DNA of 64,000 nucleotides. Source: Candidatus Cryosericum terrychapinii (GTDB taxonomy: Bacteria; Caldisericota; Caldisericia; Cryosericales; Cryosericaceae). Positions 1 to 64,000 of this stretch are shown piece by piece (positions within the stretch are counted from its first letter, which is position 1; each line of letters begins with the position of its first letter). The stretch covers positions 1-64,000 of the forward strand of contig NZ_QXIS01000034.1 in NCBI RefSeq assembly GCF_003570925.1, read 5' to 3'. A program made the position numbers and the translations under genes. The notes below the pieces were generated by a model. The model did not search any database and was not told where the DNA came from. It worked only from the letters and a program-made list of their open reading frames with translations.

Positions 1-854
1 CCGCGACGCCCATGCCGGACTTCCGTCCCGGATCGTGGATCGATGGTAACTTCCGTATCTGGATAGGCGAGGATGAAGATAACAGGGCGTGGCAGTACCT
101 CCGGGAGACCCGGGAGGACTGGGCGCGGTTTGACCCGACTGAACAGGAACGGTCACGCATGTCCCTGCTTGCAGCCGAGGGATCAGACTGGAACTGGTGG
201 TATGGGCGCGATCGCACCTCCCAGACGGCTGTGCAGTTCGACGACCTGTATCGGCGCCACCTCGCCAACGTTTACACGCAGGCAGGGAAGCAGATCCCGG
301 ATCGCCTCCTCGTTCCAATACTTGATGGCGGTCCAACGATGGTCCCCATCCTGCCCGTCGGCCTCGTGAGCCCTCGCATCGATGGCGGCCCCCCTGGAGA
401 CCTCGACTGGGCATCTGCACACCATGTCAAGCCCGACAGCGGGGGAGGAGCAATGAACTCGGGAGTGCCGGTCGTCACGTCGGTGCGGATCGGCTACAGT
501 CTCTCGGACATGTACCTTCTGATGCAGTTTGGGCCTCACGCGGTCGCGGCAAAGGACCTGCAAGTGGAGGTGCGCTGCACGTCGCCCGGTGGCACCACCC
601 GTCTGATCATCCGCCGCGACAACGGCGAGGCCGAAGCATCGATAGAACCTTGCGGACCAATGACGTGGGCCCTGGGGGAGACTCTCCAGATCCGCCTGCC
701 CTTTGAGTCTCTACGGGCCCGACGCGGGGACACCATCACATTTGCCATCGTGGTCCTGGGAGAAGGGCGCCTAATGTCAGCTGTCCCCGCCCACGGTGTT
801 ATGTCCATCGAACTTCCTGCTGCCGATTACGAGTTGCAACACCAGGAGGTGTGA
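1..854 (+). CDS. GH57-family glycoside hydrolase, C-terminal part (5' truncated by window edge)
   Basis: The reading frame is already open at base 3 and has no stop upstream of the first ATG (base 12), so this is the C-terminal part of a longer gene that starts outside the window. The visible stretch PGSWIDGNFRIWIG, followed about 40 residues later by EGSDWNWWYG, is characteristic of the C-terminal region of alpha-amylase/alpha-mannosidase-like GH57 proteins. The last ~130 residues look like a beta-rich accessory domain. It heads a run of glucan-metabolism genes on the same strand, and its end overlaps the first possible start of the next GH57 gene. The exact substrate is unknown, because the catalytic glutamate and aspartate lie outside the window. 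An alpha-glucan hydrolase is the best reading from context. Confidence 0.8.
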   Translation, partial: ATPMPDFRPGSWIDGNFRIWIGEDEDNRAWQYLRETREDWARFDPTEQERSRMSLLAAEGSDWNWWYGRDRTSQTAVQFDDLYRRHLANVYTQAGKQIPDRLLVPILDGGPTMVPILPVGLVSPRIDGGPPGDLDWASAHHVKPDSGGGAMNSGVPVVTSVRIGYSLSDMYLLMQFGPHAVAAKDLQVEVRCTSPGGTTRLIIRRDNGEAEASIEPCGPMTWALGETLQIRLPFESLRARRGDTITFAIVVLGEGRLMSAVPAHGVMSIELPAADYELQHQEV

Positions 855-2742
855 CACGAAAAGACTGTGCCTATGTATCCACAACCATCAGCCGGTGGGA
901 AACTTCGATTACGTCTTCCGCGACGCCATCGACCGATCGTACGTGCCGTTCCTCGAAACACTCTCTCGGTACCCTCGCATCAAGGCCTCCCTCCATACGT
1001 CGGGACCTCTTCTGGAGTTCATCGAACGAGACTCCACGTCAACGTACCTGGACCTCGTGCGCAGTCTGGTGGCTTCCGACCAGCTCGAGCTGGTCGGGGG
1101 CGGCTACTTCGAACCAATTCTGCAGCTGCTTCCCGAGCGTGATCGCATCCAGCAGATCCAGTTGATGAGTGACGAGCTGCTCAGGCTGTTTGGACGTCGC
1201 CCCAGTGGTCTTTGGCTGGCGGAGCGGGTCTGGGAGCCCAGCCTCGCAAGCAGCTTGGCACGAGCAGGCGTCCAGTGGACACTCGTGGACGACAATGGAT
1301 TCGAGAAGATTGGTCTCCGGGGACCGGACCTGACCCACGCTTATGTCACCGAAGACCAGGGTCAGACACTTACTGTCTTCCCCATCCTTAAGGGCCTGCG
1401 CTACAAGATCCCTTGGTCAGAACCGGAAGAGACACTACGTTTCATCCGCGAGTTCGGGGAAGACGCTGAGGTATTCGTCTACGGCGATGATGGCGAGAAA
1501 TTCGGCCTGTGGCCTGGAACGTACGATCACGTCTACACCCAGGGGTGGCTGCAACGCTTCTTCCAGGCACTGACAGATGCAGAAGACGTGACCACCGTGA
1601 CGGTCGCCGAAGCTGCGTCTTCCCTGCAACCACGAGCGTGCGTCTACCTGCCGGCCTGCTCATATGTTGAGATGGAGGAGTGGTCCCTGGCAGCGTCACG
1701 GCAGAAGACGTTCGCCGATTTGTATCAGAAGACCAGTCTGGAGGACCGTTCTTTCCTCAGCGGCGGCACATTTCGCAATTTTCTGGCCCGATACCCCGAG
1801 GCCAACCGCATGCACAAGCGCATGCTGTTCGTAGGGTCTGAGTTGGGAAATGCGGACGGTGAGGCCCGCACGCACTACCTGCGGAGTCAGTGCAACTGCG
1901 CCTACTGGCACGGCATCTTTGGCGGGCTGTACCTTCCGCACCTCCGCGAAGCTATCTACCGCGAACTGCTGACAGCAGAGCGCCTATGCCCCAACCGCCG
2001 CCTCGGCACGTGGCTTCAGGATACCGATGCCGACGGGTTGTCAGAAGCCGTTATTGCTACTGCTCACCAAACGTTGTTTGTCCATCGCTGCGGAGGCCGG
2101 CTGGTCCTCTGGGACGACCTCGACCATGCCTGGTCGTGGAGCAACGTCATGACGCGGTATCACGAAGCATACCATGACCGCCTGCTTGCATGCACTGCAG
2201 GAGACCAGGGTCCGGAAGCAGCCAACATCCATGAGACCCTTCGGGTCAAGGATCCCAAGGCGCTCGGCGCACTCCAGTTCGACGATCACACACGTGTCAG
2301 CTTCATCGACCGCTTCGGGCCGTCTCAGAAAACAGCCACAGACGCAGTACCGCTCACGCAGGAGTACAAGGTCACAACTGAGGAATCCTCTGTGCGGTGT
2401 GAAGCACCGGGTGTGATTACGAAGACCTTCACTCCGACAGACCAAGGGCTCCGAGTGGAGATCGACCTGCACACGCAGGAACCGTGGTATGTCTGTGAAC
2501 TGAATCTGGCGGCATGGTGGGAGGACAGGGAACGGGAATTCGATGCTACCACATTCACCGTCGGTACCGCTGAACACCGCCTCATGCTACGCGCCAGTCC
2601 CCCCGTCCACGTTGAACTCAGTCCGATACGGACAGTGTCGAACTCTGAAGGTGGTATCGAAACAATCTACCAGGGCATGACGCTGCTGCTTACTCTTGAC
2701 CTTGAGACGTCACGACACCTTACTCTTGAAATCGGAGGCTGA
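796..2742 (+). CDS. GH57 4-alpha-glucanotransferase (or alpha-amylase) with DUF1925/DUF1926-type C-terminus
   Basis: This cytoplasmic enzyme probably moves or trims maltodextrin chains on glycogen. It opens with the GH57 motif HNHQP. It carries WLAERVWEP, holding the nucleophile Glu near residue 143, and VYGDDGEKFG, holding the acid/base Asp near residues 231-232 (numbering from GTG 796). The full length of about 630-650 residues matches the 4-alpha-glucanotransferase subfamily with a beta-sandwich C-terminus. The start is a problem. The first legal in-frame start is GTG 796, which overlaps the previous gene by 59 bases, whereas the ribosome site at 844-850 and homology point to ACG 856. It is followed one base later by a GH57 branching enzyme. 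The family is secure; transferase versus hydrolase is not. Confidence 0.88.
   Translation: MLCPSNFLLPITSCNTRRCDTKRLCLCIHNHQPVGNFDYVFRDAIDRSYVPFLETLSRYPRIKASLHTSGPLLEFIERDSTSTYLDLVRSLVASDQLELVGGGYFEPILQLLPERDRIQQIQLMSDELLRLFGRRPSGLWLAERVWEPSLASSLARAGVQWTLVDDNGFEKIGLRGPDLTHAYVTEDQGQTLTVFPILKGLRYKIPWSEPEETLRFIREFGEDAEVFVYGDDGEKFGLWPGTYDHVYTQGWLQRFFQALTDAEDVTTVTVAEAASSLQPRACVYLPACSYVEMEEWSLAASRQKTFADLYQKTSLEDRSFLSGGTFRNFLARYPEANRMHKRMLFVGSELGNADGEARTHYLRSQCNCAYWHGIFGGLYLPHLREAIYRELLTAERLCPNRRLGTWLQDTDADGLSEAVIATAHQTLFVHRCGGRLVLWDDLDHAWSWSNVMTRYHEAYHDRLLACTAGDQGPEAANIHETLRVKDPKALGALQFDDHTRVSFIDRFGPSQKTATDAVPLTQEYKVTTEESSVRCEAPGVITKTFTPTDQGLRVEIDLHTQEPWYVCELNLAAWWEDREREFDATTFTVGTAEHRLMLRASPPVHVELSPIRTVSNSEGGIETIYQGMTLLLTLDLETSRHLTLEIGG
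844..850 (+). promoter_or_regulatory. Strong Shine-Dalgarno AGGAGGT pointing at a non-standard start
   Basis: AGGAGGT ends 5 bases before ACG at 856, which is in frame with the GH57 glucanotransferase and exactly where homologues begin (x-K-R-L-C-L-C-I-H-N-H-Q-P). The nearest standard start, GTG at 851, is in the wrong frame and only 1 base from the site. Confidence 0.6.
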
Positions 2743-2743
2743 C

Positions 2744-4273
2744 ATGGGTAGCCGATTCGTACTGGTTCTGCACTCGCACCTTCCCTACGTGCTCGGGAAG
2801 GGGCGCTGGCCATTCGGTGAGGAGTGGCTGCACGAGGTCGTACTGGAGACGTACCTTCCCCTGCTGGAGGGACTGGAATGCCTTGCACACGACGACATAC
2901 CCGCCCCAATCGCAATCGGCCTCACCCCCATCCTCATGGAACAGCTCAAGTCTCCCGACTTTGTCACCAAGTTCCGGACATGGACCGACGCCAAGCGCGC
3001 CGCGTTGGAGGAAGACGTCTCTCGTCTTCCCGATACCCCGGAAGTTCGCGAGCTAAACATTTTCTACCGCGACGAACTCGAGCGGCGCCGGTCCCAATTC
3101 GACGCACTGGGAGGCGATGTGGTTGGGGCGTTCGCAAGCCTGCAGGAGCGCGGTCGCCTTGAAGTCATGACATCATGTGCCACACATGGATACATGCCGC
3201 TGTTTGGCAACGACGAATCCCGGCGACTGCAGATCCGCACGGGAGCAGCGGCCTATCAGCATTGGATGGGACGCAGGCCAAACGGATTCTGGCTGCCGGA
3301 GTGCGGCTATATCCCGGGCGTCGAACGTCTTTTGGCCGAGGAGGGACTGCGCTACTTCATCGCGGATGCAGCCGCGTTCGATACGGGCCCTGGACAGGAG
3401 TACAACAACGGGCACATTCCTGTTGCAACGAGCGCCGAGGCTCCATGGAAACCGTGGGATATCGGCGCAGGCGTCGCAGTCTTTCTGCGCAACCCCGCGA
3501 CGAGCCAGCGGGTCTGGTCACGTGATCTCGGCTATCCTGGTGACGGCGTCTACCGCGAGTTCCACAAGCGGTGCGAAGGCTCAGGGTGGCAGTACTGGCG
3601 CATTACCAGCAAACAGACGGACCTCGGCAGCAAGGAGCTCTACAGACCAGCGGAGGCCCGAGCCCGCACCAGGGAAGACGCCGCAGACTTCGCCTCGTTG
3701 CTCCGGGACATGGCAACTGCTCATGAACAGGCCGTGGGCGACCCCGGCGTCATCGTGACAGCCTACGACACTGAACTGTTCGGCCATTGGTGGTACGAGG
3801 GCCCAACGTGGATTGTGGACATGCTACGCTCACTGGCCGACCAGGCCTCCGTGACGGCCACTGCCCCGATGGACATCCTTAACTCCCGCATCCTTCCTCC
3901 AGGCAAGCTGCGCGAGTCCAGCTGGGGCGCCGGGGGTGGACACAACAACTGGATGAACCCTGAAACCGCGTGGATCTGGGACAACATCCACGACGACCAG
4001 CGCCATTTCATCGACCTTCTGCCTCAGCTCCACGGCCAGACGGGAGACATGTTGCTGCGCGAGATCCTTCTGGAGGAGAGCTCGGACTGGTCCTTCCTCA
4101 TCACCACTGGGCAAGCCCGCACGTACGGAACATCGAGATTCCTCGAGCACCACCGCAAGGTACGTGCGCTGTTTGCGGCCGTCGACGGCACGGGACAGCT
4201 TCCTGCGAGTCAGACGGAATTGGATGATCCCGTGTTCAAGTACGTACACTTGAACGACGTCAGGAGGGCGTAG
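2744..4273 (+). CDS. GH57 1,4-alpha-glucan branching enzyme (DUF1957 type)
   Basis: It introduces alpha-1,6 branches into linear alpha-glucan made by the glycogen synthase encoded downstream. ATG 2744 was chosen because it follows GGAGG and matches the family N-terminus LHSHLPYV. All five GH57 motifs are visible: LHSHLPYV, TSCATHGYMPLF, WLPECGY (nucleophile Glu ~186), YDTELFGHWWYEGP (acid/base Asp ~342) and SSWGAGGGHNNWMN. The length of 509 residues is normal for bacterial GH57 branching enzymes. In the last motif an Ala stands where many members have Glu (WGEGG). The gene lies 1 base after the glucanotransferase, and its stop overlaps the next start. Confidence 0.9.
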   Translation: MGSRFVLVLHSHLPYVLGKGRWPFGEEWLHEVVLETYLPLLEGLECLAHDDIPAPIAIGLTPILMEQLKSPDFVTKFRTWTDAKRAALEEDVSRLPDTPEVRELNIFYRDELERRRSQFDALGGDVVGAFASLQERGRLEVMTSCATHGYMPLFGNDESRRLQIRTGAAAYQHWMGRRPNGFWLPECGYIPGVERLLAEEGLRYFIADAAAFDTGPGQEYNNGHIPVATSAEAPWKPWDIGAGVAVFLRNPATSQRVWSRDLGYPGDGVYREFHKRCEGSGWQYWRITSKQTDLGSKELYRPAEARARTREDAADFASLLRDMATAHEQAVGDPGVIVTAYDTELFGHWWYEGPTWIVDMLRSLADQASVTATAPMDILNSRILPPGKLRESSWGAGGGHNNWMNPETAWIWDNIHDDQRHFIDLLPQLHGQTGDMLLREILLEESSDWSFLITTGQARTYGTSRFLEHHRKVRALFAAVDGTGQLPASQTELDDPVFKYVHLNDVRRA

Positions 4274-4470
4274 TGCTGGAACTGCGTGAAGACCATGTCA
4301 TCGAACCGCCCACTGTTCCGGTACACGTACGGGAGGAACTGGACGGAGTTCGTCAGTACTATGACTGCAGAGACCCTTGTGTTTTCTGCGACCTCGTCCA
4401 GCAGGAGTTGGCTGAACGCAAAGGTATGGTCGAGGAAAGCGCTCAATTCCTGGGTGAGGTGAGACTGTGA
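4273..4470 (+). CDS. 65-residue GalT-like remnant
   Basis: A tiny reading frame begins at GTG 4273 behind CAGGAGGG. It overlaps the branching-enzyme stop by one base and the glgA start by four. Its N-terminus (LELREDHVIEP) looks like the start of a galactose-1-phosphate uridylyltransferase. Residues from about 30 onward (YDCRDPCVFCDLVQQELAER) resemble the internal zinc-binding CxxC segment of the same family, which normally lies more than 100 residues further in. The simplest reading is a galT whose central and C-terminal parts were deleted, leaving an in-frame stub that still couples translation from the branching enzyme to glgA. It lacks the catalytic HPH motif, so no transferase activity is expected. 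A retained zinc-finger-like peptide is the alternative. Confidence 0.55.
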   Translation: MLELREDHVIEPPTVPVHVREELDGVRQYYDCRDPCVFCDLVQQELAERKGMVEESAQFLGEVRL

Positions 4471-5885
4471 AGGTCTTCTTCGTCGCCTCGGAGGCGCTTC
4501 CGTATGTCAAGACGGGTGGTCTCGGGGACGTCACGGGCAGTCTTCCCTCTGCTCTGCATCGTCTAGGGGCTGACGTCAGCCTTGTCCTGCCGTTCTATGC
4601 TACCGTCAAGGCCGGGAACCTCTCGATGGAACACGTCATGACCAGTACACTGACCATGGGAGGCAGAACACTGCCGTTCACGGTCCTGCGCCATCACCAG
4701 ACACTCTTCATCCAGCAGGACGAGTTGTTCCTGCGCGACGGGCTATATGGCACACGCGAGGGTGACCACCCAGACAACTGGCTTCGGTTCGCCTTCTTCT
4801 CCCGTGCTGCGCTCGAGACGATCATCGCCCTGGGCGGCGCAGACGTGATCCACGTCCATGACTGGCAGACGTCGCTGCTTCCGCTCTACCTGCACGTGTT
4901 TCATCCGGATCGCCACGAGAAAACTCTTCTGACCATCCACAACATCGCGTATCAGGGACTCTTCTCGCCGGAGATCCTGCCCGACATTGGTCTGCCAGAA
5001 TCTGTCTTCACACAGGATGGCCTTGAGTTCTACGGCAACGTGAACTATCTCAAGGGAGGTATCGTCTGGGCTGATCAAGTCAATACGGTCTCTCCGACGT
5101 ATGCTCACGAAATCCAGACCGACGAGTACAGTTTCGGGCTTCACGGCATTCTCGCCACGCGCCGGGGGCACCTGAGTGGCATTCTCAATGGTATCGACTA
5201 CTCCTATTGGGATCCTTCCGCAGATGGAGCATTGCCGCATATGTACAGCCCGTCATCGCTTGCTGGAAAGGTACAGGACAAGGAGAGTCTGCTGCAGGAA
5301 ACCGGACTCGCGGCAGAGCCCGACTGTCCTTTGTTCGTCATGGTGTCACGCCTGGTTGCCCAGAAAGGAATCGACCTCATGCTTGGCACATTCGACCAGA
5401 TGATGTCGCTTTCCATAAGTCTGATGGTCCTTGGCACGGGCGACACCGAAATCGAGACCGCTCTGGTGGCAAAGGCTGCTGCCTATCCCGGACGTTTCGT
5501 GCTGACCCGGAAGTTCGACGAGGGTCTGGCACACCGCATGTATGCCGGATCAGACTTTTTTCTTATGCCCTCGCGGTTCGAGCCGTGCGGCCTGTCGCAG
5601 ATGATTGCGCTCCGCTATGGAAGCGTCCCAGTGGTACGAAGAACGGGTGGACTGAAGGACACGGTCCAGGATGTCCATCCCAAGACAGGGACGGGAAACG
5701 GCATCAGCTTCGATGACGCGACACCGTCGGAGTTCCTTGACGCCGTGAGACGTGCCGTTAGGCTATACACCGACGGCGACGCGTTCCGACGTATCCAGGC
5801 CATTGGCATGGCCTGCGACTTCTCATGGCAAGCTAGCGCGCGCGAATATCTCGCATTGTACCATTCCATGGAGGCGTCCTCATGA
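4467..5885 (+). CDS. glgA: Glycogen synthase (GT5)
   Basis: It elongates alpha-1,4-glucan from an ADP- or UDP-glucose donor. Visible landmarks are the donor-binding KTGGLGDV near residue 13, HDWQTSLLPLYL, IHNIAYQG, the hinge SRLVAQKG and the C-terminal PSRFEPCGLSQMIALRYG with TGGLKDTV. The length of 472 residues is typical of GlgA. The GTG start overlaps the preceding stub as GTGA, and the stop overlaps the next ATG, so translation is coupled on both sides. No glgC is seen nearby; the downstream nucleotidyltransferase fusion might supply the nucleotide sugar, but that is only inferred from position. Confidence 0.95.
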   Translation: MKVFFVASEALPYVKTGGLGDVTGSLPSALHRLGADVSLVLPFYATVKAGNLSMEHVMTSTLTMGGRTLPFTVLRHHQTLFIQQDELFLRDGLYGTREGDHPDNWLRFAFFSRAALETIIALGGADVIHVHDWQTSLLPLYLHVFHPDRHEKTLLTIHNIAYQGLFSPEILPDIGLPESVFTQDGLEFYGNVNYLKGGIVWADQVNTVSPTYAHEIQTDEYSFGLHGILATRRGHLSGILNGIDYSYWDPSADGALPHMYSPSSLAGKVQDKESLLQETGLAAEPDCPLFVMVSRLVAQKGIDLMLGTFDQMMSLSISLMVLGTGDTEIETALVAKAAAYPGRFVLTRKFDEGLAHRMYAGSDFFLMPSRFEPCGLSQMIALRYGSVPVVRRTGGLKDTVQDVHPKTGTGNGISFDDATPSEFLDAVRRAVRLYTDGDAFRRIQAIGMACDFSWQASAREYLALYHSMEASS

Positions 5886-8368
5886 AAGCAGTCATTCTGG
5901 CAGGAGGTTTTGGTACGCGGTTACGCCCATTGACAGTCAATCTTCCAAAACCGATGGTTCCATTCGCCAACCGCCCCATGATGCAACACATCATGCGACT
6001 GCTCAAGAAGCACGGGTTCGATGACCTTATTGTCATCCTGTATCACCAGCCCGATGCCATACGCAGCTATTTCGGTGATGGCAGCGATTTCGGTGTAAAG
6101 ATTGAGTATGTCACCAGTCAGGAGGACCTTGGAACCGCCGGAGCCGTTGGGCTTGCGCGAGCCAGCCTGCAGGAGACGTTCCTAGTCATTGCGGCCGACA
6201 TCGTCACTGACATCGACCTCACCAAGGCAGTTCAGTACCATCGCGAACACAAGGCAGCTGCGACAATCACTCTGTCGCGAGTGGAGAACCCTCTGGAGTA
6301 TGGCATTGTCATCACCGACTCCGAAGGGCACATCGTACGCTTCCTTGAGAAACCATCATGGGGAGAGGTTTTCTCTGACACTGTGAACACGGGAATCTAT
6401 GTCCTGGAGCCGTCCGTCTGGGATGACATTCCTGAGGACAAGGAGCTCGACTTCTCCAAGAACCTGTTCCCCGCGCTGCTTGCCCACAATCAGCCGCTGT
6501 TCGGGTATATCGCTCCGGGTTACTGGCGCGATGTCGGCAACATCCGCGAGTACAAACACGCGCATGGAGACGTGCTGAAAGGAAAGGTCGACCTTGAGGC
6601 CCAAGGCGAACGCATCGGTGGCATCGGCAATGATGTCTGGGTCGGCGAAGGGAGCCAGATCTCGAGCTTCAAGGGGTTTGACGGCTCAGTCCTTATCGGC
6701 AAGGACACGACTATCGGCGAAGCACGCGTGCGCAGTTCCTTCATCGGCGACCATGCAGTTGTCCAGAGTGGAGCAAACATCGACAACTCAGTCCTGTGGG
6801 ACGGCGTGGTCGTGGAGTCGGGAGCCCGTATCTTCAACTCTATCGTCTGCAAGAACGTCCACATCGGCAAGGACGTCCTTCTCGAGGGCGACAATACCGT
6901 GGCTGACGATTGCATCATCGGTCAAGGATCTGTCCTCAAGTCCCAGGTCGAAATCTGGCCGGGCAAGACTGTCGAACCAGGTTCCACCGTTACGAGCAAC
7001 GTCGTTTGGGGCAAGGCCTGGTCAAGAGCCCTGTTTAGCTCTTATGGCATCGTCGGTGTCAACAACGTCGAAGTCACTCCGGAGATGTGTGCCAAGCTGG
7101 GCTGCGCCTATGGTACGTTCCTTGGTAAGGGTTCGATCGTTTTCACTGCGCGCGACGACCACCAGTCTTCACGCATGCTCAAACGTTCGCTCATCGGAGG
7201 CCTTATGAGCGCCGGCGTACGCGTCATGGACCTTCAGGCAGCTCCAGTGCCACTGGCACGGTTCGCCGTCAAGTCGTTCGCGGGCAGCGGTGGCGTTCAC
7301 GTCATACGCTCGCCATTCGATCGTCGGCTTACGACCATACGATTCTATGATCGATCAGGGTTCGATCTTTCTACCACGCAGGAAGGAGCCATCGAGCGTC
7401 TGTTCTTCCGGGAAGAATTTGCCCGCGCCGACGTCGAAGAAGTGGGAACCATCGACATTCCGCCTCGTGTGGTAGAGTCATACCGTGACTACTTTCTAAG
7501 CTCTCTGGATGTTGCCGCCATCCAGTCGTCCGGCATCCGGTTCGTCATCGACTACTCGTATGGCACTCCCGTCCAGCTCTTTCCTGCCATTGCAGGGGAA
7601 TTTGGCCTCGAGATCATCTCACTACACGCTTACGCTGACGGGCGAAGGGCAGTGAGGACGGCGTCTGATTTCCGGGACGCCAAGCGAAAACTGTCTTCCA
7701 TGGTGAAGTCACTGGGAACAGCATTTGGCGTGATTCTGGACGCCTCCGGCGAAAAGGTCTTTATCGTGGACCGAAGCGGTGAGATCCTTTCGGACACTCG
7801 TACCACGGCACTCATGATTGGCTCCAGGCATCGGTCCGGGGTCCTGAACTCAGTAACGCTTCCCATTACGGCATCCATCGAACTGGAACGGTACATCAGG
7901 GATCAGGGTGTCGATGTACACTGGTGCTCAACCCTGCCACGCAACATTATCGGCGAAGCGACAAACACCGACGCTGGCGCGGACATTCTGGGAGGTTTCA
8001 TCTTCTCCCGCGCTCTCCCCTTCTACGACGGTATGCTCTCCATCGGTTTTCTCCTTGAGACGCTTGCCAAGACAGGACAAGACCTTGTCACGCTGAAGCA
8101 GGAGACACCAGCCCGTGACCCCAGTCACATCGAACTGCCATGCCCGTGGGAGTCCAAGGGGACTATCATGCGTCGCATGAGCGAGCTCCATCGTGACACT
8201 GCCGAGTTCGTCGAAGGGGTCAAGGAACGCGAGGAAGACGGGTACACCCTTGTGCTACCTGATAGAGACCGCCCGGTACTGCACATCTATTCGAGCTATA
8301 CGACCGACGAACGTGAACGCGACCGACTGGCCGACGCAGAGAAGAAAATCCGTTCCTGGATGGAATAG
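5882..8368 (+). CDS. Sugar-1-phosphate nucleotidyltransferase / left-handed beta-helix / phosphomannomutase-like fusion
   Basis: Residues 1-230 form an NTP-transferase domain with the signature AGGFGTRLRPLT and the conserved PKPMVPFANRPM. Residues ~250-380 carry hexapeptide repeats. Residues ~395-828 are an alpha-D-phosphohexomutase-type region. The architecture matches the ~830-residue bacterial proteins annotated as mannose-1-phosphate guanylyltransferase/phosphomannomutase. In the mutase part the usual TASHNP phosphoserine loop reads VIRSPFD, and the usual metal loop DGDGDR reads DASGEK, so mutase activity looks lost or altered. ATG 5882 overlaps the glgA stop by four bases, suggesting a role in supplying or sensing sugar nucleotides for polysaccharide synthesis. 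GDP-mannose versus another nucleotide sugar cannot be decided here. Confidence 0.85.
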   Translation: MKAVILAGGFGTRLRPLTVNLPKPMVPFANRPMMQHIMRLLKKHGFDDLIVILYHQPDAIRSYFGDGSDFGVKIEYVTSQEDLGTAGAVGLARASLQETFLVIAADIVTDIDLTKAVQYHREHKAAATITLSRVENPLEYGIVITDSEGHIVRFLEKPSWGEVFSDTVNTGIYVLEPSVWDDIPEDKELDFSKNLFPALLAHNQPLFGYIAPGYWRDVGNIREYKHAHGDVLKGKVDLEAQGERIGGIGNDVWVGEGSQISSFKGFDGSVLIGKDTTIGEARVRSSFIGDHAVVQSGANIDNSVLWDGVVVESGARIFNSIVCKNVHIGKDVLLEGDNTVADDCIIGQGSVLKSQVEIWPGKTVEPGSTVTSNVVWGKAWSRALFSSYGIVGVNNVEVTPEMCAKLGCAYGTFLGKGSIVFTARDDHQSSRMLKRSLIGGLMSAGVRVMDLQAAPVPLARFAVKSFAGSGGVHVIRSPFDRRLTTIRFYDRSGFDLSTTQEGAIERLFFREEFARADVEEVGTIDIPPRVVESYRDYFLSSLDVAAIQSSGIRFVIDYSYGTPVQLFPAIAGEFGLEIISLHAYADGRRAVRTASDFRDAKRKLSSMVKSLGTAFGVILDASGEKVFIVDRSGEILSDTRTTALMIGSRHRSGVLNSVTLPITASIELERYIRDQGVDVHWCSTLPRNIIGEATNTDAGADILGGFIFSRALPFYDGMLSIGFLLETLAKTGQDLVTLKQETPARDPSHIELPCPWESKGTIMRRMSELHRDTAEFVEGVKEREEDGYTLVLPDRDRPVLHIYSSYTTDERERDRLADAEKKIRSWME

Positions 8369-8445
8369 CCGAAGCCTCATTGCCGGAAGAAGCCACGAGA
8401 CTACACTATTCGGCATAGTCTTTTCAGACGAGACAGGAGGAGATC

Positions 8446-9474
8446 GTGGGCGAGTACACCCAGCCAGTCTTGATGGTCAAGGGCGATGGCCTGGTCAATT
8501 TCGGGTGGGCCAGGCAACCGTTGTTCGACGTGAACATGGCAGCAGCTACGTCGGTGCGTCGACATATCTTCCATGCGTGGCGCCTGAAGCGGTGGGAATA
8601 TTTCTACGTCGCGACGCCAATAGTCTTCTTCGCAGCACAGATTGCTCACCTGGGATACTTGGCCAACCTCACCGCATACCTGTATGATATCGAACGCAAC
8701 GTCTTGCTGGAGCGCACATCGAATATCCCCTTCGGAACCGGCGTCGTCCTGGCCAACCATCCCCGCCAGGGGACCACCAGCGCCCGCGCAGGGACCTCCA
8801 AGTACCTCCAGTTTGAGATGACGCCAGAAGGCAAACACGTGACCGTCGACTGGCCCCGATTCAACGGGCCACAGGACCTCCACGCCGACCTGCTTCTCGG
8901 CTGGCCCGAGGAACTCGAGTCCCTGAGTGTTGTCGACCCTCTGAGGAACGGACGCTTCGCCTATACGACCAAGGTAACCTGTATGCCTGCCATGGGGGCT
9001 ATCCGCGTTGGACAGGAGACATGGGAGTGCGGTCGCTCAGAAGCACTGGGCGAACTGGACTGGAGTCGGGGCTTCCTCGAGAGTGTCACGCCATGGAAGT
9101 GGGCGACAGCTTCAGGCCGGACACGGCAGGGCCAGACGGTTGGCTTCAACCTGTGCAGTGGTTTTCATGACCGAGGCGACAACGAGAACGCCGTGGTGGT
9201 CGATGGGCATCTCACCAAGCTGGGCCTCGTCTCCTTCACGTACGACCAGGCTCACATCATGCAACCCTGGCACGTCAACCGTCCCGATGAGCGCGTCGAT
9301 CTGTCGTTCGTCCCGATGGTGGACCGTCAGTCGTACACAGACGCCGGTCCCCTCCAAAGTCATATCCATCAACTCGTGGGCCGGTACAGTGGTACCATAA
9401 TGCCAGAAAGTTCAGATCCAATAGCAATCACAGACTTCGTGGGAGCTGCTGAGGACCACTACGCTCGCTGGTAG
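8446..9474 (+). CDS. DUF2804 family protein
   Basis: The start is GTG 8446 behind AGGAGG. The 342-residue protein has features of the DUF2804 family: GWARQPLFDVN near residue 22, an aromatic FYVATP segment, NHPRQGTTSA and LDWSRGFLESVTPWKWA. It has no signal peptide or membrane span. The fold is probably lipocalin-like or beta-rich and the biochemical role is unknown. It is the last gene of the glucan operon, 77 bases after the nucleotidyltransferase fusion and just before a hairpin that closes the unit. A link to carbohydrate metabolism is inferred from position only. Confidence 0.8.
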   Translation: MGEYTQPVLMVKGDGLVNFGWARQPLFDVNMAAATSVRRHIFHAWRLKRWEYFYVATPIVFFAAQIAHLGYLANLTAYLYDIERNVLLERTSNIPFGTGVVLANHPRQGTTSARAGTSKYLQFEMTPEGKHVTVDWPRFNGPQDLHADLLLGWPEELESLSVVDPLRNGRFAYTTKVTCMPAMGAIRVGQETWECGRSEALGELDWSRGFLESVTPWKWATASGRTRQGQTVGFNLCSGFHDRGDNENAVVVDGHLTKLGLVSFTYDQAHIMQPWHVNRPDERVDLSFVPMVDRQSYTDAGPLQSHIHQLVGRYSGTIMPESSDPIAITDFVGAAEDHYARW

Positions 9475-9504
9475 TCGATTCATGGCTGGGCACGACGATT
9501 CAGA

Positions 9505-9540
9505 GCAAACGCCCCGGGCACCATATGTCGGGGCGTTTGC
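9505..9540. terminator. 12-bp perfect hairpin between convergent operons
   Basis: GCAAACGCCCCG at 9505-9516 pairs perfectly with CGGGGCGTTTGC at 9529-9540 around a 12-base loop. It lies between the ends of the converging DUF2804 gene and the nucleoside phosphorylase. A clear U-tract is missing on both strands, so termination is inferred from stem strength and position. Confidence 0.6.
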
Positions 9541-9561
9541 TGTCGACCAGGCGTCAGGCGT

Positions 9562-10290
9562 CTACAATCCCGCTTTCGATGCCCTGACCAGCGTAGAGAG
9601 ACCGATGCGAATGCTCCGCTCCTCGGCTGTCTTGAACAGACCCTCGGCACTCTTCGGTTTGATTGCGTCCTTCGTGACGCTACCATCAACAGCAAAAAGG
9701 GCGGACGTGCGGACGCCGCGGAATTGACCGACGATGAAGAGGCACCCGCTTTCCATTTCGATGGCCTTGACACCCGACTGCATCATCAGGCTCATCTTGT
9801 CCTTGTCGTAGTTGCGGTAGAATGCGTCGCTGCTGATAACGACTCCGTGCTTCGCCGTCGGAACAACCTCCCGGGCTGTTTCCATGGTAACGCGAAGGAG
9901 GTCGGCATCCGGCACCGCTGGGAACGACAATGGAAGGTATTGGAGCGACGTTCCATCGTCACGGACACTCCCCGTGGCAACGACAAGGTCGCCGGCGTCG
10001 ACGTCTGACGCAACGCCCCCAGCCGAGCCAACCCTGAGCAGCACGCGCGCCCCAAGGTTGCACAGCTCCTCCACGACGATTGCTGTCGACGGAGCCCCCA
10101 TTCCCGTCGTGGCAACCGACAGCCGTTCGCCCTCATACATCCCCGTGAAGACAAGCAGGTACCGGTACTCATTGACCAGGCGAGCACCCTGGAGCAGCTT
10201 CGACACCTGCTCGGCTCGCTGGGGATTGCCGACCAGCATGACGTGCGGCGCAAGGTCTTCTGTCTCAAACTTCAAGTGAAACTGTGCCAT
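9562..10290 (-). CDS. Nucleoside phosphorylase (uridine/purine phosphorylase family)
   Basis: It cleaves nucleosides with phosphate to a free base and (deoxy)ribose-1-phosphate in the cytoplasm. The 242 residues cover the whole PNP/UDP phosphorylase-1 domain: VMLVGNPQRAEQVS near residue 17, the phosphate/ribose-binding LRVGSAGG near residue 86, and IEMESGCLF around 180 with the ribose-binding Glu. It is the last gene of a long minus-strand operon containing a BMP-type nucleoside importer and ribokinase. Sequence inspection cannot separate uridine from purine specificity. Confidence 0.88.
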   Translation of the reverse strand: MAQFHLKFETEDLAPHVMLVGNPQRAEQVSKLLQGARLVNEYRYLLVFTGMYEGERLSVATTGMGAPSTAIVVEELCNLGARVLLRVGSAGGVASDVDAGDLVVATGSVRDDGTSLQYLPLSFPAVPDADLLRVTMETAREVVPTAKHGVVISSDAFYRNYDKDKMSLMMQSGVKAIEMESGCLFIVGQFRGVRTSALFAVDGSVTKDAIKPKSAEGLFKTAEERSIRIGLSTLVRASKAGL

Positions 10291-10311
10291 GAAATCTACC
10301 TCCCTGGGATA

Positions 10312-11691
10312 CTAAAGCATGCCACGAGCCAGCCGCGCCGTTCGCTCCGCCAGGGCGTGGATCGAGAGTCGTTCTTTGCCCGGAATATACGTTTCGAGCC
10401 GATCGCCGATGGGATCCGCCCACACGGCAGGAACTCCACCCATCACGCCCAGGACCGTTCCAACGAGACCGGCATTGCAGTCAATGTCGAGCCCGCCACG
10501 CGCCAGCAGAGCGAATGATTCCGTGATGTCCCGACCACCATACCACAGTGAGATGATGTCCACCGCCATGTTCGGGTAGACATGGATCCAGTTGTACTGC
10601 TCAAACCGTTGCTCGGCCCATGCAAGCGCCGAAGAGACGTCCGATTCCCGCGTGACCATGTCCAGGCACTCGTGCAGAACGGCGGCGTATTCGCTCCCCT
10701 GAGGAACATATCCCGCCGCTTCGACCGCAACCACACGCGGATCATCGCGCACATAAGCGAGGGCCGTGAGCGCTGCCGCATACATGCCCCCATACACGCC
10801 GTTTGCCGCGTGGGACACGACCCCGTCGAGATGAGCAAGCCTTACCGCCTCAAGTGGTCGCCCCGGTGCCAGCATGCCGCAAACCATCCCGCGCATCTGA
10901 ACACCAATCCAGTCCGAATATGGATTCCGGTAGCTCCCCGATTCGGGCGGAGTGAGACCAGCACGCAAGTTCTGGATAGCAATCCACTCTGCCGACCAGC
11001 CAAAAGGTATTTGCCGCAACCATTCATCGGCAATGTCCTGCGACGTGAGACCGCGTCCATGTGACTCGAAAGCGTCAAGGAGCGCCAGCTCGTAGACAAC
11101 GTCGTCGTTCATCGTCTCAGGATCTGTGACATAGCAACGGACATCACCATACACCTCTGAGATGCGTTGGCCCGTGTATCCCTCGATGGCAGTTCCAAAT
11201 GCACCGCCCGCAAGCTGGCCGACCCATCCTGCCAACGTTTTCTCCTCGACGCCAACCGGCTGCTCTTCCTGTGGCGTGCGAGCCGCGGGCAAACGAGAGA
11301 GGACTTCGTCCCACGAAGCAGGGTGCTCGAACCCGAGGTAGGAGCACGAGGGATCCTGCGGTGCAGAAAACAGTGCATCGAGGTAATGGGCGGTGAGTAT
11401 GCGCAGCGCAGGAGCATCTCCACTACGAGCCAGGCGCAAGCCTTCTGGGATAAGCGATACCGCCACACTCTCGTCAAAGCCCTGATTCTCCATCGACTGA
11501 GCTGCCTCGCGATAGAGGCATTCCGGAGCGCCTGATCCCGGCACAGAACTCTCCCAGAGCATGAACATCACCTCGTCCTGCCCCTTCTCGGCAGCGGTTT
11601 GCTCACACCAGCTGCTTGGATGCAGGCGCCGATCGAGCGGAACGGCAGAACGCCGTATGTCACGTTCCGCTTGCCATGCCTTGATTCTCAT
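10312..11691 (-). CDS. ADP-ribosylglycohydrolase family protein
   Basis: ATG 11691 follows GGAGG and overlaps the upstream permease stop as ATGA, giving 459 residues. The middle and C-terminal parts carry the family pattern: [20 protein letters not shown], then [15 protein letters not shown] with the metal-binding [20 protein letters not shown], and [17 protein letters not shown] with the second acidic metal site (family form GGDxDTxAA). Known members remove ADP-ribose from proteins or hydrolyse ADP-ribosyl or N-glycosidic bonds. The N-terminal ~130 residues ([20 protein letters not shown]) are an extension. Its place between a nucleoside importer and a nucleoside phosphorylase suggests that it cleaves imported nucleosides or related N-glycosides; that is inference. 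Confidence 0.82.
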
Positions 11692-12581
11692 GCCTGCCTC
11701 CTCTTCTTGCGAACGGAATACAGGTACAGGGAAACGAGTGTCGCGACGTAGGGGATCATGGCCGTGAACTGGGTAGGAATCCGACCGCCCTGCAGGAATA
11801 CCGTCAGGCCGTCGAAGAACCCAAACAGCAGAGAGATGACGCCGATGCCCCAGGGATTCCCGCTGACCAGAATGACGGCTGCCAGCGAGATCCAGCCACG
11901 CCCTGCCGACATGTTTTCGGCAAACAGTCGCACATACCCAAGAGAGAGATACGCGCCTGCCAGACCGCAGCATACTGCACAGATGATGAGCGACCAGATA
12001 CGTATCGTCGATGCCGGGACGCCGCTTGAACTCAGGCACGCAGCGTTATAGCCTGCACCGCGCAGCCGGAGCCCGAAACGAGTCCGGAAGATGACGAACG
12101 CGGACAGCACAGTCACCAGAACCGCAACGTAGATGATGAGGTTGTACCCACTGAGCAAGCTGCCCAGATAGGGGATGCCGCTGATCAGCGGCAGCTTCAC
12201 GGCTGGAATTGCCCGAATACCGGCATCGGTGAAGGCTCCTTTGACGTGAAAGATATCGCGCAACAAAAACGTCGTCAGACCCACCGCGAACAGGTTCAGT
12301 GCTATGCCTGTCAGGAACTCGTCCGTATGAAGTTTCACGGCAAACAGAATGAAAATACCGGCCATGACCAGCGCCCCGGCTACCGCGCATAAAATGCCAA
12401 GGAACCAGCTGTGCAGGAAGAACGACCCGAGAACTGCGCAGAACGCACCAACCAGCATCATCCCTTCCATGGCGATGTTGAAGATGCCGGCATAGAAGGT
12501 GAATGTTCCACCAATGGCCGCCAGCAGAATCGGCGTGGCGCCGACAACCATGGCTGAGACAAGCCCGAACAGAACGTTCAC
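11688..12581 (-). CDS. ABC importer permease, BMP/nucleoside type (second permease)
   Basis: GTG 12581 was taken because it sits at the junction with the first permease (overlapping its stop) and opens the hydrophobic N-terminus [23 protein letters not shown] without a charged extension. The 297 residues have the BPD_transp_2 layout of about 8-9 membrane spans, with [16 protein letters not shown] near residue 37 and [20 protein letters not shown] near the C-terminus. It pairs with the permease encoded just upstream to form the channel of a ribose/nucleoside-type importer. The C-terminus overlaps the start of the ADP-ribosylglycohydrolase gene by 4 bases. Confidence 0.9.
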
Positions 12582-13615
12582 CTCGTATTCTCCTTCAGTT
12601 TTCGCCTGGTCGCCAGACGGTCGAACACCATGTTCAGAGAAACCCTGCCAGCTACAACGACCAGCACAATGACTGCCTGCAGCACATCGATGAACTCCGA
12701 AGGTACAGCAGTAACGAGTTCCATGCCTATGGCGCCCTGCTGCAGCGCACTGAAGAGCAACCCGTAGAGGAAGGTTCCCGAGATGCCATTGCTGGCTACG
12801 ACTGCAATCATGATACCGTCCCAGGCATAGTTGGCGCCCAGCCCCTTCACAAAGCGATGGGGGCCGCCCATGATCATCAGCCCTCCGGCAAGCCCCGCAA
12901 GAGCTCCGGTGACCAGCATGACGCGAACATAGTTGGCATCTACCTTGCATCCGCCGATTCTTGCAAACAGCGAATTCTGTCCGGTCATGCGCCATTCGTA
13001 GCCACTGCGGCCTCTGCTCATGATCAGCCAGCAGACGACTGCTGCAAGCACCATGAACAGGACACTTGTGTTCACGCCTCCCAGATCCGGCAGCCATGCA
13101 GCCGTACTGATGGGCCTGGTCATGGGAGTCGAAGCAGAGGGGTCGAACAAGGGGTACGTAATGACCCACAATGCGAAGTAGTCAGCAATGAAGTTGAGCA
13201 TGAGCGTAACAATGAACTCATCCATGGCGAAAGCACGTTTGAGCAGTGCTGCAAGCCCCGACCATAGCGCCCCACCGAGAAGAGATGCCAGGATACACAG
13301 CGGGACAAGAAATACCGAGGGCAGATGGACGAACAACCCCACCAGTGTCGCACCCAGAGCTCCCATGACGAGCTGACCCGGCTGTCCAAGGTTTACGGGT
13401 CCGGAGGCAAACGCGATTGATGCCGAGAGCCCTGTCAGAATAAGAGGAACGGCCCGCGTCAGCGTAGCAGTGAATCCCGACCCACTGAACAACGAGTACT
13501 GGAGCAGTGCACCATAGGTCGCAACCGGATTGAACCCCTGAAGCGCCAGCACGAGCGCTCCAATAGCGAACGCCGCCAGTACGCCAAGAATCCCGCTAAG
13601 AGCCTGTTTCCGCAT
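12578..13615 (-). CDS. ABC importer permease, BMP/nucleoside type (first permease)
   Basis: ATG 13615 ([19 protein letters not shown]) gives 345 residues with roughly 8-10 hydrophobic spans. [19 protein letters not shown] and [21 protein letters not shown] are typical of the first permease of BMP-linked importers (YufP/NupB type). The start lies 20 bases inside the 3' end of the ATPase gene, so translation is coupled. Together with the second permease, the double ATPase and the BMP lipoprotein it forms a complete nucleoside importer. Confidence 0.9.
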
Positions 13616-15146
13616 GTGCAACTTCCTTTCCCCCGAGCATGTAGTACCCGATCTCCTCACGACTCGTCGCGTCCGTGGCAAGGTCCGCGACCACTTCGCC
13701 CTGGCACATGACGACGATGCGGTCGGCCACCATGAAGAGTTCGTCGAGATCGGCCGATACCAGCAGGACAGCCCGTTTCTTGCTTCGCAGGTCCAGGAGC
13801 AGCTGATGGACATACTCGATGGAACCTACGTCCAGGCCTCGCGTCGGCTGGTCCATAAGGACGAACGGCGTTTCCAGCAATAGTTCGCGACCAAGAATCA
13901 CCTTCTGCTGGTTGCCGCCCGACAGTGAGTTGAACGGATCCGACGAGTGCCCCATGCTGACAGTAAACTGGTCTCGAATCTGATCAACAAACTCGGCTGC
14001 ATGCCGGTAGTTGAGTCCAAGCCCCCTCCACGTGCGAAACCGTGGGTCAAGGATGTGGTGTGTCATAATCGCATCCTCCAAAATGGACGCCGCCACACTC
14101 GCGCCCATCTTCTCCCTGTCCTGGGGAACGAACGCAATCAGTGTCCGTCTGGTCAGGATGTCGGCATGTGTAATGTCCTTCCCCTTCACCTCAAGTGTCC
14201 CAGATGTCATTGGGGCCAGACCCATGATTGCGTTCACCAGCTCGAACTGGCCGTTCCCCTCGACGCCGGCCACTCCCACGATCTCGCCGGCACGCACTTC
14301 GACGGTCGCGTCATGCAGTCTTGCACGATGCTCGGTGTCGCTGCAATTCAGCCCTTGCGCATGGAAGACGATTTCTCCGGGTTCCTGAGGCTGGCGCCGC
14401 GATGTGAACAGGACCTCTCTGCCCACCATCTGTCGAGCCAGATCCTCTTTCGTGAGCTCAGACGCAGCGGACGTACCGACGATCTTGCCGCGCCGCATGA
14501 CGGTCACCCGATCGCTCAAGGTAAGGACCTCGTCCAGCCGGTGAGATATGAAGATGATCGTGTGTCCTTTGTCCCTGAGACGCGCCAATTCGGCAAACAG
14601 CTGGGGGATTTCCTGAGGTGTCAGAACCGCCGTCGGCTCGTCCAGAACAAGCACGGAGACATTCCGGTAGAGCAGTTTGAGGATCTCGACCTTTTGGCGT
14701 GCAGCTACCGAGATGTCTCCTACCAGTGCGTCAGGGTCCAAGTTGAATTGAAATTCCTCGATCTTCTGGCGCACCACTTCACGCGCCCTATCAACATCGA
14801 TTATCCCGAAAGCACGGACAGGCTCGGCGCCCAGGACGATGTTCTGCCACACCGTGTACTCGGGAATGAGCAGGATCTCCTGGTGTACCATGCCTATCCC
14901 GGCAGCAATCGCTTCACGTGGCGTCCTGAATTCGACCTTGGCACCCCTGAAGAAAATGTCCCCTGCGTCTCGGCGCTCGAGGCCATAGAACACCTTCATA
15001 AGCGTGCTCTTCCCGGCTCCGTTCTCTCCGACCAGCGCGTGAATCTCGCCGGCTTCAAACGACACCGACACGTCAGAGAGTGCGACGGTGTCCGGGGGAA
15101 ACACCTTGGTGATGTGCTGCAGGTCGATCAGGACGTCACGTGCCAC
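13596..15146 (-). CDS. ABC importer ATPase with two nucleotide-binding domains, ribose/nucleoside type
   Basis: The 516-residue protein holds two ABC domains. The first has Walker [10 protein letters not shown] near residue 40, a diverged signature ([15 protein letters not shown]) and Walker [12 protein letters not shown]. The second (residues ~260-510) has the degenerate P-loop [10 protein letters not shown] and the intact signature [16 protein letters not shown] followed by [12 protein letters not shown]. This asymmetry is normal for ribose/galactose/nucleoside ATPases such as RbsA and NupA/YufO. It lies between the BMP lipoprotein gene (12 bases upstream) and the first permease (20-base overlap) and energises their transport. 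Confidence 0.93.
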
Positions 15147-15158
15147 AAACAGCTCGTC

Positions 15159-16175
15159 CTACTGGTACTTGGTGACGGCGAGCGTACCGTCGACAATCTG
15201 CTGACGGACTGCGCCGATGCGATCGATAATGCTCTGCGGGAGGACTTGCACCGTCGCCTCGGTTACCAGATCGACAGTACCAGTCTTCAGACCGTACTTT
15301 ATGACTTGACCCGGTTTGTAGGTGCCGTCCTTGATCGTCTTGTAGACATCTTCGATAGTTTTACCCACGTCCTTGATGTCCGATGCGATGACGTAACCGG
15401 GTTCGATATCGTTCTGGTTCGTGTCGACGCCGATTGCGTACAGACCACGCTCCTTGGCTGCCTGGAGCACGCCCAGACCCGTAGCGGCGGCAACCTGGAA
15501 CACAACATCGCACTTCTTGTCATAGAGACTGAGAGCGGCCTGCTTGCCTTTGGCCGGGTCGTCCCAGATGCCGGCAAGCACGACGCGCTCAATCTTGATA
15601 GTCTTGTCGATGTAGTGGACACCGTCCTCATAGGCCTTAACAAAAGCCATCACTACCGGGTCATCCGCCGCGGCGACGACGCCGACGACCTTGTCGGCAT
15701 TGACATTCTTGATGCTCATATCTGTAGTTGTAAGACCGGCACAGACGCCCGCGAGGAATGCACTCTCTTCTTCGATGTACTTGATGGAGGTTATCGTGCT
15801 CTTGCTGTTTTCCACAATCGTGTCGATGTTGACGAAGATCTTGTCCGGGTACTTGTCGGCCATCGCCTTCAGGTTGTCCTCGAACGCATAGGAAATGACG
15901 AACACGACGTCACTATACTGTGTGGCTGCTTCGAGGCCAGGCTCGTACTTGCCTGCATCGAAGTTGCACTCAATCGTGCTTGTTTCCACACCATACTGTG
16001 CCTTGATGTTGTCAATACCTTTCTGACCAGAATCGTAGAACGCATTGTCGCCAAGAGCTCCATTGATGAGGTAGACGACCTTGTCAGTCTTGGGACCAGT
16101 CACTGTCGGCTTACAGCCGGCAAACGACATGCTGATGATCATAAGCGCGAGCAGCATACACAGCATTCTCTTCAT
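15159..16175 (-). CDS. BMP-family nucleoside-binding lipoprotein
   Basis: ATG 16175 follows AAGGAG and opens a lipoprotein signal peptide (MKRMLCMLLALMIISMSFAGC; lipobox FAGC near residue 21), so the mature protein should be lipid-anchored outside the membrane. The body shows BMP/Med-family features: VVYLINGALGDNAFYDSGQKG, VVFVISYAFEDNL, ESAFLAGVCAGL, VVGVVAAADDPVVMAF and YAIGVDTNQN. BMP proteins typically bind purine nucleosides or related compounds. It is encoded directly before its ATPase and two permeases and after ribokinase, and the operon content supports nucleosides as the cargo. Confidence 0.92.
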   Translation of the reverse strand: MKRMLCMLLALMIISMSFAGCKPTVTGPKTDKVVYLINGALGDNAFYDSGQKGIDNIKAQYGVETSTIECNFDAGKYEPGLEAATQYSDVVFVISYAFEDNLKAMADKYPDKIFVNIDTIVENSKSTITSIKYIEEESAFLAGVCAGLTTTDMSIKNVNADKVVGVVAAADDPVVMAFVKAYEDGVHYIDKTIKIERVVLAGIWDDPAKGKQAALSLYDKKCDVVFQVAAATGLGVLQAAKERGLYAIGVDTNQNDIEPGYVIASDIKDVGKTIEDVYKTIKDGTYKPGQVIKYGLKTGTVDLVTEATVQVLPQSIIDRIGAVRQQIVDGTLAVTKYQ

Positions 16176-16197
16176 GTCGACTCTTCTCCTTTGTCCT

Positions 16198-17136
16198 TCA
16201 GATCTGCCGCTTTGGGGGATGGTCTCCCCTGCACAGCCTTGCCTCAAGAAACGCAGTAACTTCCGCTTCGTCCGGCATCGATTGCTGAGCGCCGGGCCGC
16301 GTTACCGTAAGTGCCCCCGCCGCCATCGCACGGTAGAGCGCCGTGTCGGGGTCAAGCCCTTGGTCTAACGACGCCGCAAATGCCCCTTGGAAAGAATCCC
16401 CTGCAGCCGTCGTATCGACCGATACCACCGAAAATGCGGGCACCTCAGGGCTCTCGAACGCGCCAACCGCAAATGCACCCTTTTCTCCCCGCTTCACGAC
16501 GACGGTCCTCGCACCCAAACCCAGAAGGACTGCTGCGGCCTCTTTGAGATCGGCGGTTCCGGCAAGAGCACGTGCCTCACCCTCGTTCGGCATAAGGTAG
16601 TCCACATCGGCGAATACTCCTGCCGTCAGTGTGACGGACCCCCAGGGCGAAGGGTCGAGGATGACGGTAGCTCCTCTCAGGTGCGCCACGTGAGCAGCCT
16701 CCCGAACGACCGCAAACGGGATTTCGCACTGCAGCAGGAGAACGACCCCGGGCTGCAGCAAACCGTCCAGCGTCTTGAGTTCGGCGGCACCGACGGCACC
16801 GTTGGCGCCCGGGACGACCACAATGCGATTCTCGCCGCCTCTTTCCACCAGGATGCACGCAACCCCTGTCGACAAGATGGGATCCACCGTTACGCCGGCG
16901 ACGTTCACTCCAGAGGCCGACAACCCATTCATCACGTCCCGCCCAAAAGTGTCTGATCCCACGCGCCCCACCAGAACACTCTCCGCTCTCAGCCGGGCAG
17001 CCTGCACCGCCTGGTTCGCACCTTTCCCGCCCGGGTTGGTGAGCCATCCAGTCGAGACAATGGTCTCACCGTGATCCGGCACACGCTCGCACCGGACAAC
17101 CAGGTCCATGTTGATGCTGCCGAATGATACGACCAC
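16198..17136 (-). CDS. rbsK: Ribokinase (PfkB family)
   Basis: It phosphorylates ribose to ribose-5-phosphate. The 312 residues contain the N-terminal sugar-binding NPGGKGANQAVQAARL near residue 34 and the C-terminal PfkB signature VDTTAAGDSFQGAFAASL, with catalytic Asp near 247 in the DTTAAGD form typical of ribokinase rather than fructokinase. The start is GTG 17136, two bases after the LacI-type stop, without a clear ribosome site, so coupling is likely. Its place beside a nucleoside importer suggests that it recycles ribose released from nucleosides by hydrolysis. Confidence 0.9.
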   Translation of the reverse strand: MVVSFGSINMDLVVRCERVPDHGETIVSTGWLTNPGGKGANQAVQAARLRAESVLVGRVGSDTFGRDVMNGLSASGVNVAGVTVDPILSTGVACILVERGGENRIVVVPGANGAVGAAELKTLDGLLQPGVVLLLQCEIPFAVVREAAHVAHLRGATVILDPSPWGSVTLTAGVFADVDYLMPNEGEARALAGTADLKEAAAVLLGLGARTVVVKRGEKGAFAVGAFESPEVPAFSVVSVDTTAAGDSFQGAFAASLDQGLDPDTALYRAMAAGALTVTRPGAQQSMPDEAEVTAFLEARLCRGDHPPKRQI

Positions 17137-17138
17137 GA

Positions 17139-18149
17139 CTACAGGGTAGTTGCCGAAGAATGCTCTGCCGAAATATTCCGGAGCGCCGTCGAATCCCGGA
17201 CCACAAGCTCCGTCGGGAGAACCACCGGCTGACGTGGCGCATGACCGCGTCTCATGTCGAGAATTGCTTTCACTGCCCGTCGTCCCATCTCATAGGTGGG
17301 CTGTCGTACCGTCGTCAACGATGGACTAAAGATCCTCGCAAACGCGATGTCGTCAAAACCAGTGACTGATATTCTTCCTGGCACCGGGATACCCACTTCT
17401 GCAAGTCTCGCCAGAACACCAAATGCACATAAATCATTGGCACAGACGACACCCGTCGTGCCATCCATCTTGGACTCGACCTGCTTCATGGCTTCGTACC
17501 CGTCATCGATCCCAAAACCCGCGCGTACGACATTGAAGTCGATATTGTGCAGACGGCACTGGTCACGAAACCCTCTGAGTCTGTCTTCGGTTGTAGAGAT
17601 CCTTGGAGGGCCCGAAAGATATAACAGTTTACGGTGCCCCAGTCCCGCCAAGTGGTCAACTACAGCCTTACTCCCGCTGTAGTTGTCGGCATTCACCTGT
17701 GACACCAGGGAACCGGAGAGTCTACGGTCCATGACAACTACGGGAATACCGGCCGCCAGCTCCGCCACATACGCATCTCTTCGGGAAGCGCTGGCCACGA
17801 TGACTCCCGCCACAGTCAGATCATGCAGAGAATGCAGGTACTGCTTCTCCTTGGCCACATGACCGTCGCTATTACAGACGATAAGGTTCAGGCCATGCTT
17901 GCGTGCTTCATCCTCCACGCCACGCACGATAGCTGGAAAAAAGGGGTTGGTGATGTCTGGAACCACAAGTCCAATGAGATCGGATTGGCCGAGGACCATG
18001 GCGCGTGCGATAGGGTTGGGCTTGTAGTCCAACTCCCTGGCCATCTCCAGGATGCGCTCACACAGTTCTGGCCGCACCATCTCCGGTTTCGAGAACGCCC
18101 GCGATACCGTGCTTGTGGAAATGCCGAGCTTCCGCGCTATTTCCCTCAT
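17139..18149 (-). CDS. LacI-family transcriptional regulator
   Basis: It has 336 residues. The helix-turn-helix is at the extreme N-terminus (REIARKLGISTSTVSRAFSKPEMV), followed by hinge LDYKPNPIARAM and the periplasmic-binding-protein-like effector domain (LIGLVVPDITNPFFPAIVRGVEDEA ... RISVTGFDDIAFARIFSPSLTTV). It is the second gene of the nucleoside operon, one base after dcd and two bases before ribokinase. It most likely senses a nucleoside or ribose and controls its own operon through the palindrome at 18730-18743. Confidence 0.93.
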   Translation of the reverse strand: MREIARKLGISTSTVSRAFSKPEMVRPELCERILEMARELDYKPNPIARAMVLGQSDLIGLVVPDITNPFFPAIVRGVEDEARKHGLNLIVCNSDGHVAKEKQYLHSLHDLTVAGVIVASASRRDAYVAELAAGIPVVVMDRRLSGSLVSQVNADNYSGSKAVVDHLAGLGHRKLLYLSGPPRISTTEDRLRGFRDQCRLHNIDFNVVRAGFGIDDGYEAMKQVESKMDGTTGVVCANDLCAFGVLARLAEVGIPVPGRISVTGFDDIAFARIFSPSLTTVRQPTYEMGRRAVKAILDMRRGHAPRQPVVLPTELVVRDSTALRNISAEHSSATTL

Positions 18150-18150
18150 G

Positions 18151-18702
18151 TTACTCTACCCTCGGCAGCCAGATACCTGTCTGGTTCTGATACTTGCCCT
18201 TCTTATCTTCATAGGAGACGGCGCATAGTTCATCGGCTCCCATGAAAAGAACCTGAGCAATCCCCTCATTGGCATAGACCTTGACGGGGAGCGGCGTCGT
18301 GTTGCTGATCTCGATAGTGACAAATCCCTCCCATTGCGGCTCTAGAGGGGTTACGTTTACGATGATTCCCGCTCGAGCATATGTACTCTTGCCAATGACA
18401 AGGCACAAGACATCCCGGGGAATCCGGAAGTACTCGAGACTGCGTGCTAGAGCGAAGGAGTTCGGCGGGATGATGCAAGAGTCACCGTTCATATCCACAA
18501 AACTTCGCCCGGTGAATGCCTTTGGATCGACAATGGCATTGAAGACATTGGTGAAGACCTTGAACTCGTCCGCCACACGCATGTCGTATCCATAAGACGA
18601 CACGCCATATGAGACGACGCCCTTGGGACAGTCTGATGCGAACGGTTCGATCATGCCAGCCAATGCATGGGCCGCGATCCAGGTGTCAGATTTGATTCCC
18701 AT
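18151..18702 (-). CDS. dcd: dCTP deaminase
   Basis: It converts dCTP to dUTP (or dUMP in bifunctional forms) for thymidylate synthesis. ATG 18702 is preceded by GGAGG at ideal spacing and gives 183 residues, close to the usual 175-195. Visible family motifs are [18 protein letters not shown] near residue 28, [41 protein letters not shown] with the catalytic Glu, and [12 protein letters not shown]. Being the first gene ahead of the LacI regulator, it shares the operator and so probably responds to nucleoside supply. Confidence 0.95.
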
Positions 18703-18729
18703 CCACGCCTCCAAACCCCGATTTTCGCC

Positions 18730-18743
18730 TGCAAGCGCTACCA
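18730..18743. promoter_or_regulatory. LacI/GalR-type operator palindrome
   Basis: The sequence TGCAAGCGCTACCA keeps the family core TG...AGCGCT...CA with a central CG. It sits 28-41 bases upstream of dcd, next to the predicted -10, where bound repressor would block initiation. The LacI-type protein is encoded two genes into the operon, so autoregulation is the simplest model. Confidence 0.6.
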
Positions 18744-18770
18744 TTGTGTTCTGAAGCATCCAAACTTCAA
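18742..18770 (-). promoter_or_regulatory. Possible promoter of the dcd-lacI-nucleoside operon
   Basis: On the minus strand TTGAAG (18765-18770) is 17 bases from ACAATG (18742-18747), which abuts the operator palindrome. The -10 box is weak. The rest of 18703-18911 shows nothing else I can name. Confidence 0.35.
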
Positions 18771-18911
18771 GGTTGACAACCAGCAGGCCTCGATTGGGCG
18801 GCACCAGTGCCGGCATTTCACAAGCCGACCTGCCTGAGTTTGGTTCAGGCCTCCGGTACGCGCCGCGATCGACCACCCGCATTCCTGGCCACCGCTCTCG
18901 CGGACATTACA

Positions 18912-20522
18912 TCACTCATTGTAGGTGTCAGGGAGGTCATTCTCAAACATCACTGTGTCACCGGGTGTCAGCAGGCTTCCCATAAGCCCCGTGACCTCCT
19001 CAAGGGAACGAACTGTGAGGATGTTCGCCTCCGGGAAACCAGCTGACAGCAGCCCCTCGCGGACCGATTGAGTCTTCTTCGGGCCGACAAGGATCACTGT
19101 GTCAGCCGATCCAGCTGCCCGCCTGCCCGCCTCCATGTTTTCCGTGTCCTCCGCTTTGCCCAGCGAGACCAGCCCGGGGGTGACGAGGACCCGTCGCGAA
19201 GGAAAAGCGGCCAGCACCTCCATCGCCATGGCAAACCCGGCAGGATTCGAGTTGAAAGCATCATCGATGATGCGAACGCCGCCAGCGCCGGCCATCACCT
19301 GTAGCCGATGAGGAGGTGCCTGCAGTGTGGCGACACCATCCTGGATAGCGTTCCAGGACACACCCAGTTCACGCGCCACTGCGACCGCGAGCAGGATGTT
19401 CTCAACGTTGTGCCGGCCGAGCAGCTTCGTACAGCACGCGAATCGCTCATCTTGACTCATCAGAATATCAAAGGACAGACCGTCAGCACTCATCACGATG
19501 TTCTCGGCATGCAAGTCAGATGACAACGATCCGCCTGCACTCGCGCTCACGATTCTCTTCCCCCGTACACTCCCGATTTCTGCAAGGACAAGATCATCGG
19601 CGTTCAGGACGACCGTGGATCCGCTCCCAGGCATGCTGACGAATCCCTTCATGACACGCCGGATGGCAGCCTCGGAACCGAACTCCTCGAGGTGCTGCAG
19701 ACCGACCGACGTCACGATCGAGATACTGCAGGGGACCAGACGCAGAAGATGCTCAAATCCACCCTTCTCGTTCTCGGCCAGTTCCACCACGAACACTTCG
19801 TGTTCTGGGCCGAGCTGTCCGCGAATGACCCGACAGATGCCCATGGCCGTGTTGTAGCTCTCGGGCGTCATCAGAACACGATAGCGTGATTCCAGCAGGT
19901 GCGCCGTGAAGAATTTGGTGCTCGTCTTGCCATAGCTCCCGGCAATGCCGACAACGGTCGGAGCAAATCCGGCAAGGATTCTGCGGGCGTCTCGCACGTA
20001 CCAGTCTCGTATCGACGCCTCGATGGGCTCCATGATCGTGCGGCCGACAACCAGAACGAGTGGAGCCATCAACGGCATCAGCCAGGCCGTGGCGCCGGCG
20101 AACCACCCCTTTCCAATGAGCGGTAGCAGACAGATCGCTGCACTGAGGATCGCCGTGCAGACGAGCAGGCGTCGCGCACGCGGAGTCATGACCAGAGCTT
20201 TCTTCACTGGACTCCGTACCCCGAGACGCCGTTCCCACAACAGTCCTGTCAGACCGGCAACGATCGACACCGTGCAGACAATTACAATCGAAAGTGCCGA
20301 TTCCAGGCGCACGAACAATGCAGCGATACCAAGGAACCCGAGCAGGTCAAGCATGGGATTGGCAGCCAGCCGGTCGACGTGGAGCACAACCCAGTGGACG
20401 AACCGCCGCGTATCGTATTCCTCGAGTTGCAGCATATGAAGAAGATAGAGGACTCTTACCAGGGTGAGAGCGAGGGCAGTACCAGCGGCTAGTACTGCAA
20501 GCAGCGCGGCCAAACCTCTCAT
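18912..20522 (-). CDS. Membrane-anchored Mur ligase, MurF-like
   Basis: ATG 20522 overlaps the hydrolase stop (ATGA) and gives 536 residues. Residues 1 to ~190 are hydrophobic with several membrane spans, replacing the UDP-MurNAc-peptide-binding N-terminal domain of ordinary MurF. From ~190 the Mur ligase core follows: P-loop VGIAGSYGKTSTK near 195, NTAMGICRVIRG, VVELAENEKGG, IVTSVGLQHLEEFG, VLNADD and the C-terminal domain with IDDAFNSNPAGF. MurF adds D-Ala-D-Ala to the peptidoglycan precursor, and ddl two genes upstream fits that. The membrane anchor suggests work at the membrane, perhaps on a lipid-linked precursor. Confidence 0.82.
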   Translation of the reverse strand: MRGLAALLAVLAAGTALALTLVRVLYLLHMLQLEEYDTRRFVHWVVLHVDRLAANPMLDLLGFLGIAALFVRLESALSIVIVCTVSIVAGLTGLLWERRLGVRSPVKKALVMTPRARRLLVCTAILSAAICLLPLIGKGWFAGATAWLMPLMAPLVLVVGRTIMEPIEASIRDWYVRDARRILAGFAPTVVGIAGSYGKTSTKFFTAHLLESRYRVLMTPESYNTAMGICRVIRGQLGPEHEVFVVELAENEKGGFEHLLRLVPCSISIVTSVGLQHLEEFGSEAAIRRVMKGFVSMPGSGSTVVLNADDLVLAEIGSVRGKRIVSASAGGSLSSDLHAENIVMSADGLSFDILMSQDERFACCTKLLGRHNVENILLAVAVARELGVSWNAIQDGVATLQAPPHRLQVMAGAGGVRIIDDAFNSNPAGFAMAMEVLAAFPSRRVLVTPGLVSLGKAEDTENMEAGRRAAGSADTVILVGPKKTQSVREGLLSAGFPEANILTVRSLEEVTGLMGSLLTPGDTVMFENDLPDTYNE

Positions 20523-21307
20523 CCCTTTGCTCCTTCTCGCGTTCCGTGAAGGAATGCGCTCACCACGGCATTCACGAATGACGGACTGTCCAGGTAGCTG
20601 AAATGTCCTGCGCCGGCAACGGCGATGAGCCGCGACCCCCGTATCAGCCGTTCCATAGTGCGCCCGTCGGTAATCGGTGTCGCCTGGTCTTTCTCGCCCC
20701 AGATGAGCAGTGTCGGTGCGGCGATAGCTCGCATGCACTCGCTGAGATCAAGATTGACGGTCTTGACGAAAGATGACCGCATGACGCCGGAGACCGCCCT
20801 GTAGTCGGCACTTCCAAACCGCATGGCAAGGCGCTCTCGCAGCGCGGGTCCCTTCGCCCCGAGAATTGGAAGACGCAGGACTGTCTGGGCGGTCTTGTAG
20901 AAAAGTCGCCGCATGCGCCGTCTGAACGTCGCCGGAGGCTTGATGCCGGCTGCATCGACAAGGACAAGAGCCTGGACAGTTTCAGGCGCGTGCGCCGCCA
21001 GCCATATGGCGATACGGCCACCAAACGAGTGTCCGATGTATGTCGCGCGTGGAATCCCCAGAGACGCCACCGCTTCCTGGACGAAGGCAGCATATTCAGG
21101 CGTGCCCCAGGGAACCGGAGGAGGGCTGCTGCCACCGAAACCTGGGAGGTCGAAAGCAAGAACCCGATACCGGTCCCGCAATCCCACGATGAGAGGCGTC
21201 ATGCTAACCGCCTGGCCTCCCCAGCCGTGCAGGAGCACGACAGGGTCTCCAGACCCTTCGTCTACATATGCAAGCGTGATGCCGTGGACGAGCGTGGTAG
21301 CCATCAT
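20519..21307 (-). CDS. Alpha/beta hydrolase
   Basis: A 262-residue alpha/beta hydrolase. It has the oxyanion motif VVLLHGWGGQ near residue 23, VLAFDLPGFGGSSPP, the nucleophile elbow YIGHSFGGR (Ser ~93), an acidic candidate after LLIWGEKDQATPI and the catalytic His in GAGHFSYLD near 243. It has no signal peptide. Two ATGs (21307 and 21304) are possible. It lies 6 bases after ddl and overlaps the Mur ligase start, which hints at a cell-wall or membrane-related ester or amide substrate; specificity is unknown. Confidence 0.88.
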   Translation of the reverse strand: MMATTLVHGITLAYVDEGSGDPVVLLHGWGGQAVSMTPLIVGLRDRYRVLAFDLPGFGGSSPPPVPWGTPEYAAFVQEAVASLGIPRATYIGHSFGGRIAIWLAAHAPETVQALVLVDAAGIKPPATFRRRMRRLFYKTAQTVLRLPILGAKGPALRERLAMRFGSADYRAVSGVMRSSFVKTVNLDLSECMRAIAAPTLLIWGEKDQATPITDGRTMERLIRGSRLIAVAGAGHFSYLDSPSFVNAVVSAFLHGTREGAKG

Positions 21308-21313
21308 ACTCCG

Positions 21314-22519
21314 TCAGACGTTCTTGGTTCCAGACTTGCCCTTTGAACCTAGCCTCAGCAGGTCTGACACATCGTAGCTGACGACGTTCGACCTGCGGTC
21401 TTCGAATGCTTTGCAGGCGAGATCAATCAACTTCGTGAGCAGATCCCGGTATTGCATGCCGACAGCTTCCCATAGGTAGAAAGACAGGGCGCCCGGAATA
21501 GTGTTGATCTCGTTGACGTAGACGGCTCCAGATCCATCGATCAGGAAGTCGACCCGGGCGACACCCCGGCAATCAAGAGTGGTGAATGCACGACACGCCA
21601 GTTCCTGCACCCGACGGGTAAGGTCATCACCGAGATTCGCCGGCACCTTGCGTGCCTGCGCCTTCTGGATGCCACTATTTGACTCAGCCGTCGTCTTGTA
21701 TCCCACCTTGTACTTGGTGTCGTAGTCGAGGAAGGCGCGCGAACTGAAGACTTCCTCGCACGCCGATGGTATTGGATCGTCGTTGCCCAGAACGGCACAG
21801 TTTACCTCGCGATGATCGACAACGGCCTGCTCCACCAGCAACTTGCGGTCGAACTGACTCGCAACCTCGAGTGCATATCGCAGCGTGTCGTGATCCGTCG
21901 CGCGCGTGATGCCAACGCTAGAACCCAGGTTGGCTGGTTTCACGAACATGGGAAACTGAAGGCGCTGCTCGGCATGACGAAGGCAGTCATCCGGCGAAGA
22001 ACGCCATGTGCGCCTGCTGAAACTGACGTACGGAACGACGGAAATTCCGGCTGCCGCAAACAGCTGCTTCTGGAATACCTTGTCCATGCCCAGTGCAGAG
22101 CCGGTCACGCCTGCACTCGTGTAGGGGATCCCCAGGAGTTCGAACATGCCCTGCATCGTCCCGTCTTCACCGTTGGTGCCGTGATTACACAACAATGCGA
22201 CGTCGACAGCCAGCGGTGTCACATCCATACCATGGCTCATGAAGCCTCTGCGCGGAGCCTGCACCGCAAAGGTCCATTTTCCAGCAAAGGGTCGCAGTTG
22301 CACGCGCTGTGCCTTGCCCGGAAGACTGACGAGATCACGGAACACATCCATCGTTTTCAGGGCTTCTCCCGTGAACCAGACGCTCTCCTTGGACACGTAG
22401 AGCGGGACGACCTCAAACTGCTCCTCGTCCAGAGTATTCATCGCCTGAACGGCGGTAATGATAGAGACCTCGTGCTCCACTGAGCGCGAACCGAAGACAA
22501 CGGCGACTCTCTTCTTCAT
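21314..22519 (-). CDS. ddl: D-alanine--D-alanine ligase
   Basis: It makes the D-Ala-D-Ala dipeptide for peptidoglycan. ATG 22519 follows AAGGAG and opens KKRVAVVFGSRSVEHEVSI, the family N-terminus. Further ATP-grasp landmarks are HGTNGEDGTMQGMFELLGIPYTSAGV, MDKVFQKQLF, MFVKPANLGSSVGI, VARVDFLIDGSGAVYVNEINTIPG and a C-terminal helix. At 401 residues it is longer than the ~310-370 of E. coli-type enzymes, with extra length mainly around residues 60-95, as in VanA-like and some Gram-positive ligases. Its own promoter and the Mur ligase downstream form a wall-precursor operon. Confidence 0.94.
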   Translation of the reverse strand: MKKRVAVVFGSRSVEHEVSIITAVQAMNTLDEEQFEVVPLYVSKESVWFTGEALKTMDVFRDLVSLPGKAQRVQLRPFAGKWTFAVQAPRRGFMSHGMDVTPLAVDVALLCNHGTNGEDGTMQGMFELLGIPYTSAGVTGSALGMDKVFQKQLFAAAGISVVPYVSFSRRTWRSSPDDCLRHAEQRLQFPMFVKPANLGSSVGITRATDHDTLRYALEVASQFDRKLLVEQAVVDHREVNCAVLGNDDPIPSACEEVFSSRAFLDYDTKYKVGYKTTAESNSGIQKAQARKVPANLGDDLTRRVQELACRAFTTLDCRGVARVDFLIDGSGAVYVNEINTIPGALSFYLWEAVGMQYRDLLTKLIDLACKAFEDRRSNVVSYDVSDLLRLGSKGKSGTKNV

Positions 22520-22595
22520 CCATAGCTCCTTGCACCGGCCCCGCAGGGAAGATGTTCGCTGAAAAGCCCGTGAATTGCTGATTTCATGCACATCC

Positions 22596-22623
22596 AGTCT
22601 ATTCCCTTTGAACCGCATTGCAA
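22596..22623 (-). promoter_or_regulatory. Predicted promoter of the ddl operon
   Basis: On the minus strand TTGCAA (22618-22623) and TAGACT (22596-22601) are 16 bases apart, about 80 bases upstream of the ddl start. Confidence 0.5.
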
Positions 22624-22637
22624 CGCACCGAACGAAT

Positions 22638-22665
22638 TTGACAGAGACGCCCGACGTTATATATT
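22638..22665 (+). promoter_or_regulatory. Predicted sigma-70-type promoter of the aldo/keto reductase gene
   Basis: A perfect TTGACA (22638-22643) is followed after 16 bases by TATATT (22660-22665). The start codon is 36 bases further on. It is divergent from the ddl promoter. Confidence 0.75.
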
Positions 22666-22701
22666 GGAATACGAACAATTGCTTTTGAAAGGACAGGCCA
22701 G

Positions 22702-23835
22702 ATGAATTACAGGTCATTCGGAAAGCTGGACTGGAAACCGTCTGCACTCGGATTTGGCACAATGAGACTGCCTACTGTTGGAGAAGACCCTTCGGCCATC
22801 GACGAGCAGCAGGCCATTACTATGCTTCGTACCGGCATCGACGGAGGGATCAACTACGTCGATACGGCATACCCGTATCACGGGGGCAAGAGTGAAACGC
22901 TCGTCGGCAAAGCCCTTCAGGAGGGCTACCGTGGCAAGGTGCACCTTGCCACCAAGATGCCCTCCTGGCTCATCGAGTCACAGGCAGACATGACTCTCCG
23001 CTTCGAAGAGCAGCTGCAGCGCATGCAGACCGACCACGTCGAGTTCTACCTGCTGCATGCCCTCAACGCGGAGCGCTGGCACAAACTGCACGATGCCGGG
23101 GTTCTCGAGTGGGCGCACGAACGTATCAGAGAGGGGCGCATCGGTTATCTTGGCTTCTCCTTCCATGACACCAACACAGCTTTCCGGGAGATCGTCGACG
23201 CCTCTCAGGAGTGGACATTCTGCCAGATCCAGTACAACTTCCTCGACGAAGAGACGCAGGCGGGCACCGACGGGCTACATTATGCAGCATCCAGGGGACT
23301 GGGGATCGTCGTCATGGAGCCTCTGCGCGGTGGAAAACTGGCAGTGCCAAACGCAGAGATCTCAGCAATGTGGAGCGAAGCCTCGACCAGACGGTCGGCG
23401 GCTGAATGGGCCCTGGACTGGGTATGGAACCACCCCGAGGTCTCGCTGCTGCTCAGTGGCATGAGCACACTGGTACAGGTTCAGCAGAATCTGGACGCTG
23501 CCGGCACGTCGGCAACCGGCATGCTGGCTCCCGGCGACCTGGACCTGATCGCACGTGTCAGAGATGCCTACAACGCCCTTGTCCGTGTCCCCTGTACAGC
23601 TTGCAACTACTGCATGCCCTGTCCACAGGGTGTCAACATCCCGGGCATGTTCCAGCTTGTCAATGAGGGATCGATGTTCGGAAGCTGGGATGTGCAACGC
23701 AAGAGATACGGCCAGATGAAAAGCGAAGGTTCGTCGGCTGACAGCTGCATCCGTTGCGGAGCATGTGAGGATAAGTGCCCACAGCACATCTCCATTCGCG
23801 ATCAGTTGGCCAACGTCGCTGAGCAACTCGGCTGA
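22702..23835 (+). CDS. Aldo/keto reductase with C-terminal 2[4Fe-4S] ferredoxin-like domain
   Basis: Residues 1-~280 are an aldo/keto reductase barrel: GFGTMRLP near residue 14, INYVDTAYPYHGGKSE with catalytic Asp and Tyr, LATKMPSW with Lys, FYLLHAL with His and the C-terminal LLSGMSTLVQV. Residues ~295-377 add cysteine clusters CTACNYCMPCPQGVNIP and CIRCGACEDKCPQHI, suited to iron-sulphur clusters. This layout is common in anaerobes, but the physiological substrate is not known; electrons probably pass between NAD(P)H, ferredoxin and a carbonyl or flavin partner. It is a single gene with its own promoter, and its stop is 4 bases from the converging Fur-family gene, without room for a separate terminator. 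Confidence 0.92.
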   Translation: MNYRSFGKLDWKPSALGFGTMRLPTVGEDPSAIDEQQAITMLRTGIDGGINYVDTAYPYHGGKSETLVGKALQEGYRGKVHLATKMPSWLIESQADMTLRFEEQLQRMQTDHVEFYLLHALNAERWHKLHDAGVLEWAHERIREGRIGYLGFSFHDTNTAFREIVDASQEWTFCQIQYNFLDEETQAGTDGLHYAASRGLGIVVMEPLRGGKLAVPNAEISAMWSEASTRRSAAEWALDWVWNHPEVSLLLSGMSTLVQVQQNLDAAGTSATGMLAPGDLDLIARVRDAYNALVRVPCTACNYCMPCPQGVNIPGMFQLVNEGSMFGSWDVQRKRYGQMKSEGSSADSCIRCGACEDKCPQHISIRDQLANVAEQLG

Positions 23836-23839
23836 TTCT

Positions 23840-24304
23840 CTACTCCGATCCTGGAGATTGTCGTTCTGAACGGCAATGACGGCAGTAGCCGTACAATACG
23901 AGGCTGTGATCAGTGACCTCAAAATCCAGCGCTTTGGCCGCACTGTTTGCAAAATCCTCTACAGGACAGCTGCTGATCGGAAACATGTGGTGGCACCCCA
24001 GGCAAACCATATAGTGCCGATGAGCATTGCCCATCAATTCAAAGAATGAACGGCCGTCATTGCTCAACAATGTCCGCTGCACGCTACCGCGACTGACGAG
24101 TTCATCGAGGGTACGATAGACCGTTGACAGCGCCATGCCCGGCAGAGTTGTGTTCACCCTATTGAGAACGTCGTCGGCTGTAAGTGGAATACTGACTTTA
24201 CCCAGGACCTGCAGAATGGTGCGACGATCCCTGGTCATCCGGAACCCTCTCAGCTGTCCAGAGAGCCGACGCCTGCCCGTACCGTTCCTGTCTGCTGAGT
24301 CCAT
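23840..24304 (-). CDS. Fur-family metal-responsive repressor
   Basis: ATG 24304 lies 4 bases after the exporter stop and gives 154 residues. The winged helix is at residues ~20-100 (LTADDVLNRVNTTLPGMALSTVYRTLDELVSRG), followed by HRHYMVCLGCHHMFPISSC with metal-binding His and CxxC, then a second CRHC near the C-terminus (four-Cys structural zinc). Which metal or peroxide it senses cannot be read directly. Its co-transcribed neighbour is a putative manganese/heavy-metal exporter, and a 7-1-7 palindrome of Fur type sits in front of the pair. Confidence 0.9.
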   Translation of the reverse strand: MDSADRNGTGRRRLSGQLRGFRMTRDRRTILQVLGKVSIPLTADDVLNRVNTTLPGMALSTVYRTLDELVSRGSVQRTLLSNDGRSFFELMGNAHRHYMVCLGCHHMFPISSCPVEDFANSAAKALDFEVTDHSLVLYGYCRHCRSERQSPGSE

Positions 24305-24308
24305 GGCG

Positions 24309-25226
24309 TTACTTCCCTGACAGAGACTGTATGAGGATGCCGGCAGCAATGCTGATACCGAGCAACCAGGCAACGACCTTCAGCGTATTCTTCGTATCGT
24401 GGTTCTCACGAAAGAGAACAACAAGTCCTAGCCCACCCGCAGCCCCCAGACCAGCAACTGTCGATCCAAAGCTGATGGTACCGGCGATGTACAGTTCGGT
24501 GATCGCCACGCTGGCGGCACAATTCGGTATGAGCCCTATGAGCGCGGCCAGAACAGGCTGGAAGATCGTGTGACTCAAGAACAGACGCGACAGGTTTTCC
24601 TGCCCGACGCGATTGATAAGCAGGCCAATGACAAGTGATGTCACCAGAACAAACAGGATAATCTGAGCTGTCCGCTTCGTCGCAGACCACAGGATCTCCT
24701 TCCAGTCAATGCTACCGGTCTCCTTGCTCGTGCATGATGCACGAGTGCCGTCGCACGAACAGCTCTGCTCACCGATCCTCATCGCATCCTGCTCGGCCTT
24801 CCGGCGGTCCTGGCATTCCTGCATACGTCTGCGATTTTCGGTGCGCATCAGTGCGTCAACAAGATATCCTCCGGCGAGAGCCATGAGGACCTTGACACCG
24901 ACAAGTGGAAGCACAATATATGCCTCATCAGGCTTCGACAGAAGGATGGGCAGGGCTTCGTCAGATGTGGCAAGGTACACCGCGATGATCGTGCCCATCG
25001 TGAGGAGTCGCTGCGTGTATAGTGCGCTTGCCATGACCGAGAAACCACATTGGGGAATAGCGCCCCCCACCGCTGCGATAAGAGGCCCGACGTGTCCCGC
25101 TTTCTCGACAGCATCGACGATTCGCTGCTGCCACCTCGCCTCAACGTATTCCAGGACCAGGTAGACCCCAAACAGGATTGGCACCATGTTGAGCGTATCC
25201 CTGAGAGCATCCAGAATAACTTTCAC
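24309..25226 (-). CDS. Putative manganese/heavy-metal exporter (ArsP_2-like membrane protein)
   Basis: A 305-residue integral membrane protein with about 8-10 spans in two related halves. GGAIPQCGFSVMASALYTQR near residue 54 and GLIPNCAASVAITELYIAG near 231 are internal repeats with conserved Pro-Cys/Pro-Asn. A central loop (~135-175) is charged and Cys-rich (CSCDGTRASC). This matches the PF11449-type putative manganese transporter family. GTG 25226 was chosen at the junction behind GAGGAG. It precedes a Fur-family repressor gene and a Fur-type operator, so metal homeostasis is well supported while the exact ion is not. Confidence 0.78.
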   Translation of the reverse strand: MKVILDALRDTLNMVPILFGVYLVLEYVEARWQQRIVDAVEKAGHVGPLIAAVGGAIPQCGFSVMASALYTQRLLTMGTIIAVYLATSDEALPILLSKPDEAYIVLPLVGVKVLMALAGGYLVDALMRTENRRRMQECQDRRKAEQDAMRIGEQSCSCDGTRASCTSKETGSIDWKEILWSATKRTAQIILFVLVTSLVIGLLINRVGQENLSRLFLSHTIFQPVLAALIGLIPNCAASVAITELYIAGTISFGSTVAGLGAAGGLGLVVLFRENHDTKNTLKVVAWLLGISIAAGILIQSLSGK

Positions 25227-25249
25227 CTCAGACCAATCTCCTCTCTACA

Positions 25250-25264
25250 TGCAAATGATTTGCA
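25250..25264. promoter_or_regulatory. 7-1-7 Fur-family operator
   Basis: TGCAAATGATTTGCA is a perfect 7-1-7 inverted repeat, the geometry of Fur/Zur/PerR boxes. It lies 24 bases upstream of the exporter start and just downstream of the likely -10 (25279-25284), so bound repressor would block elongation or initiation. Confidence 0.7.
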
Positions 25265-25278
25265 GCAAGATAACCTTT

Positions 25279-25305
25279 AGTATACTCGCGCGAGGACGAC
25301 ATCAA
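25279..25305 (-). promoter_or_regulatory. Possible promoter of exporter-fur pair
   Basis: On the minus strand TATACT (25279-25284) is a good -10. The best -35, TTGATG (25300-25305), is only 15 bases away, so the assignment is tentative. Confidence 0.4.
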
Positions 25306-25408
25306 CCCGTAAACAGTGATTAAGGCCATTCATCCGTTGGTATGTACGACCGAACGGTTTCGGATACAATGGACATAGCCGCTTCCAAGGCGGCGAAACG
25401 AGGAGCTC

Positions 25409-27121
25409 ATGACGGAAGGCGAACAACTTGTACAGACAACGATACGGTCGGGAGACGCAACTCTCTGTGCCGCCGGGGACGGGAAACTCGTATACAGGCT
25501 GACGGGCAGAGGGATCGGCGCGCTTGTCACGGCGGTCGAGAAGGAACGTGCGGACAGTCACGGCCCGCTGGACTGGGGGGACAAACTGGTGGGACGAGCT
25601 GCTGCACTCCTGTTCACGCTGGTGCGTCCCCGGTCGGTCTTCGCCCTGACGATGAGCACCGGCGCACAAGACGTCCTGCGCGCAGCCGGTATTCTGTTCG
25701 GTTGCGACGCAGTCATCGTCGATGTGCTCAACAGAACCGGAACGGGGCCGTGTCCGATGGAGGCAGCGGTATCCGGCATCGATGACCCGCTGGCCGCACT
25801 GGAGAAGCTCAAGCAAGTGAGTCAGTCACTATCAGATGCTGGGCGCAAACGTGCGCCCGAGAAGGGGGAGTCAATGAACAACCTGGTGGATCGATTCCTG
25901 CATTACACGTCATTCGACACACAGTCGGACGAGCATTCAGTCACGTTTCCCAGCACCGAGAAACAACTCGTCCTTGCCCACGAGCTGGACACAGAGCTGC
26001 AAGGGCTTGGCCTGAAAGATTCTTCTGTTGATGCGAATGGCTACGTCAGCGCTACTCTTCCCGCCAACTGCGAGAGTCCGGACGCTGTTCCAGTCATTGC
26101 ATTCCTCGCGCATATGGACACGTCTCCCGACGCGTCGGGCATGGGCGTGAAGCCGCGTATCGTCACTGCCTACGACGGCAAAGACATCGTTCTCGATGCG
26201 GAGAAGAACATGGTCCTGAGCCCCGCCGACTTTCCTGACATGCTGCTGCACAAGGGCGAGGACTTCATTGTGGCGGACGGCACGACTCTGCTGGGAGCCG
26301 ACGACAAGGCAGGTATTGCCGAGATCATGACTGCTGTCGAATACCTGCTGGCGCATCCCGAGGTGAAACACGGAACCATCAAGATTGCATTTACACCGGA
26401 TGAGGAAGTCGGCCAGGGCGTCGATCGGTTCGACGTACCGAAGTTCGGCGCGAAGTACGCGTACACCCTCGACGGCGATGAACTCGGCAGTCTCGAATAC
26501 GAGAACTTCAATGCCGCATCGGCAGAATTCGAGATCACCGGGAAGAGCATCCACCCGGGTACCGCAAAAGGCATTATGAAGAATGCGGCTCTCATAGCTG
26601 CAGAACTGACCGCACTCTTCCCGTCCGACGAAACGCCTCGATCAACTGAGAAATACGAGGGTTTCTTCCACTTGACCAGCATCAATGGCGTGTGCGAGAA
26701 AGCCGAAGTCAAGTACATCATCCGAGATCACGACAAACACCGTTTCGAACAGCGCAAGAGCATGGCGCATGCCACCTGCGACTTCCTGAACGCCAAGTAT
26801 GGCGAGGACACGGTTACAGTTCACGTGCGCGATTCCTACTACAACATGCGCGAGGTTATCGAGCAGAACATGATCCTCGTCGATGTCGCCCGCGATGTCA
26901 TGGAGAAGCTGGGCATAGCGCCCTTGGTGAAGCCTGTTCGTGGTGGAACTGACGGTGCACGGCTCAGCTACATGGGGCTTCCCTGCCCCAACCTGTTCAC
27001 CGGCGGCCGCAACTACCACGGCCCGTTCGAGTACATCGTCATCCAATCCATGGAGAAAGCTGTACAGGTCATCGTTGGCATTGCGGAAGCGTTTGCGAGT
27101 CGATCAGCGACTGTGGCGTGA
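25409..27121 (+). CDS. pepT: DUF1893 domain fused to peptidase T (M20B tripeptidase)
   Basis: ATG 25409 follows GAGGAG. Residues 1-~140 match DUF1893, the family of Thermotoga TM1506 with a cytidine-deaminase-like fold, with features WGDKLVGRAAALL and NRTGTGPCPMEAAV. From Met156 a complete PepT follows: NNLVDRFLHYTSFDTQS, FLAHMDTSPDAS, LLGADDKAGIAEI, FTPDEEVGQGVDRFD, YTLDGDELG, HPGTAKG and GGRNYHGPFEY, covering the two-zinc M20 site. PepT cuts the N-terminal residue from tripeptides in the cytoplasm. The second half equals a full-length PepT (415 residues versus ~408 in E. coli). A strong internal ribosome site and ATG at 25862-25876 mean that both a fusion and a free PepT could be made. Confidence 0.92.
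   Translation: MTEGEQLVQTTIRSGDATLCAAGDGKLVYRLTGRGIGALVTAVEKERADSHGPLDWGDKLVGRAAALLFTLVRPRSVFALTMSTGAQDVLRAAGILFGCDAVIVDVLNRTGTGPCPMEAAVSGIDDPLAALEKLKQVSQSLSDAGRKRAPEKGESMNNLVDRFLHYTSFDTQSDEHSVTFPSTEKQLVLAHELDTELQGLGLKDSSVDANGYVSATLPANCESPDAVPVIAFLAHMDTSPDASGMGVKPRIVTAYDGKDIVLDAEKNMVLSPADFPDMLLHKGEDFIVADGTTLLGADDKAGIAEIMTAVEYLLAHPEVKHGTIKIAFTPDEEVGQGVDRFDVPKFGAKYAYTLDGDELGSLEYENFNAASAEFEITGKSIHPGTAKGIMKNAALIAAELTALFPSDETPRSTEKYEGFFHLTSINGVCEKAEVKYIIRDHDKHRFEQRKSMAHATCDFLNAKYGEDTVTVHVRDSYYNMREVIEQNMILVDVARDVMEKLGIAPLVKPVRGGTDGARLSYMGLPCPNLFTGGRNYHGPFEYIVIQSMEKAVQVIVGIAEAFASRSATVA
25862..25876 (+). promoter_or_regulatory. Internal Shine-Dalgarno and ATG at the DUF1893/PepT boundary
   Basis: AAGGGGGAG followed by TCA and ATG (25874) is in frame and lies exactly where free PepT proteins begin. 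No stop codon separates it from the DUF1893 part. Confidence 0.55.
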
Positions 27122-27145
27122 CCTGACAGACATCGTACCAGCAAA

Positions 27146-27174
27146 AAAAGGGGTGCCAGTCAGGCACCCCTTTT
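27146..27174. terminator. Bidirectional rho-independent terminator
   Basis: AAAAGGGGTGCC pairs with GGCACCCCTTTT around AGTCA, with A and T runs on both sides. It separates the converging pepT and molybdenum hydroxylase genes. Confidence 0.9.
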
Positions 27175-27197
27175 GCGTTCCACTTCCCGAAGCTTGA

Positions 27198-29627
27198 TCA
27201 GATGCTCTTGCCGCGCAACGCCGCCAGAACTTTGTCCGGCGTGTAGGGCGTGCGGTGGAGGCGTATCCCAGTCGCATCAAAGATTGCATTGCCGATTGCA
27301 GGGATGGCACCGTTGATGCCGATCTCGGCCACCGATTTGGCGCCCCATGGTCCAGTCGGCTCATAGTTGTCGACGACGATGACCTCGGTCGGCGGCATGT
27401 CGCGGCGAGACAGAATCTTGTAGTCGAACAGCGAGGAATTGGTCATGTTGCCGTGGGATCCAAAATGGTACTCCTCGGTCAGCGCAAATCCTATACCATT
27501 TGCCACCGCTCCCATGATCTGCCCGCGCACCAGGTCGGGGTTGATAGAAACACCGCAGTCGACGGCTGCCACATACTTGAGAACCTCGACCTTTCCTGTG
27601 AGCTCGTCCACTTCGATCTCCACGAAGTGTGCCGCAAAGGGCGGCGGAGAGTATGGGGACACGAACGACTGTGTCGTTGCAATCTGATGCTGATTGATTT
27701 CGTAGTACGCGCGATAGGCAATATCAGATACAGAAACCTTCTTCCCGCTCCGCGCCGACACGACGTTTCCATCGTCCATACGATAGAAGGACAGGATAGG
27801 GTCCGGCTGGGTGTTGTCCCATTCAACCTTGGGCTCTGCAATGACAAGTTGCTGATCCAGCTCCTCCCCCAGCATCTCGGCTGCAACTGAGAAAATCTGA
27901 TTGCGCACTGCCTTGGCCGCTTTGACGACGGCGCCACCCGAGACAAACGTGGTCGAGGAGGCATAGGCTCCGACATCGAACGGTGTCAGATCAGTGTCGC
28001 TGGAGAGAGCGCTGATCTTGTCCATAGTGACCCCCAGGACTTCAGCCGCCATCTGGGACAAAATAGTGTCGGAACCCGTGCCGATATCCGTGGCACCCAT
28101 GGTCAGGAAGTAGCTCCCGTCCTCGTTGAGCTTGATGGAAGCAGAAGCCATGTCGATCAGCGGGATCCCAGAGCCCTGCATGTGCATCGACATGCCGACG
28201 CCACGAACCTTGTGACCGTTGCGCGTGCGCTTGCCGCGTTTCTCTGTCCAGCCGATTGCTTCGGCTCCCAGGTCGATAAGGGTCGGCAGTGAGCTGCTCT
28301 TGATCGTCTGGGCGACTCCCTGACGGCCTTCGCCGAGAGCCTCGAAGATTGGCGAACCTTCTCCGACTCTGATCATGTTCATCTTGCGCAATTCGATGGG
28401 ATCCATGCCCAGTTTTGCGGCCAGATCGTCGATTGTGCACTCGAGAGCAGCGTATCCCTGAGTCGCTCCATACCCTCGGTATGCCCCCGGCACGGGAAGG
28501 TTCGTATAGACTGCATCACCAAAGAACCGGACGTCAGTCGCCTTGTTGTAGAGTGGCAGCGTTTTGCTGCCCGTGTTGGACATGACCGTGAGGCTGTGAC
28601 TGCCATAGGCGCCGGTATTGCTGAGAACGTACATCTTGAGAGCCCTGAAGTGACCCTGCTTGTCACAACCGATGCTCATGTCGATCTTCATCGGGTGACG
28701 GGTCCTGGACGAGACGAACTCCTCCTTGCGGGTCAATTCGATCTCGCACGGGAGACCCGTCTTGATGGTTCCGTAGGCTACAAGGTCGTCAATGAGTATC
28801 TCCTGCTTGGTGCCATAACCGCCGCCGATCCGAGGCTTGACAACACGCAACTTGCTCATGGGAATGTCAAGAACCCTCGAGACGATACGGCGTGCGTGCC
28901 AGGGGACCTGTGTGCTCGAAACGATAACGACCTTCCCCATGTCGTCCGTATAAGCGAACGCCGTGTGCGTCTCCATCGGGGTGTGCTGAGCATAGTGCGT
29001 CTGGAACGTCTCAGAGATGGTCACCTCGGATTCCGCCAACGCTTTGTCGACGTCGCCAACGTTGATGTCCAAATGCGCTGCAACGTTATGCGCCGAATCA
29101 TAGGCACCCTTTGGATCCTCAGGATGCACGATCGGAGCTCCCGGCTTCATGGCATCGTCGGCGTCAAGAACAGCAGGCTCTTCCTTGAAGCTCACCTTGA
29201 TAAGCCTGAGCGCCTGTTCTGCAATATCTATGGAATCCGCAAAAACAGCAGCCACACGGTCACCCACGAAGCGCACACGCTCCGTGAACATCTGGTTGTC
29301 GTACGGCGAAGGCTCTGGCCAACCCTGTCCAGCCGTCGTGTAGAACGTACGCGGCGTATTCTTCCAGGTCAGTACGAGGCGAACACCAGGCAGTGCCTCT
29401 GCAGCACTGGTATCGATCGAGATAATAACACCATTAGCGATCGAGCTGGTCAGAATCCTTCCATGCAGACGGTTCGGAAAATCACGTGCCGCGATATCGT
29501 CCGTGTACATCGGGGCTCCACTGGCCAGAGCGTAGCCATCAACCTTGTCGACGGACTTGCCGACTACATGCGTCGCCGGGTACGACCCTTCGGTCAGGTG
29601 ACGGAAACCCTTTCTCTCGATGCTCAT
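27198..29627 (-). CDS. Molybdenum hydroxylase, molybdopterin-binding large subunit (xanthine dehydrogenase/aldehyde oxidase family)
   Basis: ATG 29627 overlaps the small-subunit stop (ATGA) and gives 809 residues. The N-terminal hammerhead domain (GKSVDKVDGYALASGAPMYTDDI) is followed by the molybdopterin domain with RIGGGYGTKQE near 260, GAYRGYGATQGYAALE near 385, GTGSDT near 545 and the active-site region PWGAKSVAEIGINGAIPAI, with the catalytic Glu near 777. It works with the 2Fe-2S and FAD subunits encoded immediately upstream. The substrate (purine, aldehyde, nicotinate or aromatic-CoA) cannot be told from motifs. The cofactor enzyme MobA is encoded in the neighbouring hydrogenase operon. 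Confidence 0.9.
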   Translation of the reverse strand: MSIERKGFRHLTEGSYPATHVVGKSVDKVDGYALASGAPMYTDDIAARDFPNRLHGRILTSSIANGVIISIDTSAAEALPGVRLVLTWKNTPRTFYTTAGQGWPEPSPYDNQMFTERVRFVGDRVAAVFADSIDIAEQALRLIKVSFKEEPAVLDADDAMKPGAPIVHPEDPKGAYDSAHNVAAHLDINVGDVDKALAESEVTISETFQTHYAQHTPMETHTAFAYTDDMGKVVIVSSTQVPWHARRIVSRVLDIPMSKLRVVKPRIGGGYGTKQEILIDDLVAYGTIKTGLPCEIELTRKEEFVSSRTRHPMKIDMSIGCDKQGHFRALKMYVLSNTGAYGSHSLTVMSNTGSKTLPLYNKATDVRFFGDAVYTNLPVPGAYRGYGATQGYAALECTIDDLAAKLGMDPIELRKMNMIRVGEGSPIFEALGEGRQGVAQTIKSSSLPTLIDLGAEAIGWTEKRGKRTRNGHKVRGVGMSMHMQGSGIPLIDMASASIKLNEDGSYFLTMGATDIGTGSDTILSQMAAEVLGVTMDKISALSSDTDLTPFDVGAYASSTTFVSGGAVVKAAKAVRNQIFSVAAEMLGEELDQQLVIAEPKVEWDNTQPDPILSFYRMDDGNVVSARSGKKVSVSDIAYRAYYEINQHQIATTQSFVSPYSPPPFAAHFVEIEVDELTGKVEVLKYVAAVDCGVSINPDLVRGQIMGAVANGIGFALTEEYHFGSHGNMTNSSLFDYKILSRRDMPPTEVIVVDNYEPTGPWGAKSVAEIGINGAIPAIGNAIFDATGIRLHRTPYTPDKVLAALRGKSI

Positions 29628-30097
29628 TTCTTGTCCCCTTTCCGGAGCTGCGCGGCGGCATCGAGGACTGCCTCGACCTGCTGTTCGTACCCAGTGCATC
29701 GACAGTAGTTGCTGTCCATCGCCAACCGGATCTCTTCTTCGGTGGGATCAGGATTTTCGTCCAGCAACGCCTTGGCAGATGTGATGGCGCCAGGCACGCA
29801 GTATCCACACTGGACAGCGCCGTTCTTCACAAACGCTTCCTGAAGGACGTGCGGATGAGCCTGATCCCCAATGCCGCGCACGGTCGTCACGGCGTGTCCG
29901 TCGGCTTTGGCGACCAGTATCAAGCATGAAGCGACAGGCCGCCCGTCCAGCAAGACGGTGCACGCGCCGCAGTCCCCCGAGTGACAGCTGCCCTTCACCT
30001 CGAGGTAACCCTCGCGCCGCAGGACATCGAGCAGGACCTCGCCCGGTTGAATATCAAAAGAACGTTCAACAGTATTCACATTTATCGAAATAGTCAT
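29624..30097 (-). CDS. Molybdenum hydroxylase, 2[2Fe-2S] small subunit
   Basis: A 157-residue electron-transfer subunit with two [2Fe-2S] domains. The N-terminal plant-type ferredoxin has Cys38, 43, 46 and 58 (GSCHSGDCGACTVLLDG...ASC). The C-terminal helical domain has Cys97, 100, 132 and 134 (QCGYC and YCRC). Both ends overlap neighbours by four bases (FAD subunit before, Mo subunit after), giving a tightly coupled three-gene unit. It passes electrons from the Mo site to FAD. Confidence 0.94.
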   Translation of the reverse strand: MTISINVNTVERSFDIQPGEVLLDVLRREGYLEVKGSCHSGDCGACTVLLDGRPVASCLILVAKADGHAVTTVRGIGDQAHPHVLQEAFVKNGAVQCGYCVPGAITSAKALLDENPDPTEEEIRLAMDSNYCRCTGYEQQVEAVLDAAAQLRKGDKK

Positions 30098-30927
30098 TGT
30101 GCCACTCCCGTCATGTGCTCATCCAGGTTTACGATAGCCGCTCGCACCAGCTCACGCCGGAACTCGCCCGTCGCACGAAGGTCAGTCCCGACCTCGACAA
30201 GATCAGGAGCCATCTCCGCCAGTCTCGCGAACGTCTCATGCGACAACGACTTTCCGACAAGTTCTTCAGAGAGTCGGGGGTAGAGAGCAGCATGACCCGG
30301 GCGCCCGGCGAAGACCAGGTTGGCCGCTGTCATGACCTTGCCGTCACAGTTCACAAGCGCTGAGAAGTGCAGCGTCGAAATGTCCTGCTGGGTACGTGTG
30401 AACCGCCATAGGAATCCCCTCGATCCGGCATTCCCTGCCGACAGCAGAACACCCTTGATGATCGCCCCCGGCTGCTTTGCTTCGATGTAGTCAGAGAGAG
30501 GCGTGATGCGCTCAGTACCGTCAAACAGTCGCACCTGTGCACCCAGGGCAACGAGATGGGGCACGACGTCATTCCACGGCTGGTTGCGCCCAATGACTCC
30601 GCCGACGGTGATCATGTCCCGCAGGTTATTATGAGCGATATGGCCCGCCCACCAGGCAAGCGAACCCCCAGCATACTGCCTGATGTCTGCGCTGCGACTG
30701 ATCGTCGTGAGTGTGGTCTGAGAACCGATCTCGATCCCTTCCCGGCTTGCTGCAATATAGTCGAGACCACAGTGAGACAGATCGATCAGGGTCGTGATCT
30801 CCGGGTTCCGGCGAAGGACCAGCTCCACGCCACCGCCAACATACGCGGCGACAGGGCCCAGCTGCTTCGCTTTGGCGAAAGCATCCTCCAAGGATGTTGC
30901 ATGATAGTACTGGGTGATTCTGCCCAT
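30094..30927 (-). CDS. Molybdenum hydroxylase, FAD-binding medium subunit
   Basis: A 277-residue FAD_binding_5/CO_deh_flav_C protein. AYVGGGVELVLRR near residue 28 is the first FAD-contact motif, LIDLSHCGLDYI and IEIGSQTTLTTI follow, and NNLRDMITVGGVIGRNQPWND near 100-118 is the second. The C-terminal domain runs from about 170. It is the first gene of the hydroxylase operon, with GGAGG 6-10 bases upstream of ATG 30927. The 147-base gap upstream contains the hairpin at the end of rex and AT-rich -10-like sequences (30962-30972), so a separate promoter is likely but not clearly defined. Confidence 0.92.
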   Translation of the reverse strand: MGRITQYYHATSLEDAFAKAKQLGPVAAYVGGGVELVLRRNPEITTLIDLSHCGLDYIAASREGIEIGSQTTLTTISRSADIRQYAGGSLAWWAGHIAHNNLRDMITVGGVIGRNQPWNDVVPHLVALGAQVRLFDGTERITPLSDYIEAKQPGAIIKGVLLSAGNAGSRGFLWRFTRTQQDISTLHFSALVNCDGKVMTAANLVFAGRPGHAALYPRLSEELVGKSLSHETFARLAEMAPDLVEVGTDLRATGEFRRELVRAAIVNLDEHMTGVAQ

Positions 30928-31050
30928 GCGGGCCTCCTCGCAAACAGCACTGATAATCTTTTGTATATTGTACCCTCGCGAAAAGGGTTGGAAGCATCAC
31001 CGTCGTCGCATTTGTGCGAGCCGGACGTATGAATGTCTACACACACCCGG

Positions 31051-31083
31051 AACGAGTAGTGCCCAAGCAGTCCCCTACTCGTT
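31051..31083 (-). terminator. Hairpin overlapping the rex stop codon
   Basis: AACGAGTAG (minus strand, containing the rex stop) pairs with CTACTCGTT after a 15-base loop, giving a 9-bp stem. No U-tract follows. It may end or trim the long hydrogenase transcript. Confidence 0.45.
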
Positions 31084-31782
31084 GTGTGACGCGGCATCAA
31101 TCTGGATCTGCTCCTCCCGCGCCCGCTGCTCAGCACTCTGGATATAGAATGACAGCTTGAGGAACTCCTGCGAGAGATCAACCGACAGCATTGGAACCTT
31201 CTCCGGGACCTTGATGCTCTGAGGTGCGAAGTTGAGGATACCGCGAATCCCCGCCTCGCAGAGGATCCGGGCGACGTTTCGGGCACTGGACGCAGGAACG
31301 GCGATAACCCCGATGGCGATGTGCTCGCGGCGAACAATAGTCTTCAACTCATCAATGGAGTACACAGGTATGCGCTCTACGTGCGTTCCGATCTTGCGCG
31401 GATCCCTATCAAACGCTGCGACATACCTGAATCCCCACTTCTGAACCATACGGCTGGACATGAGCGCTGTGCCGAGGGAGCCTACGCCAACGATACAGCA
31501 CTTCCACCGTTCGACGCCACGCCCGAAGATGGCTTCGACTTCGGTCTTCAGATGAGCGACATCGTATCCGGTGCCACGTTTGCCAAATCGACCAAAGACT
31601 GACAAGTCCTGTCTCACCTGTTCAGCGCTCACCCCGGTCAGCGAAGCCAGCTCCCGCGACGAAAGTGTCGACGCGCCTTGCTGCTCAAGGTATGTGAGAC
31701 AGCGCAGATACGTGGCCATACGCGAAACGGTCGCCTTTGATACGTCTTCCAATCCGTATTTTTTCACCACCAGCACCCTCAC
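31075..31782 (-). CDS. rex: Redox-sensing transcriptional repressor Rex
   Basis: Rex dimers bind operators when NADH/NAD+ is low and release DNA when NADH binds. The N-terminal winged helix (VSRMATYLRCLTYLEQQGASTLSSRELASLTGVSAEQVRQDLSVFGRFG, residues ~20-68) and the Rossmann domain with IVGVGSLGTALM near 99 and AFDRDPRKIG are both complete. The C-terminal swap helix (LSVDLSQEFLKLSFYIQ) is also present. The GTG start at 31782 overlaps the previous stop as GTGA; GTG 31764 is an alternative. It is the last gene of the hydrogenase operon, and a Rex-like site overlaps that operon's promoter at 43351-43366. Confidence 0.95.
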   Translation of the reverse strand: MRVLVVKKYGLEDVSKATVSRMATYLRCLTYLEQQGASTLSSRELASLTGVSAEQVRQDLSVFGRFGKRGTGYDVAHLKTEVEAIFGRGVERWKCCIVGVGSLGTALMSSRMVQKWGFRYVAAFDRDPRKIGTHVERIPVYSIDELKTIVRREHIAIGVIAVPASSARNVARILCEAGIRGILNFAPQSIKVPEKVPMLSVDLSQEFLKLSFYIQSAEQRAREEQIQIDAASHNE

Positions 31783-32360
31783 GTACCGTCCTGACCGGAT
31801 CCGCCACTGCTGCCTTGGACCACATCGCGCTCCTGTTCGCGCAAGAACTCCAGAAGTAGCATCTGCGCTTGAGGATCAGACATTTCTTCCGACGAAAAAA
31901 CTGCTCGCAGTTCCTCGGTACCAACAGAATATGCCATATCTCCTTCTGCACGATGGATATGCCAACACACTGCACCGTCAGAGATGAGCAAAGCAAAAAT
32001 GGTCGATGCCAGGTCTCCAAACGGCAGACAATCAATGTGGTCCGTATGAAATGTTGCCCTGAGTGTCGTTCCCTCACCCGAAACACTCTTTAGATCGACT
32101 CCTCCACCGGTCAACTCTGTGTTTTCCTTGAGGAATGGCAATCCAAGGCCGAACCTCCTGATGTTGTGCGGTCGCGTGGTAAAGAACGGATCAAACACAC
32201 GTGTGCGTCTATCGGCGTCCATCCCACAGCCGTTGTCCCGAACGGTAAAGACAAACAGGTGGTCAGCTGGGTCATGGTCAATGTCGAGCCATATATGGGT
32301 GGCTCCAGCCGTCACACTGTTGGAAGCAATGTCCAGGACATGATCCGCTATCGTCCTCAT
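31779..32360 (-). CDS. HATPase_c protein without a phosphoacceptor domain
   Basis: A 193-residue protein whose first ~115 residues form a GHKL-type ATP-binding domain: N-box-like HVLDIASNSVTAGA, G1 VRDNGCGMDAD, F-box FDPFFTTRP and G2 RRFGLGLPFLKENTEL. There is no histidine phosphotransfer domain, so it is not a complete sensor kinase. The C-terminal half is unassigned and acidic. It overlaps the PHP gene upstream and rex downstream by four bases each. Similar orphan ATPase genes accompany [FeFe]-hydrogenase clusters of anaerobes; a regulatory role is inferred. Confidence 0.78.
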   Translation of the reverse strand: MRTIADHVLDIASNSVTAGATHIWLDIDHDPADHLFVFTVRDNGCGMDADRRTRVFDPFFTTRPHNIRRFGLGLPFLKENTELTGGGVDLKSVSGEGTTLRATFHTDHIDCLPFGDLASTIFALLISDGAVCWHIHRAEGDMAYSVGTEELRAVFSSEEMSDPQAQMLLLEFLREQERDVVQGSSGGSGQDGT

Positions 32361-33088
32361 AGGAGCCTTGCTCCTCTTCCATTCTCGTGCCGAAGGGCCA
32401 TGAGTACTTCATGAACAGTCAACTCCTCGATTTCGAGGACATACCTGGGAGGGCTGATGGAATCAAGGTTGTGAGCATCGCTGTTCGAGACGAACTGCGG
32501 GTGACCAGGAAGCTGTGACGCAATTCTCTCGATGTTGACCTTGTGGGCGATCTCATAGGTGGGAAACTCCATGTCTGGCGTCACCATCCCCAACTGGTAC
32601 AGAAGCCCAAAACGGCGATCCAGATGACTCGGCACGACGACGCCGCCCAACTGTTCGACAAGCCCTCTCAGTTCCTCGAGACTCAACAGACTCGCCACAG
32701 AAAGCAGAAAGGGAAACTGGCCTACAAACTCGTCCCGTTCATTGCAGACAAGCTGATAGCCAAAACGTTCGGGGTCGTTGACGATACGCGGGTACGATGC
32801 CAGCAGTCTGCGACTGAATTTCCAGAGGACATCCATCGTCTCGAAATAGCAGAGCAGGTGGACTTCCTCCATAGTGGTAGCTTCTATCCCTGGCACGAGC
32901 AGGATACCACTCCGCCGAAATGCCCGCTGAAATGCCGGCACGTTGCACGCCGCATTGTGGTCGGTCAGAGAGGCAACCCGTATCCCGCGCGCAGCGAGCC
33001 GCCCCGTCACCTCGCCCGGCAGCATCGTAATATCTGCACACGGTGACAGACACGAATGCAGGTGCAGGTCTCCGGCTACCTCCAGCAC
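32357..33088 (-). CDS. PHP-domain metal-dependent phosphoesterase
   Basis: A 243-residue PHP protein with DLHLHSCLSPCAD near residue 7, SLTDHNA near 41, VPGIEATTMEEVHLLCYF near 65, VVPSHLDRR near 152 and FVSNSDAHNLDSI near 199. Together these supply the His/Asp/Glu trinuclear metal ligands. Relatives hydrolyse phosphoesters such as 5'-nucleotides, histidinol phosphate or 3',5'-nucleoside bisphosphates. Here it lies 3 bases after a DRTGG-like gene and overlaps an ATPase-domain gene, within the hydrogenase operon, so a signalling or nucleotide-turnover role is likely. The substrate is unknown. Confidence 0.85.
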   Translation of the reverse strand: MLEVAGDLHLHSCLSPCADITMLPGEVTGRLAARGIRVASLTDHNAACNVPAFQRAFRRSGILLVPGIEATTMEEVHLLCYFETMDVLWKFSRRLLASYPRIVNDPERFGYQLVCNERDEFVGQFPFLLSVASLLSLEELRGLVEQLGGVVVPSHLDRRFGLLYQLGMVTPDMEFPTYEIAHKVNIERIASQLPGHPQFVSNSDAHNLDSISPPRYVLEIEELTVHEVLMALRHENGRGARLL

Positions 33089-33091
33089 AAG

Positions 33092-33424
33092 TTACCTCAG
33101 CCCAAGGACGTAGAGCTTCCCAGAAACGACATACGCTGAATCCTTCGAATAGAGGATCGTCAGGTGCTCCTTTGCGGCACGCTCGACCACGTCGGATTCG
33201 CAAGTTCGTCCCTCGCAGACGATGACGACGCTGATGCCGACCATCGCTGCAACAGCGATGACATTGACGTGCGTCTGGATGGTCGCCCAGGCCGATCCCG
33301 GAGCAGCCTTGGCGATGACTTCCGAGAGCAGGTCGCAGGTATACCCTGACGTTACCAGCCGTGTTGTGTCACCATCGACTGCGACGTCCGCACCCACTGA
33401 ATCAATAACGTCATGGACTGTCAT
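33092..33424 (-). CDS. DRTGG-like small protein (copy 2)
   Basis: A 110-residue protein without membrane spans. Its layout (VTSGYTCDLLSEVIAKAAPGSAWATIQTHVNVIAVAAMVGISVVIVCEGRTCESDVVERAAKEHL and the end SGKLYVLGLR) resembles the DRTGG domain found beside CBS domains and serine kinases. A related 112-residue protein is encoded 1 kb upstream at 34366-34704 and ends in SGKLYARGLSG, so the two are paralogues. It lies 8 bases after the CBS/ATPase gene. A ligand-binding regulatory role is inferred. Confidence 0.65.
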   Translation of the reverse strand: MTVHDVIDSVGADVAVDGDTTRLVTSGYTCDLLSEVIAKAAPGSAWATIQTHVNVIAVAAMVGISVVIVCEGRTCESDVVERAAKEHLTILYSKDSAYVVSGKLYVLGLR

Positions 33425-33432
33425 ATTGCCTC

Positions 33433-34362
33433 CTATTCCTTGCCCGCCAGGAAGATCATCTCGAGTTTGGTGGGCTTGTCTTTGCCTGAGATAATCACGA
33501 GGTGGTCGGAGAACCTACGGATATTCGCTAGACCCATGCCTGCACCAAACCCCATCTCTCTGATTGCATCAGTCGCGGTGGACCAGCCTTCCTTCATCGC
33601 AAGATCGATGTTCTCGATTCCAGGTCCCTCGTCTTCCACGCGTACGATGATCTCTCCATTGCGAGCAATGGCCCGGAGTGAACCCTGACCACCCGCATGG
33701 ATACAAACATTCATCTCTGCTTCGTAGGCGCAGACGCTCGCCCGTCGAACAACGGACTCACCGAAACCCTTGGTCTGGAGGAACACCTTGAGCCGAGCCG
33801 AGCCTTCGCCAGCATTCTCAAGCCCTATACAGCTTATGTCATACACAAAGTCTGCACTGTTCTCGAACTCTTTCGAGAGGGCCGAGAAGCTGCCGAGGGT
33901 CATCGTGCGTCGCTGGTCGTGGACGTACACCGAGTAAAAACTGCGAATGATCGCCGACAGGACGTCGGTGTCCGTGATCATGCCCACCAGCTTGCCATCT
34001 TCTTCGACCACTGGAAAACGCCCAAACTTGAAGCGCTGGAAACAGGACAGGATTGTCTCAAAGGTGTCATGAGCATGCAGAGAGATCACATCGCGTACCA
34101 TGACTGAGTCAACAGAGTCAGCCAGACGCCCGTCGGCAAGCGCCTCAATGATCTTCGAGACCGAAATGAGCCCCACCAACCGAAAGTCGGCATCGACGAT
34201 AGGCACTCCGGAAATCGACTTTTCCCGCATGAGAATGCGGGCTGCTGCAACACGATCCTCAGGGTGAAGAGCATGCACGGTGGTAGACATGATACCGGAA
34301 GCGTCCAGATTGCTGAACAGCTCCAGATACCGCAGTGCTTCTACACTCCGCTCAAGAGACAT
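33433..34362 (-). CDS. CBS-pair protein with C-terminal RsbW-like ATPase domain
   Basis: Residues ~20-140 hold two CBS domains (GIMSTTVHALHPEDRVAAARILM and MVRDVISLHAHDTFETILSCF, each with a GVPIVD/GRFPVVEEDG core), which normally bind adenosyl ligands. Residues ~165-305 form a GHKL-type ATP-binding domain of anti-sigma/switch-kinase style: SVCAYEAEMNVCIHAGGQG (N-box), VRVEDEGPGIENI (G1) and GFGAGMGLANIRRFSD (G2). It has no transmembrane or phosphoacceptor region. Flanked on both sides by DRTGG-like proteins and a PHP enzyme, it looks like the centre of a small signalling cassette tied to hydrogenase expression. Confidence 0.82.
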   Translation of the reverse strand: MSLERSVEALRYLELFSNLDASGIMSTTVHALHPEDRVAAARILMREKSISGVPIVDADFRLVGLISVSKIIEALADGRLADSVDSVMVRDVISLHAHDTFETILSCFQRFKFGRFPVVEEDGKLVGMITDTDVLSAIIRSFYSVYVHDQRRTMTLGSFSALSKEFENSADFVYDISCIGLENAGEGSARLKVFLQTKGFGESVVRRASVCAYEAEMNVCIHAGGQGSLRAIARNGEIIVRVEDEGPGIENIDLAMKEGWSTATDAIREMGFGAGMGLANIRRFSDHLVIISGKDKPTKLEMIFLAGKE

Positions 34363-34365
34363 CTA

Positions 34366-34704
34366 CTATCCAGAGAGACCTCGGGCATAGAGCTTTCCCG
34401 ACGCCACGTACATGATGTCATGTGTCGTCAGAACGACAATGCCTGTCGTGCGTGCCAAATCAGCGACATACTGGGGCACGTCCTTGCCTCTTACCACGAG
34501 GATGGCTGGCAGGTCAAGCATCTGTGCCGTTCGAATAATCTGAGGAGTAGTCAACCCGGTGATGAGCAGCGTATCGGGACGGCTCATCGCCAGTACGTCA
34601 CTCATGAGGTCTGATGCAAACGCGTGGTGTACCTCGATATCCGCCAGTTGTTCGCCCACGACACACGTTGCACCGGTAATCTCAAGAACTTCAGTCAGTT
34701 TCAA
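34366..34704 (-). CDS. DRTGG-like small protein (copy 1)
   Basis: A 112-residue soluble protein (MKLTEVLEITGATCVVGEQLADIEV ... LITGLTTPQIIRTAQMLDLPAILVVRGKDVP ... HDIMYVASGKLYARGLSG), paralogous to the one encoded at 33092-33424. It fits DRTGG-like domains. It lies 30 bases after the second NuoF-like gene and 3 bases before the CBS/ATPase gene. It probably binds a nucleotide or protein partner in the same regulatory cassette. Confidence 0.65.
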   Translation of the reverse strand: MKLTEVLEITGATCVVGEQLADIEVHHAFASDLMSDVLAMSRPDTLLITGLTTPQIIRTAQMLDLPAILVVRGKDVPQYVADLARTTGIVVLTTHDIMYVASGKLYARGLSG

Positions 34705-34734
34705 GTCGACTACTCCTCTCCAGACGTTACCCTT

Positions 34735-36342
34735 CTACACTTCTTCCTGACAGACCTCTGGTACATGTGATTCCGCAAGTGCTTGGTCGAATACTTCGGG
34801 AAAGTTGCGCAGTGCTGACTCAAATGCAAGCGGGGCAGCCTGTCCCAGTCCACAGAACGACGTGTCGTTCAGCGTGTTGAGCAGTTTGCCGAGGTGTTGC
34901 AAGGAAGCGGGGTCCGCCGTCCGGTTGACGAGCGTGTCCATGATCGTCTTGACTTGCAATGTCCCTTCCCGGCAAGGTGTGCATTTGCCACACGACTCAT
35001 GCCAGAAGAAGTGTGCCACCTCCGCAAGGAACGGAAGGAGCGGTACATCCTCAGACGCTACCAGAATGACTCCGGAACCGATGGAAACATTGTTTGTCTT
35101 CATTGAGGCGAAGTCCAGCGGGACATCCAGGAACTTGTCAGTAAGCACAGTCCCGGCACTTCCACCAGTCTGGATGAAGCCGATGTGCTTGCCTCCCTTG
35201 ACGCCGCCACCAAAGTCGTAGATGAGTTCCCGCAACGTGACACCCAGAGGTGCCTCGACGATGCCACGGTTCACAATGTCGCCCGAGAGCGAGAAGACCT
35301 TGGTGCCGGCACTCGACGGTGTCCCGAATGACTTGAACCAATCGCTGCCATTCAACAAGATCGGTGGTACGTTAGCAAAGGTCTCTACGTTGTTGACGAC
35401 CGTAGGCTTTCCGAAAAGTCCCTGCTGAGGCGGGAACGGAGGCTTGTTCCGCGGCTCCCCCCGCCGGTTCTCGATGGACTCGAGCAGCGCAAACTCCTCA
35501 CCACAGACGTAGGCCCCACCACCACGATAGACCTCAATATCAAACTGGAACCCCGTCCCCAGAACGTCCTTGCCAAGTAGTCCATACTCAGTGGCGTCCT
35601 TGATAGCCTTCTTGAGGCGTGCTATCGACATGAAGTACTCGCCACGGACATAGACGATACCGACGTGAGCCCCGGTAGCGTAGCCGGCGATGGTCATCGC
35701 TTCGACGATACTGTGTGGGTCTCCCTCGAGAATGAGGCGATCTTTGAAGGTGCCGGGTTCACCTTCGTCAGCGTTGCACACAATGTACTTCTCGTCGCTC
35801 TGCTCCTTCGCGACCATTCCCCACTTCAGTCCTGTCGGGAACCCCGCGCCCCCTCGTCCCTGGAGCTTGCTGTCGGTCAGGATCTGAATAACCTCGCCGG
35901 GCTGCATCGCAAGAGCCTTCGCCAGCGCTTCATAACCGTCACGCGCAATGTACTCGTCAATGCTTTGTGGATCGATGAGTCCTGCGTTTCTCAGGACGAT
36001 TTTCTGCTGGCTTTTCCCTGTCTCCTTCTCAACAAGACGCCTGCTCGACAGATTTCTGTCGATGGCGAGGCGTGAGACGACACGCCCTTTGAGGAGATGC
36101 TCCGTGACAATCTCCTCAACGTCTGAAGGCATGACGTTGCCGTAGTAGACATCGTCGGGGAAGACTGCTAGAACGACACCCTGGTCATAGATACCAAGAG
36201 CACCAGTCTCGACCACCGATACCTGACTGCCCAGGTTGTACTTGCCAATCGTCTCTTCCAGGACGTGTTTCACCTCAAGAGCCCCCTGGAGGACAGAGTT
36301 GGAGTCAACAGGAACGACAATCTGGGTTGAGAACAGCTTCAC
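34735..36342 (-). CDS. NuoF-like NADH/FMN subunit, second copy with cysteine-less N-terminal domain
   Basis: A 535-residue flavoprotein homologous to HydB/NuoF. The FMN and NADH sites are intact (GRGGAGFPTGLKW near 165, CNADEGEPGTFKDR, GAYVCGEEFALLESIE), as is the [4Fe-4S] site ESCGKCTPCREG with a later TSFCGLGQ. The N-terminal thioredoxin-like domain is present but has lost its [2Fe-2S] cysteines (VETGALGIYDQG where HydB has IETGCMGACDLG), and the C-terminal 2[4Fe-4S] domain of HydB is absent. It overlaps the second NuoE gene by four bases. It may form an alternative NADH module for the hydrogenase or a separate NADH:ferredoxin or acceptor reductase. Confidence 0.88.
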   Translation of the reverse strand: MKLFSTQIVVPVDSNSVLQGALEVKHVLEETIGKYNLGSQVSVVETGALGIYDQGVVLAVFPDDVYYGNVMPSDVEEIVTEHLLKGRVVSRLAIDRNLSSRRLVEKETGKSQQKIVLRNAGLIDPQSIDEYIARDGYEALAKALAMQPGEVIQILTDSKLQGRGGAGFPTGLKWGMVAKEQSDEKYIVCNADEGEPGTFKDRLILEGDPHSIVEAMTIAGYATGAHVGIVYVRGEYFMSIARLKKAIKDATEYGLLGKDVLGTGFQFDIEVYRGGGAYVCGEEFALLESIENRRGEPRNKPPFPPQQGLFGKPTVVNNVETFANVPPILLNGSDWFKSFGTPSSAGTKVFSLSGDIVNRGIVEAPLGVTLRELIYDFGGGVKGGKHIGFIQTGGSAGTVLTDKFLDVPLDFASMKTNNVSIGSGVILVASEDVPLLPFLAEVAHFFWHESCGKCTPCREGTLQVKTIMDTLVNRTADPASLQHLGKLLNTLNDTSFCGLGQAAPLAFESALRNFPEVFDQALAESHVPEVCQEEV

Positions 36343-36872
36343 TGTGTACCTCCCGCACGCTTTGCGTCGAGGATTCGTGGCAGGTCTTCCGGTGTGAGGT
36401 TTCCGTACGCGTCGTCATCGATCATGAGTGCCGGGGAGACCCCGCAGATGCCCAGGCAGCTGGAAGCCTCCAGCGCAAACATCCCGTCCGAAGTTGTTTC
36501 GCCCAATTCAACCCCAAGGAGTCGCTTGAGCTCTGCCACAATGGATGGAGCGCCGGTCACATGACATGGCCCACTTGTACAGACACGGACCACGTGCTGT
36601 CCCCGTGGCTCGGTCGACAGCATCGTGTAGAACGTAACGAAACCGTTGAGCTGCGCAGGCGAGGTCCCGAGGAGTCGAGCGACTTCACCCAGCACAGGTC
36701 CCGGAAGGGAATTACCATAGTGGTGTTCCAGTTCAAACATGATGTCCATGTACGACAGCCGGCCGTGATGCTCACCACGATTTGTTTCCACCAGCTCACG
36801 CAGAAAACGCTTGTCTTCGTCGCTCAGCGGCTGCGCCTGCCCCGCTGGTCGAGTGATATTGTCCAACTCCAT
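36339..36872 (-). CDS. NuoE-like [2Fe-2S] thioredoxin-fold subunit, second copy
   Basis: ATG 36872 follows GGGAGG and gives 177 residues. A helical N-terminal part (RLSYMDIMFELEHHYGNSLPG) precedes the thioredoxin-like [2Fe-2S] domain with RVCTSGPCHVTGA and ASSCLGICGVSPA, i.e. the four cluster cysteines in CX4C and CX3C spacing. It partners the adjacent NuoF-like flavoprotein. The other copy (hydC at 41291-41791) belongs with HydB. Having two NuoEF pairs in one operon suggests two NADH entry modules or one redirected to another partner. Confidence 0.9.
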   Translation of the reverse strand: MELDNITRPAGQAQPLSDEDKRFLRELVETNRGEHHGRLSYMDIMFELEHHYGNSLPGPVLGEVARLLGTSPAQLNGFVTFYTMLSTEPRGQHVVRVCTSGPCHVTGAPSIVAELKRLLGVELGETTSDGMFALEASSCLGICGVSPALMIDDDAYGNLTPEDLPRILDAKRAGGTQ

Positions 36873-36954
36873 GGTTTCCTCCCTGATCGTTTTTTTCCGA
36901 AGCACTCTCGCCAGCAAGAGAGATTGGTCCTACGTTGTCTCCACAGTCTCCGAC

Positions 36955-37218
36955 CTATCCGAGGCAGACCGGGCTCATCGTCGACTCGACAATGGTGTCC
37001 GGTACAGCGGTCAACTCTGCAGCCAGGCCCTGCAGCTGCTCCTTCTCACCATCGACGATGAGCGAAATGACATGCAGACCATGGTCTCCGTATGGCAGCC
37101 CCAGGCGTCCAATGATGAGCTCTCCATGGTTCGTGAGTATCTGATTCACTTTCGGGGCCGTCGTCTCACGCTTGCTGATGATGATGGCAATGACTCCAAC
37201 ATGCTTCGTGCTATCCAT
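36955..37218 (-). CDS. TM1266-type iron-only hydrogenase system regulator
   Basis: An 87-residue ACT-like/NikR-C-like protein (KHVGVIAIIISKRETTAPKVNQILTNHGELIIGRLGLPYGDHGLHVISLIVDGEKEQ). It closely matches the small family named after Thermotoga TM1266 that travels with [FeFe]-hydrogenase genes. It contains no DNA-binding helix-turn-helix, so it probably acts through protein or ligand binding. GGGGAGG lies 7 bases upstream of ATG 37218. It sits between hydA, after a double hairpin, and the second NuoE gene. Confidence 0.85.
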   Translation of the reverse strand: MDSTKHVGVIAIIISKRETTAPKVNQILTNHGELIIGRLGLPYGDHGLHVISLIVDGEKEQLQGLAAELTAVPDTIVESTMSPVCLG

Positions 37219-37233
37219 TGACGTACCTCCCCT

Positions 37234-37279
37234 CGCTCCTAAGGAGCGCTGGAGGCGCCCGCAGCAGGCGGACGCCTCC
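37234..37279 (-). promoter_or_regulatory. Intercistronic double hairpin after hydA
   Basis: The 74-base gap downstream of hydA holds a GC-rich stem GGAGGCG...CGCCTCC (37251-37257 with 37273-37279, extended by CCGC/GCGG) and a small stem CGCTCC/GGAGCG (37234-37239 with 37243-37248). There is no U-tract. It is likely an mRNA-stabilising or processing element that sets hydA apart from the downstream genes. Confidence 0.5.
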
Positions 37280-37292
37280 TTGTCTTACCGTT

Positions 37293-39071
37293 CTACTTGC
37301 AGCTACGATCGCAGTATTCGGTATGCAATAGATGGTGTGCCTTCTCGCTGTTCGGCTCACCCAGGAAGTCCTTGTAGATCTCGGTAATCTCCGGGTTCTC
37401 GTGCGACTTGCGGATAGGCTTGCCGGCATCCTCCCGGTAGATGGCCTCCGCACGCCTCTTCTTGATGTCCGGATTGTCCGAAATGGGTTGTCCTCCACCA
37501 CCGAGGCAGCCACCAGGGCAGCACATGATCTCGATGAAGTGATAGGGCGACTCGCCCTTCTGCACTTGTTCCATAAGGACACGTGCGTTCCCCAGTCCGT
37601 TCGCCACAGCGACCTTCAGGATCATCCCGTCGATGTCTACATCGGCGGTCTTGATGCCCTCAAGTCCACGCACATCCTCGAAGTCGAGCTTCGCCAGCGA
37701 CTTCTTCGTGAGAACTTCATAGGCAGTCCGCAATGCAGCTTCCATAACGCCACCTGTGGCCCCGAAGATGACGGCCGCGCCAGTCGATTCACCCAGCGGT
37801 TTGTCGAAATCTTCATCTGGGAGGTTTGCGAAGTCGATGCCCGCTTCGCGGATCATCCGAGCAGCCTCGCGAGTTGTCAGGACACAGTCGACGTCTTTGA
37901 ACGCCTCCTCGTCCTTGAGTCCCAGCTTCTCCTGCCAGTAATGGAATGCCGTCTTCATCTCAGGCCGCTCTTTCTCGAATTTCTTGGCAGTGCACGGCAT
38001 GACAGACACGACAACGATCTTCCTCGGGTCGATCCCCATCTTCTCGGCCCAGTACGTCTTCGTCACCGTACCGAACATCTGCTGAGGCGACTTGCAGGTA
38101 GAAACGTGGTCCAGCACCTTTGGGAAGAACGTCTCTGCAAACTTGATCCAGCCTGGTGAACAGGACGTAATGAGCGGCAAGACGCCTCCGTTCTTGATAC
38201 GCCCGATGAGCTCGAATCCCTCCTCCATGATGGTCAAGTCCGCTGAAAAGTCAGTGTCAAAGACCTTGTCAAAGCCAAGACTCCGGAGCGCAGCGGCCAT
38301 CTTGCCAGTCGCCTGCGTCCCATCGGGCATGCCAAACTCTTCACCGATGGCAACGCGCACCGCTGGAGCTGTCTCAACAACCACGACCTTGTCCGGGTCT
38401 CCCAGCGCCTTCCATACGTCTGGAATCTCGCTACGCTCGGTGATGGCACCAGTCGGGCAAACAAGCAGGCACTGCCCACAGTTCACACACTCGACGTTCC
38501 CCAGGCCTTCGTCCAGGAATGTTGAGACAGTACTGTTCGAGCCGCGCCCCATGATATCGATGGCGTAGACGGACTGCACCTTGGCACACACGTTTACACA
38601 CCGTCTGCAGAGCACACATTTGTTGGGGTCGCGTACCAGTGACAGTGAGGTGTTGTCAATCGGCAGCCACTCTGTGCGGGTTCGCGGGAACTCCACTTCC
38701 CGCACCCCCAGCTCAGACGCCAGCTCACGAAGATCGCAGTTCTGGCTCCTCTCACACGTAAGGCAATCCTTCGGGTGATTGGCCAGCAGCAACTCGACAT
38801 TGAGCTTGCGGGCCTCGCGAACGCGCGAAGTATTGGTCCAGACCTCCATGCCCTCAGTGACCTTGACTACACATGCGCGCTGGAGGTTGCGGGCACCCTT
38901 TACCTCGACGACACAGATGGCGCACGCGCCTTCCTCGCTTATTCCCTCAAGGTAGCAGAGAGTCGGCACGTCAATCTTTGCATACTCCCTGGCGGCCTTC
39001 AGGATTGTCGTCCCGTCCGGCACCTGGTAGTCCCGTCCGTTGATTTTCACGTTTAACATTCTCGTCTCCAT
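37293..39071 (-). CDS. hydA: [FeFe] hydrogenase catalytic subunit HydA
   Basis: It reduces protons to H2. METRMLNVKI at 39071 was chosen because of GGAGGG 7 bases upstream. The 592 residues hold, in order: a [2Fe-2S] domain (Cys39, 50, 53, 67), the His-Cys3 [4Fe-4S] motif HPKDCLTCERSQNC, a 2[4Fe-4S] domain (CVLCRRCVNVC and CVNCGQCLLVCP) and the H-cluster domain with ITSCSPGW (Cys~304), MPCTAKKFE (Cys~360) and MCCPGGCLGGGGQP. This layout is that of the catalytic subunit of NAD-dependent, often electron-bifurcating trimeric hydrogenases. No hydE, hydF or hydG maturases are in the window, so they must lie elsewhere. Confidence 0.96.
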   Translation of the reverse strand: METRMLNVKINGRDYQVPDGTTILKAAREYAKIDVPTLCYLEGISEEGACAICVVEVKGARNLQRACVVKVTEGMEVWTNTSRVREARKLNVELLLANHPKDCLTCERSQNCDLRELASELGVREVEFPRTRTEWLPIDNTSLSLVRDPNKCVLCRRCVNVCAKVQSVYAIDIMGRGSNSTVSTFLDEGLGNVECVNCGQCLLVCPTGAITERSEIPDVWKALGDPDKVVVVETAPAVRVAIGEEFGMPDGTQATGKMAAALRSLGFDKVFDTDFSADLTIMEEGFELIGRIKNGGVLPLITSCSPGWIKFAETFFPKVLDHVSTCKSPQQMFGTVTKTYWAEKMGIDPRKIVVVSVMPCTAKKFEKERPEMKTAFHYWQEKLGLKDEEAFKDVDCVLTTREAARMIREAGIDFANLPDEDFDKPLGESTGAAVIFGATGGVMEAALRTAYEVLTKKSLAKLDFEDVRGLEGIKTADVDIDGMILKVAVANGLGNARVLMEQVQKGESPYHFIEIMCCPGGCLGGGGQPISDNPDIKKRRAEAIYREDAGKPIRKSHENPEITEIYKDFLGEPNSEKAHHLLHTEYCDRSCK

Positions 39072-39089
39072 GAAGTCCCTCCGGGTCAA

Positions 39090-40874
39090 TTACTCTTTGC
39101 GAATCGCACTAAAACGACAGATTTCATAGCAAGAACCACACTTGGTACATTTGCTCTGGTCGATCACGTGGATTTTCTTGACCTCGCCGGTGATAGCGTG
39201 GACGGGGCATTGCCGTGCACATGCCGTGCACCCAACACACTTGTCGGGCGTGACGGAGTACGTCAGCAGGTGCTTGCACACATGCGACGGACACTTCTTT
39301 TCGTATATGTGAGCACGATACTCGTCTTCGTAGAACCTGATGGTGGAAAGGACCGGATTGGGAGCCGACTGTCCAAGTCCGCACAGTGACGTATCCTCAA
39401 TCATGTTGGCCAGCTTATTCAGCCTCTCGATGTCGCCGTCACGACCCTTGCCATCGCAAATCCGTTCCATCATCTGGTACATCTGCCGGGTCCCTTCACG
39501 ACATGGTGTGCACTTCCCGCACGACTCGTCCACGGTGAACCCGAGGTAGAACTTGGCAATGTCGACCATGCAGTTGTCCTCGTCGAGCACGACGAGTCCG
39601 CCGGAACCCATGATCGTCCCAATCTCCTTGACCGAATCGAAGTCGATCGGCATGTCCAGGTAGTCCGCGGTGATCACGCCACCAGACGGGCCTCCGGTCT
39701 GGGCCGCTTTGAACTTCTTGCCTCCGGGGATGCCTCCTCCGATATCAAAGACAAGTTCCCTGAGCGTCGTTCCCATTGGAACCTCGACGAGACCCGTGTT
39801 CTGGACCTTCCCGACCAGAGCGAAGACCTTGGTGCCGGGATTCTTGAGCGTTCCGACACTGCGGAACCACTCCGCGCCGTTTGTGATGATCTGGGGTATG
39901 TTGGCATACGTCTCGACATTGTTGATCAGCGTTGGCTTGTTCCACAACCCGGACTGGGCAGGGAACGGAGGCTTGACGCTCGGCGTTCCGCGCTTGCCCT
40001 CGATGGACCGCAGGAGAGCAGTCTCCTCGCCACAGACGAACGCCCCGGCTCCGATACGGATCTCAATGTCGAAGTTGAACCCCGCACCGAGGATGTTCCG
40101 CCCAAGGAACCCGTACTCACGCGCCTTGCCGATCGCATACTCGAATCGCTCGATGGCAAGCGGATATTCCGCACGAACGTACATGTAGCCCTGCTCTGCG
40201 CCGATCGCATATCCTGCGATCGCCATCGCTTCGACAATAGAGTGTGGGTCTCCCTCGAGGACGCTGCGGTCCATGAATGCTCCCGGGTCACCCTCGTCGC
40301 CATTACAGACCACGTACTTTGGGGAACCCTTCGCCTCTCGGGTAGCCTTCCACTTGCGACCGGTCGGGAATCCCGCTCCACCACGGCCGCGCAGACCCGA
40401 GTCGACAAGGACCTGGATAATATCGTCCGGCGTCATCTCGAGTGCTTTGCCAAGAGCGAAGTACCCGTCACGAGCGATGTACTCCTCGATAGAAAGAGGG
40501 TCGATGACGCCACAGTTACGGAGAACGCGCTTGACCTGACGTGTGTAGAAGGGAATATCGCCGCTGGTCTGAGCCTTCCTTTCGCTGGTCGGCTCAGTGT
40601 ACAGCAACCCGTCGACAGTACGGCCCTTCACAAGGTGCTCATTTACGATGAGACCCGCGTTCTCGGCCGTGACCTTCTGATAGAACGTCCCCTCGGGATA
40701 CACAACGACGATCGGGCCCAGGTCACATGCTCCCATACAGCCGGTCTCAATAACCTGTACCTCATCCTCAATACCATTCTTCTTCAATTCGTCAACCAGA
40801 ACGTCTTTGACGCTCTTTTCGCCACTCGTGATGCAGGCGCCGCCTGCACAGACCAACAGCTGATTTCGTATCAT
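39090..40874 (-). CDS. hydB: NAD-dependent hydrogenase flavoprotein subunit HydB
   Basis: A 594-residue NADH/FMN subunit. The N-terminal [2Fe-2S] thioredoxin-like domain has CAGGAC and ETGCMGACDLG. The central NuoF core has GRGGAGFPTGRKW, CNGDEGDPGAFMDR, GAFVCGEETALLRSIE and the [4Fe-4S] motif ESCGKCTPCREG with TSLCGLGQ. The C-terminal 2[4Fe-4S] domain has CVGCTACARQCP and CTKCGSCYEICR. It exchanges electrons between NADH and HydA, and possibly ferredoxin by flavin-based bifurcation, as shown for related Thermotoga and Acetobacterium enzymes. It lies 18 bases before hydA. Confidence 0.95.
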   Translation of the reverse strand: MIRNQLLVCAGGACITSGEKSVKDVLVDELKKNGIEDEVQVIETGCMGACDLGPIVVVYPEGTFYQKVTAENAGLIVNEHLVKGRTVDGLLYTEPTSERKAQTSGDIPFYTRQVKRVLRNCGVIDPLSIEEYIARDGYFALGKALEMTPDDIIQVLVDSGLRGRGGAGFPTGRKWKATREAKGSPKYVVCNGDEGDPGAFMDRSVLEGDPHSIVEAMAIAGYAIGAEQGYMYVRAEYPLAIERFEYAIGKAREYGFLGRNILGAGFNFDIEIRIGAGAFVCGEETALLRSIEGKRGTPSVKPPFPAQSGLWNKPTLINNVETYANIPQIITNGAEWFRSVGTLKNPGTKVFALVGKVQNTGLVEVPMGTTLRELVFDIGGGIPGGKKFKAAQTGGPSGGVITADYLDMPIDFDSVKEIGTIMGSGGLVVLDEDNCMVDIAKFYLGFTVDESCGKCTPCREGTRQMYQMMERICDGKGRDGDIERLNKLANMIEDTSLCGLGQSAPNPVLSTIRFYEDEYRAHIYEKKCPSHVCKHLLTYSVTPDKCVGCTACARQCPVHAITGEVKKIHVIDQSKCTKCGSCYEICRFSAIRKE

Positions 40875-40898
40875 TGCGTTTTCCCTTCTCCCCTTGGG

Positions 40899-41267
40899 TT
40901 AGATGTTCTCCCGCTTGATGACCAGATCAGCCACGACATTGCCACCCTGGACGTGCTCGCGGACAATCCTGCGCGCGTTCGCATCGTTGACATCGCCGTA
41001 AATAACTGCAGGCTGGTCCTTCATGGCCACTTCGACTGTCGGCTCCTTGTCGCAGAGTCCCATGCAACCAGACTGAACAACCTTGACGTCATGGATATCC
41101 GCCTTCTCGAGCTCCTCGATGATGGCCATGAGAGCGTCCTTCGCCCCAGCTGCAATGCCACATGTCCCCATTGCAACGATGACCTTGCCTCTCTCCTTGG
41201 CCTGGCGAAGGTCCATCTCCTTGAGAGTCTGTTCCTTGATGCGTTTCAGCTCTTCTAATGATTTCAT
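40899..41267 (-). CDS. HndB-like thioredoxin-fold [2Fe-2S] protein
   Basis: ATG 41267 follows GGGGAGG and gives 122 residues. The N-terminal helix (KSLEELKRIKEQTLKEMDLR) is followed by a thioredoxin-like ferredoxin domain with VAMGTCGIAAGAKDALM and VVQSGCMGLCDKEPTVEV. The cysteine pattern resembles HndB of NADP-reducing hydrogenases. It lies between hydC and hydB, 23 and 24 bases from each, and is presumably an accessory electron carrier or regulatory subunit of the hydrogenase. Confidence 0.85.
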   Translation of the reverse strand: MKSLEELKRIKEQTLKEMDLRQAKERGKVIVAMGTCGIAAGAKDALMAIIEELEKADIHDVKVVQSGCMGLCDKEPTVEVAMKDQPAVIYGDVNDANARRIVREHVQGGNVVADLVIKRENI

Positions 41268-41290
41268 TCTTTCCTCCCCATTCTCCAAGG

Positions 41291-41791
41291 TTAAGCGTAC
41301 TTGTTCAGCAACATCGCGACCTTCTCGGGCGTGGAACGCCCGTACGTGTCCTTATCGATGACGACGACTGGAGCGAGACCACAGGCACCAACGCAACGAA
41401 CAAGATCCAGACTGAACCGGCCGTCCCGAGTGGTCTCGCCAGCCTTGATGCCCAAGGTCCTCATGACCTTCTCGTAGACTGCATTCCCGCCTCGCACATA
41501 GCAGGCCGTGCCAAGACACACGGTGACAGTATGACGTCCCTTCGGAACACGCGAGAAGAAGTGGTAGAAGGTAACGACACCGTATACGGTGGAACGCGGC
41601 ACGTTCAGTCTGCTGGAGACGAACTCGAGCACTTCATCCGGGAGATACCCGAAGATCTCCTGTGCGCGATGGAGAACATTGATGAGACTGCCTTCAGGGG
41701 TTCCCAGCTCACCGATGTACGCGTCGAGTACGTCAAACTGCTTCTTAAGCTCAGGGTTCTCTTTCAGACGGTCTTCCAGGTTCATCTTCAT
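41291..41791 (-). CDS. hydC: NAD-dependent hydrogenase [2Fe-2S] subunit HydC
   Basis: A 166-residue NuoE-like subunit. The helical domain (LINVLHRAQEIFGYLPDEVLEFVSSRLNVPRSTVYGVVTFYHFF) precedes the [2Fe-2S] motifs TVCLGTACYVRGG and VRCVGACGLAPVV. It docks HydB and completes HydABC. Its ATG overlaps the mobA stop by four bases, tying the hydrogenase genes to the FNT channel and mobA upstream. Confidence 0.94.
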   Translation of the reverse strand: MKMNLEDRLKENPELKKQFDVLDAYIGELGTPEGSLINVLHRAQEIFGYLPDEVLEFVSSRLNVPRSTVYGVVTFYHFFSRVPKGRHTVTVCLGTACYVRGGNAVYEKVMRTLGIKAGETTRDGRFSLDLVRCVGACGLAPVVVIDKDTYGRSTPEKVAMLLNKYA

Positions 41792-42414
41792 ACACGTTCC
41801 TCCTGTAGAGACTTTTCCCTCGCGTGCATCATCAGCCTTGCCATGATGAGGTCGTCGGGTGTGTTCACATTGAAGAAAGACATCAACTTCTCGTCATACC
41901 GCACGGCGAACTGTCTGTCGATAGCGCCAACGCTCAACCGCGCGCTTGCGAAAAGCTCCCGCACAGAATGGCGCCCAGCATCGAGAAGGGCACGAGCGAC
42001 GCTGACCACTCGTTGTGAGTAGATGGCGAAGAGCGGTTCCAGCAGGCCGTCGATGTTTGGATAGACGATATCGAGCTTGTTACGCAGCGCATACGCCCCC
42101 ATGGCCCCTGCCAGCTGCGGAGACGCATATGGCATGTCGGCAGCAATGACGAAGTTCAACCAGGAATCGGATGCGGCCAGTCCCGTATAGATGCCTCCGA
42201 GTGGCCCTGCGCCAGCAATACGGTCTTGCACCAGAATGCAGGGGACACTGCAAGAATTGATGGAGCCTTCATTTTCGACAACGATGCATTGCGAATACAG
42301 TCTGCCAAGTGCCAACAACGGATACTCAAACAGCGACCTTCCCGAAAGCTCCATACAGCACTTGGAGCGGCCCATACGCTCACTTCGACCGCCTGCAAGG
42401 ACAATAAGATTCAA
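41788..42414 (-). CDS. mobA: Molybdenum cofactor guanylyltransferase MobA
   Basis: It attaches GMP to molybdopterin. The TTG start at 42414 is favoured: GGAG precedes it by 5 bases, it overlaps the channel stop as TTGA, and it opens the family N-terminus LNLIVLAGGRSERMGRSK. Further motifs are AGAGPLGGIYTGL, FVIAADMPYASPQL and, late, FFNVNTPDDL. The length of 208 residues is normal. It probably serves the molybdenum hydroxylase encoded 11 kb downstream and any formate dehydrogenase elsewhere; hydrogenase itself needs no molybdenum. Confidence 0.92.
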   Translation of the reverse strand: MNLIVLAGGRSERMGRSKCCMELSGRSLFEYPLLALGRLYSQCIVVENEGSINSCSVPCILVQDRIAGAGPLGGIYTGLAASDSWLNFVIAADMPYASPQLAGAMGAYALRNKLDIVYPNIDGLLEPLFAIYSQRVVSVARALLDAGRHSVRELFASARLSVGAIDRQFAVRYDEKLMSFFNVNTPDDLIMARLMMHAREKSLQEERV

Positions 42415-43247
42415 GGATTCTCCGTCGACCGTGCGTACGCCAACCAATAGGGCACGGCAACAAACAGCACTCCACCTACAAGGTTCCCCAATGTCACGGG
42501 GAGAAGATTGCCAAGCAGAAACCCACGGACCCAAGTGAGCTGCTGGAACCCGGGTACACTTCCTGCAGCAGCTACGACAGATGGAACCCTCTTCAGGAAC
42601 AGGCCCAGGGGGACAAAAAACATGTTGGCAACACTGTGTTCGAATCCGGAGGCAACAAATACCGTGACCGGTGGGATAATTGCAAGTACTTTGCCCGCTG
42701 TATCCATGGCGCCCGTAGCCATCCACACGGCGAGGCATACGAGCCAGTTGCAGAGAATCCCCCTGAAAAACGCCGTCCAGAACGGCAAGCTGACTTTCGT
42801 TGCGGCCAGTCGCAGCGCGGCGACGCCGATGGAACCGTCTCCCAGCATGTATTGCCGTGCACCAAAAATCAGCAGTGCCACAAGAACCGCCCCAACCATG
42901 TTGAAGAAGTACGCCAGCACCCAATTGCGCAGGACTCCTCGCCAGGAAGATCGGTGACAGCAGGCGGACAGGGCAATGAGACTGTTTCCCGTAAACAGCT
43001 CGGCTCCAGCGAGCACGACGAGGATGAGGCCGACACTGAAGACCAGGCCCCCCAAGATCCTGGACAAACCGAAGCCCAGGAATACCGCCGTATCTGAGAG
43101 CACAAGGAGATAAGCCTCAGCACCGAATGCGATATATGCCCCAGCAAGAACACCAAGCACGGCCAATCGTCTGAAGCTGAGCCCGACCTTCCTCTCTCCG
43201 CTGGCCGTCGTCAGTTCAGCGATTTTCGCAGGTGAAAGACACTCCAA
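42411..43247 (-). CDS. Formate/nitrite transporter family channel
   Basis: A channel of the FNT family with six membrane spans, moving formate, nitrite or a similar small anion. A TTG start at 43247 (LECLSPAKIAEL) is supported by GGAGG 7 bases upstream; ATG 43286 would add 13 residues. Motifs include the N-terminal SPAKIAELTTASGERK, AGAELFTGNSL, RGILCNWLVCLAVWMA and GFEHSVANMFFVP with the central conserved His. As first gene of the hydrogenase operon, formate or another fermentation acid is the likely cargo; this is inferred. Confidence 0.9.
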   Translation of the reverse strand: MECLSPAKIAELTTASGERKVGLSFRRLAVLGVLAGAYIAFGAEAYLLVLSDTAVFLGFGLSRILGGLVFSVGLILVVLAGAELFTGNSLIALSACCHRSSWRGVLRNWVLAYFFNMVGAVLVALLIFGARQYMLGDGSIGVAALRLAATKVSLPFWTAFFRGILCNWLVCLAVWMATGAMDTAGKVLAIIPPVTVFVASGFEHSVANMFFVPLGLFLKRVPSVVAAAGSVPGFQQLTWVRGFLLGNLLPVTLGNLVGGVLFVAVPYWLAYARSTENP

Positions 43248-43350
43248 CGCAGTGCCTCCTTTTTTTCCCACACAGGTATGATGCATCGACGGACATTTCC
43301 ATCAATACACATACGAATACCCGGATTCCCTCACTGATTTCATGGTATCA

Positions 43351-43366
43351 TGTGAATTGTATAACA
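43351..43366. promoter_or_regulatory. Rex-like operator overlapping the hydrogenase-operon promoter
   Basis: TGTGAATTGTATAACA is an imperfect palindrome with one perfect Rex half-site (TGTGAA) and a weaker one (ATAACA), spaced by four bases as in known Rex boxes. It contains the predicted -10 hexamer, and rex is the last gene of the operon. Confidence 0.5.
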
Positions 43367-43383
43367 GGACAGTATGAAGTCAA
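43356..43383 (-). promoter_or_regulatory. Predicted promoter of the FNT-mobA-hydrogenase operon
   Basis: On the minus strand TTGACT (43378-43383) and TACAAT (43356-43361) are 16 bases apart. It is the only good promoter I see for the run of genes down to rex. The remaining 43248-43465 region shows no gene. Confidence 0.6.
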
Positions 43384-43465
43384 GACAATACTCCCCGCCA
43401 TGCTGACCACGGATTCAACCGTTCGGGAAATTCGGCAGGAGTTGTGGCAAACCCAGAGCAGCAGT

Positions 43466-44011
43466 TCAGAAAATCGGTTTGATGCGACGTGCTATCAGCG
43501 AGGACAGGACCCCACCTATTACAGCTGTTACGAATTGCGGCCAGCTGAACGAAAACCGGATGAACGCAGTTACTGCCACAGGAAATTTCGTCAGTGTCCC
43601 GACAATGGCGCCTATGGCAAAATACAGAAACGCCATTTTTGCGGCCGCGCCCATGCCAAGACCGATCCAGCGCAACCAGGAATCAGCTGACCCGCTTTTC
43701 CGCGTCACCAGCCAGAACAGCACGACAAGCAGGAGGTTTCCCGCCATGACTGCCGGTATCATCACGGGTGAAACAAGATGCTGCTGGAGCCACGCAGTGA
43801 CAGGTGCCGCAATCGCGACAATGACGCCAGCCCATAGTCCCGTTGTCTCTGTCGCAAGGAGCAGACCGAGATTTACGATACTGCCAACGAGGAAGAGGCT
43901 GACGAAATTGAACGGAGGGGTAGATGGAATGAACTCCCGTATTCCGAATTGGAGAGCTGTAGTCAATGCAAGAACAATGGCGGCTCTCGTAATGTACTTG
44001 GTTGTCTTCAC
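43466..44011 (-). CDS. Membrane protein resembling an ECF-transporter S component
   Basis: GTG 44011 follows GGAGGAG and gives 181 residues with about five to six hydrophobic spans: TRAAIVLALTTALQFGI, FNFVSLFLVGSIVNLGLLLA, AGVIVAIAAPVTAWLQ, IPAVMAGNLLLVVLFWLV, WIGLGMGAAAKMAFLYFAIGAIVG and FVTAVIGGVLSSLIARRI. Size and pattern fit substrate-binding S components of ECF vitamin importers, but the substrate is not recognisable and no EcfA or EcfT genes are nearby. It has its own promoter and stands alone, divergent from rpsT. Confidence 0.55.
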   Translation of the reverse strand: MKTTKYITRAAIVLALTTALQFGIREFIPSTPPFNFVSLFLVGSIVNLGLLLATETTGLWAGVIVAIAAPVTAWLQQHLVSPVMIPAVMAGNLLLVVLFWLVTRKSGSADSWLRWIGLGMGAAAKMAFLYFAIGAIVGTLTKFPVAVTAFIRFSFSWPQFVTAVIGGVLSSLIARRIKPIF

Positions 44012-44057
44012 TCGCTCCTCCTGATTCGGACTTGCCTGTCGTGGAATCTTCATTAAT

Positions 44058-44086
44058 AGTTTACACTGAACCGACTCGACGGTCAA
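44058..44086 (-). promoter_or_regulatory. Predicted promoter of the S-component-like gene
   Basis: On the minus strand TTGACC (44081-44086) and TAAACT (44058-44063) are 17 bases apart, 47 bases before the start codon. Confidence 0.6.
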
Positions 44087-44137
44087 GCCGCTTTGTGTGG
44101 AGGGCTCCCACCTCCTGGCTGGCGAAGCGAACAATTA

Positions 44138-44165
44138 TTGACATCACGGGAAAAACGGGTACAGT
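44138..44165 (+). promoter_or_regulatory. Predicted promoter of rpsT
   Basis: TTGACA (44138-44143) and TACAGT (44160-44165) are 16 bases apart, 37 bases before the rpsT start, which has AAGGAG at good spacing. Confidence 0.65.
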
Positions 44166-44202
44166 AAACGTGATAAGTTCCGAAGAGACAAAGGAGAGTT
44201 TC

Positions 44203-44472
44203 ATGCCAATTAAGAGAGCTTCTGTTAAGGACGTCCGTAAGACCAAGACACGGACGGCATACAACACCGAGCATACAGCTAAGACAAAACTGGCCCTGGA
44301 TATGGCTCGCAAGTCCAACTATGCCCCCGAGAAAGTTGTCGACGCCGTGAAACAACTCGACAAACTCGCTCAGAAGGGTATTGTCCACAAGAACACGGCT
44401 GCCCGTAAGAAGTCTCGCCTGATGAAGAAGGCGAATGCCGCCAAGGTCGTGACCAAGGCTACTGCTTCGTAA
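44203..44472 (+). CDS. rpsT: 30S ribosomal protein S20
   Basis: An 89-residue, very Lys-rich, all-helical 16S-rRNA-binding protein. The start ATG 44203 (MPIKRASVKDVRKTKTRT) follows AAGGAG. The C-terminal half VHKNTAARKKSRLMKKANA is the S20 signature. It is transcribed alone from its own promoter. Its last 14 bases overlap the 3' end of holA on the other strand, and its terminator is embedded in the holA coding sequence. Confidence 0.96.
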   Translation: MPIKRASVKDVRKTKTRTAYNTEHTAKTKLALDMARKSNYAPEKVVDAVKQLDKLAQKGIVHKNTAARKKSRLMKKANAAKVVTKATAS

Positions 44473-45484
44473 GAGCTACTGCTGAAAGCAACCGCTCAAG
44501 GGCTGCCAGCGCACTGCTGGTGAGCCCTTTTTTCGTTTCATACTCAATTTCCTCGAGGCGCTCCAGCATAGTTTCAAGTTCACGCAGCTTGATATGACTT
44601 GCCGCTGTCAGAAGAGCACTTAGCGCATAATCGTCGAGGTATTGATGCTGGGTGCGCAGACACCAGGCCCTGAGGTCAGCCTTGGGCCGGTTCGACTTCG
44701 AGACGAGCTTTGCGTTCAGCAACCGTACAAACCCGAGTTCCACATCATAGAGAATGGTCGTGTCCGTCGCCCCGGAAGCTGCCAGGTCATAGAACGCTGT
44801 TGCTGCACGGTCGTACTTCCTGAGAGAGATTGCCTCGACGAGATCAGCTGCCGCCGCAATGTGGCACCGAGGCACGACCTCACGGACATCTGTGACCGTG
44901 ACGGCTGCGCCGGTATACGCAAGGAGTTTGTTGATCTCGCTTCGCATAAGGAAGAAACTGCTTGCCGTCCGCTCCATGAGCTCGTGGACCGCCTGGTCCT
45001 CTATTGCGCGCCCCTCGAACCTCTTCTTGATCCAGGAGCGAACCGCACTCGGGGGCACAGCGTAGCTGGTAACTACATACGCCTTTTTCAGCAGCTCTGA
45101 AGGGACTTTGGCGAGATCCGCAAATATGACAGTGGTGGTGCCGCCAGACAGAAACAGGGAGGCCATGGTACCCAGATGTTTGGCTCCCTTGTCTTCGAGG
45201 CCGTTGATGATGAGAACCTTGCGCCCGGACCCGAAGCTCTCGCTGCCGAGGAACTCGCGGATACCGTCCACGTTGTCGTCGCTACCCTCAAACTCGGCAT
45301 AATCGAAGTCTCGAAAAGCTTTCGCTACCAGTGAGCGCGCTGCCTCTTTCGCCTGTGGAACAAAATAGTCGTCTCCGGGCGCGAAGACATAGAGCGACGC
45401 CGGCTTCTTGCCCCTGAGGCTTGTGAGACCCTCCGTCACTGAGACCTCGTTGGAGTCTGACACGTATCCCTTTGCTGCAGTCAT
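44459..45484 (-). CDS. holA: DNA polymerase III subunit delta
   Basis: A clamp-loader subunit that opens the sliding clamp. The 341 residues match HolA: SLYVFAPGDDYFVPQAKEA near 30, GSGRKVLIINGLEDKGAK near 85, TTTVIFADLAKVPSELLKK near 115, the lid region FLMRSEINKLLAYTG near 180 and the C-terminal helical domain LYDVELGFVRLLNAKLV. It lies 10 bases after asnS. HolA next to rpsT is a common bacterial neighbourhood, here convergent with a 14-base overlap. Confidence 0.88.
   Translation of the reverse strand: MTAAKGYVSDSNEVSVTEGLTSLRGKKPASLYVFAPGDDYFVPQAKEAARSLVAKAFRDFDYAEFEGSDDNVDGIREFLGSESFGSGRKVLIINGLEDKGAKHLGTMASLFLSGGTTTVIFADLAKVPSELLKKAYVVTSYAVPPSAVRSWIKKRFEGRAIEDQAVHELMERTASSFFLMRSEINKLLAYTGAAVTVTDVREVVPRCHIAAAADLVEAISLRKYDRAATAFYDLAASGATDTTILYDVELGFVRLLNAKLVSKSNRPKADLRAWCLRTQHQYLDDYALSALLTAASHIKLRELETMLERLEEIEYETKKGLTSSALAALERLLSAVALTKQ
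44498..44534 (+). terminator. rpsT rho-independent terminator inside holA
   Basis: AAGGGCT-CCAGC pairs with GCTGG-AGCCCTT, followed by a run of T (44527-44532). It lies 26 bases after the rpsT stop and is read as coding sequence by holA on the minus strand. Confidence 0.8.
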
Positions 45485-45494
45485 TGCTCCCGGT

Positions 45495-46778
45495 CTATGG
45501 ATAGATCTTCTCGAGCAAGCGAGGGAATGGGACCGTTTCCCGCACGTGCGGCAGCTTGCAGATCCACGCTACTGTCCGCTCGACACCAAGACCAAACCCG
45601 CTGTGCGGGACCGACCCGTACTTACGGAGGTCCAAGTACCACTGGTAGTCTGCTTCGGCAAGCCCCTCGGCGCGAACTCGTTCGAGAAGCAGCGTGTAGT
45701 CGTCTTCGCGCTGCCCGCCTCCGATGATCTCGCCGTATCCCTCGGGAGCCAGCAGGTCAGCACACAGTACCGTCTGGGGATTGGCAGGATTCGTCTTCAT
45801 GTAGAACGCTTTGAACGATTTGGGATAGCTGCACACAAAGACCGGCCGTTCGAACTGGTTCGAGATGAGCGTCTCCTCGTCCCCGCCGAAATCGTCGCCC
45901 CACTGTATTGGCGAACCGGCTTGCTGCAGGAGCTTCACTGCCTCATCGTAGGAGATACGTGGAAACGGCGTAGCGATCTTCTCAAGCGGAGAAGTATCCC
46001 GCTCGATGATAGCAAGCTCCTCTCTACGCTTCTCCAAGACCTGCTGCACGATGTACGTGACGAACTCCTCCTGGACATCGCAGTTCTGTGACCAATTGCA
46101 GTACGCCATTTCGGGCTCGACCATCCAGAATTCGGTCAGGTGCCGGCGTGTCTTGGACTTCTCGGCTCGAAACGCAGGACCAAAGCAGTAGACTCTCCCA
46201 AAAGCCATGGCCGTCGCTTCGTTGTAGAGCTGGCCGCTCTGCGACAGGTAAGCGGGTATGCCGAAATAGTCAGTCGAGAACAGGGTCGAGGATCCTTCAC
46301 AGGCATTGGCGGACAAGATGGGGGCGTCCATGAGCAGGAAGCCGTTGTCATCGAGGTAGTCACGGATACTCTTGACGATCGTGGCACGAATGCGCATGAT
46401 CGCCCACTGGCGCTTCGAGCGGAGCCACAGGTGCCGGTTGCTCATCAGGAAGTCGACGCCGTGCTCCTTGGGCGTAATCGGGTAGTCCATAGCTGCCTGA
46501 TGGACCTCGATCTTCTGAACATGCATTTCGTGACCACCGGGCGCTCGCTCTTCGGCATGGATCGTACCAGTGATACTGATGCTGCTCTCCTGCGTAAGGT
46601 GCCGCACCGCCTCGAATGTCGACTCTTCGACGTCACCCTTGGCGACGACACACTGCATGATGCCGCTGCCGTCCCGAACGAGGACAAACGCCACTCTTCC
46701 GCTGCTCCGGCTGTTGTAGACCCAACCGTTGATGGTCTGGACCTGCCCGACGTAGTCTGCTGCCTTGTCGATGTACAT
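45495..46778 (-). CDS. asnS: Asparaginyl-tRNA synthetase
   Basis: A class IIb synthetase of 427 residues. ATG 46778 follows GGAGGAG. The N-terminal OB fold (INGWVYNSRSSGRVAFVLVRDGSGIMQCVV) is followed by catalytic motif 2 (RAEKSKTRRHLTEFWMVEPEMAY) and motif 3 (GFGLGVERTVAWI). PILSANACEGSSTLFSTDYFG distinguishes it from AspRS. A direct AsnRS means the organism does not need to rely solely on amidation of Asp-tRNA(Asn). It lies 2 bases after a YceD-family gene and 10 before holA. Confidence 0.95.
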   Translation of the reverse strand: MYIDKAADYVGQVQTINGWVYNSRSSGRVAFVLVRDGSGIMQCVVAKGDVEESTFEAVRHLTQESSISITGTIHAEERAPGGHEMHVQKIEVHQAAMDYPITPKEHGVDFLMSNRHLWLRSKRQWAIMRIRATIVKSIRDYLDDNGFLLMDAPILSANACEGSSTLFSTDYFGIPAYLSQSGQLYNEATAMAFGRVYCFGPAFRAEKSKTRRHLTEFWMVEPEMAYCNWSQNCDVQEEFVTYIVQQVLEKRREELAIIERDTSPLEKIATPFPRISYDEAVKLLQQAGSPIQWGDDFGGDEETLISNQFERPVFVCSYPKSFKAFYMKTNPANPQTVLCADLLAPEGYGEIIGGGQREDDYTLLLERVRAEGLAEADYQWYLDLRKYGSVPHSGFGLGVERTVAWICKLPHVRETVPFPRLLEKIYP

Positions 46779-46780
46779 GA

Positions 46781-47242
46781 TTACTTCTCCTCCAGCGATT
46801 TCTGATGCGGACACACGGTCAAGTTCAGGTTCGCCCCGCATTCAGGGCATAACCCCTTGCAATCCTCTTTGCAAAGCGGAAACTCGGTGACTTCGATGAG
46901 CAGGTTCTGGCGCACGACGTCGGAAACGTCGAGTACGTCCGACTCAAGCGCAAACATGTCTTCCTGATCAGGATCCTCTTCCCCATTGAGAAGGTATGTT
47001 TCATTGACGTCGAACTCGACATCCTCCACGACCGGGTCCAGACACCTCACGCAGAGCTGGCTCACCCTCGCACTGAACGACCCGGAGAACTGATAACCGA
47101 TGCCGAGATTGCTCAAGACGAACTGTCCCGTCACCGGTTCAAGAAGCGCAATTCCAGGGAGGTCTCCAACTGAGGTTTCCTCGAACGCAAACGATTGACT
47201 ACTCCCTTGCTCGATGTTCAGTTTCTGGAGTTCGAGTCTCAT
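46781..47242 (-). CDS. YceD/DUF177 family protein
   Basis: ATG 47242 follows GGAGGAG and gives 153 residues. The DUF177 signature is present: VSQLCVRCLDPVVEDVEFDVNETYL near 60 and the C-terminal FPLCKEDCKGLCPECGANLN, whose four cysteines likely bind zinc. Family members act in 23S rRNA metabolism or ribosome assembly and usually precede rpmF; here rpmF is missing and asnS follows. The first 44 bases overlap the end of the coiled-coil gene. Confidence 0.88.
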   Translation of the reverse strand: MRLELQKLNIEQGSSQSFAFEETSVGDLPGIALLEPVTGQFVLSNLGIGYQFSGSFSARVSQLCVRCLDPVVEDVEFDVNETYLLNGEEDPDQEDMFALESDVLDVSDVVRQNLLIEVTEFPLCKEDCKGLCPECGANLNLTVCPHQKSLEEK

Positions 47243-47699
47243 CGTTGTTCTCCTCCACATGGAACTGCATCTCCGACGCCTTGACGGTCTCAGTAAGCTT
47301 CGTCAGGATCTGTTCCAGCTGCTCCAGCATCTTGAGTGAGTAGTCGTCAGCCTGCTGTTCAGCGATCTTTCGCGCGGCCACAACCTCGGCCATCATGCGC
47401 TCTCGTTCGGCGGCGGCGGAACGTACAATTTCGTTGTCTGCAACCAGGTCGTCGTGCGAGCGCTGGCCCTCTTCTATCATCCGGCTGCACTGTCGCCTGG
47501 CATCGGTCATCAGGGCGTCACGCTGCTCCAGCAGGGCGCACGCATTGCGGACCTGTTCCGGGAATGCCGTGCGGAGATGTGCGATGCCATCTGCAAGCTC
47601 CTCGTCTTTGATGATACGATAGCCAAACAACCTGGGGCTCCGCTCCCTCACCTGATCGATGCGGTCGATGATGTCCTGTAGCGTAAGCTTCTCAATCAT
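47199..47699 (-). CDS. Coiled-coil protein of unknown function
   Basis: A 166-residue soluble protein, strongly helical and rich in Glu, Arg and Ala (AAERERMMAEVVAARKIAEQQADDYSLKMLEQLEQIL), resembling the stalk-like coiled coils of ATP-synthase b or DivIVA-type proteins without clear membership. ATG 47699 was chosen at the coaD junction, overlapping its stop by 8 bases. Its own 3' end overlaps the YceD gene by 44 bases in another frame. Position between coaD and YceD suggests a housekeeping role. Confidence 0.7.
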   Translation of the reverse strand: MIEKLTLQDIIDRIDQVRERSPRLFGYRIIKDEELADGIAHLRTAFPEQVRNACALLEQRDALMTDARRQCSRMIEEGQRSHDDLVADNEIVRSAAAERERMMAEVVAARKIAEQQADDYSLKMLEQLEQILTKLTETVKASEMQFHVEENNDETRTPETEHRARE

Positions 47700-48192
47700 G
47701 CGTTCCTCCCCTGGCCCGAGACAGGCCAAGCACAATCCTGTCTGCAATACTCGCAGGCACCAAGTCACGAATGTCCCCGCCGCCTTCGTACATCTCTTTG
47801 ATGAGTGTGGAGGAAACAAAGAAATGCTCCTGCGAGCTCATGAGATAGATGATATCCACATTCGGGTCGAGATGCCTGTTCGCCCAGGCAAACTGTACTT
47901 CATAATCAAAGTCCGAGACGGGCCGCAATCCGCGCAGCATGATGCTGGTGCCCATGCGTTTCATGAAATGAACGACCAGGTCGTCGAAGCCTTCCACCAC
48001 CACATTCGGGATATGCTGCGTTGCGCTGCGGACCATGTCGACGCGCTCGTCCAGCGACCATATTGGACTCTTATACGCTATGCCAGCCACGCCGACCACG
48101 AGCCGGTCGCACAAACGCGCTCCACGCTCAATGACATCGACATGCCCTCTGGTGACCGGGTCAAACGTGCCCGGATAGACAATTGTATTCAT
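47692..48192 (-). CDS. coaD: Phosphopantetheine adenylyltransferase
   Basis: It adenylates 4'-phosphopantetheine in coenzyme A synthesis. The 166 residues contain YPGTFDPVTRGHVDVIERG with the TxGH nucleotidyl-transfer motif, MLRGLRPVSDFDYEVQFAWANRHL and YLMSSQEHFFVSSTLIKEM, all diagnostic. Met 48192 gives the usual short N-terminus; ATGs at 48201 and 48216 are alternatives with weak ribosome sites. It heads the coaD, coiled-coil, yceD, asnS, holA operon. Confidence 0.95.
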   Translation of the reverse strand: MNTIVYPGTFDPVTRGHVDVIERGARLCDRLVVGVAGIAYKSPIWSLDERVDMVRSATQHIPNVVVEGFDDLVVHFMKRMGTSIMLRGLRPVSDFDYEVQFAWANRHLDPNVDIIYLMSSQEHFFVSSTLIKEMYEGGGDIRDLVPASIADRIVLGLSRARGGTHD

Positions 48193-48242
48193 ATATCCCA
48201 TAGACCTCATGTTCAAGTGTAGTCAAAAGACGTCCGATGAAA

Positions 48243-48272
48243 AGAAAAAGAGGGGCGCCTTTCGGCGCCCCT
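48243..48272 (-). terminator. Rho-independent terminator of the amino-acid importer operon
   Basis: AGGGGCGCC pairs with GGCGCCCCT around a 4-base loop. On the minus strand it is followed by a T-rich run (CTTTTTCTTTT). It lies 20 bases after the glnQ-like stop and just upstream of coaD. Confidence 0.88.
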
Positions 48273-48291
48273 CCTCATGATATTGGCACAT

Positions 48292-49050
48292 TCAGGCCAA
48301 GAGCACCTTACTCAGGAAACTCAGTGTACGCTCCTGCTGAGGATGCTCGAATACCTCAGAAGGAGATCCGGACTCAATGATGAGGCCCTGATCCATGAAA
48401 ATCACGCGGTCCGCGACTTCCTTCGCAAAACCCATCTCATGTGTGACGACAATCATTGTCATGCCTTCATCCGCAAGTCTGACCATCACGTCGAGGACCT
48501 CATGAATCAACTCCACGTCAATCGAGGACGTCGGCTCGTCGAACAGCATGAGCTTCGGGTGCATGGCAAGCGCACGTGCTATGGCCACCCGCTGTTGCTC
48601 ACCGCCACTCATCTGACCAGGCTTGTGATCGGCGCGATGCGACAGACCGACCTTCGCCAGAAGTTCCATTGCCTCAACCTCAGCCGCTTTGCGAGCCGTC
48701 TTCTTGACGACGATAGGGCCTAGAGCGACGTTCTGAAGAGCGGTGAGGTGAGGAAACACGTTGAACTGTTGAAACACCATGCCGATGTCTTCTCTCAATC
48801 TGCGAATGTCACACTTGCCTGGCTCGACGAGCTTGCCGTCGAATGTTATGCGGCCGGCCGACGGGGGCTCTATCCAGTTGATGCACCTCACCAGTGTACT
48901 CTTTCCCGAACCTGAGGGCCCCATCAGGACCAGCCGTTCCTTGAAATCCATGTCGAAGCTGACCCCCTTGATGACTTCGAGAGAGCCGAACGACTTGTGC
49001 AGGTCGTCGACGACGAGCAATTTCCCCTGTGACATCATGCTGCCAGCCAT
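48292..49050 (-). CDS. glnQ: Polar amino acid ABC importer ATPase (GlnQ type)
   Basis: A 252-residue ABC ATPase. Walker A is GPSGSGKST near 44, Q-loop [18 protein letters not shown], signature [16 protein letters not shown] near 150 and Walker [14 protein letters not shown], with Ser-Ile replacing the usual Ala-Leu of the D-loop. Switch His is in [19 protein letters not shown]. These match the amino-acid subfamily. The start overlaps closely with the permease stop (1 base apart). Cargo class is inferred from the family and the binding protein. Confidence 0.9.
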
Positions 49051-49051
49051 T

Positions 49052-49696
49052 TCACTCTACCTTCTTCTCGAGATTTCGGGACCACTGCATGACCGGAGTA
49101 GTCATGATCAAGTAGATGAGTGCTGCGCCGATGAGCGGCGACAAAAAGTTGGCGGTGCGGGCGCCGATGATCTTCGCATTGAAGAGAAGATCCTGCATCG
49201 CAATGACGCTGACCAGGGAAGTATCCTTGATCAATGCCGCAAACTCATTGGCAAGCGGCGGCAGAACTCGCCGGAACGTCTGCGGGAGGATAACATGGCG
49301 CAGTGCCTGCGCCCGATTCATGCCCAGCGAGAAAGCGGCTTCAGACTGTCCCTTGGGAATTGATTCCACAGCCGCTCTGAAGACCTCCGCTATGTAGGCT
49401 GCATAGCATACTGCAAGAGAAACCACGGCGGCAGGGAACTGAGGCAGGTTCAGTCCTATCCTCGGGAGAGCATAGTACACGATCAGAATCAGCAGCAAAG
49501 CCGGCGTCCCGCGAATGGCCTCGATGTAGACACGCGTAATGGCGCCGATGACCTTTCCACCAAACATGTTCAACAGCCCCACCAGAAGCCCAGCGACAGT
49601 CGCAAAGATCATCGAGGCGACCGTCAGTGTAAGCGTGGTCCATGCACCTGCCAGGAGGAACGGCAGGTTGTCGAAGATGATCGACCACTTAATCAT
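49052..49696 (-). CDS. glnP: Polar amino acid ABC importer permease (GlnP/HisM type)
   Basis: A 214-residue permease with about five spans. It carries the amino-acid-subfamily motif [20 protein letters not shown] near 58 and the EAA loop [62 protein letters not shown]. It lies 24 bases after the binding-protein gene and couples with the ATPase. Confidence 0.92.
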
Positions 49697-49720
49697 TTTT
49701 CGTTACCCCGACCTCGACTG

Positions 49721-50506
49721 TTACTTGGGCAGGTATGGCGGGTCGGCAAAGAAGTACTTGCGGTAGAGGGTCGCGTACGTCCCATCCGCAACCACTTTGC
49801 GAAGGGCGGCATCGATGTCGCTCTTGAGTTGAGTGTCGTCTTTCCGCACGGCGATACCATACAGCTGTGTCAGATCCTGGCCAGCTATCGAAGTCGTATC
49901 GATAACCTTCAATGTAGGATGCGTACTGGCATAGGCCGTGCACACGGGATAGTCGTTCACCACTGCGTCGATCCTGCCATTTTCGAGGTCCTGGGTGGCA
50001 AGCTGGATGTCGGGGTACGAGTTGACCTTCACGCCGGTGATCAGCTTGGCATCAATCTCGCCTGTCGTGCCAACCTGAACGCCAACCGTCTTTCCCACGA
50101 GGTCCTCGGGTTTGGTGATATTGTTCTTGGCCGGGTTGTACATGATGCCCATGTCCGACCGGTAGTAGGGAATGGAGAAACTGACCTCCTTCTCGCGTAA
50201 GGGGGTAATCGTCATGGCGGCACAGACAGCGTCGAACTTCTTTCCCTCCAGGGCAAGGAGAAGTCCATCAAAAGCCTCACTGGTCAGATTGCTGGTCCTG
50301 CCCATCTTCGCTGCGATGGCTTCCATCAGTTCGACGTCAAACCCTGTGGGCTTGTTGGCTGCATCGGCGTATTCGAATGGCTGATACGTCGGGTCAGTCC
50401 CCCAGTTGAGTGTCCCAGTCTGAGTCTTGCACCCTGTCAAGACAGTGACGATCACTGCAGCAACAACTATCAAGACGACAATACTGGTAAATGCTGTCTT
50501 CTTCAT
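49721..50506 (-). CDS. Amino-acid-binding lipoprotein of the importer (copy 1)
   Basis: ATG 50506 follows AGGAGGAG and opens a lipoprotein signal (MKKTAFTSIVVLIVVAAVIVTVLTGC), giving 261 residues of the SBP_bac_3 family. The ligand pocket pattern is WGTDPTYQPFEYADAANKPTGFDVELMEAI, AAMTITPLREKEVSFSIPYY and DAVVNDYPVC. It is the first gene of the binding-protein, permease, ATPase operon. The C-terminal half is almost identical, including at silent sites, to the second binding protein at 51580-52416, while the N-terminal lobe differs clearly. Confidence 0.93.
   Translation of the reverse strand: MKKTAFTSIVVLIVVAAVIVTVLTGCKTQTGTLNWGTDPTYQPFEYADAANKPTGFDVELMEAIAAKMGRTSNLTSEAFDGLLLALEGKKFDAVCAAMTITPLREKEVSFSIPYYRSDMGIMYNPAKNNITKPEDLVGKTVGVQVGTTGEIDAKLITGVKVNSYPDIQLATQDLENGRIDAVVNDYPVCTAYASTHPTLKVIDTTSIAGQDLTQLYGIAVRKDDTQLKSDIDAALRKVVADGTYATLYRKYFFADPPYLPK
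49846..50217 (-). repeat. Inverted near-identical repeat, copy A (inside binding-protein gene 1)
   Basis: About 370 bases nearly identical, in opposite orientation, to 51907-52277. Runs of 60 or more bases without a difference (for instance across the codons for SFSIPYYRSDMGIMYNPAKN) show recent copying or recombination. Confidence 0.85.
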
Positions 50507-50568
50507 CCTTCTCCTCCTGCATGATTCAGATTTCTGGCAACCGTCGACTGAGCGAGCCACCCTATATT

Positions 50569-50587
50569 GCACTGCGAAGAACAGTGC
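50569..50587. promoter_or_regulatory. Inverted repeat in the divergent promoter region
   Basis: GCACTG and CAGTGC separated by 7 bases lie between binding-protein gene 1 (minus) and the small membrane protein (plus), flanked by TATATT (50563-50568) and TATACT (50593-50598). The region 50507-50600 has no gene; an operator is plausible, but its regulator is unknown. Confidence 0.4.
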
Positions 50588-50600
50588 TACCCTATACTTT

Positions 50601-50855
50601 GTGCAATCCCCAAGGAAAGTAAAGCATGGAAGCGAGCCGGCTCATCTGGCGGGCGCAGCAGACATCGGTCTCGTTCTGGTCGCCTGCGCTGCCTCCGTGG
50701 GAGCTTTTGTTATGCGCCTCGTCGACAGACCACCGGGTTGGTTAGTCTTGGCAGTTGTTGGTAGTATGAGTGCGCTGGGCTTGGCCGGTGCAAGCTTTAT
50801 CGCGGATTTTGCTGAGACTCGTGCAAAGCCACTGCATCACAAGGAGGAATACTGA
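50601..50855 (+). CDS. Small two-span membrane protein of uncertain start
   Basis: This frame encodes a clear hydrophobic hairpin (IGLVLVACAASVGAFVMRLVDRPPGWLVLAVVGSMSALGLAGASFIADF) and a basic C-terminus. Its stop overlaps the carbonic anhydrase ATG by one base (TGATG), so it is probably translated. The start is unresolved. GTG 50601 is the first legal start but almost coincides with the predicted transcription start, whereas the best ribosome site and ATG (50626) lie in another frame. A one-base slip near 50630-50670 would join them. Function unknown. Confidence 0.5.
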   Translation: MQSPRKVKHGSEPAHLAGAADIGLVLVACAASVGAFVMRLVDRPPGWLVLAVVGSMSALGLAGASFIADFAETRAKPLHHKEEY

Positions 50856-51388
50856 TGTCCGGGATTCTTCGTGCGTTCGACGGAAAGATCCCAACCGTAG
50901 CATCCACAGCATTTGTCGCCGACACGGCCGTCCTGATAGGAGACGTGACCATCGAGGAAGGTGCCAGCATCTGGTATGGGGTGGTCCTCCGTGGCGACAT
51001 TGCACCTATCGTCGTGCACTGCAACGCGAACGTCCAGGACAACGTGGTGGGGCACGTAGATAGCGGCATCCCTCTCATTGTCGGCGAGGGGGCCACTGTC
51101 GGCCACAGCGCCGTCTTGCATGGCTGCACCATCGGTCACCATGCCATGGTGGGCATGCATGCCACCGTCCTCACAGGAGCCACTGTCGGTGACGAGGCAG
51201 TGGTAGCCGCAGCAGCGCTGGTCCCTGAGAACAGGGTCGTGCCTGCCCGGTCACTCTCGATGGGTGTCCCAGCACGCGCTGTACGGTCACTTGCGGACGA
51301 GGAGATACAGGAACTCCATCGTCAAGCTCAGGACTACGCCAGATTGGCAGTGATGTCCATGGCAAACTCTGAACACAAACAACCCTGA
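50855..51388 (+). CDS. Gamma-class carbonic anhydrase-like protein
   Basis: A 177-residue left-handed beta-helix protein of the gamma-CA/YrdA/PaaY type, trimeric in known structures with metal between subunits. The three metal-binding His are visible in NVQDNVVGHVDSG, ATVGHSAVLHGC and the following repeats. IGHHAMVGMHATVL carries two extra His where most relatives have IGD and GMGA, which is unusual. AAGGAGG lies upstream of ATG 50855. Activity as carbonic anhydrase or as an acyl-CoA-related enzyme cannot be decided. Confidence 0.9.
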   Translation: MSGILRAFDGKIPTVASTAFVADTAVLIGDVTIEEGASIWYGVVLRGDIAPIVVHCNANVQDNVVGHVDSGIPLIVGEGATVGHSAVLHGCTIGHHAMVGMHATVLTGATVGDEAVVAAAALVPENRVVPARSLSMGVPARAVRSLADEEIQELHRQAQDYARLAVMSMANSEHKQP

Positions 51389-51448
51389 CATCGGACTGAT
51401 CGACATCCCCGTCTCCCTATTCTCTTCATCTTCTATGCACATTTCTCC

Positions 51449-51475
51449 TTGCATTTTCTGACCCTTCCCTATACT
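51449..51475 (+). promoter_or_regulatory. Possible promoter of binding-protein gene 2
   Basis: TTGCAT (51449-51454) and TATACT (51470-51475) are only 15 bases apart, about 105 bases before the start. The rest of 51389-51579 shows nothing else I can name. Confidence 0.35.
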
Positions 51476-51579
51476 TCACCCAACCAATGCTACAAGCCAA
51501 CCAGCTGAAGAGCCCCTTGGTAACGACCCGACGTAGGTCGCGCCGTATCTTTATACTCTGGCAACAAGGAGAGTCAGAT

Positions 51580-52416
51580 ATGAGCAAAACTCGTACATCA
51601 CGGTGGGGTGCGGTCTTCACTGTCGCACTCGTTCTATGTCTTCTGGTCCTTTCGGGCTGTCACGCTGCAGCTACGTCCTCCGACCTCGACCGCGTCAAAC
51701 AGGACGGCGCTCTGACTGTCGGCAACGACACAACATACGCTCCGTTCGAGTTCGTCGACAGTACCAACAAGCCGACGGGTTTCGACATCGACCTTATTGC
51801 CGCCGTCGCCCAAAAACTTGGGCTGAAATCGGACGTTGTGACCACAGCTTGGGATGGCATCATCCCTGCCCTCCAGACGGAGAAGTTTGAGGTTGTCATC
51901 TCGTCCATGACGATCACCCCCGACCGCGAGAAAGAGGTCAGTTTCTCCATTCCCTACTACCGGTCGGACATGGGCATCATGTACAACCCGGCCAAGAACA
52001 CTATCACCAAACCCGAGGACCTCGTGGGAAAGACGGTTGGCGTTCAGGTTGGCACGACAGGCGAGGCGTCTGCCAAACTGATCACCGGCGTGAAGGTCAA
52101 CTCGTACCCCGACATCCAGCTTGCCACCCAGGACCTCGAGAATGGCAGGATCGACGCTGTAGTAAACGACTCTCCTGTGTGCGTTTTCTATGCCAGTACG
52201 CATCCTACATTGAAGGTCTTCAGTACCACCTCGATAGCTGGTCAGGACCTGACACAGCTGTATGGTATCGCCATGCGCCTCGAAGACAAGCAACTGAAGG
52301 CCGCTGTCGACAAGGCCCTTCAGGACCTTGTTAAGGATGGCACATACGACACCATCTACGCCAAATGGTTTGGTGGAGGGACACCCGACTTTCGTCCAGG
52401 AGACCAGAACCCCTGA
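51580..52416 (+). CDS. Amino-acid-binding lipoprotein (copy 2, orphan)
   Basis: ATG 51580 follows AAGGAG and opens a signal peptide with lipobox LVLSGC near residue 26 (RWGAVFTVALVLCLLVLSGC), giving 278 residues of the SBP_bac_3 family. The N-terminal lobe (TVGNDTTYAPFEFVDSTNKPTGFDIDLIAAV, AWDGIIPALQTEKFEVVISS) differs from copy 1. The segment from EKEVSFSIPYY to QDLTQLYGIA is nearly identical to it. No permease or ATPase gene follows, so it probably delivers a different amino acid to the GlnP/GlnQ pair of the neighbouring operon. Confidence 0.92.
   Translation: MSKTRTSRWGAVFTVALVLCLLVLSGCHAAATSSDLDRVKQDGALTVGNDTTYAPFEFVDSTNKPTGFDIDLIAAVAQKLGLKSDVVTTAWDGIIPALQTEKFEVVISSMTITPDREKEVSFSIPYYRSDMGIMYNPAKNTITKPEDLVGKTVGVQVGTTGEASAKLITGVKVNSYPDIQLATQDLENGRIDAVVNDSPVCVFYASTHPTLKVFSTTSIAGQDLTQLYGIAMRLEDKQLKAAVDKALQDLVKDGTYDTIYAKWFGGGTPDFRPGDQNP
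51907..52277 (+). repeat. Inverted near-identical repeat, copy B (inside binding-protein gene 2)
   Basis: The partner of 49846-50217 in opposite orientation. The pair encloses about 1.7 kb containing both gene 5' halves, both promoters, the small membrane gene and the carbonic anhydrase gene. Confidence 0.85.
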
Positions 52417-52438
52417 CGCCCCGACTGAAGCCTCCCTA

Positions 52439-52485
52439 AGTTCATGTCCAGCCGTACCCGTCTGGGGTACGACTGGACATGAACT
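52439..52485. terminator. Long hairpin between convergent genes
   Basis: A 21-bp stem with one mismatch (AGTTCATGTCCAG... with ...CTGGACATGAACT) around the loop GTCTG. It lies between binding-protein gene 2 and the ABC-2 operon end. No U-tract is present, so it may act as a bidirectional terminator or transcript end protector. Confidence 0.55.
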
Positions 52486-52503
52486 ACCAACCTTCCTCTT
52501 GGC

Positions 52504-53316
52504 CTAGAATGCAGTGGTCACATCGATGTAGCCCTTTCGCTGAGCCTGGCGACTGCCGAAATAGACCAGAACCCACCCGAGTGCAAACAGGACCGCTGCC
52601 GACAGGGCAACTCTCCCCAGCAACTGGAACGTCGACATGTCAGAAAGAAAACTGGTAAGGATCTTCCCTGAGATCGCCCGGCGCATGAGTTCGATGAACG
52701 GACTCAAGGGGACGAACTCGGCGATCTTTGCAAATACCGCTGGAAAAGCAGTTGGAGGAAACAGCGCCCCACTGAGCACGAACATGCCCCCAAAGAGCGC
52801 ATCGACAACGTCGACGTCCAGCTTGATCGTCAGGAGGAACACAGAAGCCACGGCCAACCCCAGGCCGGCAGCCACAAGATACCCGAGGATAGTGCCCGCT
52901 ATGAGGTAACCCCAGTTGGGGTGGAACGGCAGACGCAGCACGGGAATGAGCCAGCACAGATTGATGATGATTCCTGCGAGTGCGATAAGATACCGAGTTG
53001 CGGCACGGCCGCACAAGTAGGTCCGGTACGAGGTGCTCGACAGGAAGATGTACTTCAGCGTCTGATAGTGTTCCCGGTCATCGTGGACACTGAACGCCAT
53101 ATCGAAGAACACCATGCTCAGTGAGTAGTAGAAGATGGTCCCGTACAGTGCGTATGGGAGCAGCCCCGTCTTCTGGCCGAAAACCCTATACAGGATGATG
53201 ACCGCGAGAAAACTGCCGATCGGATATGCCGCAAGGTAGAGCAGCCACACCCACTTCTTTGTCCAGTTGCTCTCGATTTGCAGACCGATGTACATGGAAG
53301 CAAGGAAACCCCTCAT
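52504..53316 (-). CDS. ABC-2 type exporter permease (second)
   Basis: ATG 53316 overlaps the previous stop as TGATG and gives 270 residues with six hydrophobic spans (WLLYLAAYPIGSFLAVIILY, LLPYALYGTIFYYSLSMVFFDMAF, LIALAGIIINLCWLIPVL, LIAGTILGYLVAAGLGLAVASVFLL, ALFGGMFVLSGALFPPTAFP and the C-terminal VALSAAVLFALGWVLVYFG). The layout is that of DrrB/NodJ-like ABC-2 permeases. It works with the preceding permease and ATPase; the exported substrate is unknown. Confidence 0.85.
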   Translation of the reverse strand: MRGFLASMYIGLQIESNWTKKWVWLLYLAAYPIGSFLAVIILYRVFGQKTGLLPYALYGTIFYYSLSMVFFDMAFSVHDDREHYQTLKYIFLSSTSYRTYLCGRAATRYLIALAGIIINLCWLIPVLRLPFHPNWGYLIAGTILGYLVAAGLGLAVASVFLLTIKLDVDVVDALFGGMFVLSGALFPPTAFPAVFAKIAEFVPLSPFIELMRRAISGKILTSFLSDMSTFQLLGRVALSAAVLFALGWVLVYFGSRQAQRKGYIDVTTAF

Positions 53317-54131
53317 CACTGCCACCTGAGCGTCAGGCGCGCATCACGCCTGGCCTTGTACTCGACAGACCGCAACGCCCACGATGCGATGAATGCAAAC
53401 ACGAGCCCCAGCCCGATGAGGATGAGCAACTCCCAGCGCCAGTCCAGCACCTTCACTGTGAACGAAGGGACCAGAAGCTGTCTCAGTGCGTCAAGCCCAA
53501 GTGTCGTTGGGATGAGGGCCGCGATGCCGAGCAAGCCCAATCCCAGGTATCTGGCGGGAAAATAGGATCCCGAGAGAACGTTCGTCGGTTCCATGACAAG
53601 GTCGGCAGTGCGCCATGCGTCGCGTCCGTGGTAAAGAAACAGCGACGAGAACACGATGCCCAGTCCATACATCGAAAACAGTGTCACAAAGAAGACAAGC
53701 AAGGCCAGGGGCAGGTGCAGAAGCGTGAACTGCACCTTGAACACAGCGATGCCAAAAAACAACACCGCCAGAGAACGGAGCATCGTATGCATGGCACCGC
53801 CGACGGACAGGCCAACGAGGAAGGCAGACAGTGGGGCAGGACTCACGAGCATCAGCTCCAGGTTCCCCATTTCCTTCTCCCAGTACAATTGCGTCGCAAC
53901 ACCCCATAGAACGTTCAGGAAAAAGGGAGTCATGAACCCTCCCAGAACCACCAGCCCGCTAAACTCAGAGCCGGTGCCAAGCGTCCGGTAGAGATAGATG
54001 TAGGTCGTCATCGTGAAAAAACCACCCAGAACACTCGCGACGACCCAAGTCGCCTCGCGCATCTGTCCAAAAATGCGCACGTAGGCGCGCGCGTTGAGCG
54101 TCCTAAGAAACAGGAGAAGTTTCTTCTTCAT
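53316..54131 (-). CDS. ABC-2 type exporter permease (first)
   Basis: A 271-residue integral membrane protein with about six spans. The LYWEKEMGNLELMLVSPAPLSAFLVGLSVGG region near 83-113 is typical of ABC-2 permeases. The start overlaps the ATPase gene by 29 bases. With the second permease it makes a heterodimeric exporter channel of the daunorubicin/lipo-oligosaccharide class. Confidence 0.87.
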   Translation of the reverse strand: MKKKLLLFLRTLNARAYVRIFGQMREATWVVASVLGGFFTMTTYIYLYRTLGTGSEFSGLVVLGGFMTPFFLNVLWGVATQLYWEKEMGNLELMLVSPAPLSAFLVGLSVGGAMHTMLRSLAVLFFGIAVFKVQFTLLHLPLALLVFFVTLFSMYGLGIVFSSLFLYHGRDAWRTADLVMEPTNVLSGSYFPARYLGLGLLGIAALIPTTLGLDALRQLLVPSFTVKVLDWRWELLILIGLGLVFAFIASWALRSVEYKARRDARLTLRWQ

Positions 54132-55107
54132 CTTCGAACCTCTTGCCCACCATCTTGAGAAACGCGTCTTCCAGAGTAGGCTCGAGTTTGCGCATGTACT
54201 CGAGGGTCACCCCCTGCTCTGCCAGTGCCGTGATGAGGCGGGCAATGTCACTCTCGTGCATCAGATGTGCGACAAGCATTGGACTCTTCGCCACCTTGTC
54301 GGAACCAAGCACGAGATCATTCCCCTCCCCCATGAATGCAGTGATATGGTCAAGCTGCTCCCCATCGAGCCGATCAACCGTAATCTCGTAGTGCGCCCTG
54401 CTGTCCAGGTCCTGCTTAAGTTGCGATGGAGCTGCGTTCGCAAGAATGAGCCCGTGGTTGATGATAGCCACGCGCGAACAGAGTTCATCGGCTTCTGCCA
54501 TGTAGTGTGTTGTCAGAATGACCGAGCGTTCCGGCTTCTCCCGAACCCAATCGCGCACGATGTTGCGGATGATGACACTCGCCTCGACATCGACGCCAAG
54601 CGTCGGCTCGTCGAGGAACAGTACCTTGGGGTCGGTGACGAGACCACGCACCAGGTTGACCTTCTGACGCATGCCGGTGGAAAGGCGGTTCATCTGCTGA
54701 CGCCTGCTGTCCCACATGCTGACGACCTTGAGGTACTCCTCGATCCGGGCACGTGCCACATGCGTCTCCATGCCATAGAATTGACTGAACATCCAGAGCT
54801 GCTCTTCAACCGTAAGAATGCCATACCCCGAGGTCTCGCCCCCGGAAATAAGGCTGATGAGCGGACGTACATGAGTATAGTCCTTCTCGACGTCGAATCC
54901 GGCCACTGTAACGCGCCCGGACGTAGGAAGCAGCAATGTCGACATGATCTTGATGGTCGTCGTCTTGCCGGCGCCGTTCGGGCCCAGAAGACCGAAGATC
55001 TCGCCATATGAGACGTCGAAGCTGACACCCCGCAGCGCATGGAAAGGTGCCGTGCCCCTGCGGTTGAAGACACGACTGAGGTTCTCTACTTGAATAGCTG
55101 TATGCAT
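54103..55107 (-). CDS. ABC-2 exporter ATPase (DrrA/CcmA-like)
   Basis: A 334-residue ATPase. Walker A is GLLGPNGAGKTTTIKIMSTL near 40, the family pattern SLISGGETSGYGILTVEEQLWMFSQFYG follows, the signature is LSTGMRQKVNLVRGLVTDP and Walker B VLFLDEPTLGVD. The C-terminal ~100 residues hold the regulatory extension of DrrA-like proteins. GGAGGT lies 8 bases before ATG 55107. It is preceded by a ~240-base untranslated leader that contains a short peptide reading frame and a hairpin. Confidence 0.93.
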   Translation of the reverse strand: MHTAIQVENLSRVFNRRGTAPFHALRGVSFDVSYGEIFGLLGPNGAGKTTTIKIMSTLLLPTSGRVTVAGFDVEKDYTHVRPLISLISGGETSGYGILTVEEQLWMFSQFYGMETHVARARIEEYLKVVSMWDSRRQQMNRLSTGMRQKVNLVRGLVTDPKVLFLDEPTLGVDVEASVIIRNIVRDWVREKPERSVILTTHYMAEADELCSRVAIINHGLILANAAPSQLKQDLDSRAHYEITVDRLDGEQLDHITAFMGEGNDLVLGSDKVAKSPMLVAHLMHESDIARLITALAEQGVTLEYMRKLEPTLEDAFLKMVGKRFEDEEETSPVS

Positions 55108-55164
55108 ACAGTGCTACCTCCAGAACGAGTGTGGGGAAAAGCGAACTGTATGGCAGGGGAGATT

Positions 55165-55189
55165 ACTGACGGACTCTGTGAGAGTCAGT
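55165..55189 (-). promoter_or_regulatory. Hairpin in the ABC-2 operon leader
   Basis: ACTCT/AGAGT around GTG, extendable by ACTG/CAGT across a bulge, lies about 60-80 bases upstream of the ATPase start and about 80 bases after the leader-peptide stop. No U-tract follows. Apart from this, the leader peptide and the promoter, the 384-base stretch 55108-55491 holds nothing I can identify. Confidence 0.35.
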
Positions 55190-55267
55190 GACTGAGGAAT
55201 TGACGGTCCTGCGTTTACTGTGGCAAACTCTTGTCTGCAGCTTGTCCAATCAACGGCGCCCCTGTCA

Positions 55268-55297
55268 TCAGTTGATGCAAATCCTGTTCTCTGTCAT
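55268..55297 (-). CDS. Possible 9-residue leader peptide MTENRICIN
   Basis: ATG 55297 is preceded by GGAGG with a 7-base spacer, a stronger ribosome site than many full genes here. It is followed by nine codons and TGA, about 50 bases downstream of a strong promoter and 160 bases before the ABC exporter ATPase. Short translated leaders ahead of ABC genes are known to sense ribosome stalling by antibiotics. Chance occurrence cannot be excluded. Confidence 0.4.
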   Translation of the reverse strand: MTENRICIN

Positions 55298-55353
55298 TGT
55301 CCTGCCTCCACATGCACGAATGTCTATACGCGCCCTCAAAGCCTGATTTTGAG

Positions 55354-55382
55354 ACTATACCAGAGCGTGACTGATTTGTCAA
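55354..55382 (-). promoter_or_regulatory. Strong promoter of the ABC-2 operon
   Basis: On the minus strand a perfect TTGACA (55377-55382) and TATAGT (55354-55359) are 17 bases apart. Transcription would begin near 55347, leaving a ~240-base leader. Confidence 0.75.
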
Positions 55383-55491
55383 ATGGTTATATGTCGCATG
55401 AGCAGCGAGTCATCCAGTCCTCAGGAACAACGAAACCCGCCCAGTCCCTTTTGCGGACAAGGCGGCTTGCGGTGACAATGATATTGTCAGG

Positions 55492-55992
55492 CTACATGAA
55501 GCGCTCGAAACGCTCCTTGCCGGCCTTGCAGACTGGACAGACCAGTGGAGGCTGCAGCCTTGCGCACAAGTATCCACAGACCTTGCATCGCCAGACCGGA
55601 AACGCGAGCCCAGCCACAGGCACCTGTTCCATCTCCGTCGCTCCGGCAGTTGGCCCGCCGACCGGACGCCGGTCCGGAATGGATGTTGCGGTCTTCTCGC
55701 CACGGCTGATCTCGGGCGAGACATACAGCGCACAGTAGCAGGCGCCGTATTCGTCGAGGTCAGCGTCTCGGTAGTCACACGGACAGACGAGGTCGACATC
55801 CCGCTCCCTCACTCCTGACGCCAGACGGCAGGGACAGGCACGATATCCGTAGCGTGCCTCATTCTCCAGCAGACCCCGGACCAGATCCCTGGCAAAAGCG
55901 TCGTCAGGGTTGACAGAGTATCCTGCGTCCCGTGCCTCGAGGACCAGTCTCTCCCAGACCTCAGCCACACGCTCGTCCGGTATCCTGCTCAT
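55492..55992 (-). CDS. Ferredoxin-thioredoxin reductase catalytic-subunit-like protein fused to a rubredoxin-like domain
   Basis: Residues 1-~95 match the catalytic chain of ferredoxin:thioredoxin reductase, with the three Cys pairs ACPCRLA (53, 55), VCPCDYRD (70, 72) and GACYCALY (85, 87) that hold the [4Fe-4S] cluster and redox disulfide. Residues ~130-166 add a rubredoxin-like knuckle pair ([10 protein letters not shown] and LVCPVCKAG). It overlaps the glutaredoxin-like gene by four bases, suggesting that ferredoxin electrons reduce that protein through it. The usual variable chain of plant-type FTR is absent, as in other anaerobes. Confidence 0.88.
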
Positions 55993-56276
55993 TCAGCCGC
56001 GAGCTCCCGAATCTTGTCTTCCTGGAAACCTACGACACAATCCTTGCCATCCAGGACGATGGTCGGAAACGAGCACGCTGGGTTCCACTTCAGGACCTCC
56101 TGCTTGGCCAGTTCCTTGTTTCCACCCTCCTGGTCGTCGACATCGATGTAGTCGTAGCCCACGCTCAGCTCCTGAAGCAACGCCTTGGTCTTGTGACACC
56201 AGCCGCAGGTCGTCAGCGCATAGAGGAAGACCTTATGCTTGTTGTGCATTCCTTCGACATGCTTGGGTTCCAACAC
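55989..56276 (-). CDS. Glutaredoxin/thioredoxin-like protein
   Basis: A 95-residue thioredoxin-fold protein with active site [10 protein letters not shown] (Cys24, Cys27), cis-Pro in [10 protein letters not shown] and the glutaredoxin-like [10 protein letters not shown]-terminus. Met10 is an alternative start. It overlaps the FTR-like gene start by four bases and follows ltaE by 27 bases. It probably receives electrons from the FTR-like protein and reduces protein disulfides. Confidence 0.9.
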
Positions 56277-56303
56277 TGTATCCTCCTTGACGAAGATAGA
56301 TGC

Positions 56304-57332
56304 CTAAGCGTGCAACAACGATCCGAAAACCTCGACGGTCTCGCGACATTGATCGGTCGTTACATCGTGGTGCGTGACCAGTCGAACTGTAGTCGGCGTG
56401 ACAGCATTGCACAGAACGCCTTTCTCCTTGAGCGCGCCCACGAACGATGGCGCATCTTTGCCACTTGCACTGACGTTGACCATAGCCATGTTGGTTTCGG
56501 CTTCAGACGGGTCAGTTCCGTATCCGATGCCGGCCAGCTCGCATGCGAGCAGCTTCGCATTGGCATGGTCCTCCGCCAGCCTGTCCACCATCGTCTCAAG
56601 AGCCACAATACCCGCAGCCGCCAGAATGCCAACCTGACGAAGTCCGCCTCCCAGGCGCTTTCGGTTCTTACGTGCCCGTTCAATATAGTCTCTGGACCCC
56701 ACGAGCAATGATCCGACAGGAGCACACAAGCCTTTGGAAAGACAGAACATGACAGAATCGGCATAGGATGCCCACACGTCCGGTGTGATGCCAGAGGCGA
56801 TCGATGCATTGAAAATCCGCGCTCCATCCATATGCACGGCAATGCCACGCTCACGTGCCGCTGCCGCAATCTCACGCACGTACTCGATAGGCCATACCTT
56901 GCCCCCACCTCGATTGTGAGTGTTTTCGATAGCAATAAGGGACGTCCGTGGAAAGTGAATGTTGTCCGAGTCGCGGATCGCATGCTTGACATCATCAGGG
57001 TCCATGACGCCCCGCTTGCCTGGAACCTGCCGAGCCTGAACGCCTGACAGCATCGCGATGTCGCCAACCTCATAGTAGAAGATGTGGCTCTCGGCTTCCG
57101 TAATAAGCTCATCCCCACGCTGTGTGTGTGTCATAATGGCGACCTGATTGCCCATCGTGCCTGAACACACAAACAGACCAGCCTCCTTGCCCAGCATTTT
57201 TGCGCCCAGTTCTTCCAGTCTGACGACAGTAGGGTCCTCGCGGTAGACATCGTCGCCGACCTCCGCCGTCGCCATGGCGTCGCGCATGGCCTGCGTAGGC
57301 TTCGTAACAGTATCAGAACGAAAATCGATCAT
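56304..57332 (-). CDS. ltaE: L-threonine aldolase (low specificity)
   Basis: A fold-type I PLP enzyme splitting L-threonine/L-allo-threonine to glycine and acetaldehyde. [30 protein letters not shown] is the canonical N-terminus. The PLP Lys is K200 in [17 protein letters not shown], and [10 protein letters not shown] holds the PLP-binding Asp and Arg. The full length of 342 residues is standard. It lies between nifU (45 bases) and the glutaredoxin gene, probably co-transcribed with the cysteine desulfurase. Confidence 0.94.
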
Positions 57333-57377
57333 TGTTCCCCTCCAAGTGGATTGAGTCCTCTGCGATGCGCATAACGA

Positions 57378-58010
57378 TTAGACGTTCTCGACGTTGACCG
57401 ACTTGACCCCCCGAATCTTGCTCACGTGCTCGATGATCTCGTTGACTGTCGGGTCCAGGAACTTGTCGTCAGAGCCAACGCTGACTTCGACCCTCACCGC
57501 ACCCTGGTCAATGCCGATGTACTTGACCATCTTGAGCGTGATGATATCGACCCCAACTGGCGGCCACAGCACATGCTTCAGCTCCTCGGTCACGGTCTTG
57601 ACGTCAAGCGTGGAATCGTAGTCGATACCCTTCATTTCTTTCTTGTACTTACGAATGGCCGACCGGAGTCCGTCGACAGCGAGAACCGAGCAGTGCATCT
57701 TCACGGGAGGGAGGCCCCCCAACTCGTCGGCAGCTTGTTTCCATGTGATCGCCTCAGCCTCATCGATCGTCTTGCCCTTGGCCAAGTCTGTGATGATGGA
57801 ACCTGTGGCTATGTTGGAGGCACAGCCGTAGGACTGGAATTTCACATCCTCGATACGGTCGGTTGCCTTGTCGATCTTGAGGTAGACCGTGATCTCGTCG
57901 CCACACGCGGGCGACCCTTCAGTAGCACAGGCGTCGGCGTTTTCGATGATGCCGATGTTGTGCGGGTTCTTGAAATGCTCGATGACTTTCGCAGTGTACT
58001 TGATTGCCAT
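57378..58010 (-). CDS. nifU: NifU/IscU scaffold fused to a C-terminal DUF59/NifU-C-like domain
   Basis: A Fe-S assembly scaffold. Residues 1-~130 are an IscU domain (YTAKVIEHFKNPHNIG, Cys36 in SPACGDE, Cys63 in YGCASN, Cys107 in MHCSVLA). Residues ~140-210 (TEELKHVLWPPVGVDIITLKMVKYIGIDQGAVRVEVSVG ... VSKIRGVKSVNVENV) resemble a DUF59/Nfu-like domain but contain no cysteine, so they cannot carry a cluster by the usual CxxC. It lies 9 bases after the cysteine desulfurase. Confidence 0.93.
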   Translation of the reverse strand: MAIKYTAKVIEHFKNPHNIGIIENADACATEGSPACGDEITVYLKIDKATDRIEDVKFQSYGCASNIATGSIITDLAKGKTIDEAEAITWKQAADELGGLPPVKMHCSVLAVDGLRSAIRKYKKEMKGIDYDSTLDVKTVTEELKHVLWPPVGVDIITLKMVKYIGIDQGAVRVEVSVGSDDKFLDPTVNEIIEHVSKIRGVKSVNVENV

Positions 58011-58019
58011 GGTGCCTCC

Positions 58020-59201
58020 TTATTGCGCAGCCGGCCTGATCGTACTCTGGGCACGCAAGCGTTCCACGATCGGAACGAGCTTTGCCAGCGCAGTATCAAC
58101 ATCAGCCTCAGTGTTATACCGAGACAGCGTAAAACGGATGGAGCCATGCGCCTGTTCATGGTTGCGCCCGATCGCCATGAGAATGTAATTTGGTTTGAGC
58201 GTCGCGGCCGCACAGGCTGAACCAGTGTCGACCACGATCCCGTCCATGTCAAGGAACATCATGATCGCCTCGCCCTCGATGAACAGGAAACTGTAACACA
58301 GATGCGACGCAGCCCTTCCGGCGCCATCCGGCCCATTGAGCAGAATATATGGAATGTGCTCACGGATGCCAGTGGCAAGACGGTTCATGAGGCCAAGCAT
58401 GTACTCAACATCCTTGTCGAAGGTCGCGTACAGCAACTCGACGGCCTTGTCGAATCCCGCAATGCCCATCGTATTCGGTGTACCCGGAACAAGCGGAGAG
58501 TACGACTCCGAGCCAAAGGTAATGGGGCGTATCTTCGTGCCCTTGCGTACGTAGAGAGCGCCAACACCCTTGGGGCCATGGATCTTGTTGCTGGAGAAGC
58601 TCACCAGATCTGCCTTCACCGCGTCGACATCCAGTCGCTGCGTCTGTAGTGCACTGGCGAAATCCACATGGTATGGAATCCTGCGGCCCACGTGCTGTGA
58701 CGCATCGGCAATGATTGCTCCTGCCTCGGCAAGAGGTTCGATCGTACCGATCATGTGGTTGACACCCATCAGGCTGACCATCGCCGTGTGCTCATTCAGG
58801 ACCGAGGAAAGCTGGTTGAGATCATACTTTCCCTCACCATCGACCTTGATGTAGTGAGCCTGGTAGCCTTCCTTCTCCAGTGCCTTGTACACCGCGAGCG
58901 TAGCAGGGTACTCGATCTCGCTGGTCACGATCTCAGGTTTGTCGACTGCCTGCGCCCACGTCGAGCCCCACAGGGCGATGTTGATAGCTTCAGTGCCACT
59001 TCCCGTGAACACGACCTCATTCTGCGACGCTCCAATAGCGGCTGCAAGCCGGTTCTGTGCTCTCTCTACGAGTTCCGCAGCGCCAGTGCCGCACTGCGTG
59101 AATGCTGCCGGTACCGCGTATTCATCAATAGCAGCAGTGCGCATCGCTGCCCAGACCTCAGGCGCGACCATCGTACTGCGAAAGTTGTCAAGATAGACCA
59201 T
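58020..59201 (-). CDS. nifS: Cysteine desulfurase (NifS/IscS family)
   Basis: A PLP enzyme supplying sulphur for Fe-S clusters. The 393 residues begin VYLDNFRSTMVAPEV. They carry GSGTEAINIAL near 68, the PLP Lys206 in FSSNKIHGPKG and the catalytic Cys330 in DTGSACAAATLKPNYIL. VSLMGVNHMIGTIEPL replaces the common NNExG with NHMIG. Heading the operon with nifU, ltaE, a glutaredoxin-like gene and an FTR-like gene, it supports the many Fe-S enzymes in this window. Confidence 0.94.
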   Translation of the reverse strand: MVYLDNFRSTMVAPEVWAAMRTAAIDEYAVPAAFTQCGTGAAELVERAQNRLAAAIGASQNEVVFTGSGTEAINIALWGSTWAQAVDKPEIVTSEIEYPATLAVYKALEKEGYQAHYIKVDGEGKYDLNQLSSVLNEHTAMVSLMGVNHMIGTIEPLAEAGAIIADASQHVGRRIPYHVDFASALQTQRLDVDAVKADLVSFSSNKIHGPKGVGALYVRKGTKIRPITFGSESYSPLVPGTPNTMGIAGFDKAVELLYATFDKDVEYMLGLMNRLATGIREHIPYILLNGPDGAGRAASHLCYSFLFIEGEAIMMFLDMDGIVVDTGSACAAATLKPNYILMAIGRNHEQAHGSIRFTLSRYNTEADVDTALAKLVPIVERLRAQSTIRPAAQ

Positions 59202-59261
59202 TGCCTACCTCCTTTTCCTACAGCGGGCAAGAACAGGCTCGAATGCAGGATTACTTCTTTC

Positions 59262-59288
59262 AGCCTATCACAAACGGGGCAAAGTCAA
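59262..59288 (-). promoter_or_regulatory. Possible promoter of the nifSU operon
   Basis: On the minus strand TTGACT (59283-59288) and TAGGCT (59262-59267) are 15 bases apart, about 60 bases before the nifS start. Confidence 0.4.
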
Positions 59289-59313
59289 CACGCGAAAAAG
59301 CGGTGAATACGCG

Positions 59314-60252
59314 TCAGCGAGTAGAGTGACGACGGCTCAACATGTTGTACATGCCTCTCATGTCTCTGTAGTGCTGGAAATCAGAACGAGCCAGTACCAG
59401 TGTCTGACGAACAACATCGGGCTGACTGGAGTACCGCTCAGCAATGGCACGGTATCCCATGATAGCCTTGCGTTCGGCTTCCACGACAATGCCGAGTCCC
59501 TGGAGCAGAGCACTGTAGTCGAGAACCTGCCCTGACTTCAGGGAGGCAATCGCTTCCCTGTGCGGCTCATAGACAACGCCCGCGTATGCACGGTACAACT
59601 GCTGCAACAGCTGAGCGTGGGCGACTTCGCCGACTGCGAGCGAGCTGAATGTTGCCTTCAGACGCCTGTTGGGGGTCATCTCAATGAGTTGCAGGTAGCG
59701 AGCACGTGTTTCGACCTCATCCTCGATTGCATCCTCCAGCAACTCCTGGAGACTGAACGGCGCTCCTTGCGCTTCCCGCGCAATGTGCTGTCCGACACGA
59801 CTTCCAAGCGACCGAAGACGTTGCTGTGCCCGCCACAGCGTGCGAAGGCTGAAGACCCCACCAATCGTTCCTCCCTGCCTGACAATGTCATCCTCAAGCT
59901 GGGAGATCAGCTCATCACCACCGCTCAATCGACGCGTCATCACCAGGAATACGGTGACGCCTGCCAGCCCGACCGAGCGGACAAATCCCGATACTGCAGG
60001 CACGACGGCTCCATTCCAGTAGGGAAAAACGAGAACGAGCCTGTCCCCTCGGCCAAACGACACACCGGGGGTGCTCAGTACGCCCAGGTCAAAGCCCCGG
60101 ACTGCCCGCCTCGCTGAACGCTTCCATCTCGCAGGTAGAGCCGTGAAACGATCGGTCAGACCAAAGAGCGGGGCAGCCAGTGCAGCCGCTATGCCTTCAG
60201 CTACCATTCGAGAATGCCCCATAACAGAGTAGAACACCGTCTTCGTTGTCAT
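59314..60252 (-). CDS. Flavodoxin-like domain fused to a ferritin-like (diiron) helical domain
   Basis: ATG 60252 (MTTKTVFYSVMGHS) gives 312 residues. Residues 1-~150 look like a flavodoxin: FMN-phosphate loop FYSVMGHSRMVAEGIA at the N-terminus, LVLVFPYWNGAVVPAVSGFV near 74 and a Rossmann-like VTVFLVMTRRLSGGDE. Residues ~165-312 are a four-helix bundle with ferritin-like ligands: EDEVETRARYLQLIE, AVGEVAHAQLLQQLY (ExxH), VVEAERKAIMGYRAIAE and LARSDFQHYRDM (DxxH instead of ExxH). A soluble oxygen- or peroxide-reducing protein with its own flavin is the likely role. It lies between the por and nifSU operons. Confidence 0.7.
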   Translation of the reverse strand: MTTKTVFYSVMGHSRMVAEGIAAALAAPLFGLTDRFTALPARWKRSARRAVRGFDLGVLSTPGVSFGRGDRLVLVFPYWNGAVVPAVSGFVRSVGLAGVTVFLVMTRRLSGGDELISQLEDDIVRQGGTIGGVFSLRTLWRAQQRLRSLGSRVGQHIAREAQGAPFSLQELLEDAIEDEVETRARYLQLIEMTPNRRLKATFSSLAVGEVAHAQLLQQLYRAYAGVVYEPHREAIASLKSGQVLDYSALLQGLGIVVEAERKAIMGYRAIAERYSSQPDVVRQTLVLARSDFQHYRDMRGMYNMLSRRHSTR

Positions 60253-60273
60253 TGAGTTGCTCCTCTGACGCAA

Positions 60274-60305
60274 TCAGCCCACCGCCATTGTAGCCGGTGG
60301 GCTGA
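60274..60305 (-). terminator. Hairpin after porB
   Basis: TCAGCCCACCG pairs perfectly with CGGTGGGCTGA (11 bp) in the gap between the por operon and the flavodoxin-ferritin gene. No U-tract follows. Confidence 0.55.
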
Positions 60306-60331
60306 CGAATACAACGCGAGTCTCAGGCGAT

Positions 60332-61276
60332 CTAAAACTGGATGCCGGACTCCTCGAGCTTGAGCAAACGGGCCCACTCGTCATCGATCATCTTTTGCAT
60401 TTCGACGATGACGTGTTCGTTCCCGGGCCTGAACAGATGCCTGAACCGTGTCTGACCCTTGAGGAAATCCTCAATCGGTTTGCGGTTGGAGGGCTTGGTG
60501 TTGATATGCACGATACCGTTCTCAATCTCGTACAGTGGCCAGAAATTGGTTTCGACGGCCAGTTTGGAATATTGGATCGTAAGTGAAGAATCAAAAGACC
60601 AGTTGCTTGGACAGGGTTGCAGAACGGCGAGCACTGCCGGACCGTCCGCACTGAAACCCTTCTGCGCCTTCTTGTACAGGTCCATCGTATTGTTCACAGC
60701 CGCCTGGGCAACATAGGAGATACGGTGGGCCGCTGCAATCTCTACCAGATTCTTTCGCCACTGCGGCTTGCCGAAGCTGACCTTGCCCGCCGGAACGGTC
60801 GTCGTGTTGGCGCCAAATGGGGTGGCACCGCTACGCTGGTTGCCAGTGTTCATATAGCCCTCATTGTCATAGACGAGGTACATGAACTTGTGCCTGCGCT
60901 CAAGAGCTCCGGAGAGAGCCTGAAATCCAATGTCGTAGGTGCCGCCATCGCCTCCGACCGCAAGAATGTTGACCTCCTCGTCAATCTTGCCACGACGTTT
61001 CAGAACCTTGTACGCGGCTTCAATACCTGAAGCGACTGAAGCGGCGTTCTCGAACGTCAGGTGCATCCAGGGTGTATTCCAAGCCGTAAACGGATAGATC
61101 GTCGTTACAACCTCAAGACAGCCTGTCGCACTGACGACAACAACGGGTTTGTCGGAGGCCGCGAGAACAGTCTTGACGATGGATCCAATGCCGCAACCAG
61201 AGCACATCCGATGGCCGGACACGATTCGGGCATCAGCACCAGTCGTCTTTAAAGCAATTTCCTGCAGTGTAGGCAT
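60332..61276 (-). CDS. porB: 2-oxoacid (pyruvate):ferredoxin oxidoreductase beta subunit
   Basis: A TPP-binding subunit of 314 residues. GHRMCSGCGIG near 21 and a later GCLEV supply [4Fe-4S] cysteines, and VGGDGGTYDIGFQALSGALERRHKFMYLVYDNEGYMNTGNQRSGATPFGA is the TPP/Mg motif with its extension. It lies 5 bases after porA. With the other three subunits it oxidises pyruvate (or a branched 2-oxoacid) to acyl-CoA and CO2, reducing ferredoxin. Confidence 0.95.
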   Translation of the reverse strand: MPTLQEIALKTTGADARIVSGHRMCSGCGIGSIVKTVLAASDKPVVVVSATGCLEVVTTIYPFTAWNTPWMHLTFENAASVASGIEAAYKVLKRRGKIDEEVNILAVGGDGGTYDIGFQALSGALERRHKFMYLVYDNEGYMNTGNQRSGATPFGANTTTVPAGKVSFGKPQWRKNLVEIAAAHRISYVAQAAVNNTMDLYKKAQKGFSADGPAVLAVLQPCPSNWSFDSSLTIQYSKLAVETNFWPLYEIENGIVHINTKPSNRKPIEDFLKGQTRFRHLFRPGNEHVIVEMQKMIDDEWARLLKLEESGIQF

Positions 61277-61281
61277 GTCTG

Positions 61282-62451
61282 CTACCCCCTCAGTCCGATG
61301 TACCGCTGATGCTCTGGGTCGAGTTTGCCGGACAGCAGTTCCTCGAAAACGGCTTCGATCTCAGTGGTCATGATGTCGCGACCACCCAGTCCATAGATAT
61401 AGCTCTGCATCGCCGGTCGCCGTTCGAGTTCCCACAGCGCATTGCGGAATTCGGAGTAGACTGGGGCACAGGCGCCAAAATCCATCGATCGATCAAGAAC
61501 GCCGATGACGGGAATGTCCTTGAGCGCCTCACGGACCTCAGCATAAGGGAACGGCCGGAACAGGATCGGTTTGAGCAGACCCACCTTCTTGCCCTGTGCG
61601 CGCATCGCATCGACGGCAGCCTTTGCAGTGCCTGCAGCCGAATTCAGGACGACGACGACGGCTTTCGCATCGTCGATACGATAGGTCTCAAAGAACGGGT
61701 ACTGTTTGCCCGTTATTGCCGAGAGCTCCGTGCCGACTTCATGATAGACTTCGAACACCTTGCTCATTGCCTCTTCCTGAGCACGCTTGAACTCGAAATA
61801 GTAGTCCGGAAGGACCAGGGGTCCAACGCTCTTCGCATGTTCAACATCCAGCAGAGCACGGTCCAGGGACCGTACGCCGACAAACTTCTGTACAAGAGCG
61901 TCATCGAAGATCTCGACCGGCTCCACCGCGTGGCTGGTGATAAATCCATCCTGGTTGACCATGACCGGTAGCTGAACACGATTGTCCTCAGCCACACGAA
62001 TTGCAAGCAGCGTGTTTTCGTAGACTTCCTGGGCGTTCTCGCTGAAGATCTGAATCCAGCCCACAGTGGTCACTCCCATGACATCCGAATGATCACAATG
62101 GATGTTGATCGGCGCGGACAGCGCCCGGTTGACAAGCGACATGACAATGGGCAACCGCAGGCCCGGGGTAGCCGCCACGACTTCCCACATCAGGGCAAGT
62201 CCCTGGGACGAGGTCGCCGACATGGCACGAGCACCAGCTGTTTCGGCACCAACCGTCGCAGACATAGCTGAATGTTCTGACTCGACCGGAACCATCTCTG
62301 TATCGACAATTCCATCTGCGACATACTTTGCAAACTCTTCCACGATTGGTGTCTGAGGCGTGATCGGATAGGCTACGACAACATCGGGATTGATCTGTCG
62401 CATCGCCTCCGCAGCCGCCTGAGCACCGGTTATTGCTTTCCTGACTCCCAT
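61282..62451 (-). CDS. porA: 2-oxoacid (pyruvate):ferredoxin oxidoreductase alpha subunit
   Basis: ATG 62451 follows GGAGG and gives 389 residues. The N-terminus KAITGAQAAAEAMRQINPDVVVAYPITPQTPIVEEFA with EMVPVESEHSAMSA and ARAMSATSSQGLALMWE matches POR alpha domain I, including the substrate/TPP-contact Thr in YPITPQT. Domain II starts around 250. It lies between porD (14 bases upstream) and porB. Pyruvate is the likely main substrate, though 2-oxoisovalerate cannot be excluded. Confidence 0.95.
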   Translation of the reverse strand: MGVRKAITGAQAAAEAMRQINPDVVVAYPITPQTPIVEEFAKYVADGIVDTEMVPVESEHSAMSATVGAETAGARAMSATSSQGLALMWEVVAATPGLRLPIVMSLVNRALSAPINIHCDHSDVMGVTTVGWIQIFSENAQEVYENTLLAIRVAEDNRVQLPVMVNQDGFITSHAVEPVEIFDDALVQKFVGVRSLDRALLDVEHAKSVGPLVLPDYYFEFKRAQEEAMSKVFEVYHEVGTELSAITGKQYPFFETYRIDDAKAVVVVLNSAAGTAKAAVDAMRAQGKKVGLLKPILFRPFPYAEVREALKDIPVIGVLDRSMDFGACAPVYSEFRNALWELERRPAMQSYIYGLGGRDIMTTEIEAVFEELLSGKLDPEHQRYIGLRG

Positions 62452-62465
62452 ATCTGCTCCCTCCT

Positions 62466-62816
62466 CTACAACTTGCAAGAGGCCTGCTCTGCCTCTTCTT
62501 CGCGAACCATGCTGATAGCCTTGGACGGGCACTCATGAGCGCAGATACCGCATCCCTTGCAATAGTCGAGGTTCGTCGCCAATCGTACGACTCCCTTGAA
62601 CAACCGTCCGCCCTTGCCGGCGACGCCTTCCTCGCTCTTGGCGATCGGAATAGCCATGTCAGGACAGTAGCTCACGCAAATCATGCAATGGGTGCACTCA
62701 GAAGCGTTGAAGATGGGACGGAGAACGCGCCACCCACCGGTCTTGTAACCGAGGGACGTAGCTGCCGGCAGCTCCACGCCGAGTTCAAGCTCCTGCCATG
62801 TTCTTCTTTCAGTCAT
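62466..62816 (-). CDS. porD: 2-oxoacid (pyruvate):ferredoxin oxidoreductase delta (2[4Fe-4S] ferredoxin) subunit
   Basis: A 116-residue ferredoxin-like subunit with two classical motifs, CTHCMICVSYCPDMAIP and CKGCGICAHECPSKAIS. The 40-residue N-terminal segment (GVELPAATSLGYKTGGWRVLRPIFN) is typical of PorD. The start overlaps porG by four bases. It shuttles electrons from the TPP site to external ferredoxin. Confidence 0.95.
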   Translation of the reverse strand: MTERRTWQELELGVELPAATSLGYKTGGWRVLRPIFNASECTHCMICVSYCPDMAIPIAKSEEGVAGKGGRLFKGVVRLATNLDYCKGCGICAHECPSKAISMVREEEAEQASCKL

Positions 62817-63379
62817 TTGAAGACCTCCTCATAGCCCCTTCGGAGCATGCTGATATTCTTCTGAACCTTCTCTTCGCCTATCTTTGGCAGGAAGTGCTCG
62901 CGCAAGACATACTCCAGCGACTCCATCTTGACAATGCCGGTCAGTTTCACGAGTGCCCCGAGCATCGGCACGTTGGGTGTGTCCATGCCCAGCAATTCCA
63001 GTGAAATGCCCGTAGCGTCCACACCGTAGAGGGTGCCGTTGAACTGCGCCAACTTCTTGATTTCCGTCGAACAGACTTTGGTGTTGACGATGAGGATGCC
63101 CGTATCGGGTAATCCCGCTGCAACCAGGATGGAGCGCATGATACCAAAATCGAGCACCATGACGACATCAGGAGTCACAATCGGCTCATGGCTCTTAAGT
63201 ACCTTCTCGGCGATCTTGGTGTAAGAGACCGTCGGAGCCCCACGACGCTCAGACCCATACTCGGGGAAAGACTGGATATACTTGCCTTCCTTGAACGCCG
63301 CCTCAGCCAGCAACTGGGACCCCGACTTGGCCCCTTGGCCCGCTCTGCCATGCATTCTGACTTCGTAGACTTCCTTCAT
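62813..63379 (-). CDS. porG: 2-oxoacid (pyruvate):ferredoxin oxidoreductase gamma subunit
   Basis: A 188-residue subunit with EVRMHGRAGQGAKSGSQLLAEAAFKEGKYIQSFPEYGSERRGAPT at the N-terminus, the POR gamma signature. GAGGAGG lies 5 bases before ATG 63379. It is the first gene of the order gamma-delta-alpha-beta, as in archaea and Thermotoga, with a strong promoter at 63550-63578 and a ~160-base leader. Confidence 0.95.
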   Translation of the reverse strand: MKEVYEVRMHGRAGQGAKSGSQLLAEAAFKEGKYIQSFPEYGSERRGAPTVSYTKIAEKVLKSHEPIVTPDVVMVLDFGIMRSILVAAGLPDTGILIVNTKVCSTEIKKLAQFNGTLYGVDATGISLELLGMDTPNVPMLGALVKLTGIVKMESLEYVLREHFLPKIGEEKVQKNISMLRRGYEEVFK

Positions 63380-63549
63380 GTTTCCTCCTCTTTCCAGACC
63401 TCAACCGCAGATTCGTAATTCCATGGCATACATTCGTGCAGAATGCACTGCAAGATTTGCAGAGCCTCTCCTAGAATCAACTATGTAAGACTGATCTGGT
63501 CAGAACTGCACCGTGTTAGACGACGCACAGCGACCCTTCCTGCGCTAAC

Positions 63550-63578
63550 ATTATAGAATGTGCAGGGGCAAAAAGCAA
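63550..63578 (-). promoter_or_regulatory. Strong promoter of the por operon
   Basis: On the minus strand TTGCTT (63573-63578) and a perfect TATAAT (63550-63555) are 17 bases apart. The leader 63380-63543 shows no peptide or recognised riboswitch; 63579-63666 shows nothing else. Confidence 0.7.
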
Positions 63579-63666
63579 CGGAACATTAAGAAACCGTCAC
63601 CGTCCAGAACGGTACCTCTGACCTATCGGGAAAGTGCTGGGCTCCTGTATCACGGCCTGCGCATGC

Positions 63667-64000
63667 CTACTTCCCGATCGCCGACCCAAGCAGCGTCAGC
63701 TGTTGTTCGAGCCAAGGCACAAAGGCACCTTCAGCCGTTGCGCCGAGAGCGTCCAGACTGCAAGCAATGATGCCGTTTGACTGCCGACTGACTCCGGTGC
63801 TGCCTCCAGGAGCGACATTCACAACGACGACCTGGGTCTTTTCTCCAGAACCCCAGTCAGCAACTCTCAAGGCCGCCTCTGCCCCCGAGAGGTCAAGACC
63901 CTTCAGTCCCGGCTGAACCACAACCCGCAATCCGAAGTCCCCGGCTGCGCTTGACCACGTTGTGTCCTCTGCCAGGAATGCCCTGGTACCAGCGCTCCAG
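63667..64000 (-). CDS. C-terminal part of an unidentified protein (5' truncated by window edge)
   Basis: The frame is open to the right edge without a stop, so this is the last ~110 residues of a gene continuing outside. The visible part (VVVQPGLKGLDLSGAEAALRVADWGSGEKTQVVVVNVAPGGSTGVSRQSNGIIACSLDALG) has no motif I recognise. A pattern of nucleotide- or MinD-like proteins (VVVVNVAPGG...V) is faintly suggested but not supportable. The stop lies ~90 bases upstream of the por promoter. Confidence 0.55.
   Translation of the reverse strand, partial: WSAGTRAFLAEDTTWSSAAGDFGLRVVVQPGLKGLDLSGAEAALRVADWGSGEKTQVVVVNVAPGGSTGVSRQSNGIIACSLDALGATAEGAFVPWLEQQLTLLGSAIGK

Follow-up and report, generated by a model that had tools for sequence, protein, structure and literature searches.

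Evidence for ectopic gene conversion within one lobe of two divergent amino-acid-binding protein genes in Candidatus Cryosericum terrychapinii

Two amino-acid-binding protein genes of Candidatus Cryosericum terrychapinii, designated SBP1 and SBP2, face away from each other and share a nearly identical inverted stretch, raising the question of whether this likeness serves a DNA switch or records copying from one gene into the other. The analysed DNA (the window) comprised 64,000 nucleotides, positions 1 to 64,000 of contig NZ_QXIS01000034.1. An earlier note, made from the letters of this DNA alone, had proposed that recombination between the inverted copies flips the interval between them and exchanges promoter, signal peptide, and first lobe between the two genes, with gene conversion as the minimum reading. 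The locus was therefore compared base by base, by segment-wise phylogeny, and by gene order across the genus.

The locus and its genome

The source genome is a draft of 1.49 Mb in 37 contigs with 81% completeness, and both genes lie on one 71-kb contig (Table 1). Both proteins scored above the curated cut-off of the full-length PF00497 profile (130 bits for SBP1 and 147 bits for SBP2 against 26.4 bits) and reached none of the NCBIfam equivalog cut-offs, while lipoprotein-type signal sequences with a TGC or SGC lipobox could be read in both. The solved structures closest to SBP1 were AncQR, ArgBP, and GlnBP. The predicted SBP2 model (pLDDT 77.6) matched ArgBP, AncQR, and GlnBP with E-values down to 2e-25, supporting the two-lobe type II binding protein fold expected of it.

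SBP1 is accompanied in its operon by one permease and one ATPase, and this permease was the only polar-amino-acid permease above the family cut-off in the 81%-complete genome, from which ~19% is missing. ABC-2 transporter genes converge on the 3' side of SBP2, and the inverted repeat just past SBP2 is possibly a terminator between the converging genes, although it carries no clear T run and was not listed by the terminator scan. An Rfam search of the window returned no RNA element and the promoter scan no sigma-70-like sites. Elsewhere in the window, a ferredoxin-thioredoxin reductase beta-like domain is fused to a rubredoxin-like domain (55492-55992), adjoined by a glutaredoxin gene (55989-56276).

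Table 1. Coordinates of the features of the SBP1-SBP2 locus, numbered from the first letter of the window.
Feature	Position	Strand	Remarks
GlnQ-like ABC ATPase	48292..49050	-	Operon with SBP1 and permease
Polar-amino-acid ABC permease	49052..49696	-	Adjoins SBP1, same operon
SBP1	49721..50506	-	Lipoprotein amino-acid-binding protein, SBP_bac_3; operon-linked; PF00497 E=5e-38
Homogenised block, SBP1 copy	49844..50188	-	Encodes lobe 2 and both hinges; 92% DNA identity, tree, diagnostic sites
Codon 157 of alignment (GTT, Val), SBP1	50072..50074	-	Candidate reverse conversion
Conversion core, SBP1 copy	50141..50221	-	Codons 108-134 of alignment
Gamma-carbonic-anhydrase-like hexapeptide protein	50855..51388	+	Between SBP1 and SBP2; orientation kept wherever present
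SBP2	51580..52416	+	Orphan paralogue, SBP_bac_3; PF00497 E=3e-43; AncQR E=1e-53
Conversion core, SBP2 copy	51901..51981	+	Codons 108-134 of alignment
Homogenised block, SBP2 copy	51934..52278	+	Mosaic; 48/54 diagnostic sites SBP1-type
Inverted repeat, 21-bp, 5-nt spacer	52439..52485	.	Just past SBP2; possible terminator

Extent of the homogenised block and the part of the protein it encodes

Inverted arms of 518 nt were found at 49758-50275 and 51847-52364, being 83% complementary and 1571 nt apart. Base-by-base alignment of the two genes, which the earlier note had proposed as a check, displayed identity that was far from uniform along their length: 56% across the N-terminal lobe-1 codons (110/198), 92% across the block (317 of 345 positions), and 54% across the C-terminal codons (65/120). 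The first 210 bp of the block were 96% identical, and exact matches extended over 67 bp (50188-50122 with 51934-52000, the longest exact repeat), 64 bp (50120-50057 with 52002-52065), and 44 bp (50026-49983 with 52096-52139). The near-identical inverted halves and the runs of more than 60 unchanged bases reported previously were thus recovered, and the outer limits given for them (49846 and 52277) were accurate. Matching variable sites formed a run of up to 41, compared to a maximum of 28 in 20,000 shuffles, which excludes chance. The SBP2 copy of the block is a mosaic, SBP1-type at 51979-52143 and over most of 52196-52277, with residual SBP2-type or private bases between.

Assignment of the block to a protein domain was based on GlnBP, in which the small domain comprises residues 90-180 and the hinges residues 85-89 and 181-185 (PMC7400645). 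In phmmer alignments, SBP2 residues 42-266 paired with 2-223 and GlnBP position 182 corresponded to SBP2 residue 225, placing hinge 1 of SBP2 at about residues 125-129 and hinge 2 at about 224-228. The isolated HisJ construct 6xks (145 residues) agreed with this mapping by matching SBP2 45-131 and resuming at 229. With lobe 2 mapped to about residues 125-228, the homogenised block covers residues 119-233 and, judged from these alignments, consists of lobe 2 plus both hinges. Lobe 1 is formed by the N-terminal and C-terminal segments together. Because identity falls once more beyond the 3' end of the block, homogenisation is limited to the central part of each gene, which has diverged lobe-1 sequence on both sides. 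The previous observation is confirmed, with the correction that the shared part is not simply the second half of each gene.

Conversion across the genus, its direction, limits, and recurrence

The comparison set included 14 other Candidatus Cryosericum genomes holding one or both SBP genes. Segment trees of the N-terminal lobe-1 and C-terminal parts separated SBP1 and SBP2 into two clades supported at 100/100, whereas in the lobe-2 tree the SBP2 genes of the window and of genome G001 fell inside SBP1 (100/99) and the nearest neighbor of the window SBP2 was the window's own SBP1 (87/98). Constraining all SBP2 genes to one clade in lobe 2 was rejected (p=0.034). SBP2 monophyly was not rejected for the 196-236 segment alone (p=0.27), and support for the 3' part of the tract therefore comes from the diagnostic sites, not from the tree test. 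At the 129 diagnostic sites where the window SBP2 matches either type, the ratio of SBP1-type to SBP2-type bases was 48:6 inside the block (54 sites) versus 3:72 outside it (75 sites; Fisher 6e-25). A one-codon insert of unconverted SBP2 genes was missing from the SBP2 genes of the window, G001, and G005, scored without the SBP2 fragment of G006, which was too short and had been translated out of frame. Over codons 134-196, third-codon positions of SBP1 and SBP2 were 92% identical in the window, 84% identical in G001, and 31-49% identical in all other species.

Within the genome, synonymous as well as replacement sites are homogenised (third positions); the lobe-2 phylogeny conflicts with the phylogeny of the flanks (segment trees and constraint test); and the flanks are unexchanged, i.e., without crossover, as displayed by the 100/100 support of the N- and C-terminal trees and the conserved gene order. 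These signals identify ectopic gene conversion between SBP1 and SBP2, a known process, as the cause, and the minimum reading of the earlier note is upheld by the agreement of segment-wise trees, diagnostic sites, and the indel marker.

The main direction is from SBP1 as main donor to SBP2 as main recipient because the window SBP1 stays among its orthologues. The window SBP1 differs from every other SBP1 orthologue at codons 157 and 191 in carrying SBP2-type bases; codon 157 is ACx (Thr) in all of these and GTx or ATx in SBP2. These two codons suggest short reverse patches from SBP2 to SBP1 or could reflect convergence.

The limits of the tract differ between species. In G001 (locus L052) it is shorter, at about codons 134-196. 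An independent patch in G005, which sits on a distant branch, covers codons 165-183 and is 100% identical, third positions included, over codons 165-180. The test against a clade of the window and G001 SBP2 genes gave p=0.074, and their tracts may derive from one ancestral event or from two. At the core around hinge 1 (codons 108-134), SBP1-SBP2 identity was higher within than between species (permutation p=0.0003) in a test that excluded the three species with longer tracts (the window species, G001, and G005), while the lobe-1 and C-terminal segments had no within-species excess of likeness. Homogenisation of this core of ~80 bp within species indicates that conversion is recurrent there across the genus.

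The region between the two genes also varied. G003 is without SBP2 and has kept SBP1 and the carbonic-anhydrase-like gene (L054:6851-7769), G005 has no carbonic-anhydrase-like gene between SBP1 and SBP2 with ~300 bp left (L056:1380-1684), and only ~550 bp separate the two genes in L069. At L062:2481-4190, the carbonic-anhydrase-like gene is split by ~1.7 kb of unrelated coding sequence, formyltransferase- and hydrolase-like by eye, and the contig is possibly chimeric. The conversion core is a spot at which short-read assemblies tend to break: contigs of four congeners (L059, L065/L066, L067/L068, and L057/L058) end inside SBP1 at or near it, in G006 also inside SBP2. Breaks within SBP1 in G006, G007, G012, and G013 were considered as inversion heterogeneity and rejected as uninformative; in G006 both genes are broken close to a tract presumed to resemble the one in its sister G001, and an overlap of ~140 bp between the G012 contigs is what a fork in the assembly graph at near-identical sequence would produce.

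Alternative readings, proposed mechanism, and known systems

In an inversion switch, crossovers at the inverted copies would turn 50188-51934 around with sufficient frequency to yield hybrid binding proteins at the population level. In its favor are the inverted orientation of the copies, their exact matches of 67 and 64 bp, and the 1.57 kb between the arms, and a survey of inverting hsdS loci accepted inverted repeats from 20 bp upward (PMC7394358). The genome also encodes RecA, making a rare crossover possible in principle. Against a switch, gene order and orientation were constant in all congeners readable at both ends, with SBP1 and the transporter on one side, SBP2 and the ABC-2 genes on the other, and the SBP genes diverging; reversed order, which the earlier note had suggested looking for in related genomes, was seen in none of these. 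No gene in any species joins the N-terminal part of SBP1 to the C-terminal part of SBP2, and the window assembly has two standard copies only and no second isomer. No recombinase was found among the neighboring genes tested, the identified ones being housekeeping or transport genes and two having no Pfam match, and the sole phage-integrase-family match of the genome lies on another contig. A switch based on RecA alone would need no local recombinase. The ends of the tract are not the same in different species, a pattern that fits homologous conversion better than site-specific recombination, and flipping could not exchange a whole lobe 1 as had been envisaged, since mismatched lobe-1 parts would be brought together by a crossover within lobe 2. 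The switch is consequently judged highly improbable.

Two readings that dispense with conversion are less probable still, to about the same degree. Recent duplication followed by fast lobe-1 divergence, or a lobe 2 kept alike by strong purifying selection or by convergence, could appeal to the conserved motifs that occur in lobe 2 of this fold, but both genes are genus-wide with a deep, fully supported split in lobe 1 and the C-terminus, the high third-position identity is limited to the window and G001, and the codon insert is lost in converted genes only. An assembly artefact placing SBP1 sequence into SBP2 through mis-joined reads draws on the draft state of the genome and on the several congener contigs that break inside SBP1; it would have to be reconciled with a longest exact repeat shorter than usual reads, a single contig spanning both genes, private differences scattered across the block, and a similar, shorter tract in L052, an independently assembled species.

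Conversion by RecA-dependent, non-crossover copying is very probably the overall explanation. SBP1 and SBP2 would be old divergent paralogues about 1 kb apart, in which a short near-identical stretch at the lobe-1/lobe-2 hinge may offer a foothold for homologous recombination, and RecA-type recombination would pair them repeatedly because this stretch is still common to both. Sequence would then be copied without crossover, mostly with the operon gene as the source and the orphan gene as the recipient, replacing nearly the whole of SBP2 lobe 2 by the SBP1 version in the window species and a shorter part in L052/G001, with a small patch apparently copied the opposite way. With non-crossover repair, each protein would keep its own N- and C-terminal segments of lobe 1 together, whereas a crossover would separate them; the roles of RecA and of the non-crossover pathway are what we infer from this pattern. 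With a single permease above the cut-off in the incomplete genome, SBP1 and SBP2 may both deliver to one transporter. The product could have been kept as both proteins dock on one shared permease, so that having lobe 2 in common would be harmless or of advantage and the ligand contacts of lobe 1 would stay different; this suggestion is tentative. A composite in which recurrent lobe-limited conversion matches lobe 2 to the shared permease as lobe 1 diverges, and occasional crossovers also give flipped chimeras in a minority of cells, is unlikely.

The process is an ordinary one, and the SBP1-SBP2 pair is a tidy, well-supported instance of ectopic gene conversion. It is a clear case, from an uncultured phylum, of conversion between diverged paralogues on the scale of a domain, provides natural chimeras with which the contributions of lobe 2 and lobe 1 to permease docking and ligand choice in family-3 binding proteins could be told apart, and cautions that whole-gene trees of such proteins can mislead. 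A literature search of partial coverage turned up no account of conversion confined to one lobe of a binding protein. One paper gives measured conversion rates for E. coli rRNA and cites rates for Salmonella tuf (PMC8022953). Conversion in rRNA operons and tufA/tufB likewise homogenises parts of dispersed copies, whereas the SBP copies are diverged (about 55% identity outside the tract), inverted, and 1.6 kb apart, with the tract confined to one lobe. HisJ and LAO (ArgT) are 70% identical family-3 binding proteins served by one permease, HisQMP2 (PMC5708682), and resemble SBP1 and SBP2 as two related proteins with one transporter, such sharing being putative for the latter, whose genes differ in their divergent arrangement around a carbonic-anhydrase-like gene. 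In phasevarions, the inverting type I hsdS loci, inverted repeats likewise lie within paralogous specificity genes of two domains (PMC7394358); the SBP locus, in contrast, is without recombinase, isomers, or chimeras and has variable tract ends rather than fixed repeat ends.
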